From contig JAVLRN010000005.1 of NCBI GenBank assembly GCA_032821775.1, forward strand, positions 2,356,001 to 2,420,000: a DNA stretch of 64,000 bases, given 5' to 3'. Origin of the DNA: Sanguinoderma infundibulare (Eukaryota > Basidiomycota > Agaricomycetes > Polyporales > Polyporaceae). Below, piece by piece: positions 1 through 64,000 of the stretch. The notes below the pieces were generated by a model. It did not search any database. It had not been told where the DNA came from and saw only the letters and a list, made by a program, of their open reading frames with translations. The stretch's first letter is position 1. Every line of letters starts with the position of its first letter. The translations under genes were made by a program, and so were the position numbers.

Positions 1-823
1 ATGCCTGAACCGCTCCCTACAGCGTCCGTGGACTTCTCGCGCAACGCGTCGATCTTGATACGGTTCTCCTTGATCCCGGACTCTACCAACGCCCGAATGG
101 CCGCGGTGCGCATCGACTCGGCCAACGCTTTGGGTAGGCCCGCGACGTAGGACCGCCCGTAGACCTTCTTGACCTCGCCACGGTCGACCAGGGTTATTGC
201 GGGAAGAGGGCCGGGGACGGGTGGGATGGAGACGTGCACTTCGCCGCCGCCTTTGGGGTAGTAGCCGCGCTTCACGAGGCGGAGGGTCGGCTCCAAGCCG
301 AAGTGCTTCTTGAGGAAAGGCAGGAAGACGTGCTGCGTGTAGTCGATCTGAGGAGATTGGGTCGCGTTTGTGCCGCCGCGGAGGAGCAGCGTCGTATGTT
401 CGACAGAGGAAGGGGAGAAGAGGAGGCACGGCAGAGAGACTTGAAGCAGGAGCGCGATGGACCCTGCCGTCCCGGGATCTGCGGAGTAGGTTTGCGACGC
501 CTGGGTGGCGGATTGTGGATGGAGCTCTATCGAGCTCGAGCCGGTGTCGTTCCCATGGAGCTGGGCGGAACAGGTGTCGGCGACGAGACGGAGGCCTGTA
601 ACGATCCGGATGCTGGTCGTATCGAGGTGTCGAAGACTTGACACGAAGAGGACTGACCTGCTGCGTGCTGGTACTTTAGACCCGGCGGCGTGCGGTTACC
701 ACGAATATTGTCAATGGCGATGGGCTTGGAGAGGAGCGCGGACAGCCCGGCCGCGATGCGAAGGAGCTGGCCGCCTCCTTCGAGCACACTACCGTCGATT
801 CGGAGGGGCTCTCCTGAAGACAT
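1..823 (-). CDS. rtcA: RNA 3'-terminal phosphate cyclase, partial (3' end beyond left edge)
   Basis: RtcA-type cyclases convert an RNA 3'-phosphate to a 2',3'-cyclic phosphate using ATP, in RNA repair and processing. The reading frame opens at the ATG ending at 823. It shows the family N-terminus IDGSVLEGGGQLLR followed by NIRGNRTPPGLK. After an intron near 680-620 come segments such as GTAGSIALLLQ and YYPKGGGEV, and towards the window edge ESMRTAAIRALVESGIKENR. The EGGGQ loop and the internal GGGE motif point to the catalytic RtcA branch rather than to the ribosome-biogenesis relative Rcl1. The C-terminal part, including the adenylated histidine region, lies outside the window and cannot be checked. 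The gene is divergent from the HOOK homologue that starts 334 bp away. The family call is firm; intron ends are by eye. Confidence 0.9.
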
Positions 824-1157
824 CTAGCCGGTTGTGGGGGTGAATGGTGTGGGATAGTATGCAGAGTCGGATGCGCATTTATAGAGGGAGAACGCCAGTT
901 GTATCGAGTCATGGTGATGGAGGACTGCAGGCAACGACGAGCGGCAGCGCGCGCACGAGTCCGAGTCCGAGTCCGAGTCCGAGTCGGTTGTCGGGACACG
1001 AGTCGCGGGAGGACCGACTTTGGTCTGTTTCCTGCGCTGACGACAACCGTTGCGGGTGCCGACCCCGCTCCCTCCTAGACTCAGACGGTTTCTACCATCA
1101 TATCTGGCTTGCATATACCCACCCCTCTAGACAAGCAGCCTCGACTGCCCCCTCACC
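824..1157. other. Divergent intergenic region
   Basis: This 334-bp space separates the starts of the cyclase (minus) and the HOOK homologue (plus), so it must carry both promoters. It contains a perfect hexamer repeat at 956-985. A pyrimidine-rich stretch with CCTCACC lies just before the HOOK ATG. No convincing gene is seen. Confidence 0.6.
956..985. repeat. (CGAGTC)5 microsatellite
   Basis: Five perfect head-to-tail copies of CGAGTC lie in the divergent promoter between the cyclase and HOOK genes. The array may vary in length between strains. Confidence 0.9.
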
Positions 1158-4100
1158 ATGTCCGTCGACTCCCAGAAGAAGGAGTTCAACGCCTTCCTCT
1201 CATACTTCGCCACATTCGACCTCGCACGCCCCGTCACCACCGTCGTTGACCTGTCCGATGGCGCAGCGTTGTTTGAGATCCTCTCCATTGTGTGCGTACG
1301 TCGCCTGATCGAGCGAAGCCTTCCCTTCTAACGCTCTCGCCTCGCTGCTGCTGTAGCGATGTAGAGTACTTTCGCCAGCCCGCGCGGCCGACCGCCCAGC
1401 CGTCAGATAACTGGGTTTTGCGCTTCTCCGCGCTCAAGAAGCTGTACCGGCTCATGACCCAGTACTTCTCCGAGGTGCTTCACCAGCCGACGGGGGCGTT
1501 GGAGGTGCCGGACCTCCAGGCGATCGCGAAGGACTACAATGTGAACGCGACGCTCATCATGTGTCGGCTGACGATCGCGATCGCGGTGCAATGCGAGAAC
1601 AACCAGGAGATCATCGAGCGAATACAGAAACTGACCGAGTCCGAGCAGCATTCGCTCATGCGGGTCATCGAGATGGTGCGTGCGTCCTCGTTAACTCGGG
1701 ATCGGTTTCGTCCGACATTGGGAGGGTAGGTCATGACCAAGGTCCGGAGTTCTGCGGATGCGGGCATGGAAGCGAGCATGACCGAGTGCGTACTTCTTGA
1801 GCTTCCGCTCGTGCAAGAGCGCATGAGCGAGATTGACGTTGGTTGTCAAACCAGGGACGACCATTACTACCAAATCCAGTCAGAACGGAGTCGAATACTG
1901 TCCGAGAAGGAGACACTCGAGAAGGTGTACCAGTCCTTGCTGGAGGAGCATCGTACGTTGCAAACGGAGAAGGACGACGCGGTCTCGGAGAAGGACGATG
2001 CAATTGCCCAACTCAGACAAGCCCAACGCGAAGCCGATAGCAAGCGCGTCGACACCAGGGGAGATGCTATGCTCCGGGGAGAGATCGACCGTCTGCGGGC
2101 AGACCTGTGAGTCTCGGGATGGGTTCTATTTCTTTCCAAGCAGCTGATACTGAAACGAGGGTTCCAGCCAGAAGAGCGAGGACAACCTGGCTATGGCTGA
2201 GTCCGAGCTCGATAAGCAGACAGTCTTGGTAACCGACCTCACCCGGAAAGTTGATGAGCTTCAAGAAAGGGCGGACGAGGCTACGCGGCTGAAGGACCAG
2301 CTCGATGAGTATGTTTTCTACAAGATGTTCATAGTTGCTGGGAGCTAAACGGCATCCCGACCAGGTACCGACACGCAGCTGACAAGCTCCAGAAGACGGA
2401 GAACGTCATGGAGAAGTACAAGAAGAAGCTGCAAGAGGCTGCGGACATGCGGCAGCAAGTCAAGGTAGTTTCCCCGCTTCAAATGAGTTGTTAGACACAT
2501 GCTTAATCCATCGTAGGCATTAGAGAAACAGAACGCGGACCTTGTGGACAAGAATGCTGCGCTCGAAGAGGAATTCCGCAAGGTTGCGGCGTTCAAACCC
2601 TTGATGGAGTCGTACAAGTCCCAGATTGCGGAACTGGAGACCAAGGGCTCTGCTCGCAGCAAGGAGGTCGACGCGCTCAGGTTCGAGCTCGATCAGACCA
2701 AGACGAAACTTAAGGTCACTCAAGAAGAGCGCGAAAAGGACTCGGAGACTCTCGAACTCTACCAGGAGCGCGTGCGCGAACTTGAGCTCACTTCTCAACG
2801 CCCGATCGCAGCCTCGCGCACACGGCCACAGCAAGATGGCGAGGGAACGGGCGACATGACCGAGGCTGAATTGCTCGGCAATGCCGGGGCACATGTCGAC
2901 GATGACGTCGCCGGCCTGGGCGAGGAACTCGACACTGCGATCACTGGCACGACCATGACGGACCTCAAGCTGCAAGTCCGGAAGCTTCAGCGTGAACTCG
3001 AGGCTGTCAGAAAGAACGAGGCGGACGCTAGCCGCGTACTCGTACTAGAGAACCTGCTGGACGACGCGAACCGGATGAAGGCGCGCTACGAGGCAGACTA
3101 CTTGGCCGCGCATCGCGAGAAGCTCACCTTGCAGAACAACCTCGAGGAGATCAGGAGCGGCAAGTCGTTGGGCGATGGGTACGTCCGTGTCGATGCGGTT
3201 GTTCTTATATTTGTTTAACGTCATTGCAGAGCGGAGGCTGCGATCGCTCTTCGGCAGCGTCTCAACGAGACTGTCGACGAACTCGACAAGCTCAGGCAGG
3301 AGCACACTGAGCTCGAAGTCAAGTTCGAGGCGATGAACAAGGAGCTCACCGTCGCGAAGTCCGACTGTATGCCATGTTTCGTCTCTGCGTGAGGATGAGC
3401 TGACCGATGGGTTTGATAGTGACCCTTGTGAATCGTGACCAGCTTGACATCCTCAAGACCCTCCGCGAGTCCGTCAACGAGGACAAGGCTGAACTCGAAG
3501 CCGAGGTCGAGCGCCTCCGGAACCACATCAAGGAGCTGTCGGACAAGAACAAGATGCAACTCGAGCAGATCAACGGCTTGCTGCTGGAGAAGGTCAACCT
3601 CCAGAGCGAGGGTATCGACCAGCGAGACAGGATGCTCCAGCGTGAGCGTGCCATTGGGTAAGTGCTATCCGTTCTAGGTCGCATTGGGTATCGTTTGACT
3701 CGGGTTCAGGGATCTCCGCGCTTCCCTGTCTGGGAAAGACGTGCCGGAGGACATCAAGCAGCGCATGCTCGGGTTTCACGAGGAGAATGTCAGCCTCAAG
3801 GAGCAGTACAAGACTGCCCAAGAGAAGCTTGTCAAGGCGAAGGCGGTATGTGCTAGTGCACCGCTGTGTTGCGTGGTGTGCTCACATCGTTGCTTAGTTC
3901 ATCAAGCAGCAAGACAAGCTATTCAAGGAGGAGCACGCGAAGACTGGCGCGAGCATTCCTTCAGTGGGTGGTCTTTTCGCCATTTCAGGTCATTGGTTGT
4001 GCTCATAGGACACTAGGGAGCGTTCGAGGAAGCCGAGAACAGCTACCGTTCACAGATCAGGATACTAGAGGACGACCTCGCGCGTCAGAAGGTAAGAACC

Positions 4101-4345
4101 TTGCGAACGTTACCGTGGATGTGTTCCTTACATTCGATTTGCAGCGCCTGCTGTCCGATGCTACCAACCGCTACAGGAGAGAACAAGTTCTCATGCTCAG
4201 TGTCATCCACAACGGGGGCATGTACACAGCGCGAGACCAGCTTGGTTATTCGAAACAACATTCTCAACCCGGGCCAACCAGCTGGCTCAAGCAGCAACGA
4301 CACAACGTGGGCCCATTTTTGCTATCTGTTCGTAATCATCTATAA
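1158..4345 (+). CDS. hookA: HOOK-family microtubule/dynein adaptor
   Basis: HOOK proteins link early endosomes and other cargo to dynein-dynactin on microtubules; in filamentous fungi HookA is needed for endosome transport. The start ATG at 1158 opens a calponin-like HOOK domain with FNAFLSYFATFDLARPV, WVLRFSALKKLYRLM and CRLTIAIAVQCENNQEII. This is followed by about 500 residues of strongly charged coiled coil, rich in E, K, L and Q heptads. The C-terminus ends in a block ordered like the human HOOK tail: YRREQVLMLSVIHNGGMY, then SWLKQQRHN, with the stop at 4343-4345. Many short introns interrupt the gene, for example at about 1291-1357 and 2109-2166. It is convergent with the F-box gene, about 190 bp away. 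HOOK assignment is strong; internal exon ends are by eye. Confidence 0.9.
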
Positions 4346-4538
4346 TGCTGAACTGGCTACGCTCCTTAGCTCGGACCCATGCTGCGGCGATGAAGGAAGA
4401 AGGCCTGAACTGCTCTGTACATTTAATATACTTACCTTATTGGGGACTGTCACACCACGCGATCATCTCACTCCTTGGCCGGTTTACTACTACACGTATG
4501 TTTGTATCGCATTCAGGTCCATCTCGATGGAATCATCT

Positions 4539-6484
4539 CTACCTGGTACACATTACTTCGAAGCGTCCAATCAAGTGAAGAAAGTCTGGTATCCAAACCC
4601 AACCCGTTCCTGGTACGGCGGCTTCCATTCGTGCTACAGAAGGCTGCTCAGCATCTCGCTCACACCAAACGACAACAACTGGTACACGTACCAGCACTGT
4701 GAAGCCGTCGTGGTTCATGGTAACGAACGTCGGCTTGTGCTCCTTGGGGAATGACAGCCGGGGTCCTTGGTAGGCCACATGGGGGATCGACGCGCGCAGG
4801 GTGCGGAAACGGAAGCTGCTGGCGTCCTTGATCACCGTCAAGCTTCCGCCCGCCTTGGGGTTGGGGTTGTTCCGGGCCTCTCGCGCCGCCCACGGGTTCA
4901 CGTCGAAGACGACGACCTGGGCCTGGCCCGCGCGCCACTTGTCGCGGACGAGGACGGGGAAGCGGGAGCCGCAGGGGCTGAAGACCGCGCGGGGCACGAT
5001 CTCGGGCCCGGAGAGGTTGAGGAGCAGGCCGCCGGCGGGCCCCCATTCGTGCCAGAAGACGCGGTGGTCGCCGGGTTCGGTGCTGGCGTGCGCGGCCTGG
5101 ATCTGCGCGCGGAACGTCGCGCCGGGGACGAGGAGGACGGCGTTGGAGAGCTCGGTGGCGTAGATGGCGAAGCGGACGGCGACGACGGAGAGGAGCGGGT
5201 CCGGGCGGAAGGGCGCGTCGGAGGGCGGGTGGGAAGAGTGGATGCGGCTGCGCTCGTCGTGGTGGACGGAACAGCGGAAGGCGCCGAGGGGGAGCTCCAG
5301 GGTCAGGAAAGGCTGCGCGGAGTGGTCGAGTGGGTCGGACGTGGGGTCGTCGAAGCGGAAGACCTCCATGACTTCTTGGCGGCCGGAGGTTACGAGGATA
5401 TGTGAAGCGTCGAGGAAGGCGTAGGATACTTGGGGGCGGAATGTGCGACGCTAGAGGGAAACCCGGTTCAGTTCATGTTCATATGCAGGAATCGACGTCG
5501 GTGAACGGGACGAAGGCTCACCCAGACCAGACGGCTTGCTTTCCAATCCCAGATTTCGATGTCACGTCGCTTGGAATGAGGAGTCCACACCAGCCATCCG
5601 ACGTACTGCTCGTGTATCTGGGCTATGAACGGCCGTCCCTGGTCGGACACGGTGCGAATGATGTGTTCCGCCGCTTCCGGATGGCCGCCCCCGGTCGTGA
5701 TGTCCAACAAATGGACCATGATTTCCCTGCCAGCACCCGCAGAAAAATCAGCACGATGCGATGCCTTCGCCCGCCGAGAACCTTTCATCAAACCCACCAA
5801 GTGTCGTTGGTTGGCTCCGAGACGACAAGGAGGCTCTGCGAGACGTCCATCGCCTCGATGTGGCTCTCCTGCCCGACGGTCACGGACAGGCAGTACGACC
5901 CCGCGCCGGTCACGGCCTGCGCGGGCGAGGGCGTCCGCACGTCCAGCCAGTAGCCCCCCGGCCGGCGCGTCGCGTACAGGACCGTGCCGTCGGACGCGAG
6001 CACCTGCACGCGCCCGTCGGCCGTCGCCCAGAGGCCCTCGTCGAGCGAGAACGGGGCGGCCTGCATGCGTGCGCGATGCGCCCGCAACTGCGCGAGGCGG
6101 TCTGCGAGCGGGACGTCGCTGGGCGGCCCGTCGACCATGCCGTTGACGGCGAGTTCGATGCGGTACTGGCAGCGCAGGTCGTTCTGGACGAGGTGCGACA
6201 GCGACCGGCACACCTGTGTGCAAGAGGGCGGCGATGCGAAGTCAGGCTTCTCCGGACCTGTACGAAGGCAGGACATACGTGGACTATACCTGCTTGCATG
6301 CGAGAAGATCATCTTCTGCTACCAGGGCGAAGACAAGGAGCAGGACGTCGTCAGGAAGCGCCAATAACGGTGAGGTTTGGCGGGAGTCCTGGAGGCGTGC
6401 TGGGTCCCGGGGAGGAGACCCGAAGCGTTGCAGTAAGCCGTTCATGACTTGGGACAACTTTCCGGCACCACGGTTGTTGGACAT
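4539..6484 (-). CDS. F-box protein with a long C-terminal repeat-like region
   Basis: F-box proteins present substrates to SCF ubiquitin ligases. The ATG ending at 6484 gives a short leader, then the F-box LALPDDVLLLVFALVAEDD. Across an intron near 6290-6230 it continues into VCRSLSHLVQNDLRCQYRIEL and then ADRLAQLRAHRARM. Further exons (about 5800-5480 and 5440-4540) encode beta-rich sequence such as GWLVWTPHSKRRDIEIWDW and SHILVTSGRQEVMEVF. This is the arrangement of the large agaricomycete F-box family, whose C-terminal half behaves like a divergent beta-propeller. The substrate is unknown. The last residues are uncertain: the open frame ends at 4539, but a further intron near 4690 cannot be excluded. 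The gene is convergent with the HOOK homologue. Confidence 0.8.
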
Positions 6485-7041
6485 GTCTTGGAGAAAGCAC
6501 GCCGAGTCGGGGGTGGGAAGGACTTAAAATTGTTGGGCTGATTGATGGGAGAGCTGACCGCCGAGGTCTTCGAGACCAGGCCTGGGAGTTGAGTTGCAGA
6601 GGAGCCACGGTGCGGCCGTTTGAAGGTGGTGAATATATATATGGCAGACGAGTAGTGCTCGAGGCGATCGACACGCAATATCTGGGAGGGCTATGTGGCG
6701 GGCCACGTCGATGCACCGCATCGACTTCGACGTCGGATGCGAAAGCTGCGCGTCGCAATCGGCATCGTTCCTATTACGGGACCCACCCGACAAATTCCAC
6801 GACGGAGGCGGCGATGAGAGGTCGGCACGCTCGTGGACTTTGACACGCTTTTCACACCGCCCCCAGGTTCGGCCGGAAAACGACGTGCGTGGGTGATGAG
6901 GATAAAATTGTGGTTTTAATACAGCATGAGATACTCCATTACGTTGCGCACGTTCTGACGCACGGTCAGGCGAATACACATAGTCCGACATAAATACGAA
7001 GATGCGTGGACAGCGAACAGCGAAGGCTATTACCAAGATCG
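6485..7041. other. Intergenic region between the F-box gene and the first CDC50 gene
   Basis: Both flanking genes lie on the minus strand, so this holds the F-box promoter and the first CDC50 gene's 3' flank. A TATATATAT run at about 6633-6641 lies about 150 bp upstream of the F-box ATG and could serve as its TATA element. No gene is seen. Confidence 0.5.
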
Positions 7042-8607
7042 TCACCGATTAAACGAAAGCAGAGACATGTCGCCCAATTTCCTAGAGAGGCACGCGCACG
7101 CGAACGTGAGAAGACGGTAACAAGCGAAACGTGAAGATGAGAACGAACCTGGGCTTGACGAGATGCCTAATGGTACCGAGGATACCGAGAAGAACGAGGA
7201 GACCGGCGGCGGCAACGTACGCCCATCCGAGGAACGGGTTCTTGCCACCAATCCAAGAGACTGACGAGATCACGATCGATTTCGTGCCCTTGTATGGACG
7301 TACAGGGTAGTCTGCAACACTCGTGAGTATCAATACTCCCGCAGGAGCAGGAGGGTATATACTCACTCAGGCTGACAACGATCTGGTAGCGGCCCTTGGG
7401 AAGCTGCGCGCCGTCGTTCCGTCCCCAGAGCTTCGTGAAGGTGGGGAGACCGGCAGTGCGCATCCAGTTCTGGAAGTGCTCGTCGGCCTTCAAGTCTGGG
7501 GGAGGAGTGCTGTTCGTGTAGCCGTTTGGGAATCGCGACTGCCAGTTGGGCGGGGGAGCAATCTCCGAGAGCTGGTAGTTGGGAGATGAGGTGTACTTCT
7601 TGGACTCTCCCGGCCAGGCGATGCCGCTCTGGGACCAGTTGTACGTTGTTCCTGAACCGGTTGTGTCCGAAGGCATTGTCAAGTTGGAGAACGTGTCTAG
7701 GGTGCCGGTTTCAACGGTCGTGTGAGGATGAGCGCGGGCCGAAGGGGACGAAGCAAGAAGCGCGGTGGGACGTCATTGAGGGGACAGATGTAAGAGAAGG
7801 ACGCACCGTTGAAGACCGAGTTGGCAATGAGGCCGCAAGGGTAGATAATCTTGTTGCCAACGACATCCAACGGCTTGCAGTCGCCACCCTTGATGGTGTT
7901 GAAGCTAACGTGGTCGCCACGAAGCTGGTTCTGGTTGAGACTCTTGACATATCGACGGTGGTTCTGGTAGAAGTTGGTGAGCTTGTAGTAGAGCAGGACG
8001 GGGGCGTCGATGTTTGCAGGGACATCGAATTGAATGACGCATTGGCGGGCGGTGTCGTTGGAAACGCCGTCTGTACCAGTCTGATCGAGGAAGGCGTATT
8101 GTGGAGTGGAGATGGCTGCGCCTGAGTCTGAGGCGCGGAGCTTGTAGGTGTACTGGGAGGAGGGGATGTCGGTTAGGTTGGAGACGGAGGCGGAGGAAAC
8201 GTTTTGAGACGACAGGAGCTCGCAGTCGGTATAGTCGATGTCAATCTCGGTGACCTGTTTGAATTGGACGAGGGATGGTTAGAAAGAGCAGCTGGGAGGA
8301 GTGGAAGTGATATTTGGACGCACCAGACTACTACCCCAGATGAGGAGAGCACCGATGGGAGCGAAGAGAATGCCGACGATGAAAAGGGTCGGAAGAACGG
8401 TGCGAGGGGTAAGGATGGGCTGCCATGCCTTGAGCCGCTGTTGCTTGAAGGCGGTGTCTATAAAAGTCAAACGTCGGACAGGTTATGGCTCAAGCCGTGC
8501 ATTCATCACACCGTCGGACGGCACTCACTGGCTGGTCTCCGCCAGCTGCCCTTCTCCTTCTTGGCTGCCTCGTCGTCGCCACTCTTCTTGCGATTGAAGA
8601 GACCCAT
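7042..8607 (-). CDS. CDC50: CDC50/LEM3-family P4-ATPase (flippase) beta subunit, copy 1
   Basis: CDC50/LEM3 proteins pair with P4-ATPases and are needed for their folding, exit from the ER and phospholipid flipping. The ATG ending at 8607 begins MGLFNRKKSGDDEAAKKE, then WRRPAS. The first membrane span is RTVLPTLFIVGILFAPIGA. The lumenal domain has the family motifs CVIQFDVPANIDAPVLLYY, KLTNFYQNHRRYVKS, PCGLIANSVFN and NWMRTAGLPTFTKLWGRND. The second span follows WIGGKNPFLGWAYV. The last intron splits an Arg codon: KPR is joined to KLGDMSLLSFNR, and the stop is at 7042-7044. The gene is intact, with several introns. It is in tandem with a second copy about 2.8 kb upstream; the module array lies between them. 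Confidence 0.93.
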
Positions 8608-9249
8608 GGAGGACGAAACTAGTGCGAGAGTAGCGAAACCAGTTCAGCGACGAGAGAAGGAAGCGAGGCCAGCCGTGATGAAGGGAAGGACGTGGACGAA
8701 GCCAAAGGCAGCTGAGAGCGATGTAGAGGCGATGTCCGTCGCCGGCGCCGGTGCGACAACCCCCGCCCATCCCTTTCCCTTGGGCGCCCCGGACCGCGCT
8801 CGCGTAAGCATGCTTCCTCATCCCACAAGTCCCACTCCATGAACAGTAATCCGTCCACGCGTACAGTGGTGTCAGCTCCAGCGCAGATTAATATACTTTC
8901 TCAGAAGTCACTACTAGGCGGTGTTTTTGTCTCACTGACCCGTCAGTCCTGGTCTATTTAATAAACATACTTCGATTATGGGGAGTCCCTGCTGGTCCAT
9001 TGATCGTAGCCTGAGGCAAGTTATAACGTATAAGAAATACCGAAACAACATTTGCTTGGAGAATCTATCAATACTGTCGGCCTCCCACCGTCGGCCGCCG
9101 TCAGCCTCTGTGCACGGACAGACGATCGGCAAGCCTCAGCACACGATCCATGGACAGGTCCTGGTCAGCCTCCGCCGAAGTGAGCGTTGGGGACAGCCCC
9201 GGCGTACCGAACACCAGGCCGCCAGGTCTGCCAGCCACCAGGATGGGAG
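8608..9249. other. Intergenic region upstream of CDC50 copy 1
   Basis: This should contain the minus-strand promoter of CDC50 copy 1 and, at its right end, the upstream part of the plus-strand unit that runs through the module array. An AT-rich patch lies at about 8885-9060. No coding gene is seen. Confidence 0.5.
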
Positions 9250-9257
9250 TATAAGAG
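9250..9257 (+). promoter_or_regulatory. TATA-like element upstream of the module array
   Basis: TATAAGAG sits about 250 bp upstream of the first splice-donor-like repeat. It is followed by a pyrimidine-rich stretch typical of fungal transcription start regions. It is the best candidate promoter for a plus-strand transcript through the array. This is inference from sequence only. Confidence 0.4.
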
Positions 9258-9279
9258 CCCGTCCGCTCGCGGTCTCCTG

Positions 9280-11230
9280 CTCACCACAAACCACCATCTT
9301 CCCCAGCTTCGACCTCCGCTTCGAAATCCCCCGGCTCATCCTTCACTGTCCTCTGCTCCACATCCTCCACGACCAGGCACAGCGCAAGCAACTGGCTACG
9401 CACACGGACTCCCATCTTTCATGCTCGTTTCGTTCGCTCACCCTGCCAACCAAAGCCTTCAATCGACCACGCTTGTCATGGAGGCCTGTAGACGTCGTTC
9501 AAGGTGAGTACCTGCAAATTCGGGTCTCACCAGGGTTCAAGATGGTCTCCAAGCACCGCCACTGAGAACAGACGCTGCAGAACATCGCGTCGGGTCCTCG
9601 TGTTAGCCAACGGTTGTCAGCCGCTGGAGTGCATTGAGGTGAGTACCGACTGCAAGTTAGGGTCTCACCAGCGTTCAAGATGGTCTTCAAGAGCGGTCGC
9701 TGAGAACAGATGTCCACAGGTCGCCCGGATGGTTAGCTGTTCGTTGCAAGGAACGGTGAGTACTGCAAGTTAGGTCTCACCAGCGTTCAAGAGCGTCCCA
9801 AGTGCCGTCGCTGAGGACAGATACTTTACAGCCATCGTTCGACGCTCGCGTTCGGTTTCGCATCAAAAACAGGTGAGTACTCCAAAATGGGGTCTCACCA
9901 GCGTTCAAGAGGGTCTTCAAGCGTCCACAGATAGGTCGGATGGCGGTCGTCGTTCGTTCTGAAGCAACAGTGAGTACTTCAAGTTAGGGTCTCACCAGCG
10001 TTCAAGATGGTCTTCAAGCGCCGCGCTGAGAACAGTTATTACAGGGCGTCATTTGCTCGTCGCCAACCAGCGAGGTTCATTCGAGGTGAGCACTGCAAAA
10101 TAAGGGTCTCACCAGCGTCCAAGAAGGTTTCAAGCACCGCCGCTGAGGACAGATGCCACACAGGCCGTTTCGGATCGCGGGTCATCGGTCGCCCGAGAGG
10201 TGAGTACCACGGGTGCCGCCGCTGACAGCCGAATCGCACAGACGATGATGTCGACGCTCGCGTTCGATTTGGAATCGCAAGCCAGGTGAGTACTGAAAGA
10301 TGGGGTCTCACCAGCGTTCAAAGGGTCTTCAAGCGCCACCGCTGAGAACAGATACTGTACAGGTCGTTCGGATAGTAGTCAGGTTCGTTCATGGAATGGT
10401 GAGTACTGCAAGTTAGGGTCTCACCAGCGTTCAAGAGGGTCTTCAAGCGCCACCGCTGAGAACAGATACTGCAGAACATCGCATGCCAGTCAGCGAGGTT
10501 CGTTCGAGGTGAGTACTGCAAGATAGGGTCTCACCACGGTTCAAGAAGGTTCCAAGCACCGCCGCTGAGGACAGATGCCACACAGGTCGGTCGGATCGCG
10601 GGTCGTCGTCCGTCGTCGTTCGTTCGAAGGGTGAGCACCGCAAGTTTAGGTCTCACCAGCGCTCAAGAAGGTCCCAATTGCCGCCGCTGACAGTGAGGCC
10701 AATGCTCGCGTTCTGGTCGGGGTCGCAACCAGGTGAGTACTGCAAGTTGAGGTCTCACCAGCGTTCAAGTTCCAAGCACCGCCGCTGAAAACAGACGCCG
10801 CACAGGTCGTCTGGCTGGCTTCTTGTGACAACAACTCGGGGGTGAATACTGCGAGAGTCTCACCAGAGCCCCAAGGGATCAAGACGGTCCGAAGAACGGA
10901 TGCTTCTGCGGCAGGCCACACATATTCGACGAATCTGGACAACTATGTGAGTACTGCAAATTACGGTCTCACTAGCGTTCAAGAGGGTCCCAACACCGCC
11001 GCTGAGAACAGATACCGCACAGGACGTCCATGTGATGAACACGCACCGCGCCGTGGCTTTACGCAGACGGATTAAAGGTGAGCGACCTCGCTGATTCGTT
11101 CCTCGCCGAGCTCTCCGCCTCTCGATGTCTCGTTGTGTATGTCCCAGTGTCTGCCAACATTTCCAGAAAATGCATGTGTGACGCACCAGACCGATGGCTG
11201 AACCACTGAACCGTTTGACAATGAGAGAGA
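9280..11230 (+). ncRNA. Putative multi-intron transcript across the module array, coding status unknown
   Basis: If the TATA-like element at 9250 is used, a plus-strand transcript would cross 14-15 successive GTGAGT-type donors, each followed 42-81 nt later by a CAG acceptor with a CTGA branch-like motif. Donors lie at 9504, 9639, 9756, 9873, 9970, 10086, 10200, 10286, 10399, 10509, 10631, 10733, 10842, 10947 and 11078. The mini-exons are 32-58 nt long and mostly not multiples of three. An ATG at 9478 stays open through the first three spliced mini-exons (about 60 codons) and then meets a stop at the fourth. No long frame runs through all units, so a noncoding or decayed transcript is more likely than a protein. 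The span ends are approximate and transcription itself is unproven. Confidence 0.35.
9504..11077 (+). repeat. Tandem array of about 14 intron-like modules (about 110 bp each)
   Basis: The modules are degenerate tandem repeats with periods of 86-135 bp. A consensus unit begins GTGAGTACTGCAAGTTAGGG, then TCTCACCAGCGTTCAAGA, a second CTTCAAG, CCGCTGAGAACAG and a final CAG 10-16 nt later. A 32-58 bp variable segment then leads to the next GTGAGT. Most intron-like parts are 73-81 bp; units 4, 7 and 11 are shortened to 58, 42 and 63 bp. The variable segments fall into three types in the order A-B-C-B, giving a higher-order period of about 410-465 bp. The array lies between two CDC50 paralogues and does not resemble their introns. 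It has no transposon ends or open frame I can recognise. Confidence 0.9.
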
Positions 11231-11449
11231 CTTGTACACGCCGTTCCTTAAGCGCGGGTATCATTCCACATTCATCCACAACAGTATCACAACAACATGT
11301 TGTTCCAGCGTCACGATATCATCCGTCTCTCCTACACCAAATGTGGCACTGTTCTCCATTCGAGGGACCATGAGAAGCGACACCCCATCAACAGTCAGCC
11401 CGGCACTCACCTCAATATCCGTACAGAGACTACAAGCGAATAAAGACCG
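11078..11449. other. Region between the module array and CDC50 copy 2
   Basis: This begins with a last GTGAGC donor at 11078 and a possible acceptor (TTTCCAG) near 11165, so it could hold the final intron and exon of the array transcript. The rest is the 3' flank of CDC50 copy 2. No coding gene is seen. Confidence 0.4.
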
Positions 11450-12975
11450 TCATCGGGTGAATGAGAGCTTCGAAGGATCGCCCAGTTTCCTGCGTGAACA
11501 ATCTTAGCAATTATGGAATCACATGTCCGCCTCAAACACAAACCTCGGCTTAATGCAGTTAACAATGGCGACGACGAAACCAAGGAGGAGTAGAAGGCTA
11601 GAACCGGCGACGTAAGCCCACCCGAGGAAGGGGTTCTTGCCACCCATCCAGCCAGCAGACGAGATGACGATGCTCTTCTTTCCGCTGTACGCCTTCACCG
11701 GGAAATCTAACGGCAATTGTCGACGCTCGATCCCGTAGCACCAACTAGCAGTAGCACTCACTGAGATTGATGATCATCTGATAGCGGCCCTTGGCGAGGC
11801 CGGCGGTGTCGTTGCGGCCCCAGAGCTTGCTGAACGTCGGGAGGCCGGCGGTGCGCATCCAGTTCTGGAAGTGCTCGTCGGTCTTGAGGTCGGGTAGGTT
11901 GTCGCCCGTGTAGCCGTCCGGGAAGCGTTCGATCCAGAACGGCGGGGGCACGATCTCGGAGACGTCGTATCCGGGAGTGGTGACATATTTATTCGCCTCG
12001 CCCGGCCACGCAATGTTCTTCTCTGACCAGAGGTATGTCGAGTTCGTGTCCGAGTCGTCTGTCTTGGTTAAATTCGTGAATGTGTCTGTGCGTCCGGTGA
12101 CGTCCGACAGTATGAGCACAAGCGCGTTCGAGAACTGATGATGCGGAAACGGTCTATGGGCACGCACCATTGAACATCGAGTTCGCAATCATGCCGCACG
12201 GGTAGATGACCTTGCCGTCGAGCTTGTCGAGCGGTGTGCAGTCGCTCGACAGGTCGGAGTTGCTCGGGGTCTTTCCCAGGAGCTGCTCCAGGCTGACGCT
12301 CTTGGAGTACCGACGGTGGTTCTGGTAGAAGTTGGAGAGCTTGTAGTAGAGCATCACCGGGGGCTTGATGTCTGCGGGCACGTCGAACCACAGGACGCAC
12401 TGCTTCGCGGTCGCGTTCGTGACGTCGTCGGCACCGGTGCGGTCGAGGTACGAGTACTGCGGGGGGTCGATGTACGCGTCGGATTTGGAGTTGACGACGC
12501 TCATCTTGTAGGTGTACTCTGATGAGGAGAGGTTGGAGCGGATGAGGTTGCTGTAGGTGTATGTGGCATTCTGGCCACCCTGGGAGTCGCAGTTGGTGTA
12601 TTCGATGTCTATCTCGGTTACCTGGGGAAGCAAAGGGACAGGAAGCGTTGGTTAGTCGAAGATGGTGGTGGAAGGAGATGAGAGCATACGAGGGTGCTGC
12701 CCCAGATGAGGAGACCGCCGATGGGGGCGAGGATGATTCCCACGGTGAGCAGAGTCGGGAGGACGGTGCGGGGGATAAAGAGAGGGTGCCATGCTCGCAG
12801 TCGCTGCTGCCTGAATGCGCTATCTGACGAGGTTGTAAGTAAGTCATGATTCGTGTCAGATCGCGAGACCCGTGCGGTCGTCAAGGTGCCTACTTGTCGG
12901 TTTCCGCCAGTTGCCCTTCTCTTGCTTGGCCTCCTCACTGGTCTCACCGGCTCGTTTCCGACGACCGAAAGCCAT
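11450..12975 (-). CDS. CDC50: CDC50/LEM3-family P4-ATPase (flippase) beta subunit, copy 2
   Basis: This is a paralogue of the gene at 7042-8607 with the same role as a P4-ATPase partner. The ATG ending at 12975 starts MAFGRRKRAGETSEEAKQE and NWRKPTS. The first span is RTVLPTLLTVGIILAPIGG. The lumenal domain has VLWFDVPADIKPPVMLYY, KLSNFYQNHRRYSKS, PCGMIANSMFN and NWMRTAGLPTFSKLWGRND. The second span follows WMGGKNPFLGWAYV. As in copy 1, the last intron splits the Arg codon of KPR and joins it to KLGDPSKLSFTR, with the stop at 11450-11452. Conserved gene structure and order point to tandem duplication. Both copies look intact, so they may pair with different flippases or be expressed differently. 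Confidence 0.93.
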
Positions 12976-14057
12976 GCAGGGTACTATCTATAACACACTG
13001 GAATCTTGTCAAAGATGGCGATGAGATGAAAGCGGGTCGTAACGTCGTGGTTGTGATACAAGCAAGAGGATGGGAAGGAAGAGAGCAGGAGGCGATTGGT
13101 AGGCGATGCACACCGAGGGCGCGCGCGGCGCAGCACCGACGAAACTCTGTCTCGGCGACGGTTCCGGGGTTGGGGTGTTGACGTTGAGAGCGTGCACGGT
13201 CCAATCCGCCGCGTAGGTGAGTGGCTGAATCTAAGGCGGTTCCGGGTCTGACGTCGTCGGTCGATGCGTGCGTTGCAAACTGACAGCTACAAGTCGCCAG
13301 TCCCGCAGCCGAGCGCAGCCGTCGCTTGAACGACATTGCTTCCGTAGCTCGCATACGACTTCCCACGGGTCATTTTACAATACATAACCCCCACAAACGC
13401 GTCGGTTTCCCATGAACGTAGAGAGACTGAGGATCGATATTGCAATCCTCGTGGAGGCAAAGGCGTTGGGATAGGTGAACAGTCTCCCAGAGCTGCTTTT
13501 ACAGCGGTCCGGCGTGAGAGCGGGCCAAGAAACCGTGTTGGGTTAGTCTGCCGCGAAGCTTGGCGCATAGACAGAAGAACCAGAGGTAAGTCACTTACGC
13601 TGGGTCCGGACTGGTCCTCAGCTCATCGCAGTCTGACGGTCAGGCTCTCCGGCACTAGGCAGCCGTCCGATCCTGAACCCTGCAGCTCTGCCGCCGAAGC
13701 GCTCATGACGTCATCCTGGGCCGTGGCGGTATATAGCTGCAACGTGGTGTCCCGGAATTGTGCAACTGGTTGAGCAGAAGAGCAAGGAGCAAACAAGTGT
13801 TCGCCTGGACTGCATTGACACATTCTGTGACAGGGACCTTCGTCGTCAACGTTCGCTGCCAGACGCGTCAGAATGAGTGCGATTCAGCTGCCAACTACCC
13901 TAGTGCCTATGGTACAAAGTCCAAGAATCCATCCAGATGACGACCAAAAACTGTCAGACTTGGGAGAGAGAGACAAGGCCACACACGATGCGGTGGCAAT
14001 CCAAGAGTATTTTCGTCGGCCCACGACTTGAAACGCTCCCAACCCAGCTTCAACACT
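12976..14057. other. Intergenic region upstream of CDC50 copy 2
   Basis: About 1.1 kb lies between the CDC50 copy 2 start and the transporter stop, both minus strand. It holds a cAMP-response-type palindrome with a TATA element nearby (13706-13735). The small open frames here have no recognisable similarity, and I call no gene. Confidence 0.5.
13706..13735. promoter_or_regulatory. CRE-type palindrome TGACGTCA with adjacent TATATA
   Basis: The perfect 8-bp palindrome TGACGTCA, a binding site for bZIP factors of the ATF/CREB group, occurs at 13706-13713. TATATA follows 17 bp further on. The spacing suits a core promoter, but no clear downstream gene was found on the plus strand. CDC50 copy 2 starts about 730 bp away on the minus strand. 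Confidence 0.35.
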
Positions 14058-16099
14058 TCACCCCCTGTACGTGCTCAAGAGCATGCCGGTGAAGAATGAC
14101 AAGAGGGCGGCGAACACGAAGAACACGCGGCCCTCCTTCGTCTCGTCGCCGTCCGCGAGCAAGTTGCGCAAGGGGAGGAAGACGAGACCCACGAGGAAGT
14201 TCGCGATCCCTGTCCATCACGCGTCAGTCGCCACTGGCAGAAGACGGCAAGTGTAGCTTACAGTTGAGCGACAACCCGATCGAGGACAGAGCGGACACAG
14301 CCTAACAATGTGTCGTTCACTATCGCTCCAAAGCTTCCGTAAATGAGGATACATACGTGGTGCGGAGAGACCTCCGGAATCATAACGAACGGAACAGGCC
14401 CGATGCCGAGCGCGAAAGACCTGAGCGATATGTCATTAGTTGATGCCTTATGCGAAACAGGGTCCTTGGCTAGAACACATACGCAATGAATGCCATCACC
14501 GCTACGCTCGCTAGGCCTACTGCTCCACTGTCCAAACCAATGCCGACGCCTAGAAGCGAGGCAATGGCTCCAGCGGATGACAGTGTGAGGAGCTGTTTAC
14601 GTCCCAGACGCTGCGAACCACATCATCAGCCGCGGCGCAGCAACCGAAGGACAGAAGAAGCCGCATACATCAATGAGGAAGATAGGGGCGAAGGTCATGA
14701 ACACATTGACGACGGTGATACCCAGAGATATGTAAGGGCCGAGGTCCGGGAGCGTCTTTGACAGAATGTCATTGCTGTAGTACAGAACTGGCCACGAGAA
14801 AGATAAGCGGAAACCTGACAAGGACGAAGGACTACTCTTACCGGCATTGACGCCTGTGAGAAAGCTATGAGTTATTGCAGTCGAAAGGCACGTATAATAT
14901 TCAACTGACCTGAAAGCTGTTGGCAGAGCATGGAGAAGCACACGATGGCCAATGGCTTCCGGAACTCTGCACGCAACAAAACGGCGGGCACATTCACCGC
15001 ATGACGCTGGTCCTCGTGGCGTTCCGAGCGCAGAGTGCTGCGTTCGTCATTGGCCAGAAGAGGATCCTCAACATCCTCATTCACTGCTAGAACGACACCA
15101 CAGATTAGGACGAGATCCAGAGCATGCGTTCGGAGCATACCATCCGGATTGCGCGGCACAGGGGCGGCCTTCCAGAGCCTGCGTGCGCTCTCGTCCTTGT
15201 CGCGTATCAGGCCGTGGCGGTTCAACCATACAGGTGACTCTACAATGATGGTCCCGGCCAGGAGCTGGCCAAGGGACAAGGCGGCGGAGAACAAGAGGAC
15301 GAGGCGCCAGGTGGTAGGAGTTGCTAATTGGAGGCCCATGGCCTGGGTGATCATTATGCCAATGACGATCGCGAACTGAGTGAGAACACCTGAAGGATGG
15401 CTGAGCAAGATGTCCTTCGGATGAATGGGCCAGAAAGCCTCACCGACAGAGCCCTTAATCTTGCTAGGAGCGATTTCTGCAATGTAGATCGGCCCAACGC
15501 AAAGACCGACGCCGGCAGCGATGCCGGTGAGGAGTCTGAGGTCCAATAAGCGTGAAGGCAGGGGTGAGTAGGGCGATAGGTGATAGTGCTCACCGTCCAA
15601 GGATGAGGGGGGACAGGGAGGCAGACACGGCCATGAAACCAGAGCCGATAGCCATAATGAATGAACTTGCGAGAGCAGCACCTTTGCGTCCCCAACGATC
15701 CATGATGATATTCGCTCCAAGACTACCTAGAAGGCCGCCGACGGTATAGACCGAGGTGAGGACGGAGAAGGTTGAGTCGCCCATGGGGATACATGTGGGA
15801 AGCCCGCGGTGTACAGACGGAGTGCCAGGAATATCAGAGACGCGACAAGTGAGGACGGCCTGGATTTGATTGAGACTGGAGATGTGGAAGCCGTACTAGA
15901 GGCGCAGTCGCGGTCGACCCGGGGGCGTTGGACAGGAGAGACAATGTAAAGGGGAGATACATAGCTTATAAGCAGGGTGCGTGCGCGTAAATGTGACAGT
16001 GTAATCATAGAGCACACATACCTGGAAGGAGACAACGAGAACCCAGACGCACACGATCCATCCGTAGACGGTGAACGCTTGCGGCTCCCCTAGCGTCAT
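14058..16099 (-). CDS. MFS sugar-transporter-family protein
   Basis: This is a 12-span major facilitator of the sugar porter type, close in motif pattern to the yeast YBR241C/VPS73 group. The ATG ending at 16099 gives MTLGEPQAFTVYGWIVCVWV, then after an intron YGFHISSLNQIQAVL. Signature elements are LGANIIMDRWGRKGAA (the D-R-x-G-R-K loop), GLCVGPIYIAEIAPSKIKGS, TPTTWRLVLLFSAAL and ESPVWLNRHG. A later span group includes YISLGITVVNVFMTFAPIFL. The C-terminus reads GRVFFVFAALLSFFTGMLL and ends STYRG with the stop at 14058-14060. The substrate cannot be read from sequence; a vacuolar or other internal location is possible, as in yeast relatives. Roughly ten introns. It is divergent from the membrane-protein gene at 16795. 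Confidence 0.85.
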
Positions 16100-16794
16100 C
16101 TTGCCGGAGAAGCGGCCCCACGGAAAGCCCGACGGCAAAGAGAGGGTGGGTGCAAAAGGAAGGATAAAGACTCGCGCAAGCCCCGCGAAGGCTGATGAGG
16201 AGGTTGGACTCGCTGCGTCGGCAGACGAGCGAAGGCCCGGGAGAACGTCGGGAGAGGGGTTGCGACTGCGTCAACAGAATTAGCGGACGATGCTGCCACG
16301 CGGACGGCTCGCGTGGCTGCGATCAAAGTCAAAGGCGAGGCCAATGAGAGGCAATCAGTGACGGGCAGCGGAGGCAGATCGGAGACCCGGAAAAGGGAAG
16401 CGGCTTGATTGACCGGTCGAGGTTGGTTCCATCCCATCAATGAGGACGATGAGCAAAAACATTGCCGACAACGACTGGCGATTTCCGACAGCCAGACAAC
16501 CGCCTAACGAACCTTATAACATATCGGCATGGCCTACGTCCACGTCCTCCGACCGTCGCGCTCATCCCATGCTCACCATATAGCTCCCTTGCCGGGTTTT
16601 GACCGCTTTCCTTTTCCCCACTTCCCTCGGTCGCTCAACGCCGACACTGGGTGCCTTTCCTCGTAGCTTGGAGCACTTGCTGCTCGGAAAAGGCCAAGCC
16701 TTCAACGCCCAGCTCCGGCTCTGGCTTGAACGCGTCGCCTACTGGAACGCTATCCATCTCTCCCCCCGGCCGTTGGTGCCGCATCTCGTAACGC
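16100..16794. other. Divergent intergenic region
   Basis: About 700 bp separates the divergent transporter and membrane-protein genes and must contain both promoters. A CATATAG at about 16576 is a weak TATA candidate for the plus-strand gene. The small open frames show no family similarity. Confidence 0.5.
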
Positions 16795-18422
16795 ATGGTA
16801 CACTGGCAAGACCCAGACGTCGTCAGCTTATGTGCTTTCATCTATAACCAACTTGCGGTCTTCTTCCTCGGCTTCTTTGGGTGCGTGTTCCACCGCTCTG
16901 CCCGACCTCGGTTCGCTTACTGCAGCTCATTACCTCCAGGAATCATGTCATCATGAACATGAGCGTCGAGTGGTCTTTGATCACTCGCCGGCGTAGCTTT
17001 AAACCTGCCCTCGTCCGTCCAGTCGTCCATGTCCTCAACGTATCCTGTATTGACCTAATTGTCTTGCCAGATTCCGTATCTCGTTGGCCGTTATGCACTT
17101 CTGGTTGTCTTGGTCACTTTGTGCGTTCCACCTGATCGATTCTTGCTTCTCTCATCCTTTCCATCCAGCGTTGTCACGAATCGCTTCGAGTTCAAGGTCC
17201 ATTGTGCCCGTGAGCCCTTTCTGTCTACAACCTCCGGCTTCAAACGGCCGACACTGTTATAGTCATGTACAAGATCCTTGCCGTTCTTGGGAGCACCGGT
17301 ACATTCTGCTCGACCTTGAACCTCAACATCAGGACGTACGTCATTTCGTCACATATTACCTCACGTCCGGCTGAAAGGATTTGGGTGCCTTAGCTACATC
17401 ATTTGGAAGGATATGAACCGGTTTGTTGTTTGGGGTCTAGCATTTGGAACTGTCGGACACGCTGCGCTTGTTGCGATTCGTAAGTTTCGTGCTGGATTCC
17501 TAGCGTTTGCCGGTAGTAAATGAATTTATGCTCGTTACAGAGGGATCTAGGAGCGTCACCTTTTCCTGGAGACCAGACGTCCGCGCTTGTGTGATGGTCG
17601 ATTCGAGCTACATCACCATGTTCGTCTTCTATCTCTACAGTACGTCTCCGTCCTGCACTTTAATCAGTGTTAGTGTTGCTGATTCATGCTATTTTCATGT
17701 GCAGCTATCGTGATGGACCTGGCTATCCTCACACTGACCTTCTGCGGTTTGTACCGGAAGGCAGCGCTGAACAGCGTGATTGGCAGTTCTTTGTCCGAGC
17801 AGTGTCTCTGGTATTGTGCCGGAACCTTCCTGTGCAACGTCCCAGCCGTGGTTTTCCCCATCTTGGACCTGAACGGTGAGGCTATCCAATACCCATGTCC
17901 TGTGGTGGAAATCGCTAACTCGGTCGTGTCGTGGTGATAGTGGTCATGAACGTCATGGCTTCTATGTCAGCTACGACGTTTAGGTATGCCTGTCAACCTC
18001 GCCATCGTCAACAGTTGGGTAGCTGATATACATGTCGGTAGTGTCATCATGTCGTCCGCTGCTGTTCTTTCCCTTAAGCCCGAGGATTCGTCTCCGTACG
18101 CTTTCTCCGCTTCCTTGCTTTTGAGGAAGTCTCAGACCCTTTGGCTCATACAGGCCAAATGGCTCCCGAACGACGGGACGAAATCCGCGTGAACGCTCGA
18201 GCGTGCTGGCAATCTCCTTGCCCAGCAGTGGTGCGCTCACAACGCATATCGTCCTTGAGTCGTAAGCACCCTCTTCCGCAGTTTCCCTTCCGCTGCCGCC
18301 CTGACAGTAGTCTGCTTCGGCCCAACACAGGCGGGTGAACACTACCGACATCGAGATGGACTCCCCGTTCGATACAAGGTCTCGGAAATCTAGCGAAGAG
18401 ACCGCCGTCAACGCCGTCTAGT
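16795..18422 (+). CDS. Agaricomycete multi-pass membrane protein of unknown function
   Basis: The chosen start at 16795 gives MVHWQDPDVVSLCAFIYNQL. After an intron follow EWSLITRRRSFKPAL and IPYLVGRYALLVVLVT, a pattern typical of a large family of about seven-span membrane proteins found in many copies in mushroom genomes. Further spans lie in VVWGLAFGTVGHAALVAI, SYITMFVFYLYTIVMDLAIL and CLWYCAGTFLCNVPAVVF. Near the end is NVVMNVMASMSATTF, then VIMSSAAVLSL. I chose the last frame VNTTDIEMDSPF...ETAVNAV, with the stop at 18420-18422, because relatives end with a short polar tail. About ten short introns. Function is not known; the topology resembles a receptor, but no ligand or partner is visible. 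Confidence 0.75.
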
Positions 18423-19641
18423 TCGGTGTGTTCTCTCCGGCGACTCCCATCACCCGTTGCACTCATCCATCGCAGTCATCCGCCCATCCCATCACACGGC
18501 TCCCGTCGTATTGGTCGTCGCGCTCTCCGGTCGGGATATCCGTGCCTCGTTCATGACTACTTAGATCGTCCGTAGAGTTCACGAACGCGCTATGTGCTTG
18601 ACGACCGTACGTCCGCGAGCCTGTAGCCCTCCCCCCCTTCGGTACATTCTTTACCTCCCGTCGCTCGTTTTGGCTGTAAATGTAATAGCATAGTCATTAC
18701 TCCCTGATCGCTCTCTTTACAATTCGCACTTAACATGAACTCCTCCCACTGTGTCCAGCATTAATACTGCGCCTGTTTGGTCGGAGGTGTTGGAATAGAG
18801 CCCGTAATCCATTCTGTGCGCTGTATCTACTAGTCTTAAGTAGCTCTTTTGTTTCTTCACGCGTTTTCCTGCAAGGGAGGCATTTTGAACTCCGCTGCTG
18901 TACATCTCATTAGCTTGATTTCGATCTCCGCCCACCCCTCGCCCGACGATATATCACCGGCTCTAGTCTTGTAACCTGGCACTTGACCTCCCCCCTTATT
19001 AATTACTTATTTAACGCCTAATATTTTAATCGGAGAGCGAATAAATAGGAATGGTTTCAGGTGTTTGGATTCCCGTCAAACTCCGACGCGGACCGAGTCC
19101 AAAAACAGCAGATTCCCGCTCCGCGATCCAACCGAAATAAATGATTATGACTCTCTACAGAAAAACATGGTTTATGTCTAAGATCATGAAGGAATTTCAT
19201 GTTCAGTAGAGCCCTAGAACCGCGCATGTCTACTGGGGCGATTGATGCACGAACGTACGGTTGTTTGGCTTCCTTCCTTGCCGGCCCGATCACTGTCATC
19301 GTCCGCCGTCGCCACATTCTAAGGGCGACTCAGTGAATCATGTATAACACTAATCATGCTATGGTGGAGGTGGTCCCGGTCAGAGTTGGTGGATAGCAAC
19401 TGCAAGTCGGCAATGATTGCCGCGATAGCGAGTTGTTGGATGCTACTTACCAAATATAGCAGTGGGAAGGAAGGAAGCTGATGTGGCGGAATGGCTTGGA
19501 CTGCTTCCACCACAACCTCTTATCGCCTCAGTAACGCTCGCTTTGGCATAGCGAAAGGGTATGTAGTAAGTATTGGCCCTCATATCCAGGTCTAGCTTGA
19601 TTTCATGACCAAGGGTCGAGGTTCCACTTCGTTCAAGTTTC
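18423..19641. other. Intergenic region, 1.2 kb
   Basis: This holds the 3' flank of the membrane-protein gene and the promoter of the secreted hydrolase. It is AT-richer than its surroundings around 18980-19060. I see no gene, RNA or transposon. Confidence 0.5.
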
Positions 19642-22600
19642 ATGGTTGCCCACTGGCGCTTTTACTTTATAAGCACGGTGGTCTTTGCCTTGCTTGGTTT
19701 GAACGTAGCCGAAGTGAGGGCCATCATCGACACCCAAGTAATCATGAGCACTCCAGCAACCGCGGAACCCGAAGGATGGTCTGTCTCGCTCTCGCAAGAC
19801 TGGGAGGTAAGTGTTTGCCGCAAGCATGAACGTCGGACAGTCGGACAGAACTGATATATCCTCCCCGCCCACATGCAGGTGCTTGGCCCTTTCCCGATTC
19901 ATGCACGGGAGCAACATTTTCTCGCGCCGTCGTTTCCGCTGAATCGTGAATATTTCCTTGCTGCGTATATGACGACTCTGTCCAATATATTTGTTCAACA
20001 GTGACTGAACCCATTGACCTGAACGCCACTTGGCCCTCCTCCTACGCAGATGGTGGCTCAGTTGGATGGGCGAAGGCGCATTCTCAGAAGGATGGTCTGA
20101 TTGAGGTGTCGTATCCGGCCATCAGGTACAGGGCTCACTGGTGCCCTTCATCTCTGGCTGATGAACAGTCTTTATCAGGTGGGCCTCCCTGCGAGCGACT
20201 GAGGGTTGGGCAGCTCTACAGCATCATAGTGTACTCCGCTCGACGCTCACCGTGCACCCACCTCCGAGTTCGCTTTCTCAACATGCATCAGAACCTCGCT
20301 TGCTCGTAAATCTGGTCCAAGGATCTTTCTTTACGATACTCCCACCCACGGATTCCAGGAGTCAAGAGTTTGTGCCGGAATGGCATGCTGGCAACATATA
20401 TGCGCTAGGAAGGGCACCGCCTAACGCCGTTGACCTCCCGTACCCTCCTTCATTCGACGCGCCCACAACGTACGAGGTCGTCATTGGCGGTGATTATGAG
20501 GTGAATGCACAGAGATCGAGTTTCCAGCTGCATATTCCGATCCTGATTTCCTCTACAGATTAGACTGTTCGGCGACCCCCGTGCCATTCTAGGAACTGAA
20601 GTACCGACGTTATCAATACGTTTTATGGTCGACATCCAGGACGCAGTTTCAACCGTCGTCCGTGAAGCTTCCCACGATGTCGTGAGCGACTTCGTGGGCG
20701 GGTGGGCTTTCGGCGATGCAATTGGCGTTGGTCTGCACAGCCTTGACGGATGGTGGACAGTGACAAGTGCAACTGTTCCTGGCAAGGTTGCTGAGGTACG
20801 GATGACTCTTCTATATATCTTTCATCGTGGTTAATTGGTTTTTGCAGAACATCGTCGTCTCATTACTGCAGAATACGCGTATAGCTCCTACTCAGACTCG
20901 GATAGTACCAATAGTGTTGGATCAGAAGGCCCCCTTCCATCTCGACGAACTCGAACTCATATTAACGGCGGAGTCTGGCGATATCAGATCGGAAGTGCAC
21001 GTTACTATACCCGTGCGGCACTTTACCCAATGGCCCGCAAATGATATACCAATACCCGGGATCAAGGCCTCGTTCTTCTATGGCTCCTCCATGCCTGTCG
21101 CATTCCTTGTCATTCCTCCCGAGGAAGCGCACGATGCACCGCTACCACCTATCCTAGCTTTGCGTAAGTACTTCAATACCAGATTGCTTTGATTGATTTC
21201 AACGAGCAAGCACATTGCAGATGGCGCCGGTGTGGATGTGTTCAGCGACGACAGATTCTGGATCAAGGCCTTGCCGCGCCAACGTTTCAGTTGGGTCATT
21301 GCTCCAGCTGGGCGGACGGAATGGGTGAGCCATTGGTCGTCATCCTCGTCTCTATGCCCGTCTTTGCAACACAGATTTAGGGCTTGGACTGGCATGGTCC
21401 TAGTACGCAAGAAGCGTGGGGAGCAGTAGCGGCGCTGGGCAAGATCCTCGACCGCCGAAGTGAATGGCGCGACTGGGGTTTGGCTCCTGAGACTAAAGTC
21501 CTTCTGATGGGACACTCCAACGGAGGCCAGGGTGCGTGGTATGCCGCCGGGAGGTATCCGGATAGAGTCGTCGGAGGTATGTGATCGTTGCGCACGCAAC
21601 TTTATGTGGAGTTGATAACTTGAAACCTTGCTGTTATAGTTATTCCAGCGGCCGGCTACATTAAGTCTCAAGCGTATGTCCCATGGGTGCAGTCCAGGTA
21701 GGTGTTCACGCTGATTCCAACATCATCATGGTCTAAATGGTCCTGTATGCCACAGATCCGCTCATTACATCGACCCAGAACTGCGTGCTATCCTCGACTC
21801 GTCGCTCACTCCTGATGACAACGACCTCTTTCTCTCGAACTTAGTCCATACGCCTATTCTAGCGATCCATGGGTGGGTTGATTTGTAGTTTAAACAATCG
21901 CGCCTCAGCTGATACGTATTTGTTCTCAGGGGTAACGATGACAACGTTCCGGTGTGGCATACTCGCGAGCTAGTTTCCACGCTGAAGACATGGAACCCTC
22001 AAGCTAACGTGACGTGAGTCTCTAAACCAGCTGTACGTCTTCCAGCGATGCGATCTAGGACGATTTTGCAGGTATCGCGAGGACTCAGGCGAACGACACT
22101 GGTATGCAAGTGTGTTCGCTAACGACGAAGTCGCAGCCTTCGTGTCCTCGACGTTGTCGGGGCAGAAGGCTGCCCTCGCGCCCGGTTCGCGCACTTTCAC
22201 GCTTACTGTCGCTATCCCGAGCGACTCTGGATCCTTGCATGGGTGGTCAATTCATAGCCTGAACATTCCTGGACGGTACGTAGCTTCGACCACTGATGGG
22301 TAAGGATGTGATTGAAGCTCACAATACATATCTAGACTTGCGCGACTGGCTGTGGACATCAAGTTAGATGGGATCGCGGTCCGGACGACGAACGTCAGAG
22401 CGTTTTCCATCCGCCTTGGATCGTTGCCCGAAGATGTGAAGAATGTACCCTTTTCGGTTGACGGCCAGACGGTTGAATTGGACGAAGCCTCGTGGGACCA
22501 ACCAGACTTCTCCCTCGCTCTGGGGCGAGGGAACGGCATCTGGAACGTGAGTCGTTCAGTCTACTTCGGCCATAACTACATGGTCTAACAGTAGAGCACA

Positions 22601-23269
22601 CGTTGCAGCCATATCCCTTGTCCAATGTCGCTACCGGCCCACCCACCGGCAGGATCTCCAATGTGCTCGGCTCTACCAGTCCCATGACTATCGTCATCCC
22701 CGGCCGAATGCCTTCAGTCGAGCTGTCAGCCGCCCTGCGTCTCGCACACAATCTCAACGTCTACCACAAACTCGACGTTGACATCCTCGATGACGACGAA
22801 GCCGCGTGGAGGTTGCGGGACGGGTCATCAGGGTCGGGCAATCTGGTCATCCTCAACGTTGGCGAGCTGGGAGGTTTCGCTGCCAAGCTTCTTTCTGAAT
22901 CGAAGACGCCGTTCAGGATCAAGGGCAATAAACTACGCCTCCGCGATCGATTATTAGATGAACCTTCGACGGGAACGCTCTTCTTGCATCCCCATCCGTC
23001 GAATGCGAAGTCTCTCGCCCTCTTCGTCTATGGTACCGACACGAACGGATTGGAAAGGGCTTTGCGCCTCTTCCCCATACGTACCGGAGTGACTGTCCCC
23101 GACTGGATCGTCATCGGGCCCCAGGCGGATGAACGGGGTACAGGAGGCGTGCAAGGTGCAGGGTATGTGCAACACAAGAACTCAAAAGTGATATTGCTCA
23201 CTGACACCGATCTTACATAGGGTTTGGGGTAACGACGGCAGTTGGAACGAGGCCATGTCCGCATTCTAG
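19642..23269 (+). CDS. Secreted S9-like alpha/beta hydrolase (prolyl-oligopeptidase-type)
   Basis: The ATG at 19642 starts a signal peptide (MVAHWRFYFISTVVFALLGL, cleavage probably after VRA). A long N-terminal region is followed by an alpha/beta hydrolase domain. The nucleophile elbow is VLLMGHSNGGQGAWY (G-x-S-x-G), the acid loop AIHGGNDDNVPVWH and the histidine in EDSGERHWYASVF, so a Ser-Asp-His triad appears complete. A C-terminal region of about 350 residues contains TIVIPGRMPSVELSAALRLA and ends VWGNDGSWNEAMSAF, with the stop at 23267-23269. Multidomain secreted peptidase-like hydrolases of this size occur in many basidiomycetes; the substrate is not known. About 15 introns. The last exon has a second intact copy at about 24334-24382 (see repeats), a sign of a past tandem duplication. 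Confidence 0.82.
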
Positions 23270-23275
23270 ATTACG
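23171..23275 (+). repeat. Direct repeat copy 1 (last intron end and last exon of the hydrolase)
   Basis: About 105 bp covering the acceptor (ACATAG) and the terminal exon of the hydrolase. It recurs 1,114 bp downstream at 24284-24389 with the same spacing in the exon and only scattered substitutions. Confidence 0.9.
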
Positions 23276-23721
23276 GTAGAGTCTACAACGGAACATGGAA
23301 CCGTGTCGTTATTATTATATACAAGTAGGCGGGGCACATACGCGGAGCAGCAATTGCCACCGTGGTGCAAAATTCGTAGGCTGAACTCGGGGAAGACTCG
23401 GTCCGAGGGCTCGATGGCGGTGGGGAAAGGGGTTTGCTTTTTACTTGCTTTTTCCCTACCTCAGCGTCATCCAACCTCGTCGGCGCCGATATTTCGCTCT
23501 GTAAACGGCCATCATGAGTGTGCGTTTTTGAAATTCGAACACCGTTCACGATCTCCTGACGTCCGACTCACTAGTTCCCCAAACGTGATGACTGGAATGT
23601 CGTCACAGACCCAGCCATTTGTGCTTTTCACCAGTTTTGGTGGGGTTCGAAGGGGAAAGCGCACCTCGACGACGTTTTGCGGAGGCCTATTCGTGACCGG
23701 ATCCTCCTCGTGGAGGGAATA
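23270..23721. other. Region between hydrolase stop and NTPase fragment
   Basis: This holds the hydrolase 3' flank. It may also hold the first exons of the NTPase gene: a frame ending near 23720 encodes QPFVLFTSFGGVRRGKR-type sequence that could belong to it. The gene start cannot be fixed. Confidence 0.35.
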
Positions 23722-24303
23722 ATGGGTTACGCGAGCGGTTCCTTTCTCGTGCGCGACGAGTACGTGGCGTTCTTCAACGACCTCTGGCACGCTCGCAAGG
23801 AATTGTCGAACGTTTCTATGCAGGGTTGCGTGATTTTCGGGAAAACCGGCATTGGTACGTCACGCTCCCTTCGCTAGTCCTTCGGCCTATGGACTCATAT
23901 GCGAGCGTGTCCAGGGAAGTCTGTCCTCCTGCGGTTCTTTTTAATTCAATGTTTGGCACGCAAGGAGACGGTCTTCTTCACATCTTTCGCCGGCCAAACC
24001 TATCTTTTCGAGGAGAATGGTACTATGCAGATCGCTACATCCGACTTGGACATCGGATCCCACTTTCTAGTGGTCCACGACGACGCCTCCCGATTGTGAT
24101 CGTTGGTTGACTGCCCAAAGGAAAGGCCTGTCCCTCTGGTTGTCACCTATAGCGTTTCCGACTTGTTTTTCGTCATTGTTGTCCCATCGAATTCCTTTTC
24201 GGTCTACAACACATTGAGAATGCGACCTGTTCGGTTTCGAAAGATGTCGCCATGGTCAGAAGATGAGCTGGTCGTCCTATGCACAACAACAGGAACACAA
24301 AGT
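23722..24303 (+). pseudogene. P-loop NTPase fragment (agaricomycete AAA/Crinkler-like family), truncated
   Basis: From the ATG at 23722 the frame reads MGYASGSFLVRDEYVAFFND. After an intron at about 23855-23914 it forms a complete Walker A, GCVIFGKTGIGKSVLLRFF, followed by TVFFTSFAGQTYLFEENG and FLVVHDDASRL; the unspliced stop is at 24097-24099. A further segment with SPWSEDELVVLC at about 24240-24290 fits the next domain of the same family after a short intron. The frame then runs into the second copy of the hydrolase tail at 24284-24389, so the rest of the NTPase is missing. Full-length relatives are several hundred residues longer. I infer a truncated gene; the upstream start and any expression are uncertain. 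Confidence 0.5.
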
Positions 24304-24389
24304 AATACTGCTCATTGACACCGATCTTACATAGGGTTTGGGGTAACGACTGGAGCTGGAACGACGCCATGTCCGCATTCTAGATTACG
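24284..24389 (+). repeat. Direct repeat copy 2 (duplicate last exon of the hydrolase)
   Basis: This second copy of the hydrolase's terminal exon keeps its acceptor (ACATAG), an open frame reading VWGNDWSWNDAMSAF and a stop. It lies downstream of the NTPase fragment with no matching upstream hydrolase body. It is best explained as the tail of a deleted tandem paralogue. Confidence 0.85.
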
Positions 24390-24693
24390 ACAAGAGGTAT
24401 GTAAGGGGTGATACATCACTATCGAATATACATGACACATTTAGAGTAGTACGTCGTGGTGTTGGTCGTGCGCGGTGCGTGGTGGATTCGTCAGGGCTGA
24501 CCCGTAAGCAAAGTTCGAGCCATCACTTGTGCCTTTTGTAACAGTGCGAGAGGGGAAATCTTGTTACAATACAGTGCAATGAGAACACAGCCCAAAAGTG
24601 AGAAAAGGAGGACGAGCGGAATATATATCACAGATAGCGAAAGCGATAGCAAGATGTTGGGGATGGCTAGGGGCGCAGGAAAACACGAATGCT
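24390..24693. other. Intergenic region between the duplicated exon and NOT1
   Basis: About 300 bp of AT-richer sequence, mainly the 3' flank of the minus-strand NOT1 gene. Nothing else is recognised. Confidence 0.5.
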
Positions 24694-27600
24694 CTAGGAT
24701 TGGAAGATCGATCTCGCGACCTAAAAGGAAGAGTTAGTGATAGCACATCACCAGGGGATGACAATGACGCACGTTCTCGAGAAGAAGGGTGACCTCGGGA
24801 GCGATGTGGATGAACTCCTGGTTCCAGAAGTTGTACTTCGGGTTGCGCAGCAGCTCGATGAAAGTGACGAGGGCGCCCCACGGGTGCGGACGGTGGACCA
24901 GGAAGCGCTCCAACAACACTCTCGTCATGACCTCCCTGAACTGGTCGACCTGAATGTCGTGGAAGAGGTACAGCATCAAGGAGCTGAACCAATGCGTGTG
25001 TGCATTGGGGTAGCGCAGGTGAAGGACCATTGCGCCGAGCAAATGGTGCTGACCTATTATTTAAGTTAGCGAAAGTACGCATCGACAAAATGCAGATGGC
25101 ATACCTTCAACATCAAGGTTGGTCGCCAAGTAATGCAGAACGACGACACCAGGGTCGGTCGGTACGAAGATCGCGCCTCCACTGCGAGCCCTCGCCTGAG
25201 CCACAGATGATACTCCAACGTACATCACGAGCGAGTTGATAAGAGATAAGTTGTAGGTCTCGACAGTACTCTCCTGAGCAGGAACGCGCAGGTGATCCTT
25301 GAGCGACGACAAGAACGTAGACTGCGGACCCCTGTTCAACAGGTATTGGTCGAGGTACATTCTGAGGTCTCCGGCTCTAAGGCTAGCCGCAAAGTCGGAG
25401 AGAATGGGAGGGATGGGTCCCATCTCGGGGATCGTCTCGAAGTCGATGTCCCGGAGATGGGGGTCGGGCAGGACGACGTTGGGAGGGTATGCGCTAAGGA
25501 CGATGTTACGGAGTTGGATGCAACGTGGGGGGATGACGTCGCAGATGGAGAAGTAGTACTCGCTGAGGAACTCGGGGAAGTCGTGAAGGAGGACAAGGAG
25601 AAGGCGAAGAGTGCCTCTGTAGAGATCGCGGCCAGCGGGCTGGAGGTCCGCAGTTTTGAGGAAGGGCGCCAGGAACTTGAACAGCGACAGCAGAAGCTTG
25701 TAGAAGGCAGACCATCCCTACGACAAACCATAAGATGTTTATCATTATAGTCAACGATGGAGACGTTACCTCGCGATTGTCGGACAGAAGCAATTTTGGC
25801 ATAAAGAGGCGGTGGGAGATCAGGCTCATCCACGAGAAGGAAAAACCAGGGAAGTACGTAGGCTGCAGCGAGCTGAAGGTATCACTGTATTGACGTTAGG
25901 ACGCGCAATACAAGAAAAAGGGGCAGGTAACACTTACCCGATAGCAAGCAGGAGCTGGAAGTACGCAGAACCTAAACCGGCCTCGATGGAATGGAGGTCA
26001 TTGAGGAGGCTGGAGAAGAACCGGAAGAACGGCTTCTGCTGGAAGATCGGGCCCTGCTCCTCGTGCATGTTGGCGAGTACAAGCACGAAAATGGACAAGA
26101 TCTTGGTGAGGTAGTGGACTTTGGCCTGGTCGTTGTTGACGCCGGACGCATCACCGTGGTACTTGATGATGTACACGATCAGACGCGACATAGCGTCGAG
26201 CGCCTGGAACGCAAAGCCAAACTCCCCGGCGTTGACGTGCTTGAGGTAGCTGTTAACGCTCGATTCCGCGCAGACTCGGAAGAAGAATGAAGAAACATCC
26301 TCTGCCTTGAGGATACCCTGGCGGGTGAGCTGCGTGATGTACGGGACGAACGACTTCTCCGGCGAGTGCGACCGCTGGTAGATGCTGACCCACTGCTGGA
26401 ACCAGATAAACAGCTTCTCCCGCAGGGTCTCCGTCTCCGGCTTCGCAGAGGGCTGACGACCAGGCTGGGTCTCTGCAGCCGGGGTCGTGGCGGTTGGAGC
26501 CGTCCTGCGAGGAACGCCGCGGAGGTCATCCAACAACCGGCTGGCCCTGAAAACATCATCAGCACGATGCAGTGTCAACTAAATTGAAGAGCACTTACTC
26601 ATCGTTCGTCTTACCCGCTTGCGCCAACTGGTTGAGAACCTCGAGCGAATACGAGAACTGTCCTTGCGTTGCGAGAGGCGGATCGGACGCAAGACACTCT
26701 CGGATCAAGCCAGCAGCGAAGTTCTGCAGGCTGGCACGAGGGTCCGAGTAGAGCAACTTCGCCAACTGCTGGTCCTCCTGCGAGATAGTGACAAGACCAC
26801 TGCGCAAGAGGGTGACGGTGACGGGAACGTTGAACTTGCGCTCGTCCTCGGCGTAGATCAACCAAGTGATCGCCTCCCGTGCGACTTCCTCGAACGAGTG
26901 GCAAAGTTGGTCGAGCAACGCGACATAGATCTCGCGTCCAAGTTGGGAAGGGGTCTTGTACAACAATTGGACGATCTTCTGTGACATGAGGAGCGGAGTA
27001 CGGGAGCGGTCGAGGGAATCGGCGGCGATGAAGAGGATTTGACGAACAATGTGTCGGACTTCGTGGGTGGGGGGTAGCGCGGCAAGAGAGGTGATCGGGA
27101 GCTGAACGAGTACGGCCTCGAGGTCCCGAACCAGAGCCTGTAGACAGTCATGAGCGGTATCCCGGACTTCAGTGTCCGCGGTGCTTACATTGAAACGCTC
27201 CATGGCCTCTTGAGGACGCAGCAACGTTTGACCAGGCTGCTCGGGGGCGGGTGAAGGACTGTAGAGGGAGGACATTTGGTCGTTGCGGGAGTACGACGCC
27301 GTCGAGTTGGGGCGGCTGGTGAACACGCGTCGCTTGGGGTCCATGCCTAAATGATGTTTGTCAGTTAACGAGGAACAAGGTAGAACAAGTAGACTCACTG
27401 AAGTCCTCGTAGACGGCGGCTTGGATCGGCTGAACGCCCGTCGGCTTGATGCGTAGCGGATCAGGCAGAGAACCAAAAACATTCGACTGAGCTACCGAGG
27501 AGTCCCAGAAGGGTTGACCAGGTCGTGACTATATGCGCTGTTGAGCAGCCGGGTCTCAAACTCGGCACCTGCAGAACTCACCTCTCTGTGACGTCTACGC

Positions 27601-30600
27601 ATTTCGTACGCAGTGGCGAAGCCTTCATCGACGTCGATCACGGCACGGTCCATAGCCGCCTTTTCGATAGCCTGGCAGGCCAGCTCGATATTCTCCTGCA
27701 CCAGCAAGAAGATAACTTGGTCGGGCACCATCTGCTGTTGACAAAATGAGACCATCGAATGACGAGGAGGAAGGCGCTGGGGAAGGTCGAATACTCACAT
27801 CGGTGAAGCCAAACTCGGTCAGGAACTGGCGGATGTGGCTGCCGAGGTTGCCTTTGAGCGGCTCCTTGCAGGTGACCAAAGCCAAGCTACCAGCGAGCTT
27901 CTGCGCCATGAGGTGACCAGCCTTGCGGAGCTTGTCCTCGTTGGGCTCGGTGACAAAGTCCTTCGCGACTAGCTCGCGGGTAGATATGCCGGCGATAGTG
28001 ACGGAGCGCTCGACAACGGGGAGGATGATCTGGCCGAAGTGTAAACAAAAGTATCCAAAAGATAATATATAGAAATCAATCTCACCTCGCGGACAGCACG
28101 GTCGATAGCCATCTGCACCCCGCGCTTGAATGTCGGGTTCGTGTTGAGAGGGGCGAGTTGCGGGTTGAAGGTGACGTGGGGAAGGATACTGGACAGGATG
28201 TTCTCGATGTGGGCACCGAGGACGCGTTGTGAGTCGGAAGGACTGGTAGGGCCTAGGGGTATCACCTGAGCATCTGTTGGCGCTTGCGCTGTTGGGTCGT
28301 ACCCACCCATAGGCAGGGAGTCGATGTCACTGACGTAGTCAGGGAGGGGAGGACCGGTGAGGGTGTCGGAGAGGGGGCGGTTGCGGAGGATGGTGGTCGC
28401 CTGCACGACATCAAGGTCGATATCGAGCGCCTTGCAGAGCATCTCGATCTCGAACTTCAAGTTGAGCTTAAGCTCGGCGAAGTGGTACAGTTCGGTGAGG
28501 AGGCTGATGACGGCCATCAACCAAGGGTTCGGAGGACGAAACACCTTTGAGCGCGAGGCGGGTTCAAGCGTCTTGCAGACGAAGGGGATCGCGACTATGA
28601 GCCTGTTATTGTCGTAACCTTCGATGAGAAGGTCCTTGAACGACAAGTTCTTATGCTTGATTGGACGGTCCATCGCAAGCGTGATGCTGCCCAACCACGA
28701 ACCGACGTTCTTGAGGATGGCGCGCTCCGAGCCAAGTTGCTGTGTCTTCTCCGAATTGAGAAGCGCAGCAGACTTCACCAGGGTCTCGTGAAGGATGAAC
28801 TGAAAGAGCGGCTGTACATCCAGGGCGTCTAGGAACCGAAGGTACAGTTGGTGGTTGTTGGGCTCGGTGCTGACACGTTGGTCAACAAGGTAGTTGGCGA
28901 ACCACCGCGAGTATTCTTCCTGGAAGTACCCCTCCATCTCCGCCAGTTTCGACTCGAAGTTGGAGGGCGCGAGATTGTTCACAATGAACAAGATTCTGTC
29001 CGACACCTCTTCCGGCGGTATCTCAGGTTCGCCTTCGAGCCGGTCCGGCTGGATGGTCGTGAAGATCGGCGGTGGCTCAGCCATCGGCACTGCCGACAGA
29101 GTCCGCAGATCCGCAGAGCTGCTGGCGCCGTCTCCGTTGGCGAGAGCGCGTTGGATGCTGATAGCGAGCTCGGGGCGTGCCTCGAGTAGGTGTGGGATCT
29201 TGAGCAAGGCCTGGCACAGCGGCTGCCACTCAGACAAGCGCGACTCGAAGCGGGAGAGAGCTTGGATACCGAACTTGAAGAGATTTGTCTCCGGAAGGCA
29301 GTTAAGCGCATCAAGAACATAGCGGATGGCGATACCGAGGGGGATGAAATCGACGAGCTGGAATTGGATCAGAGAGCCGAACAGGTACCCAGTCATAGCA
29401 AGCTCCCGGTGCGGGTAGTAGGACTGGAAGAACTTGTACTCGTCGAACAAGAAGTGCAGCATGCATGAGAAGATCTCATGGTCACGAGGGTTGGCGGAAG
29501 CCTTGTTACGCTGCAACAGCTTGATGACGTCGTCGATAGTGATCTGCTCGTCATACATCTGCTTGTAGATGCCGTCGACCTCCGTCTCGATCTCGGCGGA
29601 GTACGTGACCACAGTGAAACCTGGCTCCGCATCTGATCCCGGGACCAAGTTCATAAGGCGTGGGTGGATCTGCAAGCAAGCGTTTCGGACTTCAAGACAG
29701 TAGTCCACGTCGTTCTCGTGCATGATGCCGGAGCTACAGGAAAATGAGATATCATCCGAGGAAGAGATGCGAACAGCACGTACCTGTTGCGCAACACCCG
29801 CAAGAAGATCGCGATGGTCTGAGGTGAAAGCTGCATGGTGCGAGGCTCGACGGGAGGATCCGAGACTCGGACCGTCTTCTCGCTGTCCATCTTGAGCTCT
29901 AAGAACGCGATTACAGAGTGCAGAAAATCCGCCCCGTGTGCCGTGACATTGTCGGCGAGCCACTTGTCCAAGTTCAGATACTCGCGGCGAGAAGCCAACG
30001 CGGCAACATCCAAAGCGAACTTGAATGGCCGAACCTCGAGTAAAGCATCCAGAATCTGCCATGGCGTGAGCCAGGGAAAACACTGACCAGAAGAGATCCC
30101 TACCTTGAGGTCTTGCGCCACGTCTAGTATCCTCGTAATATTCAGGTTGCTCTCGTCGTAGAAGTCCCGGAACGCGTTCGTGAGGTAAGCAGGCTCAATC
30201 TGCCAGATCCTCATGAACACGAGCTGATGGTTCGGGTGACCGGCAAGGAACATAGCGAGGAGTCGTTGGGTGTACTCCAAGCGGATATCGTTCCAGGATG
30301 ATTGCTAGGCAACGATCAGGGAGGAATTGGAGAATTGGCACAAAGGTCTCACCGGAACTTGCAAAAGACCCATATGTACAAGCTCTGCGCTGATCTTGAC
30401 GGCCTTGTCCAGCATCTCGCGTACCAAATTCGTGACCTCTGTGTTTTTGGAGTCGGCTGCCTGAACCAACACCTCGAACAAGTCCAGCGAGTTCCAAGTG
30501 TGCCCCTGCACGTTGGCGGCCAGCGACTTGATGGTGGGGCTCGCACCCGCAACATCCTCGACAGTGACAATCTTCCGACCTGGAAGGTTGACGAAGTTGA

Positions 30601-31967
30601 ACGTGTCGGCAGGGAGGGACAACAGCGCATCCAGTAGGCGAAGTTGATACTGAGTGTTAGACCAGAGTGTCCAGAATCCAGTGACTGCGTGGTGCTGCTC
30701 GTCGCGGGGCGTGTTCATAAGGATGGCAATCAGGAGCTTTAAAGTCGCTGTGTCGACACCCTGCCTGTCGGGAATATCGAAAGCCTGGATGGCAGCTGCC
30801 CAATTGAGGCCACCATTCTAAGAAAAGACCTTGAAGTTAATGCAGATCTCGGCAGGCACGATCAGAGACTCACGAAGCTGCTCAGAGCCCTAACAACTGC
30901 ACCAACATCAGGCAGCAATGTTCCCTCCGAAGCGAGCCGCGCCAAGGAAGTCACGAGGTCAACGACCTGAGTATCGGTGGGAGGGTTGTTCTCGTTGATC
31001 CCGAAGCGTATCAGAAGGGAGCGAACAGCGTCCGCATCGCTGGTAATCTCAGGCCCAAGCTGGACCAACGCTTGGACAACAGAGGTACCAGGAGGAAGAC
31101 TGCGGCAGAACGGGGGATTAGTGTGTGCACGATCAACGACTAGATGAAAAAAAAACCTCAGGTTGGGAAGGATGCGCTGCAGTATTGGAGAGACGATTTC
31201 CGACCCATATTTCGCCTGAGCGGCAATAATGAGAGCTTGTCGCTGGGTGGCATCCAGGATTGGGGCATCGAGAGGGGGTTCGGCAAGGAGGTTCGACAGC
31301 AGCTTCGCAACCTGGTTGGGGTTCAGATCGGCGTGGTCGAAAGAAGGATGCTGGCACAAAGCCAAGACAGCATTCTCGAAGTCCACGCGAATCACAGTTG
31401 CTGCTTGCGCTACAAGCTCCTTCCGAGTGGGCGCAGCCACGATGGAGGACGCCAAGATGAGCCTCTCCAGCGGACGAAGCCCAACCCTGTCGGCGAACTT
31501 GACAAAGTCGAAATTTCGGAAGACGTCTCCTTCTCCCCGATCGATACCATCTCGAAACCTGTCTGCGAGGAATGGATCGCGTGCGAGGCGTTGGGTCTCC
31601 TGGACGAGCAAGCGAAATGTGAGGGCAGAGGATGGGTCGAACGCGGCAGGGGATGAGGTAGAGGTGAGTCGGCTGAGGGAGTGGACGATGAGACGGCGGA
31701 TGAAGTGGAGGTACGTGTCGATTCCATGCTGCTCGGACAGCTGCACACGCGTAAATCATGGAGGTAGGATCCGAATGAGCCGCATTCTCGGCCGGTCCAA
31801 GAAAGAACGCTACTCACCGAACGTATCTCCACCTGATTCCGTTCAAAGTTCTCCTCCGTGAGGGTCGAGAGCAAAAAGACGATCTGTGCTTTGACGATGG
31901 TATGGATGTTGGGACTGGCGGTGCCGTCCATGGCTGGCGTGCGAGCCCTGGTTGAGGCCTCCGTCAT
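24694..31967 (-). CDS. NOT1: CCR4-NOT complex scaffold subunit NOT1
   Basis: NOT1 is the scaffold of the CCR4-NOT deadenylase, which shortens poly(A) tails and represses translation. The N-terminus after ATG 31967 (or the in-frame ATG 31931) has NIHTIVKAQIVFLLSTLTE. A HEAT-repeat N-terminal part lies at about 31.7-29 kb. The MIF4G-type CAF1-binding region is at about 28.7-28.3 kb with SFKDLLIEGYDNNRLIVAIP and FVCKTLEPASRSKVF. The CAF40-binding region is at about 28.2-28.0 kb with LPHVTFNPQLAPL and VQMAIDRAVREV. The conserved NOT1 C-terminal domain ends the protein: ERFLVHRPHPWGALVTFIEL, NPKYNFWNQEFI, then after a last intron VARSIFQS, with the stop at 24694-24696. Expected size is about 2,100 residues, normal for the family. 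Many introns; exon ends are by eye. Confidence 0.95.
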
Positions 31968-32602
31968 CCGTCGACCGCCGAGGCCACCACCAGAAGCCGT
32001 TTTGAAAGAGTTGAGGAGAGGGGTAGGAAGAGCCTGGAACAAGACAGACCGAAGTCGCCTTGAACAGCGAGCAGAGATCCTTTTACAGAACGAGCCCTCA
32101 CCAATGCACGCCCAACCCCTTTCAAGCTCCGCCCCAATTCTCCTCCCCCCTCCTCTCGACGATCTTGTCCCCCTCCTCCACGCCCATAGCCGTCTGCCGA
32201 TCTGCAATCCATTGCCGTCGTTCTCTCCACAACCTGATCGGTCTTCATGCTCGTCTGCTCGTCCCCAAGACCCGCGGAAATGAACAGAATGCCTCCGCTA
32301 CAGTAGCTCTAGCGCGCGCTCTGACCGGGGACGCGTGGGCCGTGAGTGCGATCGTTTGACTTCGGCTTCATGCAAGCTTCATGCCATTACGTCCCCACTG
32401 GTCCTGTTCCGCTCGCACATCGAGAAGCCTGCAGATGGCATGCTAGACTGAGCGTCGCAGCACCCTTCCTCCCTCTCCGCACGACGCTCCTGCAATTTCG
32501 TACCGTCACTCGTAGTATTACCCCGAGGTGAGCAATAGTTATACACTGTGCTTTCCATGCGTAGCTGACACTATTTCTCGAATCTTGGGGGTGTGCAACA
32601 GT
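31968..32602. other. Divergent intergenic region between NOT1 and the 191-residue protein
   Basis: About 630 bp holding the promoters of NOT1 (minus) and of the small gene at 32603 (plus). The NOT1 frame stays open upstream to about 32207 without recognised homology, so a longer N-terminus is possible. No other gene is seen. Confidence 0.45.
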
Positions 32603-33524
32603 ATGCGACCGGAACATAATGGACTTGCTCGAGACACGTACACAGGCGCCTCTACCAGTGTGGAGGTAAGTGACGTTTCCACTCGAGCTTCATCGTAACC
32701 CAAGTTGGTGGGCATTGTTTGGGAAAGATCCTGAGTGGGAACGCAGGGAAGGGGGTTTACCTCATCCGCTTCAGCGACTGTGAGTGCGTCAGACTGCGGT
32801 AGTGGAAGTGAAAGATCTGTAGAGCCCTTTGAGATGTTGCAATTGATGATCGTCCGAGTAGGAGCCATGGGCGGGGCTGCGAGTAGCCTGCGTTCCCGTA
32901 TTTACTCTCGTACAAGCAAGCCTGAACAGTACTCACGTATGCGTTTATGAACAGATCCGATGCCCCGATGACATCACAGGACTTGAGAGAATTATGCTCG
33001 TCGCTCAAGGAGATTTGCAACGACACCTCAGGTGATGCATGGCGCCAACTACACTCGCAAAGGTCTAACGTTTAAACTCCCCTTCCAGTGCTTTCTTTGC
33101 TCGAACTATCACCATCGAGTGCATCTACACCAAGACTGGGCCCCGCGCGACAGATGCCTCCTCAATGAATCCGATCAAGCAAGCCCGACAAGTGCACCTG
33201 ATGTGTGGCCCGAAAACCCTGTGCATCGCGACGTCGTCCGTTACCGTCACTTCGCCCGAGTGCGAACGGTTGCTTCTGGACGAAAAGTTTGCTCTCGGAC
33301 AAGTCTTCAGACACCTTCGAGTCTACCCGGAATTCTCACTCCTCAACGTCGAGGCCCAGACCGTTGACGGCAGACGGGAGCTTCGTCGGAGCTATAAGCT
33401 CGAGACGGAAGGCATCATGTGCGAGATTCTAGAGGTCTTCCCGGACCGGGATATGTTCGACATGGGCGAAGCATGGCTCGACCACAAGACTCAACCGAAA
33501 TCGTCGGGGGGCGCAACCCAGTAG
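32603..33524 (+). CDS. Conserved basidiomycete protein of unknown function (about 191 residues)
   Basis: I propose three exons: 32603-32665, 32955-33031 and 33089-33524. They join in frame, with GTAAGT..AACAG and GTGATG..TTCCAG introns. The protein starts MRPEHNGLARDTYTGASTSV, continues GLERIMLVAQGDLQRHLSAF and FARTITIECIYTKTGP, then RQVHLMCGPKTLCIATSSV. The C-terminal half has LLLDEKFALGQVFRHLRVYP, SYKLETEGIMCEILEVFP and DRDMFDMGEAWL. The closing part is the best conserved piece of a small agaricomycete family I recall only as hypothetical, with no catalytic motif I can assign. The first intron is long (289 bp) for this window, so an extra exon cannot be excluded. The stop is at 33522-33524. 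Confidence 0.65.
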
Positions 33525-35186
33525 ACAATGGCTCCTCTCGGAACAAGGCAACGCCGACGAGACACTAGCTCGGACAAGCTTTAGACTTGAAACGATCACC
33601 TACTTTATTACGCTACTTCGTCGGATCCACGGCCTTAACCCATCTCCTCCCTGTCGTTGACATCCGCGGAAATACCAAGCCCAGCTGAATCTCAATGTAA
33701 CTAGACCCGCAAGGTTACATCCTTCGAGCCGCATTATTGTATGCCGGTCATATGCTGTGTCCTGATACAACCCTCATTCAAACCCATAGGTCAAATGATT
33801 GGTGCGCCGTACCCATCCGTTTTTCAATTGAACATCGCGGCCCCGCGATGCATAATATTCATTGATCCATATGCGTGCCTTCGCCACATTATATCTCGTC
33901 CCCTCGGCATCTGTCGCTGATTCTGTGGCGCTGATACAGGCCTCTCTATCCAAGCGCGGCCTCGACCAGGCCCCTCAAAAGACCCTTGAAAGCTGTCAAT
34001 CCTCGCTTCTCTTGCGCCCAAGTTCGTCTTCTCAAATGATATCGGGTTGGCTAGAGCGCAAAATCTGACGGGCGCAGTGCGACCGTCCGATTGCGCAAGC
34101 CCACTTCCGCGTCCCCGCTTCCGCAAACCCCGCCTTCTCGCCGTGGCTCAGCATCGACAATCCATGCCCGCCGCGCGCACATCGGAGATATTGGCCCTCG
34201 CCTAATAACACGTTGTCCTGTATCCATCAGGGACCCCGTTGACCGAATGAATGGGTGCGAGTGGGATGGGTAGGCAGAGTGCCCTTCGTGTGTTCCAGAC
34301 CCTAGAGGCTCCGGCGCTGCTAAATAAAAGGTGTGTGTATATGTACGTATGACTATTTACTGATTAACTGAATGTAGGCTCTAGCCCGACATTCAGCAAA
34401 CGGCGCTGACTTCGCTCACCCACTTGACCCGCCGAAGGACAAGCGACTCGGATGCCTTGGGCGGCGGCGACGCGTCAGCGCTCCGGGCCCCCAATCCTAC
34501 CCTCTTGGGCGCTCCGTCACCCACTTCAAGTCGAGTCGAGTGTGCCGTGCAACGCTGTGCTAGAAACTGTCCTTCCTCGTCTCCATCATCTCTGGGGCGT
34601 CGCATCGTCGCCTTCTGGCATGAAGCTGGAAGCTTGAAGATCCGGATCCTAGCCTATGTGGCGCGGCGGCCGAGGCTGGGGTGCATCCGACGGAAGCGCA
34701 TAGGCAGGCGATTAGTGAAGTATCGGGACGGGCTACGATCCAGGCACTCATGTATGTCTGGCATCGAATCTCAATTACTACTCGGGCCCGGACGAGGCAC
34801 TTTCCATCTTTCGCAAGAGGTGCATGCTGTGTTCGGACCGGAAAATTGGCCATGGGCGCACGAAAGCCGGACGGACACCTGGTCCGCCGAGGATGTGGGA
34901 ACTCTGTGCGCGAGGTGATGGATGGCTTTAGCGTTCGGTTGACGTCCTGGAGCATGGAAGACTACGCGGGTGGGGAGGTAATTCGCTCGCTTGGCGGCGG
35001 ACGTATAAAGCATGGGGGCACGGGGGGATACCGAGTCGACAGGCCCCATCCTCCGAGTCCCTTTCGAGGTCGTGCTGTTCATCTGTCCTCGTCGAGCCGA
35101 TCCGCTCATTCTTTCTTGTCTTTCCCTGCTCTAGGCCACTGTTCATTTTTGGCGAGGTCAGCGCCGTTGGATTTCTCTCTTGCGAG
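33525..35186. other. Long intergenic region upstream of laccase
   Basis: About 1.66 kb without a recognisable gene. It contains the laccase promoter, including TATAAAG at 35004. An open frame at about 34424-34918 has no family resemblance and poor codon character. I see no transposon remnants. Confidence 0.5.
35004..35010 (+). promoter_or_regulatory. TATA box of the laccase gene (candidate)
   Basis: TATAAAG lies 183 bp upstream of the laccase ATG, giving a plausible 5' UTR of about 150 nt. Inferred from position only. Confidence 0.4.
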
Positions 35187-37297
35187 ATGGCCAACCTTCG
35201 GTTTCTCCAAACATCGGTGCTTGCCGCGCTCACGCTCGCGCGTGCCGCCACCCTCGGACCCATCACGGATCTGCCAATCGTAAACGCAAACATATCTCCC
35301 GATGGGTTCGAGCGTGCAGCCGTGCTCGCGGGTGGTACCTTCCCTGGCCCGCTCATCAAAGGGAATAAGGGTGATCACTTCCAGATCAACGTCATTGACC
35401 AGCTCACGAACCACACGATGCTCAAGGCGACCAGCATTGTGAGTCCTGGCTTCTGCACCACTACAGATTAACGATAGACTGACGTCATTGATACAATGTG
35501 CTGACCTGCTGACCTTCGTTTACAGCACTGGCATGGGCTCTTCCAGAAGTCGACCGCCTGGGCGGACGGGGTTGCGTCTGTGAGCCAATGCCCGATCTCG
35601 CCCGGCGAGTCGTTCTTGTATGACTTCCACGTTCCGGACCAGGCGGGTGAGTGCCGGTGCGGCTTCGTAGTATCTTGCAATGGACGCTGACCACGCATAC
35701 ATGGGTTTGTGGTCGTCCAGGGACGTTCTGGTACCACAGCCATTTATCGACGCAGTACTGCGATGGCCTGAGGGGTCCTTTGGTGGTCTACGACCCATTG
35801 GACCTTCATCGGGTGCTATATGATGTCGATAATGGTAAGGTTTGATTCGAATGGATGGTTGTGACTGAGCTCTTAATACCTTGTACTATGTAGATGACAC
35901 GGTGATTACGTTGGCGGATTGGTACCACCTCCCTGCGAAGGTGAACGGGTTCGGGCGAGTGTTTGCAGCCACGTTCTCCTTCCCATGCCGGGCTTAACCT
36001 CACCTCTGCAGTGCCGCCGCTGCCACCCTTATCAACGGCCAGGGCCGCTCAACAGTGACCCCGACTGCGGACCTTGCAGTCATCTCCGTCAAGCAAGGCA
36101 AACGGTACCGGTTCAGGCTCATCGCGATGTCGGCGGATCCGAACTACGTGTTCAGCATCGACGGGCACGACCTCACCGTCATCGAGGCGGACGCGGTCAG
36201 TACCCAGCCGCTCCTGGTGGACTCGATCCAGATCTTCGCGGGCCAGCGGTACTCGTTTGTCCTCCATGCGAACCAACCGGTAGACAACTATTGGATCAGG
36301 GCGAACCCGAATGCGGGCACGACTGGGTTTGTGGGCGGCCTGAACTCTGCCATTTTAAGGTATGAGGGTGCCCCTGAAGCAGAGCCGGCGAGCGGGGACC
36401 CTCCGACGAGCGAATATCCGCTGGTGGAGTCAGCGTTGAGGCCATTGTTGCCGATGCCTGTGGTATGCATACTGTATATGGTGAAAATGGATCGTCGCTC
36501 ACTGACTTTCCAAGCCCGGGATTCCTGAATCGGGCGGCGTCGACAAGGCGATCAACTTTGCGATCAACTTTGTGAGCATCGTCTCTCTTCTGCAGTGGTC
36601 TTAGCCCCATTCTCAGCTTACCGACGCATGCGTAGAACGGCTTGAACTTCTTGCTGAACGGCGCCACGTTTGTGCCGCCGTCGGCCCCGGTTCTGCTGCA
36701 GATCATGAGCGGGGCACAAGACGCGAACGACATACTTCCTTCGGGGTCAGTCTACAGCCTGCCGATGAAAGCGGCCATTGAACTGTCGCTCCCGGCGGTG
36801 CCTTTTGGACCGCATCCGATGCACTTGCACGGTGTAAGCCTGGCGATTTTCATGTACATTTGACTGTGGAAGGATCTCTGACTTGAAACACAGCACACGT
36901 TCGCCGTCGTGCGCAGCGCAGGCAGCTCGGAGTACAATTACGTGGACCCAATTTGGCGAGACGTGGTTAGCATCGGCCAGCCTGGGGACAACGTGACGAT
37001 CCGCTTCAGGGTGAGTGCATTTGAGAACGTTGTTGGGTGTAGGGCAGGTCTGATGTGGAGAATAGACGGACAGCGCGGGGCCGTGGTTCCTCCACTGCCA
37101 CATCGACAACCACCTCGAGTTGGGCTTTGCTGTGGTGATGGCGGAGGACATTGGGGCCATCAAGGCTGCGAACCCTGTGCCCAGTAAGCGTTCGAATCTT
37201 GCGTCGAGGTTGATCGGTACTCATGCGTCCTCTCGTGGCAGCGGCTTGGAAGGACTTGTGCCCCACTTACTATGCGCTCGACGAGAGTGATCATTGA
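35187..37297 (+). CDS. lcc: Laccase (secreted multicopper oxidase)
   Basis: Laccases oxidise phenols and reduce O2 to water, and act in lignin turnover and pigment formation. The ATG at 35187 gives a signal peptide, [20 protein letters not shown], then [20 protein letters not shown]. All four copper-binding regions are present after splicing: HWHGLF (with KSTAWADG), [32 protein letters not shown] and [17 protein letters not shown]. The residue at the axial position near the last His is Phe, the type associated with high-potential laccases. An Asn replaces the usual Phe/Trp between the two last histidines, and Leu follows Glu. The protein ends [13 protein letters not shown], with the stop at 37295-37297. 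Domain order and length fit basidiomycete laccases of about 520 residues. About ten short introns. Confidence 0.96.
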
Positions 37298-37760
37298 ACT
37301 GGGGTCCGGGGTGACGGTGCCCGCTATATTGGGGTTTGCTTTCCGGTCTTGAGTCGGACGATCACACATACTGCTTTCGTGCTTTCTTTCTGAATCGGTT
37401 CGACGTTAATGGACTTGTAGGCATAGCACGGACTTGTAGATTGAAACAACCATGTATATTTGTACAAAGTCTACTCCCGCTCTTTGTATGACGGCGCGTC
37501 CGTCTCGCATCGGTTGCACACTAATTACGATTTCAAGTACAAGCTACATCGATCAGATCTACCAATGCAATATAGCTACGTTACAGTGTGGACATTGCAG
37601 ACGCGTGACTTTGTGTGGGGCGTGCTTGTGACTGGACGTGTTGGACGCGCGTCTGGCAGTGTGCTCTAGCCTCTCAGCCTCTGCTCTGCCCTGCTCTGGC
37701 TTGTGCTCTCTGCTCTGGCTTGTGCTCTCTGCCTCCATCGCATCTCCTCCGCCGCTCGCC
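37298..37760. other. Intergenic region between laccase and MCM-binding protein
   Basis: This holds the laccase 3' flank and a short promoter for the next gene, including a CT-rich tandem repeat at 37692-37729. No gene is seen. Confidence 0.5.
37692..37729 (+). repeat. Two perfect 19-bp CT-rich tandem repeats before the MCMBP start
   Basis: TGCTCTGGCTTGTGCTCTC occurs twice head to tail, ending 31 bp before the ATG at 37761. The block is pyrimidine-rich on the coding strand and probably lies in the 5' leader or at the transcription start. Confidence 0.85.
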
Positions 37761-39933
37761 ATGACGGCCGACTACCGCTCCCAGGCTCTCGACGACCCGA
37801 CGGCGGTCGTCCAGGAGCTTTCCCGTGCCAACGCCGGCTCCCCCAACTTTCCGCATTTTGTGGCAGAACACTTTTCCACCCTCTTCCAGTCCCAGACCGC
37901 ATTTACAAAGGTGAATTTCTTGCTCAGATTGCAGCGAAGACGTGTTCATCATTGAAAACGTTATACTTTTGGCAGATTTCACCCCTCAACGTGAAGCATC
38001 CTCCGGAATCCTACCCCGATCGCGCACTCGTCCGTTTTCGCGCCATGGTCCAAGACACGTCCCTCTCCTCAGAGATGTATCTCTCCAAGCACAGCGATGG
38101 CTCATGTGGTGGATGGGGTATGTACGAGTCGGACGCCGGGAGTAGCTCCAGCGCGACAGATGTCGACTACGCCAACCTCCGCGAGTGCAATGTCTTGTGG
38201 GCTACGAGCGTACCAGCCGAGTCCGAATGGTGTGCGCACGAGTTGGATGGTACCGGCTTCCGTACGTTCCATCTCTTCTCTAGCAACGCGTTCAAAATTA
38301 ATTTCGCTAACCCAAGCGTCCACTCAACCCTCTTCCGCCTCCCCACCCACTTCCTCAAGAGCATACAAGTATCCACACCCCGAGCTCAGTCATGTTGGCG
38401 TACAAGTCAAGGTACAAATCTCCGAGAACAGTATACATCCCTTCTGACTCTACATCAAGATTTACGAACGCGAAAATGCCGAGTCCTTCAAACCTTCCGA
38501 TGTCGTCACCTTCGTCGGCATTCTCTCCTCGGAGCCGTAAGTCGCATGCATCCCTCGTGCCTTTCCTTCCTCCACCCAGCCTTTTAATCATATTCTGCAG
38601 CTGTGGCTTCGACCAGACCCAAGAAACTTCTCTAGAAGCACCAACACTCCACGTCCTCTTCACAAAATCCAGCACCCCAAACGTACTATCCCGCCCCTTC
38701 CCGCGTCTCTCTCGTCGAGATCAAGACGGTTACCTTGCCAGTCTTTCGTCCCGGTCTCCGGCGCCCTCCGCACTAGATACCGCTCAGATTCGAGATGAGC
38801 TTATTGCATGGATTGCCGACGAGGCGCTCGGGGGGGACCATCAAGCTGCAGAATGGGTCCTCCTCTCATGCATCGCCAGGGTGTGCGTCCCTTTCTTTGA
38901 TTTCCATCCTCCTATACTGACGCATCGTGACTGGCAGACAATCCCGCAACCCACCTCTCCTCCCCCCGCCGCTCGTCGTCTCGCGCTTCCCTCCCCCGCC
39001 CCCTGTGCCGTCGACCTCGCCGACGGCTGCTACGCCGCCGCCCACGCTGTCCGCGGTTCTCGACCTGCTGTTACCACTGTCCTACACCTTGTCTCTGTCC
39101 CTCGATATTCTGAACAAGAGCCGATTTACGCCAGAGAGCAAGGACGAGGACCTCCACGCAGGCGTCCTCCAGCTGCCGCAGGGCACTGTGCTCCTCGTGT
39201 CCGAGGCCGGTGTGCGCGAAGGCCAGCTTCTCGAGCGAGGTGCGCTCCCCAACTCCTTTCCTGAATCACCTACTTCCCTGCTGTGTTGACTTGAACATTC
39301 CAACTCTGATCGCGTAGGCCTGATGAACGTCCACGCGCTGCAGGAGGTCATGAATTCCCAGACGCTTGCCTACGTCTTCCCCTTCAGCCAGTTCGCGTTC
39401 CCGACAGATATCGCCTGCCTCGTGCTTGCTGAGGGTCGCAAGAGCGCGTTCTTCCGTACGGAGCTCAACGTGCCCCTTCAGAGCGCAAGTACCGACCCTG
39501 CCGCCGTCGCCGCCTTGTACAAGCCCGCGGACCAGGTGCGGATGTCATCGAGGGAGAAGATGGACGCGTTTAGAGATCTGGTCGTGGGTGCCAGGTGCGG
39601 GAAGGTCGCGGTGCCGGAGGAGACGTCCGAGGTGTGTGTGTTGCGAATTATGATATCGATTCTTGGGGGAGAGTTCTGATTGGGTATGTAGCATATACAA
39701 GCGCAGTTTGTAAGCGCGAGGCAGGGGGACCGGGGCGTGATGCCCGACGATCTCATCCGGTGGTTAACCATCTCGAAGTGAGTGGTCGTGTTGTGTCTCT
39801 GCGCGATCGACGCTGATGCATGCACAGGTTGTATGCGCTCTCTCTGCACGAGCCAACACTCAGCGTGGAGACCTGGCAGCGAGCAAAAGCGCTCGATGAC
39901 CGACGGCGAGCCGTCCTGATCCCCGGGGCCTGA
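37761..39933 (+). CDS. MCMBP: Mini-chromosome maintenance complex-binding protein
   Basis: MCMBP binds MCM helicase subunits and takes part in loading, unloading and supply of the replicative helicase. The ATG at 37761 starts MTADYRSQALDDPTAVVQEL. Family elements follow: YPDRALVRFRAMVQDTSLSS, a YPHPELSHVGVQVKIYE segment and FKPSDVVTFVGILSSEP. The middle has a degenerate P-loop-like region. The C-terminal part includes VHALQEVMNSQTLAYVFPF and ends EPTLSVETWQRAKALDDRR, then AVLIPGA with the stop at 39931-39933. The terminal ETWQRAKALDD block is highly diagnostic. About nine introns. It is convergent with the mutase gene, with only about 110 bp between the stops, so transcripts may overlap. Confidence 0.93.
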
Positions 39934-40045
39934 ACCTCTCTCGCAATGTGCATGTACCGAGATATGCTGTCTTGTATCTGTTATGTTTCTTGTACTTACT
40001 ACAAACCTACAACGCAATCGCGTATCTTCTGCATCGTCACTGCAT

Positions 40046-42850
40046 TCAGGGCCTCCCCAGCCCGTTCTTCTCCGCCTCCATCCAGACATCGGACAGCTCC
40101 TGGACGACGCTGGGCAGGAGCCGCGCGACGGCCGCCGCGTCCTTGCCGCTCCCCTCGAGGTAGTATTTGATCTTCGGTTCCGTGCCGCTCGTCCTGCCCA
40201 GTGCCCTCCACGATCAGCCCCCAACACATCTGATCCACATGGCTAGTATGAATACGCACCTGGTCGTGAGTGTGATCTTCGTGCCGTCCGCCCTGCTCTG
40301 CGCGCGGAACTGGATCATGTGGCCCGAGGAGAGCGGGAGCGTCGGCTTGTAGCTTGGGGGGTTTGCGCTGTCGTACCCGACCGTCAGGTCCCGCACGCTC
40401 GTCACCTCGAGCCCGGCGAGCGTCTTGGGGTAGCGCGGCGTCGGGCCAGGGGCGGCGCCGTCAAAGTTGCGGATGCGCGCGAAGATGGCGTCGATGGTGC
40501 GCGGCTCGGTACAGACGAAGTAGGAGTTGCTCGTCTGGTTCGGTTTCCGTGAGTCAGGAGAGTCAGTTCGCCGGGGGATGGGTTGTACGAGCACTCGCCT
40601 GGAAGAAGCCGTATCTGGCGAGCCGAGGGTTTTGATTCAAAAGCCGATCAGAGCTGAGGGAATCGTAGATCGAGGACAGAGGAGAGGTCACACACCGCTC
40701 GTAGAGCTCCTTGAGGTGAGAGCTGGCCGTCTTGCCCTGCCTTTGAAGCGACGCGACGAATTCGGCAAACACGACGGAGGCCGCGACACCGTCTTTGTCG
40801 CGCAGGTCCGAGCCGAACATGAAGCCGATGGCTTCTTCGTAGCCAAACGGCACCTGGTATCCCTCTTGCGCTAGGGCGAGCGCGGTGTTGCCGATGTACT
40901 TGAATCCTACACGCAGGCCGGTCGGTTGAAGGATCGGAGAGAAGGGCGACGATAAAGTACAAGTCTTACCAGTCAAGCATTCCGCAAACTTGAAGCCCTC
41001 CGCGTGGGCCATCGCCTCGATCATCTTGGAGCTCACCGTCGACGCGACAATGGCCAATTCGGCTGAAAAGTTATCTCAGCACCGGATGAACAAGACGAGG
41101 ATGGAATGGTCGTCACAGAGCGGCTTGCCGGCGGTCTTGTGCTTTTCGAGAGTCGCGCTGGCGAACAGGGTGCCTAGCTGGTCGCCTGTGAATTGGATCC
41201 ATTTGCCGTCAGGCCTTGAATATACCAGGTCAGAACACCCCGCAAACGAAAGAACGGCGCAAGTAGTTTAGTCACCCTCTCTCGGCAGCTGCGAAACGAT
41301 CGGAATCGGGGTCTTGGGCAAGAATGTAGTCCGCTCCGTGTTCCGTTGCGGTGGCGATGGCAAGGTCCTGATATAAGTTTGTCAATCGCCATGGCCTGCA
41401 CCTCAGCAATGCGTCAACATATGTACCAGTGCACCTGAAGAGTACGCAATTCGTCAGGGGGTATGTGTATATGACAGTGTAAACATACCCTTCTCCTCAG
41501 GGTTTGGGAACTTGACGGTGGGGAACTCAGGGTCCGGCTGCTGGTGTGCTGCGACGGGTATATATGCTGGGAATCCGAACGATCGGAACGCCTTCGACAT
41601 GGGCACATCGCTCACGCCGTGCATCGAGGTGTTGACGAATTTTAGTGTAGCTTGAGCGTTGAGCGAGCTGCAGAGACCTCTTAGTCCGAAGTCAGTGTGA
41701 AGAACGGGGTATCCTTGCCATACCGATAGGTAGAGAGTGAACTGATATACTCAAGATAGGCCGTGTCGTCGTACTTCCGTAGGAGCGGAGAGCTAGCAAC
41801 GGAGTCGATGTTCAATATGCGGGGATCTAGGTTCTCTCGGATGGAAAGAGAGATGCCCTTGTCGTGAGGTTCAATAATCTGCATAGAAGAACCACGGGCA
41901 AGGTCAGTGCCATCCATCTACTTTTGCGATGGCTATTTACCTGAACAGCGTTCTCCCAGTAGACCTTATAACCGTTGTCTTGCTGAAGAGAGATGAGATT
42001 GCGATGCAATCAAGGGTCGACTGACTCCACCGACCTTCGGGTTGTGGCTCGCTGGTTAACGAAAATTAGAGGTGTTGATCATCCTGAAAGGCCCGAAACA
42101 AACCAGTGATCATAACACCGGCGGCCGCCTGTTTGGCCTTCACGGTAAAAGGGACCCTGCGGTCTGTGAGTCTCGTAATACCGCACGCGATCCGTCACAG
42201 GCTTACAGTGGAGTATGGACGATGCCGTCATGGAAGTAGACTGGCACTTGCTGGTCGATAAAGACTGCAGCAGTCAGTTTCGCCCATTTCTCGGAGTGGT
42301 AACGATGGTCATGGCCGATGACTACGCCACGAGAATGCGCGTCTTTGACGTGCTTCAAAACATATGCACACAGGCCCTACAACACCATGCTGTCAGTATC
42401 AGAAGGGATAGAAAGAAGCTCCTGGAGATACTCGCTTGAGACGCCTGGATGATGATGAGATCGTTCATGCGGTTCCAGCCTGCTTCCATTCGCCCGCGAA
42501 GACCTGCCAGGCATTCAGAGACCTGGCTGATAAACAAGAGATGAAGGTTACCCGCTGTCCCAAACTCGATCCGCGGACTGTTTGAAGAACGTGATTATTA
42601 GGGCCACAGAACACTGTAACAACTATGGGACTGAATGGAAATCCGGTTACCTCATTCTCTTCTCCAGCTCAACATTTTTGCCTTCCTTCACTAGGCGTTC
42701 TACTTCGCTGCGAGTCTCTTCATTCTTCGATCACAAGTTAGTTATTGATGTCTCACAGGAAGCATAGACATGGCGTCACGGAGGCAGCGAGAGACTTACT
42801 GGGTCCAAAAGAAGCCATTGATCTACTAGTGACTGGAGATCTGATGACAT
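40046..42850 (-). CDS. PRM15: Phosphoglucomutase/phosphopentomutase (PGM2/PRM15-type)
   Basis: Enzymes of this type move phosphate between C1 and C5/C6 of ribose or glucose phosphates through a phosphoserine. The ATG ending at 42850 starts MSSDLQSLVDQWLLLDP. Exons give EETRSEVERLVKEGK, PRIEFGTAGLRGRMEAGWNR and VVIGHDHR. The catalytic loop is split by an intron: VMIT joined to ASHNPK, the phosphoserine being the Ser. The metal loop is DPDSDRF and the sugar-binding motif GYEEAIGFMFGS followed by DLRDKDGVAAS. The C-terminal phosphate-binding part is GTEPKIKYYLEGSGKDAAA, and the protein ends KNGLGRP with the stop at 40046-40048. The EEAIGFM..DKDG pattern fits the PGM2/PRM15 branch rather than classic PGM1. 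Many introns. All key motifs are intact. Confidence 0.9.
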
Positions 42851-43044
42851 ATTCAGGGAGGCCGAGAGTATGTCTGTGGATGGAAGAGGTCTGTGCCAAG
42901 AAGTCGGATTACCGGGTTCACCGCCTTATGTCCTAATCAGGTGGTGGAGGCGTATAAGCGCCCTTCCGCCGCGAGTGCAACAGCGACCTTGAACGTTACT
43001 TGTGATTTAGCAATACGGAAAACTATGTAAATCCATCATCACAA

Positions 43045-44767
43045 CTATAACAGCAGATTCTCTGGGAAGTTTGGAACCTGCAGATCTAACATGACTGCCT
43101 CATGGACTGTGTCCCGCATATTTCTGGCAACCGCGAAGACTACATCCAACGATGACTCGCCGGATCCTGCAAGTTCATCAGGATTCGAAGAAAACACCCT
43201 GACATATCGATCGTCGATGCCGGAAGTGTAGAACCTGCTTTTCTCGGCAAAACCGAAGTGTGCAGCATGCCAGTCAATTCTAACTCAGTAAGGGTGATCA
43301 GCGAAAGACTGCGACCCGAAAAAGCTAGAGTGGACGTTACTACTGACCCAATATTCGAATTGACCGAAATGTGTCCGGGAGGTCTGGCGAAGGACATGGA
43401 ATGCCCTTCGTTGACGGCTGATTGCATGAGGTGGCTTGCGACGGACATGTACTCCTCGATCTTCGGACCTTCTTGCCAAGTTGAGATTGACTGTCGAAGG
43501 GTGTAGGCAATACCTCTGAGGCTCTCGACTGAGGTTTTAGGGTTCAATGTTGTCGGGATCTGACCTTGGATAAGCGCATTTTACTAGGAGATATCATCAA
43601 ACACGGACAATGTATATTGCATTGCCGGCGACACTGTCTTCAGTGACACTCGGAACGGTCCTGTACTAAATCCAGATCAACGCCTTTGCATAAAACAGTG
43701 GAACCGTCACCCTCACGCTGGCTGCATGGTAAACTTGAGTGATGGGGATATCCAGATAGCGATTGAGGACGGTGATGATGTACGCCGCGAGGCAATCGAG
43801 CAAAGATGGGCGCAACCTGTCGTCAGGGTCGGAATCTTCTGCCAGTGATATCCTCTCCCTGAGTTCGCGAAGTTGTTCCGTGGTGATCCTAAAGTTCACC
43901 ATACCCCTGCTTTGGTACATGGGTCCGTATCGTTGACCAAGCTCTGCTACGGGACATGCGTTTGCGAGGTGTGGCATGAGCGGAGCATACTGCTTTACGA
44001 GCAACTCGTCTGGCAAGCGAAACTGTCGTTTGGTAAACGTTGGGATCGGCGAAGGCGGATCCTTGATATCCTGGTATCGATCAGAAAGGACTTTCATGAA
44101 ACGACATAACACAGTGGCATCTCCTGCGTGGCGATTAGGATTGGGATCACATCGTCAAGGGCCAACTCGAACAGCGCACCAAGCGTATGATGCCACGAGA
44201 ACCCGACGGCGGCCTCCTGGCGGGACATGGTCAATTTTATGAAGACTAGACTGTCGGCTTCCCCTAAGAACGTCGCATCTCGAGAGTAACCACTTGGACT
44301 CCTGCCAGTCCTGAGAAACGGTCGGAGGTTGGACTGCACCACCCATCGGCCATCTAGACCGGCCATAGTCTCGTCTTCCCGCTCGTCAACCTCGACGACA
44401 ATAGGAGACGGGGAAGGTACTATCTGCAGATGAAGCTCAGAATTGAAAATCGCTCAATCTGACAGTGTATTAGGGGTGTAACTTGCCTCCCATTCCCCTT
44501 GGCTTCTCCGAAGCTGCCCAGCCACGTGAGGATAAACTTGCAAAGCCTCCTCCAGAGCATGAATAAACCTGGGCACGTTTAACCGCGTTGGCATGACGTG
44601 CACGTTCTTAATCTGGATAGGGCAGATCATCAGTGAGCACACCAGCCTCGACGCAGAAAGACTCGGCAAGTACCCACCATAGTCATCCATAACTCGTAGC
44701 CCGGCAGCTTCACAGTTAGTTCATCGAGGACAGTTGGCTTTTTAGGCCAGACAGGGATGGTATACAT
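43045..44767 (-). CDS. BAHD-like acyltransferase (fungal transferase family)
   Basis: Enzymes of this family move acyl groups from acyl-CoA to alcohols or amines, often in secondary metabolism. Start at ATG 44767: MYTIPVWPKKPTVLDELTVK then LPGYELWMTM, followed after an intron by IKNVHVMPTRLNVPRFIHAL and EEALQVYPHVAGQL. The catalytic HxxxD is formed only after splicing: GFSWHHTLGD, followed by ATVLCRFMKVLSDRYQ. The C-terminal half has LLDCLAAYIITVLNRYLDIP and a region at the usual DFGWG position reading NWHAAHFGFAEKSRFY, a relaxed form. It ends LDLQVPNFPENLL(L), with the stop at 43045-43047. There is no neighbouring polyketide, peptide or terpene synthase, so no pathway can be proposed. The substrate is unknown. 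Confidence 0.82.
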
Positions 44768-45174
44768 GGACTGCGAGTCTCCAAAGTTCCAAAGCTGGTG
44801 CTACTGCGCCTGCGTGAGCGGCCAAATTGCGAAATGTAGCGGTAAGTAAGGTTGACGCCCCACCGGTGACACGTTTGGCACGCAACCCTATTTGGTCTCT
44901 GCGTAGTCAAGCTTTCAAGCTCTACCCGGACAGGCCCGGCCATGAATTTGAGTGGGAAGTGATAAGACCAAGGGGGCAGGGCCGGCGCGGGCTTCTTGGA
45001 CAGATTTGGACACACGACAAGACCGACGCACGACTCGATTATGCCACCGTTCGTACTCAAAAGACTAGAGACGCACGGCGAATGGAATACAATGCCATGT
45101 ACACTACTACGAAAGCGAGGCGAGTCACGAGATACAATAACGATAACGGCGTACTCTCTCGCACGGATGGGGTG
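44768..45174. other. Intergenic region between transferase and RCO1-like genes
   Basis: About 400 bp with the transferase promoter and the RCO1-like 3' flank, both on the minus strand. Nothing else is recognised. Confidence 0.5.
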
Positions 45175-48100
45175 TCAAAAAGACTCGATGGGACTGGTGG
45201 AGAGCCCTGGATCGTTCACCCGGGTCGAAGAACCGGCGTCGCTTATGGACGTCGAGTTCAGGGAGGCAGAGATAGAGGCCTGTCGCCGGAGGGAACGCCG
45301 CGCGCGCGCGGACACGGAAGAAGCGGCGGTCTTGGTGGGAGGAACCTTCGACGTCTCCAATACGGACTCTTTAGTTGCGGATGGAGAGTTGAAAGCTCCG
45401 AGCCGGGGGAGGCGGATCTTGAGGGTCGGAGTCACTTCTGGCTTAGGGCCGGCTGGGTTCTGGCCATTCACTGCAGCGGGAGAGGTAGGCCTGGGGGCAC
45501 GACTTGCGCCATTGGCCTTCCTCCTGGAAGCGGTGGCCGCGGGCGGATCTAGCGTCGGCTGTGGTGCGTCTGGATCTGGCTTGATGGTTGGAACGCGCGA
45601 CGAAGCCTTCGGAGGTTGGCGAGTCCTCTTTGGCCTCCCGGGGACTGATATCGACGCGGTCTCTGTTCCATCGGATGCACTCTTGTCCACGTCGATAACA
45701 GTCGATGTAGTGCCGTTGACGGTCGAAGCATGAGAGACATTGTTAGCCGTCTCAGGTGGTCTGGCGGCCTTCCGTCGCGCATCGGGCCGTTTGCCTGATG
45801 AGAGGACGGGCTGAGGCAGGTCGAAGTCTATATCCATCAGAATGTCGTCATCGCCAGACCGACCTGACCTCCTGGTAGAACGAGGCCTGACGGGTGCAGT
45901 GCGTGCGGCTGCGGCACGTCGTGGACGTGTAGCACTGCCTCCTGCGTTGCTCGTAGAAGCTGCGCCTCTCTGAGGCCTATCCAAAGCCGTCTACGTTGCC
46001 AGTCACTCATGAGATTGGAGGGATTGCATAGACAACAGTGAAAAACTCGCCTTCACTATGCCGTCCTCTACCTTGATGCGCTTTCCCCCATGGACACCAT
46101 TGACGTTAGATTGGGCTCGACCTTCCCCCACGGCAGACGAATCGGAGCTGCTCTGTAGCCGTAGGTTGCAAAGCATCTGGCACAACAAGTTTCCTCAGCC
46201 CCAGCCTCACATCGAAGGTGGCGGACATCCTCTCACCTGGGCGAAGTTCACGTCATCTATTGAGAACATCGCTGGCTCCATAGAGAATGGCGGGACACTA
46301 TCTTGGTCGTCAAGAGAGCTCAACGACGTCAGGGGCGACGACATGGCACTTGAATCATCAACTTCCCTGCTGTGAAATATGTCAGCTTAGCAGGGAGACG
46401 GAGACGTTACGGGACAACCACTCACGTTTCAGTTGCGGATTCGCCACGGCGATTCTTCGCTATCTTGTCCCAGAAGTCGAGCGTAATGACCCTCTCCGGC
46501 ACTCGATACCGACGCCCGTTTATGAGGACCTCGTCGACATTGACCTTGTCTGGAACGATAGCTGGAGGTGGTGCGGAGTCGGCCTGTATGATCTCGATGT
46601 TGCCATTATTCCATTGTCGGGGCTTGGTGATATCGATGGGAGTGGCGTTTGCTCGAGGCACGCGATGCTTCGGTTGCTGAAGCGGCAGCGGAGGAACTCG
46701 TCAGTTGAGATGAAACGTGTTAGAGCTATCGGAGAATGCTCACCAATGCCTGTTCGGCGTGGTTTGGACACATCCACTTCTTCGACCAAGGCGGCATGAT
46801 GATCATGGGAGGGTCGACACAATCGAGATGCCAACTCAAGTGACAGTAATCGCACGAGATGATTGCCCGACCGGTCTCGTAGTTGTTGATAATGTTTGCA
46901 GTCGACCGTCGTGCTCTCTTGGCGGTGGGGGAATCCGCAGCCAGTCCAGGAGGGAGCGCGGACGTACCGCAGTGGAAGCAGAGGACGGGTTCCCCATTGC
47001 GATCCTTCAATCGATACGGATCGCGATCCTCCAACTGACCATGGCGACTGAAGCGCATTCGTCAAGAGTACTGAACGAACGAAAGGGAATATCTCACTTG
47101 AAACGAGCTTGCTTCACTTCAGACATGTCTTGATAGGCCCCTCTTAGCCCGGTTCCCACTAAAATTGTGGCAGTGAGGACGGAGGAAGGTGACATTGAGG
47201 ACGACAGAACCCACCGTCTTTGAAGAAGGAGCGTATATCTTGAGGCAGTTGGAACTCAGTGGGTATCTTGGTGCCAAGCTCTTGAACGAGCAGCCCCATG
47301 AATTTGAGAGACGCAGGTACTTTAGGAGGGGGACGCTATCGCGTGGCACTGATCAGTCGTGATATGAGGGAAGACATAAGGCACTTACCTGTTCCAGTAG
47401 ACACGCCGGACAGAACCATCTAGATTCGCCCTCTGGAAGGTCACTCGCCTCCATGGGAGGATCGAGACATAACCAGTGGAACGCCTTGGTACATCCATCG
47501 CAGTACACCAGCGCGCCGAGAGATCGACAAGAAGAACAATGGTCCTCGTTGGGCTGTATGGAGACTAAATCCGACGCGGAAGGGGGGAACGAACCAAGAG
47601 AGACTCACAAATGAAGCGAGGGCGTGCTCGCTCAACGACACCGCAACTGGCTCCTCCTTCACCTTCACCGTCGTATCCCGCTCCCGCTCCTTCCCCTTCC
47701 CCTTATCCTTCTGAGGCCGTGCTCGTTGCCGTTTAGGAGGTGGTTCGACGAATTCTGGAGGGGTTTCGTCCCCGTGGAGAGAGGTGGCTCGGGACACCAT
47801 GGCGTCGTCAGAGTCAAGGGGTAAGAGTTGGGGATCAAAGTCCGACAGGGCATGCGATGACGAAGCGGTCGCTTCCGGTACCACGATAGGTTCTGACGAC
47901 GGCGCCACTACGGCCAAGCTGCGAGCGGAGGCACGCTGGGACCTGCTGCTTTCCACACTGTGGGCGTGGGGACCGGGGAGCGCAGGGGTAATTTTGAGGA
48001 GCAAAGTTTCGGGATAGTCATTGTTGCAAAGGGGATCCGGAGCAATGTTCGGAATGTTCAGATAAAGCTCTATTCGTTGAAAAACTTTGTAGACGTACCC

Positions 48101-48565
48101 TTTATCGAAACGAGCTCGTTTCCTCCGAGTCCCATCCATGTTGGTGGGAGCTGCGGAGAGGGAGCTCATGGCAAAATGCGTGGTATACGTGGTTCCTGGG
48201 TCTGCGGAGGGCAGATAAGAGTAGGACAACGAGGCTTTTTTGTGGTCTTTTCGGGGCAGACCGGCCTGTTGTATGGAAGCCAAGGGAGGTGGGCCAGGCA
48301 AGATCTCCGTAGCAAGAGACGGGTCGCCTTCAAGGTGGGGTGGTTGAGACACAGAGACCCCTGGCTGCAGGTACGCGGGAACGCTCTCTACCGCTGCCAT
48401 TCCTAGGCCGTTCGTGCGCAAATGAGGTGGAAGGTCGAACCACGAGAGCCGCGTGGGGCCGTTGAGGCCTTTGCGGGCCAGTGAGACGAAAGAGGCCGAC
48501 ACCGTTGGTGGCGATGATGGGAGTGAGCGACAACCTTCTGCTGCCCATCCGACATCCTCAGGCAT
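45175..48565 (-). CDS. RCO1: RCO1-like double-PHD protein (Rpd3S histone deacetylase subunit)
   Basis: Rco1 is the PHD-finger subunit of the Rpd3S deacetylase, which suppresses spurious transcription in gene bodies. Start ATG 48565 (MPEDVGWAAEGCRSLPS) leads a long low-complexity N-terminus with the basic stretch KRQRARPQKDKGKGKERERD. The first PHD finger is NEDHCSSCRSLGALVYCDGC, then TKAFHWLCLDPPM and RWFCPACLLEQ. The segment FMGLLVQELGTKIPTEFQL and PQDIRSFFKDV matches the linker conserved in Rco1 and animal PHF12. The second PHD has LCFHCGTSALPP, ISCDYCHLSWHLDCVDPPMI and KKWMCPNHAEQA. A disordered tail rich in S, T, A and R ends STSPIESF, with the stop at 45175. Both zinc-ligand sets look complete. 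Intron ends by eye; RCO1 versus another two-PHD paralogue is inferred from the linker. Confidence 0.85.
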
Positions 48566-50204
48566 CCTTACTTCTTCGTACACGTAAAATATATATCACG
48601 GACAGCTCCTTCTGGTGCTATGTATACTACATCATAGATACAAAACCACCCTCCTCCGCCGATACGTTACATGAGGCACTGAGGCTTGTGCGAGGTCGTC
48701 CAACACTTGCACCCGAAGCGCTACAGAGTCTGCTGCAGCCGAAGACTGAGCATTTCATGTAAACTATGGCTTCTTCAGCTTCAGTCACCTGCAGCAGGAG
48801 AAGCACTCGAATGAGCCGTTTAACCCCCAAGGAAACCGTCAAGAAGTGACTCACCAGTGACGCAAATTGCCGGGTTCCTGAGAGGACAGAATGCAATACT
48901 GCGTTCCACACACCTCCATCCCCACATCGCGCAACCCGACAGAGTGCCTTGGGGTATACATCGAACTCGATAGCAGACATTACAGTCTCGACAAGTTTCA
49001 TGACGAATGTCCCCTCCTACAGAATCAAGGCGCATGTCAAAACCAGCATGCCAGTTGAAAAGTTGAGAACGCACGATGAACGGATCTGCTACGAGTGTCA
49101 CGCTGTCGGAGGCTCCCGAGCAAGCACTCAAACATACCTCACCACCATAGTGACGTTAAAACCCGCGGTGGAGTGCCTTCTCAAAGTCGTTACGACCATA
49201 GCTGACATGCCCAGACAGTTAGAACGAGAATGATCGCAGCAGCAGTCGGGCATGCTATATACGCTGTCCTGCAGAGAACCCCTGTCTCTTCAAGGAGGAT
49301 GCCCAGTTATCAGGGGCGCTGCAAACCTTACAGACAAGACGGTCAGGCCAGGTATTCAATTTCAAGACACGAGTACGCACAACACTGCACCATCCTGGAA
49401 TTGCGACACCGACAAGACGTCCCATGCCCAGAAGTCTGGCAGGCCCAAGGAAGTGGTGAACGTTCGAGGGTCGAACATACGGTTGAACATTGCCAAGGGA
49501 CGCGCACCGCCGCAGTGATGGCGCACACGCGCACCGACGGGCGGCCCGAGTTCTCAGGCTGGCCGCGCGCAATCAATCTCTTCACCACGTTCTCCCATCC
49601 TTCGCTCTCCTATATTTTGAGGTCCAGATCACCACATTTGACTGCGCTTTGCAACTGGGGCTCGTCATTTACCTACGAACGTGGAGGACTACGACATTAG
49701 CTGAATGCAGCGGCTTACTGACTGCCAGTGCCATCTACGGCGGTGTTTTGATCCATGTGCTTGCGAATCCATGTGAGTAGCGATTTATCTGAGCGTCACG
49801 CCTCGTATATGCAACTTATTCACTGCCAAAATATCCAGGTTTATCATACGAAGGCGTTGAGGCGATATTGAACGAATTTGTAACGAAAGAACGATCCAAA
49901 CCACTTCTATGGGGATGGGCACCCGCCGCCGCAGCCCAGGATCGTCATCAACAGCGGCGCGCCGAGCTTCGGCGGTCCACAGAGCCGGGTCATCAATCAG
50001 TTCACAAACGTGCATTCTCTTGTTGCTGCCCATTCGTCCGTCCCGGCGGTCCCGCCATCTATTACGACGTTACCGGGATCGTTCCTGGGAGCATACTCAA
50101 ATAGGCCGTGATCTCAGCTACATACAAATGCAGCGCACCATGGTCCAGGACTCCCTGCGGTTCGCCCCAACCTTCTCCGTAACGCCCTCAGTCTTCTTCC
50201 AAAA
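48566..50204. other. Poorly understood region between RCO1-like and SurE-like genes
   Basis: About 1.6 kb. The left part may hold a small minus-strand gene (48627-49215). On the plus strand near 49620-49900 two short stretches, LQLGLVIYLRTWRTTTLAEC and LSYEGVEAILNEFVTKERS, look gene-like but are not recognised. Promoters of both neighbours lie here. No transposon is seen. Confidence 0.35.
48627..49215 (-). CDS. Possible small hypothetical gene
   Basis: Three segments splice in frame by consensus sites. The first has HSTAGFNVTMV, then an intron at about 49154-49026. The second has EGTFVMKLVETVMSAIEF and DVYPKALCRVARCGDGGVWN. A 63-nt GTGAGT..CTGCAG intron follows, then VTEAEEAIVYMK...GGFVSMM to the stop at 48627. 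The frame is also open without the last splice. I do not recognise the protein and the first exon is uncertain: an acceptor-like CATGTCAG at about 49217 suggests that exons extend further upstream. Weak call, made on splice consistency only. Confidence 0.28.
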
Positions 50205-51624
50205 ATGTGGAAGCTCTCCGTACCGCTGCTCGCTTTTGTGTCGTGTGCCGCAGGTCTGAACATCCTGCTCACCAACGACGACAGCTGGGCTTCAGCTAAC
50301 ATCCGGTGCGTTTCTATTCCGTCGCTATCCAGCTGTTCACTGACATCCGTCGTTGGTTTAGCGCGACTTACGACGCACTGAAGGCGGATGGGCACGATGT
50401 GCTCTTGGTTGCGTGAGTGGAGAGCGGTGCTCACGCCTTACCTTTCTACCCGGTGCTGACAGGACCTCAGCCCGGCCGTCCAGCAATCTGGCAGGGGTGG
50501 TACTTTCGTGGTCCCTACGACGAACATCACCGAGCCTGGAGGCGAGTTCGGCACCATCCCTGTTGGAGCGCCTTACTTCGGCTCGGATTCCCAGAACGGG
50601 GACCTGTGTGAGTGCCCGAACTCTACCTGACAATCGCCAAGTCACATGTCCTCACCGCTCTTCGTCCGTCCCAGTTTACTTCAACGGGACGCCCGCAGCC
50701 TCTGTAAGCTCCATCTTCCGTCGTGAACGCGTGGAGCTACCACTGACACGAACTTGATCAGGCCATTTTTGGAATCGACATCGTTGCCCCTCAGAAGTTC
50801 GGCAGCGCTCCCATTGACCTGGTTGTCTCTGGTCCCAACGAAGGTCAAAACAATGGTCCGTTCGTGTTCACCCTGAGCGGTACCGTCGGCGCGACCTACG
50901 TCTCCGTCGAGCGCGGTGTAAGCTATTTTATTCAGATGCAATGATTTGGACTGAACTGGCGGCACAGATCCCTGCCATCGCTTTCTCTGCGGGAAACACT
51001 ACCCACCGCTCGTTCACGACCAATACCGGTGACGCACATGACCCAGCCAACCTCGCTGCCCAGGTCGTGAAGAATCTGGTGTCCGTCCTCGCTGGGAGCG
51101 TCAACGCTAGCCAGGAGCGCCTCCTTCCCCTCGGCGTCGGCTTGAGGTTTGGCCTTCACAGTTTCATGCTGTCCTGTCAGCTGAAGATTCGCTCGCAGTG
51201 TTAACATCCCTACATTTGGTCCTGACAGCAACTGCACTTCGCCTCCTTTCGTTTTCACTCGCTTGACCGGCGGTGCTCTTGCGCCCCAGCTCTCCATCAA
51301 CACCACTACTGGTTTCCCTGTCGAAGTCGATTTGTGAGTTTCTCTGAATATCCGGGCACACATGACATACTAATAATGGCTTCTGCAGTGCGGCGACGGG
51401 CGTGAACGCCAACATCAACGGTGTGCGTGAGGACCCTGGTAGGCGACTTCACATCCTTGCACTTGTAATGATTTTCTGAAGCTTCGTCTGCAGGCGAGAC
51501 TCCCACTAGCGCCGGCTGCTCGACCGCAGTCAGCATCTTCTCGGTTGACTACGACGCTCCGGAACGTCTCGCCGTTCCCATTCAGCACCGTCTCCGGGCA
51601 AGCATTCGTGGTACCCAAATTTAG
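50205..51624 (+). CDS. Secreted SurE-like nucleotidase/phosphatase
   Basis: SurE proteins are metal-dependent 5'/3'-nucleotidases. Start ATG 50205 gives a signal peptide, MWKLSVPLLAFVSCAAG, followed at once by the SurE metal-binding start LNILLTNDDSWASANI. Other family motifs are TYDALKADGHDVLLVAP, then GRGGTFVVPT, DLVVSGPNEGQN (the S-G-x-N metal loop) and IPAIAFSAGNTTHRSF. The later exons give VKNLVSVLAGSVNAS and TSAGCSTAVSIFSVDYDAP, ending RGTQI with the stop at 51622-51624. The signal peptide and N-glycosylation-type sites (NIT, NTT, NAS, NCT) make a secreted form likely, unlike bacterial SurE. About eight introns. The final reading frame after DYDAP is the least certain part. Confidence 0.87.
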
Positions 51625-51905
51625 GGCCGTACTTGCCGAGAGCAAGGAGAAGGAGATTGCCTCCCACCTAAGAGCCAGGCTGAATAGGAGATAATGACCA
51701 TGAACAGTACTTAATGAATATCGTCTGTTGAGATTACGTAGCAATGTGTCAATAGACTATCTGATGCTGCGAACATGGTGTGGTATGACGAAAATGACGA
51801 ATGTTAATCCGGCCATAAACTGCGTCAAGTCGGGTTCGAACGCGCAGACTGAGGTCTGATTTGACCCACAGTGGGCGACAAACAGAGGCAAATAACGCGT
51901 TCGTC

Positions 51906-52994
51906 ATGGCCAACACTACTGTCCGCGGGGCAGTCGCCATCCACGGCCAGAACCCTCAGGTACGTCCGCTGTTATCATGCGTATAGACAGTTTCCATAGA
52001 TGAGTGTTTAGTATCTAGTTGAATCTGTCATCCGCAACCGTATATATGACTGCAACTACTGGAAGGAGCATTGTTTCGCACTCACCGGTACGTTTGTCCA
52101 ATCTCCGCCCTTCAAGACAACACTGACATGGTATGAATATGCAGCCGAATCGCTGATAGACAAGGCTATTGAGCTGAAGGCGATTGGAGGCGTGTATGGC
52201 AATCAAAAGCCGACCGAGTTCTTGTGCCTACTCCTCAAGCTGCTACAAATCCAGCCAGAAAAGGAGATTCTGTTGGAGTACTTGCAAGCTGATGAGTTCA
52301 AGTGCGTGTCCCTTTTCGTTGCCTCTGTCTGCTCCTCCTCAGACCTGGCCTCCGCAGATATCTACGTGCGCTCGCCGCGTTTTATATACGAATGACATTC
52401 CGACCCGCTGAAGTATACGAAATCCTGGAGCCTTTGTTGAAGGACTATCGGAAACTCCGTCTTCTGGGAATGGGTACGTGCCTTTGTACAGGTCCAAGGC
52501 TCTGTCTTAACGCGCAGACAGGTGGTTACTCGCTCACGCACATGGACGAGTTTGTGGATCAGCTACTAAATGACGACCGGGTGTGTGACCTCATCCTCCC
52601 ACGGATCACGAAGCGCGACGTTCTGGAAGACGTGGGTGAGATTGGGCCAAGGCAGAGTAGGCTTTTGGACGCTATGGAGGGTAGAAGCGAGCACGAGAGG
52701 AGTAGGAGCAGGAGCAGGAGTCGGAGCACGGACAGGAACAGGAGCGCGAGCCCACAAAGCCCAGGAGGTGCGAGAAGGCGTTCCGCTTCCACAAGCACAA
52801 GTGGAGGGCGGAGCGTGAGGAAGTCTCGCTCACCTTCGGCCGGGTCGCGGTACATATCTCGCAGTCGTTCTGGCTCGCGCTCGCGCTATCGGTCTCGGAG
52901 CAGGAGCACCTCCCCAGATCGTGCCGATGGTTCCCCAGGTCGTTTCCGTTCCCGTAGTCGTAGCATCTCGCCAGACCGCATGGATGCGACCTAA
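51906..52994 (+). CDS. PRP38: Pre-mRNA-splicing factor PRP38
   Basis: PRP38 belongs to the tri-snRNP and is needed for spliceosome activation. Start ATG 51906 gives MANTTVRGAVAIHGQNPQ, joined to YLVESVIRNRIYDCNYWKE and CFALTAESLIDKAIELKAIG. The core continues GVYGNQKPTEFLCLLLKLLQ, YLRALAAFYIRMTF, VYEILEPLLKDYRKLRLL, YSLTHMDEFVDQLLNDDRV and ILPRITKRDVLE. After about residue 190 an RS-rich tail (52680-52980) is made of RSRSRSRS-type repeats and SPDR motifs, ending RMDAT with the stop at 52992-52994. Such tails occur in animal and many fungal PRP38 proteins but not in budding yeast. Four to five introns precede the tail. It ends 170 bp before the next gene on the same strand. Confidence 0.95.
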
Positions 52995-53163
52995 GGGCTA
53001 TCAATTGCTTCCCTCTATGTATGGATCGCTTCCTTCGTGTTCGTAATTCAGTCTCAGGCTGTGGCAAGTTGGTGACAAGCGAGTCATCGACGTCATCCTA
53101 TGGGCGCTACTGTTGCGTCAGTGCAGCGAACGTGAACTGGTGAATGTCGCCAAAGACTCTTGC

Positions 53164-55156
53164 ATGACTCCAGTCTTTCCATCTGCATTACTGGGTGTCC
53201 TCAAGACCAGCGTCCTCAAGAGGTCGTTTCGAACGCTCGGGAATATGCCATCGAAGCCGCTCATCGTCATCTGTGGAACTACTGGCGTAGGAAAATCAAA
53301 ACTCGGCATCGAACTCGCTCTGGCCTTGTCTGGAAATTGTCAAAACCATCCATACCATGGCGCAAGGATCATCAATGCCGACTCAATGCAAGTATATGTT
53401 GGTATGGACGTCATCACGAACAAGGTCACGATGGAGGAGCGGTGTGGCGTCGAGCATCTCCTGATGGACTACAAGAAACCTGGAGAGCAGTTGACTGGGC
53501 CCGAGTGGATCAAGGATGCTATTGATGCGGTGCGTTTTATGGATTTTGTGCTATATTGCGGGTCTGGACGCCGTAAACAGATCGAGGAGACACACAGCCG
53601 GAATCAAGTACCCATCGTGGTGGGGGGAACGTCGTATTGGATACAACATCTCATTTTCCCGGAACGCATGGCTTCCTTGGACAAGTCCGCATGGGAGACG
53701 CCGGAAATCGAAGACACTCCATCGCCCTCTGAAGCGTTTACGAATGCATTTGCGTCTCTGCCACCAGAACTGTTCAGTTTGTTTAACGACCTTCCCGAGC
53801 AAGCCCCTACCGCGGATCTCGACCCGGAATCGTCTCTCAATCTGCACAAACTTCTCACCCATCTCGACCCTTTGGTCTCTCAACGGTGGCATTGGCGAAA
53901 CTGCCGAAAGGTCCTCACCAGTCTACGCGTCATCCGACGGAACCGTAGGCTTGCCAGCGAGGTTTTCCAGGAACAGTCTCATACCACATCCAAGCCGAGG
54001 TACGTGTCCCCTTTCGCTCGTTTTCGTTGGAATTTTAATAATCGTAGATACTAGATATCGTACATTATGCTTCTGGCTATATGCGAAACCAGACGTACTG
54101 AAACCTCGACTGGATGAGCGTGTGGATCAGATGATAGCGGTAAGCACTTCATCCATGCCTTCCTGACCGTCCATGACATCTGGGTGTAGTAGCAAGGCCT
54201 CTTGAACGAGATACAAACGTTGCAATCAATTGCTACCGCAGGGGTTCATTCAGGAATTGAATCGGATCCCTCGCCGCCCGTGGACGGGCAACTACGGATG
54301 GATTACACGCTGGGCATATATCAGTCGATCGGTGAGGAGCACTCGACCATTTAACTTGCCGGATGCCCACCTTCGACGACTGACGCGCGAAAAGGGTACA
54401 AGGAATTTCACGATTACCTGAGTGCCCCCGAGCCCTCGGAGGCTGCATTCCGTCTGGCAGTGGAGCAGATGAAGTTGGGAACGAGGAGGTATGCGAAACG
54501 CCAAGTTTTTTGGATCCGGAACAAGCTCCTCCCTGCTGTCCATGCTGCAAATGCCGAAAGTCACGCCGAAGGCCGCCAACCGATCGTCCCCACATATTTG
54601 CTGGACGCGACGGGTATGTGGCATTTCCGGCTCCGATAATAGTTATCTTCACAAACATTGGCTGTGCAGAGCTGGGCGATGCATGGAAGACCAATGTCCA
54701 TGATTTTGGTAATGACATCACAAAAGGTGCGTGCCCGTAATCATCCCGATTTGCGGATGCTTGATGGAGCGATTACCACAGCCTTCCTGGAAGAAGGATC
54801 GCTTCCAGACCCGTTGACGCTTTCTCAGACTGCATCCGAGATGTTGGCTGTATCCGACCGACCGACCGAGTGAGTTGACTGTCGCACAGCGCCGCGATGC
54901 TCATCAAGCTTTATCCTGCAGTCCGTTAGCTGTGTTGAGCGCTCATCGACGGGTTGTCTGCCCCGTGTGCACAGTGGACTCGGATCAGCCTGTCTTGATT
55001 GACGGTGCGAACCGGGAAATGCACGAGCGTAGCCGCGGACATCGCAGAATGACGAGCAAGAACAAGAGGGGATCCCGCCTGGCTGAGGAACGAAGGGGGG
55101 AGGAGATTGTCATAAGAACGTCTAGTGGGTACCTTGGCTCTATTTTGCACACATAG
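53164..55156 (+). CDS. MOD5: tRNA isopentenyltransferase (MOD5/TRIT1 family)
   Basis: This enzyme adds an isopentenyl group to A37 of tRNAs that read UNN codons. The P-loop is IVICGTTGVGKSKLGIELA, then IINADSMQVYVGMDVITNK, GVEHLLMDYKKP and VPIVVGGTSYWIQHLIFPER. Later blocks are RLDERVDQMIAQGLLNEI, QLRMDYTLGIYQSIGYKEF and QMKLGTRRYAKRQVFWIRNK. The C-terminus carries a C2H2-type zinc finger, VVCPVCTVDSDQPVL and NREMHERSRGHRR, as in yeast Mod5. Two in-frame starts are plausible: ATG 53164 adds a basic, hydroxylated leader (MTPVFPSALLGVLKTSVLKR) suited to mitochondrial import, and ATG 53245 starts just before the P-loop. The stop at 55154-55156 is the simplest reading of the last exon. Intron ends are by eye. 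Confidence 0.9.
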
Positions 55157-56609
55157 CTCATGGAGATGGGTTTCCAGATTACGTATAGCAACTGGACACT
55201 GTCCACTTTGTCAATCACGGTTACCCGACCGGCGCCGCAGATGAAATTCGTCGACCCCGTGTCGTCGTTGGTTACTACTCTATCTATCCCGTGGATGGCT
55301 TCAAAATGTAAACGCCACCTCATAGCGTCCAACAACATATTGACAGCATGCTGCATCACGCTCAACTGCACAGAAGTATACACTACGGACTGTAACTATC
55401 ATGTTGTGGTTGATTAATGGGTGAGACCAGACGTCTGTAGGAAACACGCGTGAATGGGCCTAGATGGTGAGTCAAGGAAGGGCTTATTCGTCGTGGACGC
55501 CACTAGCAGCGGCATCGAAAAGGCACTGTACACCGCATGTACGATAGGATGAGCGCAAGCCGGTAAGTGACTATACTCGCCGCAGCTTTCAGAGCGCTGA
55601 GCCCAATTAAAGCCACTACTCAGTCCTCGCTCGGATGCAGTCGCCATCGGAAAAACGACAGCGGGGCGCGCGACCCGGATTACGGTGCAGGCGTAACGCA
55701 AATGGAGTCGTCGCAGTCGGTCGGAAGGACCATCCACCACCTTTTGTACTCGCTCTCTTCAATAACCATCCTCGGCAGCTCGCGGCACAGCGCTGTAGGG
55801 CTTGATGTGGGGCGAACAGTGGTGCACAAATTTGTTTAGTCACCCCAGAGTGCGTCCCTCGTCATAGAGTGCTTGGAACTTTCTGAAGGGATTCCATGTC
55901 TTCCTGTTCGATACCCCGAATCCATCCTGGACTTGATAGCCTCCATCCAGTCCTCGTCTATACCTCGCGGCCTTTCGCGACGACCGACACTTTATCGGGA
56001 CTATCTCATTGGAGGATTTGGAGGAGCTAGCAGGAATCCCGCCGACCCTGACATCCCAACCCTTCTTCGGAACCTCGACAAGACACGTTACGACTTCGTC
56101 TTCTGGACGAACTCCCGCTTATCACACGCCCGGTCAGGGAGGACGGAGCGGTCTCGTACCGAGCCGTAGTAAGCTTGCACCCCACCACCGCAGTGTTAGC
56201 TATAGTACTTACTATGGCGGTGTTAGCACCCCGGAGTACTTACTCCTTCCGGTTTCCAGGCCAGCATCAACCGTCGGGAAAATGGCCGATCACTCCCCCC
56301 AGAAAAAACATCTTCCAGACACATGTGTCCTGCTATAGGTCATCATGCGGGCAGAAGACTTCTACTATTGATACAGTGTTTAGGCTTTAACTCACACGCT
56401 GCGCAGGCCCGCTTTCCTGTGTCGATACCAGGTGCTCATCCGATGACTTGGCGCGCTACCCTCCCAAAAATGCCGATTGGTCGCGCATGAATTGTTTTCC
56501 GGGCGAACTAGCTGGTGATGCAGAGCACAGGGATGTCGGAGGCGTACTTATAAAAGGCGAGATACTTCTTCACACTTCGAACGCTGTCGGCGGACCTCCT
56601 TGCTTCACG
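55157..56609. other. Intergenic region upstream of the tannase-family gene
   Basis: About 1.45 kb. An open stretch at about 55900-56170 (LYRDYLIGGFGGASRNPADP) is not recognised and has no clear start or splice plan. The 3' part holds a strong TATA element at 56549. I call no gene. Confidence 0.45.
56549..56556 (+). promoter_or_regulatory. TATA box of the tannase-family esterase gene
   Basis: TATAAAAG lies 61 bp upstream of the ATG at 56610, so transcription would start with a leader of about 30 nt. It is the best-matched TATA element in the window. Confidence 0.6.
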
Positions 56610-59065
56610 ATGTATGCTTATCTCGCCCTTCTAGGTCTGGCAACGGGAATTACTGCTGTGGATGGCTCAAAATCCGCTTGTTCCGGGTTCAGCCTCGCTA
56701 ACGTCGACAACGTCAAGCTCACCACCCTGCCAACCTACTATGCTGCGAACGCGCTTGTCAACATTTCTAATCCTTACTCTAGCATCGACTCCTCGGATCT
56801 CCCGGCGTTCTGCCGCGTCCAGTTGACGATCACGACCAACGCAACAGCACAGTCGAGTGCCCTCACGGAGGTTTGGCTTCCAGACGCCTGGAACGGGCGT
56901 GTGCTCACCGTCGGCAACGGTGGTTTGGCTGGCGGAGGTATGTCATGCATCTAATGGGATGCTTTCGGAACCCTGCTAATCGTTCGATTGCACCCTCTCG
57001 CCTTTCCTTCGACATCGGCACTGGTTTCGACAGTCACTGTCGCCGATCTCGGTGACGTTGCTGTGGCACAAGGGTGTGGGTACTGAGCAAGTTACGGCAT
57101 TCTTCCGTGTCAAGTGCTCATATTGCTACATATTTTTAAGTCGCTGGAATATCCACGAACACCGGTCATGACAGCACGGCCTTCGACGGTAGCTGGGCCG
57201 GCCCGCACAATGATGTGAGTAGTTGATTTGATTGATTTGGTCATGGGAGTCGTCGTGCCCAGGGGCTAATGGGCATATGTGCGCCTCGTTGGACAGAATG
57301 CGATCGTGGACTGGGGATGGCGCGCGCTGCGCCTCAGTGTCGTTGTCGGGAAGGAGGTCGTCAAACAGTACTACTCGAGTCCTGCGAAGAAGTCGTACTA
57401 CCTTGGATGTTCTTCAGGTGCGTGGATCATCGTCCTCGGTATCTCGGCGTGGGACATTCCTACTGACTCGTCTGTTTCCGTGTCCATTTGGCAGGTGGAA
57501 GTCAGGGGTATGCGCACGGCGGAGATCTCGGACATACTGGGGCTTAATTTTAGCCGTTCGCAGATTGAAATCAGTCCAAGAATTCCCTGACGAGTTCGAC
57601 GGTGTGGTACGTCCAAGCGTCTCGTGGCTTCTGCTGCGGAACATCCCTGAACGTTACTCCGTATGTCCATCCTCAGGTGGTTGGGTCTCCGGCGAACTGG
57701 GTCACGCACCTCCAGCCATGGTCGGCACAGCTGTACCTGGACACTAATCCTTCGACGTCTTCGCGATTCATAACGGAAGACCAGTGGACGGACGTCATTG
57801 GCCCTGAGGTTATGAGACAATGTGACGCGTTGGATGGCGTGCGTACCAGGACTTGTGGTCCGCAGACCTTTCCTTGACCGCGGCACGCTTCTTCTAGCTC
57901 GTCGACGGGATCATCAATGAACCGAGGAGCTGCCTGTAGGTGTACATCGTGCTCTTCATGCCAACTACTCATCTGGACGATACCCCCAGTTTCCGTCCTG
58001 AGACGTTGACCTGCCGTCTCGGCCAGAACACATCGACATGTCTGTCTCCGGATCAGATCGGCGCGCTGCACCGCATATACGCGACCTACTACGAGACGGA
58101 CCAGACATACGTCTTCGCTGGCTACTATCCAGGGGGAGAGGCGGGCTTCTACAACGGCTTGGTCGGTCCGACGCCACCCCCGATCGCGCTTGGGTTTTTC
58201 CAGTACATGGTGGCGAAGTGGGGGAATTATGAGCAACTTCGTGTGTATTCGTTCTTTACTTACCGATCTCGGACAGCGATACGAACTGGCAAATTACCGA
58301 CTACAACGCTGCCTTCCTGGCACTCGCCGACGAGGTCAATCCTGGTCAATTCAACGTGAGTTATATCGCGTTGACCCTCATGTGTCCAGTCTGTATGCTA
58401 ACTTGTCCGCGGACGGCTAGGCTATTAACCCGAACATCACGGGCTTCATTGGCCCACAGCACAATGGGAAGCTCATCCACTATGTTGGGTGGGCTGATCA
58501 ACTCATCAGCCCCGGCAACTCGCTGCACTACTATGAGACCGTCCACCAGTTTACCCGCGCGAACTCGCAATTGGACATCGACGATTCGTATCGACTCTTT
58601 GCCGTGCCAGGAATGCAACACTGGTGAGCTCTCTTGCCTATATCGTGTCAAGAGTCTACTGACACGTCGTTGCTTAGCGGTGTAAGTCTCCTGCGCAAGT
58701 CTTGTCTCGTTTGGGAAACTTCTGACGCAGCGCATAGAGCGGGTTTTCCGCAAACGCGTTCGGGGGAGCAGGGCAGGCGGCGACCAACATGCCTCCGGTA
58801 TCCTACGACGCCCAGGACAACATCTTAGCCGCAGTCGTGCGGTGGGTCGAGGAGGGCATCGCGCCCGACACCCTTACCGCGGTGCACTACAAGGACAACG
58901 ACGTCGCGAACGGCGTTGACTTCTCCCGTCCGTTGTGCAAGGTGAAAACATTTCGTTCTTTTTTCACCTTTCGGAGCGGCGTGCTGATACGACGCCCAGT
59001 ATCCTGCCAGCCCCAAGTACAGGGGAGGAGACCCCCAAAAGGCCAGCAGTTTCGAGTGCGTATGA
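56610..59065 (+). CDS. Secreted tannase/feruloyl esterase-family hydrolase
   Basis: Family members cleave gallate or ferulate esters, for example releasing ferulic acid from plant cell walls. Start ATG 56610 gives the signal peptide MYAYLALLGLATGITAVDG, then CSGFSLANVDNVKL. The catalytic serine loop is assembled over two introns, LGCSSGGSQGLKSVQEFPDE, followed by FDGVVVGSPANWVTHLQPW. The acid lies in HYVGWADQLISPGNSLHYY and the histidine in LFAVPGMQHCSGG. The CS-D-HC arrangement (Cys beside the catalytic Ser and His) is the family hallmark, and all are present. The end is SPKYRGGDPQKASSFECV, with the stop at 59063-59065. About 13 introns, so unspliced frames look broken. The substrate (tannin or feruloyl ester) cannot be decided from motifs. 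It is convergent with ATP12, with about 95 bp between stops. Confidence 0.92.
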
Positions 59066-59159
59066 GAATTCTGGAGAGGAATGTGGCACAGTAGCGGGAT
59101 AGAGATGTCATTCATATTAGCAGAGGAGAGGGATAGTGTACGGATGGGCGGGCCTGGCA

Positions 59160-60340
59160 TCAGTACTCTGCGATGAGACAAGAAGCACTACCAAGCTGCC
59201 TCCTCATGTCATGGTAGTCTACATCGTGGCCTAGGAACGCGACGTCAGAAGGATGGAGAGAGCGGAATCAGATGGGATACTGACTGTCTTCGACCTCGCC
59301 CCACCGCTCAATTTGGCTGTTGACCTCTACGTGAGCAGCCTGGGCAGCCTGGTCTACGTCTATGTGGCGCATTACGAGGGCGAGAGCGATGAGGAAGGAC
59401 TTTGATGTGTACGTCGCCCGTTCCATGGCTGGAGGACGGAAGGCGTCATTGGAATTAGACGATGGCATGGCCTGATGAGAAAATGCGGGGACGTACTGGC
59501 CATCTCCCATGGACTGAATTTGGACAAGACGTCGTTGAACTTGAGGATGGTTTCAGGCGGCTGAGAGGGTACGAGGAACGAGTCCGTGGTTGAGATGTCG
59601 ACGTTGAATGTGGACCTCGCCCAGTCAAGGATGGGTCGCCAATGCGTCTCTTGAAGTTTGACCAGGGTAGCAGGAGCATCCGCGTGATAGCTGCCGCAGC
59701 CAGTTGGTGGTATGAACATAGAAGATGCAGAAGGATGCACGCACCAAATGGTATCCGTATCGAAATACTTGAGCAATTGCTTCTGCACCTCCTCCCGAGT
59801 TGGTTCATCCTCGAAGGCATCCAACGCTCTTGATGCGAGGGAGGTCTGTAGCCTTTGTGTCCAACGCGTCGCAATGTCACATACAACTGGGACGTACCAT
59901 TGGAAGCGCGTGTGGCTTCAACAACGTCTGCTGGTTCTCCCATTCGGACGCGACGAGAGCAGCGACCAGTCTCTTTTCCGGAGGGATTATAAGACGTTTC
60001 CCGGAAGGTGTTTTGAGGGGACGGTTGTCCAAAGTGACCGCATAGCCTCCATCGCGTTTTTCAATGTCTACGTTCTTCCAAAATCGCTTAAGGGTAGCCT
60101 CAGCTCCTGCAGGTTGGAGGGTGTGTGTGAGCGTGTAGTTGACGTTGACCAGTCTGGACACGTACGGTTCGTAGCAGTGACGGCTGGGCCGGATTCCGGA
60201 ACATTCGCGCATGTCCTGGCGAGGCATAGTGCCGCACGTCTTACAGGAACGCTTCTGCGCGCGGTGCTGAGGAGGAGAGGAAGAAACGGACGAGCAGCGA
60301 GGCGGTACATGGCAGGAGGCCAGACAAGCGCGGGAGCCAT
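59160..60340 (-). CDS. ATP12: ATP12 chaperone, F1-ATPase assembly factor 2
   Basis: Atp12 binds the F1 alpha subunit in the mitochondrial matrix during ATP synthase assembly. The ATG ending at 60340 begins a basic presequence, MAPALVWPPAMYRLAARPF, then LLSTARRSVPVRRAAL. The mature part has LKRFWKNVDIEKRDGGYAVT, LDNRPLKTPSGKRLIIPPEK and ALVASEWENQQTLLKPHALP. The C-terminal domain gives YFDTDTIWCVHPSASSMF, HWRPILDWARSTFNVDIST and QIERWGEVEDSHDVDYHDMR, then RQLGSASCLIAEY. The last exon joins through an intron that splits the Ser codon of EDSHDVD, with the stop at 59160-59162. The WGEVED motif is diagnostic. Intact. Confidence 0.93.
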
Positions 60341-60536
60341 GATATTATAATGTGTGCGTCATAGCGGACAACCACCCGAGCCGAGCCTCGCGCATTGCCA
60401 AACCTCAAAGCACTCAACATCGCAGTGACTGACCAGTGTTATTCCCGAGCCGCGATCTACATACAGAAATCCAAGTTGGAGGACAAGCAGTCACGACAGA
60501 ACGTAATTATAATACAATGCACGCCGCAACTCAATC

Positions 60537-63049
60537 CTACTCTTCGGCCCAACGAGGCAACCACTCCTCCCAACCAGCCCATTCATCATGCTCCTCGCGA
60601 GCCAACCCCTCGCCTTCGTCTTCGTGGCCATGGCCATGGTGCGCTTTCTTGAGCGGATTCAGGACCTTGTCGATCACATGGATTGCACCATTGCGCGCAG
60701 GGACGTCGGCGACAGAGACTGGCTGGCCGTGAGCGAAGACGACCGTCTTGTAGAACGTGTGCTTCTCGTGGTGCTCGTTCGCGAAAGGAAGCTTGAACGC
60801 AAGTTGAACAATATTCACATTCAAGGGAACCCCTTCGAGACGTGTGGGCACCGTGGCGTTGATGGAGTAAACGACTTCAGGGCGGTGGTGACGATGGCCC
60901 CCAAATGGCGGGGGTGGAGGTGGAGGCGGGGGCGGTGGAGGGAAATGATGGGGAGGAGGGGGAGCATGAGGGAAATGAGGGGGAGGGGGAGGGGGCGGGG
61001 GAGGAGCGTGAGGGAAGTGATGAGGAGGCGGAGGAGGCGGAGGAGCGTGAGGGAAATGATGGGGGCCGTCAGGCGGAGGATGAGGGAAATGATGGGGACC
61101 CTCAGGCGGAGGGGGAAGATGGTAATGCGGGAAATGGTGTGGACCTGGTGGTGGAGGCGGGGGAGGCGGAGGAGGAGGCCCATGGAACGGCGGGAACGGA
61201 GGAGGGCCGAACCCGCGAGGAGCTTCCCCATGCTCGTACGCCCAGTCGCCCTTCTCATACCCGTGCTCACGCTCAGAGTGACCATATCCCTGCTCCACAG
61301 CCTCCTCACCCATCGCGAACCAGTCCTCAGCATGATGGCCGAGATGCTCGTAGAATTGGCTGGTCGCGGCATCGTACTGAGACGGAACGAACACGGGATG
61401 GGACGCGTTGTGGAAGTAGTCTACGAAAATGTGAGTCAATAATGCGAAAAAGCCAAGTATGAACGCATCGGAAGCGTACCCGAGTGCAACGCAGCGCCAG
61501 GGACGATGTGGAACTGCAGAAGCTTCAACAGGGCTTTCTCCCCGAACGGCGAGAAAAGGTAAAACTTGAGCTTGGGCGGCAGCCGGGCGAACGCCTTGTT
61601 CGTGGGCACGAAGGCGGAGGTGATGGGCGAACCCGCGTGCAAAGGGCCCGTGACGCGATAGTAGTCAACGGCATCCGTCAGTCCGACTCGCTGAAGGGCT
61701 GAGCTCTGTGCACTATACATCAGCACTCTGCTTCCAAGCGAATCCATCGCGAAAGATCTTACAAAGGTGGAGAAATGGTCGGAGAGAAGGAATGCGGTCT
61801 GGAAGATCGAAGGAGGGGGAAGGACAGGTCTGCTGACGACGTGAATCGCACCTGTGGACACGCGTCAGATCGTGCGCGCACATGTTGAAAACGACTTTCG
61901 TATTCCACTCACCATTCTTGACCGGGATATCAGGGACCAAAACCTTCGAGATGAAGTTGACGGTGGGCCGCGGGTCGAAGCCGACGCCCTTCCCGAAGCG
62001 GATGCGGAGCGGCTCGCCATGCAGGGACCCATCCTCGAGCTTAAGCGACGTCGCGAACGTGCTGTTCTTCCTCAGCTCGTGCAGGGGCGTGTGCTCGGGC
62101 AGGATGTTGTAGAGGAGCGCGTACTTGATGAACTGCTTGATCTTGTCCTCATCGGGCTTGCGGGCGCTGTTGGTGTTCAGGTAGCCTTCGGCGATGGCGA
62201 GCACATCCCCAAGGTCGCTTTCGGTCTGGAAGAGGTCCTCCAGCTCGACGTCTTCATCCTTGCCGGGGTAACGAGGAGGCTTCGGGAAGCCAGAGTCGGG
62301 GAGGGCGAAGAACGTGACGCTGCGGATGAGGAGTAAGTTACGCTCGTTTTGCGTGATGTCCAAGACCGCACTGGTGCTCACCTCTGCGAGGAATCGTTGA
62401 GATAGTTCGTGACGTCCTCGGTATAGTTCACGAGCTTAAAGAGACGTGAGAACCTAGACTTATGTGGTTAGTCACGAGGGCATGCAACTTGGGCGGGGAT
62501 CGCGCAGTACCTGGGATGACTCTCCAAGAACTGGTAGATGGTCTTGTCCTTCGTGTCGGGACCAGGCTTTGGGAAATGCGGAGGATGAGGGAAGTGGTGC
62601 GGTTCTTTGGGAGGGCTAGGCGGCCTAGGATGACCGGGAGGCCCAGGAGCCCCGGGAGGAGGGTGCGGAGGCCCTGGGTGCTGGGGCGGCTGCGGTGGCC
62701 ACTGAGGGGGTTTAGGGCCCTTGTGCGGCGGCTCAGGCCAGTGCTCGTGGTCACCACCCGGGAAGTGAATGGGCTTCTGGTCCTCCGGATAGCGAGGTTG
62801 CGTGTCCAAGATCTGTTGGTCACCCTCATGGGTCCACTCCCAAGCATTGTCGAAGTCCGCAACCGCGCCGTGTTGTACATGGTAAGAACGATGGTCGGAG
62901 TTGATCAGTTCGGTGTCCTCCACGTCCCAGGGCCTGCCCAGGACATGCCCGGGGCGGGCAGAGACGAGGAGTCCACCGTACACCACCGCGAGGATGGTGT
63001 GCAGGAGCAGCATGGTGGAACAAGGTTGGAAGAAGGCTCGGGGTCTCAT
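60537..63049 (-). CDS. FAS1 (fasciclin) domain protein with Pro/His-rich insertions
   Basis: FAS1 domains mediate adhesion and occur in secreted or surface fungal proteins. The ATG ending at 63049 gives MRPRAFFQPCSTMLLLHTIL, then AVVYGGLLVSARP as a signal sequence (ATG 63013 is an alternative start). A Pro-rich linker with HFPHPPHFPKPGP follows. The first FAS1 domain has FALLYNILPEHTPLHELR-type sequence and INFISKVLVPDIPVKNG. The second has PTNKAFARLPPKLKFYLFSP, LLKLLQFHIVPGAALH and NGAIHVIDKVLNPLKKAHHG. Between its HIVPG half and its VLNPL end lies an insertion of about 100 residues (DNA 60910-61220) made almost only of Pro, His, Phe, Gly and Ala. It ends WEEWLPRWAEE, with the stop at 60537-60539. 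No clear GPI signal is seen. It may be secreted or vacuolar. Confidence 0.85.
60910..61220 (-). repeat. Pro/His-rich low-complexity coding repeat inside the FAS1 gene
   Basis: Imperfect short repeats encode HHFPHAPPPPPP-type units within the second FAS1 domain of the gene at 60537-63049. The DNA is highly purine/pyrimidine skewed (GGAGG-rich on the plus strand) and likely to vary in length. Confidence 0.85.
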
Positions 63050-63432
63050 CCGGGGGACTTTATGTAGTCATGGATTGCGCGCGGTTGACAATTCCGCTAT
63101 GACGCCGTTGTGATCATTCCCGCGCAGGAGGATTGCGCAGACCGCAGCCAAGGCACGCTGTTTGCAATGGGCATCCGACAATCGGGATGGCACAATCTAC
63201 AATCCGCAGCAGGTTCGGAGCGCTTATTACCATCACCTACATCATCGGTTCCAGTTGCGATCGGTTCCTTGCCCTCCAACACTCATCCTGAAAGTCCAGC
63301 AACGGGAGAAGAGCTTGGAATGTTCACCGGGTCGAAAGTCAATATGTCTGCGATTGAATGAAAGGAAATTATGAACGGCAATGGCGACATACAGAGCTTG
63401 AAATCGTGGTCGATATGGGTATAGCGTCCAGC
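63050..63432. other. Intergenic region between VMA1 and the FAS1 gene
   Basis: About 380 bp between two minus-strand genes: the VMA1 3' flank and the FAS1 promoter. Nothing else is recognised. Confidence 0.5.
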
Positions 63433-64000
63433 CTACTCTACCAGCTGACGGAACTTCTCCTGGATCTCGTTGTACACCGCGTCCATCTTCTGCTTGATAG
63501 GCTCCTTCCCTTGTGATGGCGACTGTCGAGTATACCGGCGTATTTTCCGCCCAATCAGCACGCAATAAACTAGATACCAAAACAATGCAGATGCAGAAAC
63601 GCGCACCTCGAACTTCATCTGCGAGAGCTTGAACATGACGTCCGACGCGGACTCGCGGATCTTCGCGAACGTGACATCGCCGCCGGCGACAGCCTTCTGC
63701 GCCGCGTCGTGGAAGGCGACAAAGTTGCGGAGCATCGCGCTCGTCTTGTAGAACGGGCAGAAGCGGTCGTATTCGGACATGCCGTTCTGCTGCAGGAAGT
63801 CGTCCTTGAGCATCCGCGCGACCTCGAGCGTGATCTTGTCGTTCTCGCCGAGCGCCGACTTGCCGACGAGCTGCACGATCTCGGCAAGATCCTCCTCCTT
63901 CTGCAAAATTTCCTTTGTCTTCGTGCGCAGTTCGACGAAGCCGGGCTCGGTTGTCTCGTAGTGCTGTTCCAGGACCTTGGTGTACTTGGAGTACGAGAGG
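63433..64000 (-). CDS. VMA1: V-type proton ATPase catalytic subunit A, C-terminal part (5' part beyond right edge)
   Basis: Subunit A hydrolyses ATP in the V1 sector that acidifies vacuoles. The window holds only the C-terminus: [80 protein letters not shown] and [20 protein letters not shown]. After an intron at about 63606-63520 it ends [19 protein letters not shown], with the stop at 63433-63435. These blocks are nearly invariant in eukaryotic subunit A. The ATP-binding region is outside the window. Confidence 0.95.

Follow-up and report, generated by a model that had tools for sequence, protein, structure and literature searches.

A duplicated tandem array of intron-like modules in Sanguinoderma infundibulare as a candidate serially spliced noncoding RNA gene

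Introduction

Can a gene be made up of little else than tandem copies of a single intron? The question is raised by a locus of the basidiomycete Sanguinoderma infundibulare (assembly of 48.9 Mb in 87 contigs), lying in the 64,000-nt stretch C5:2356001-2420000, which we call the window. An earlier note on this DNA had described a tandem array of about 14 modules at 9504..11077, each made of an intron-like unit and a mini-exon, and had proposed a spliced noncoding RNA grown by unequal crossing-over or, among other readings, introner-like DNA. No gene of such layout is described among the matches listed in the open-licence PMC literature. On balance, and with moderate confidence, we favour the reading that this array (A) and a sister array (B) represent a duplicated, serially spliced noncoding RNA gene which grew by unequal exchange and in which the intron would be the constrained part.

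Layout of array A

Sequence reading and a listing of donors over 8500-12500 place array A at 9504-11077 of the window, on the plus strand, with 14 modules that each carry a donor of the GTGA type, in agreement with the earlier note. The 14 donors lie at 9504-10947, spaced 86-135 nt from one another. The intron part is 73-81 nt long, as had been claimed for most units, in 11/14 modules; acceptors were placed by hand, mostly at the second AG past CTGA. The exceptions are A4 (58 nt), A7 (42 nt) and A11, which is without an acceptor. The variable segment of 32-58 nt said to follow each intron part is likewise found in the 13 modules whose exon can be delimited. It is important to note that the acceptors of A11 and B12 were either set by hand or counted as absent, and that the setting for A11 differed among the same-position, spliced-ORF, exon-class and kinship analyses. 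Tandem Repeats Finder caught only the best part of the array, 10284-10576, with a period of 110.

A putative leader exon would extend over 9283..9503, its start being put about 30 nt past the TATA box. On the plus strand, the intron-like part A1 (9504..9580) is followed by mini-exon 1 (9581..9638), A2 (9639..9719) by mini-exon 2 (9720..9755) and A3 (9756..9831) by mini-exon 3 (9832..9872), which are of exon classes X, Y and Z, respectively. A4 (9873..9930) is 19 nt shorter than its counterpart B4, has no CTGA and an uncertain acceptor, and precedes mini-exon 4 (9931..9969, class Y). Then come A5 (9970..10044) with mini-exon 5 (10045..10085, class X), A6 (10086..10163) with mini-exon 6 (10164..10199, class Y) and the short A7 (10200..10241) with mini-exon 7 (10242..10285, class Z). 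The next units are A8 (10286..10362) and mini-exon 8 (10363..10398, class Y), A9 (10399..10474) and mini-exon 9 (10475..10508, class X), and A10 (10509..10585) and mini-exon 10 (10586..10630, class Y). Module A11 (10631..10732) keeps its donor and CTGAC, has no AG 15-17 nt downstream and ends in CAG, immediately before the next donor. A12 (10733..10805) leads to mini-exon 12 (10806..10841), whose best match is B12; A13 (10842..10914), divergent and without CTGA, leads to mini-exon 13 (10915..10946), and A14 (10947..11022) to exon 14 (11023..11077), all three exons being unclassed. A trailing donor, GTGAGCG (11078..11084), is followed by unrelated sequence, and AATAAA at 11439..11444 is a candidate 3'-end signal.

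Splice signals

Taking A and B together, the donor has GT in 28/28 modules, GTGAG in 26/28 and GTGAGT in 24/28, and CTGA is present in 26/28. An AG stands 15-17 nt past the branch A in 22 of the 26 modules with CTGA; a nearer AG, at 6 nt, is also present in 19/26, and for this reason the acceptor is uncertain. CTGAG is a weaker branch site than CTGAC, and CTGAG is the form found in most modules. For the whole pattern GTGAGT..CTGA..AG the window has 17 occurrences, two of which overlap, and nine lie in array A; 2.98 are expected in the window from whole-window shuffles, and 0/100 shuffles reach 17. The base preceding the donor is G in 24/28 modules. In the 20/28 modules that could be aligned over the hairpin (A2, A4, A7, A13, B7, B10, B11 and B13 were left out), donor and branch columns are conserved above random column sets of equal size (60/20,000 as high), as is the TCTCAC arm (38/20,000 as high), and the longest invariant run is 6 columns (shuffle P 0.057); these statistics are descriptive only, since homologous modules are not independent. 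Three introns were located in the neighbouring RNA-cyclase gene, too few for a splice-site model.

Could these motifs be there by chance? The main rival to our reading, which we consider unlikely, is a plain minisatellite whose repeat unit happens to contain splice-like motifs, which was duplicated once and which is untranscribed or unspliced. Because the donor and TCTCAC are able to pair, conservation of GTGAG might reflect a feature of the DNA or of a hairpin. Indeed, the minus strand of array A has 13 GTGAG and 0 GTGAGT, because the intron carries CTCAC, the complement of the donor. Moreover, signals are damaged in 6/28 modules: CTGA is absent from A4 and A13, and the AG at 15-17 nt from A11, B7, B10 and B12. 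A minisatellite does not, however, account well for the short introns A7, B7 and B10, from which the hairpin region is absent and in which the GTGAGTACC donor and CTGAC are retained (in A7 the acceptor too). It also does not predict that AG precedes the donor in 20/28 modules across dissimilar exon classes, nor that the acceptor AG keeps its 15-17 nt distance despite differing surroundings.

The ends of some modules are worth describing separately. All class Z modules (6/6) have CAG at the end with a GTGAGT donor immediately after it. B7 and B10 have CGG in place of the usual acceptor, so that the CAG of the junction provides the only AG remaining, and in A11 the only AGs left nearby are 3 and 7 nt from the branch. 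A zero-length exon or a recursive splice site is possible at such class Z junctions (A11; B7 and B10), judging from the arrangement of the motifs.

A sister array and the confinement of the unit

A whole-genome search with array A revealed the sister array B at C5:2334595-2336131, on the minus strand, about 29 kb from A and inverted relative to it. The match falls into two pieces of 77% and 73% identity, and reading of its sequence gives 14 modules for B as well.

No copies of the unit outside A and B were found in the 48.9 Mb genome with the unit and two donor-hairpin patterns as queries. The 114-nt unit has 23/23 of its matches within the two arrays, the donor-hairpin pattern 18/18 (reversed control 1) and a 26-nt pattern, with at most 3 mismatches allowed, 15/15 (control 0), all counts being lower bounds. 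The search for dispersed copies that the earlier note had put forward thus ends inside the arrays, and the introner-like spread it had considered finds no support. An 18-nt core, allowing up to 3 mismatches, gives 84 places in the genome, 21 of them in the arrays (0-2 mismatches). Outside there is one place with 2 mismatches (C12) and 62 with 3; these 63 are more than the 29 of the reversed control, but a core of 18 nt is not long enough for claiming dispersed copies. A covariance model run over 92.5 kb returned 28 matches to E = 10. Of these, 25 have E < 0.03 and every one is an array module; of the other three, one lies in array A with E 1.6, and L006, between the arrays, has two (E 7.4 and 7.7).

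Promoter and flanks

Two blocks upstream of the first donor are common to A and B. The upstream block (9166..9236, plus strand), which contains CAGCCTCCGCCGAAGTGA, is 71% identical over 77 columns (blastn A versus B, E 9e-5). The core block (9214..9298, plus strand; 77% over 87 columns, E 8e-12) holds the TATA box, TATAAG at 9250-9255, together with the region where transcription probably starts. In this block TATAAG in A corresponds to TATAAA in B, followed by CCCGTCCGC and ACCACAAACC. The distance from the TATA box to the first donor is 254 nt in A and 292 nt in B.

The similarity of the promoters is based on these local blastn blocks: global alignment with cheap gaps gives 0.81, 0.82 and 0.81 for promoter, leader and tail versus shuffled means of 0.81, 0.80 and 0.79, which is indistinguishable from shuffled sequence. 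In the rest of the leader, blastn of A against B found no significant local similarity beyond the first bases. A genome search with either promoter stretch returned only the query itself and missed even the sister promoter, which makes it too insensitive to judge rarity. A similar promoter upstream of both copies argues for transcription of the plus strand of A and speaks against an inert minisatellite. Array A is presumably transcribed on this strand from its own TATA-type promoter.

Coding potential

A protein-coding gene of microexons with fast-evolving repeats is a further rival reading, which we hold to be very unlikely. Some Z exons do read DARVRF or DARIRF in both arrays, and two spliced ORFs of B reach 115 and 114 aa. 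Nevertheless, with the letters shuffled inside each exon, the longest spliced ORFs of A (73 aa) and B (115 aa) fall within expectation (medians 72 and 69, 95% points 126 and 128). The most open frame differs between the arrays, so that by eye the end of the aligned exon 4 reads VLKQQ in A and RSEAT in B. Paired exons differ in length, B minus A, by -8, -4, +5, 0, +27, -1 and 0, that is, in 4/7 pairs by a number that is not a multiple of 3. A protein database search found no match to E 10 for the read-through ORF of A (3 candidates) or for the spliced ORF of B (2 candidates), its sensitivity being limited by the requirement for shared 5-residue words. A coding function, spliced or read-through, is therefore unsupported by length, by frame and by the absence of relatives. 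The arrays have no conserved reading frame, as for a lncRNA gene.

Exon classes and the divergence of introns and exons

By our assignment, exons A1-A11 have the order X Y Z Y X Y Z Y X Y Z, with A11 assigned to Z from its last part only, and exons B1-B10 the order X Y Z Y X Y Z X Y Z. No class was given to A12-A14 or B11-B14, among which A12 and B12 match each other. The recurrence of a multi-module exon order makes it likely that the arrays grew by unequal exchange.

The earlier note had held the intron part to be much better conserved than the exon part. Between modules this is so: with gaps counted, intron identity is 0.80-0.84 and exon identity 0.46-0.57, reaching 0.68 in same-position A/B exons. 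The claim does not extend to seven same-position A/B pairs compared by substitutions, where introns are 87.2% identical (417/478) and exons 85.7% (234/273) and only gaps are commoner in exons (63 gap positions versus 32 in introns, 19 of the latter being one gap in A4). As these identities are equal, there is no direct sign of stronger recent constraint on the introns, a point in favour of the minisatellite reading.

Kinship tables, computed for 21/28 modules (A4, A7, A13, B7, B10, B11 and B13 were left out), gave gap-free intron identities of 0.856 for same-position A/B modules (n=5 pairs), 0.863 and 0.865 within a class (n=19 and 22) and 0.844 and 0.839 between classes (n=45 each). Over the same kinship groups, gap-free exon identity goes from 0.845 to 0.769 and 0.742 and on to 0.707 and 0.719. 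Introns are no more alike within than between arrays, which argues against recent array-specific homogenisation. From these comparisons, the introns seem to be kept close to a consensus, whether through selection or through exchange between all the copies.

Similar introns lying in unrelated exon sequence could also mean that an introner-like element was inserted repeatedly into one noncoding transcript. The introns are indeed alike, while the identity between exons of different classes (0.46-0.47) is near the shuffled level (0.43), and fungal introner-like elements are described as symmetrical in the available part of PMC8469720. We nevertheless see a slim chance for this explanation: the unit has no copies found beyond A and B, and modules of the same class share exon and intron jointly, as in block duplication.

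One pair of modules behaves differently. B7 and B10 (L004 7402-7317 and 7078-6993, minus strand) have exon parts that are 100% identical over 44 nt and intron parts that are 88% identical. This is the reverse of the general trend and perhaps reflects a recent conversion.

Intron structure and small-RNA content

Pairing between the donor and the CTCAC downstream of it can form helix 1, in which 96.7% of cells are paired (20 modules), and the 5' hairpin GGTGAG/CTCACC is nearly invariant. Double changes are seen in 3 pairs of the hairpin, which is not clearly above shuffles (39/500 have as many). Paired cells amount to 96.3% versus 27.7-51.8% when the partners are slid, but this control is biased towards the structure, which was itself drawn from the sequences. 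When introns were folded singly, 6/7 were no better than their shuffles, A4 alone having a z of -2.0. A hairpin covering the donor is plausible on the basis of this complementarity.

Noncoding snoRNA host genes of the gas5/UHG type have conserved introns and variable exons. If A and B were such hosts, small structured RNAs would be processed from each intron; the contrast between conserved introns and poorly conserved exons has the layout of these genes, and intronic C/D clusters in gas5-like hosts have been reported from Neurospora, as far as the accessible text of PMC2780460 goes. Against such a host speak the introns themselves, which are very short (42-81 nt) and all alike, and the outcome of motif searches. 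The box C motif RTGATGA occurs exactly in none of the 28 introns, with one mismatch in one (B2) and with two mismatches in 27, and Rfam, for box H/ACA as for box C/D snoRNAs, gave no match with E up to 1 on both strands of 8500-12500, around array A. We regard this explanation as very unlikely. ARAGORN in bacterial mode predicted 0 tRNAs in the window.

A model of the locus

The spliced noncoding RNA grown by unequal crossing-over that had first been suggested fits best with the promoter similarity, the lack of coding signs, the recurring exon order and the kept splice signals; the splicing itself, like transcription, the order of duplication and any role of the introns, we infer from such signals. 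According to this model, A and B would be a duplicated RNA polymerase II gene, the plus strand of A being transcribed from a TATA promoter that lies some 250-290 bp upstream. The transcript would start with the leader exon and continue with 14 modules, each a spliceosomal intron of 42-81 nt and a noncoding exon of 32-68 nt, and spliceosomes would take out the introns one by one. The array would have grown by unequal exchange of a multi-module block with exon order XYZY or XYZ, and gene and promoter would have been duplicated together as an inverted copy about 29 kb off. The part held to consensus would be the intron, namely the donor, the TCTCAC arm able to pair with it, and CTGA. If so, selection likely acts on serial efficient splicing or on the excised intron RNA and not on the short string of exons.

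Stable excised introns affect yeast under starvation. A bolder variant, which we regard as rather improbable, is that the locus is an 'intron factory', in which selection acts on the introns of a noncoding gene. A single transcript would bring some 14 strong introns one after another, the donor being covered by a hairpin in most of them, and transcription of A and B would release many excised introns or engage splicing factors, with the dose set via the TATA promoter. All that the exons would do is keep successive splicing events apart.

Should the favoured model of a serially spliced noncoding RNA hold, the gene would be almost wholly one tandemly repeated intron, its exons being noncoding, and few RNA genes are likely to be constructed in this manner. 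Nature would then have provided an experiment on the effects that splicing load, intron RNA or intron structure can have by themselves. Intron gain through the expansion of repeats, so far a matter of a few identical introns within one gene, would in addition be extended to 14 introns of a noncoding gene. Two paralogous arrays allow intron constraint to be separated from exon constraint.

Comparison with known systems

The nearest known case is CNN00420 of Cryptococcus neoformans. According to the available part of PMC2395259, this six-intron gene has identical introns 3, 4 and 5 with EST-supported splicing, and its introns lie inside repeats of about 107 nt that comprise a whole intron and exon ends and vary in number among strains. 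Cryptococcus is also a basidiomycete, and the tandem unit described here (14 + 14 modules) too holds a whole intron-like part and exon ends. The differences are that each array here has 14 modules, that most exons fall into three classes, that there are two copies in opposite orientation, that neither coding evidence nor a kept reading frame was found, and that the arrays are known from sequence signals.

Fungal introner-like elements and sister stwintrons are near-identical spliceosomal introns with internal complementarity, in so far as described in the available portions of PMC8469720 and PMC4457414 (PMC9860276, seen in part, also deals with introners). They have integrated at new positions in different genes, whereas the copies found here all belong to one or the other of two tandem arrays. 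Among the lncRNAs of two brown-rot fungi, 60-65% consist of a single exon and 20-25% of two (PMC6525899, accessible text). Transcripts of our arrays would likewise be noncoding and lie outside protein genes, and about 15 exons would be extreme in comparison with such basidiomycete lncRNAs. The text at hand of PMC4059649 contains neither 'exons' nor 'introns' and speaks neither for nor against multi-intron lncRNA in Ganoderma.

Genomic neighbourhood

Array A is flanked by two CDC50/LEM3-like exons (7700-8278 and 12157-12651, minus strand) that are 56% identical over 156 aa, and a nearby ORF (7170-7772) has a Pfam CDC50 match. Around array B, 0 of the four L004 ORFs scanned matched CDC50. Between the arrays (L005 and L006), ORFs match queuine tRNA-ribosyltransferase, DUF3684 (sacsin-like), alpha-amylase and RNA 3'-phosphate cyclase. 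The exon of the neighbouring cyclase gene is 84% identical to that of Ganoderma leucocontextum and 81% to that of Dichomitus squalens (79% of the query), which puts the host close to these two genera, among the polypore-type basidiomycetes. Elsewhere in the window, at 60911-61112, there are tandem repeats rich in GGA, their units measuring 30-42 nt, which overlap long ORFs on both strands.
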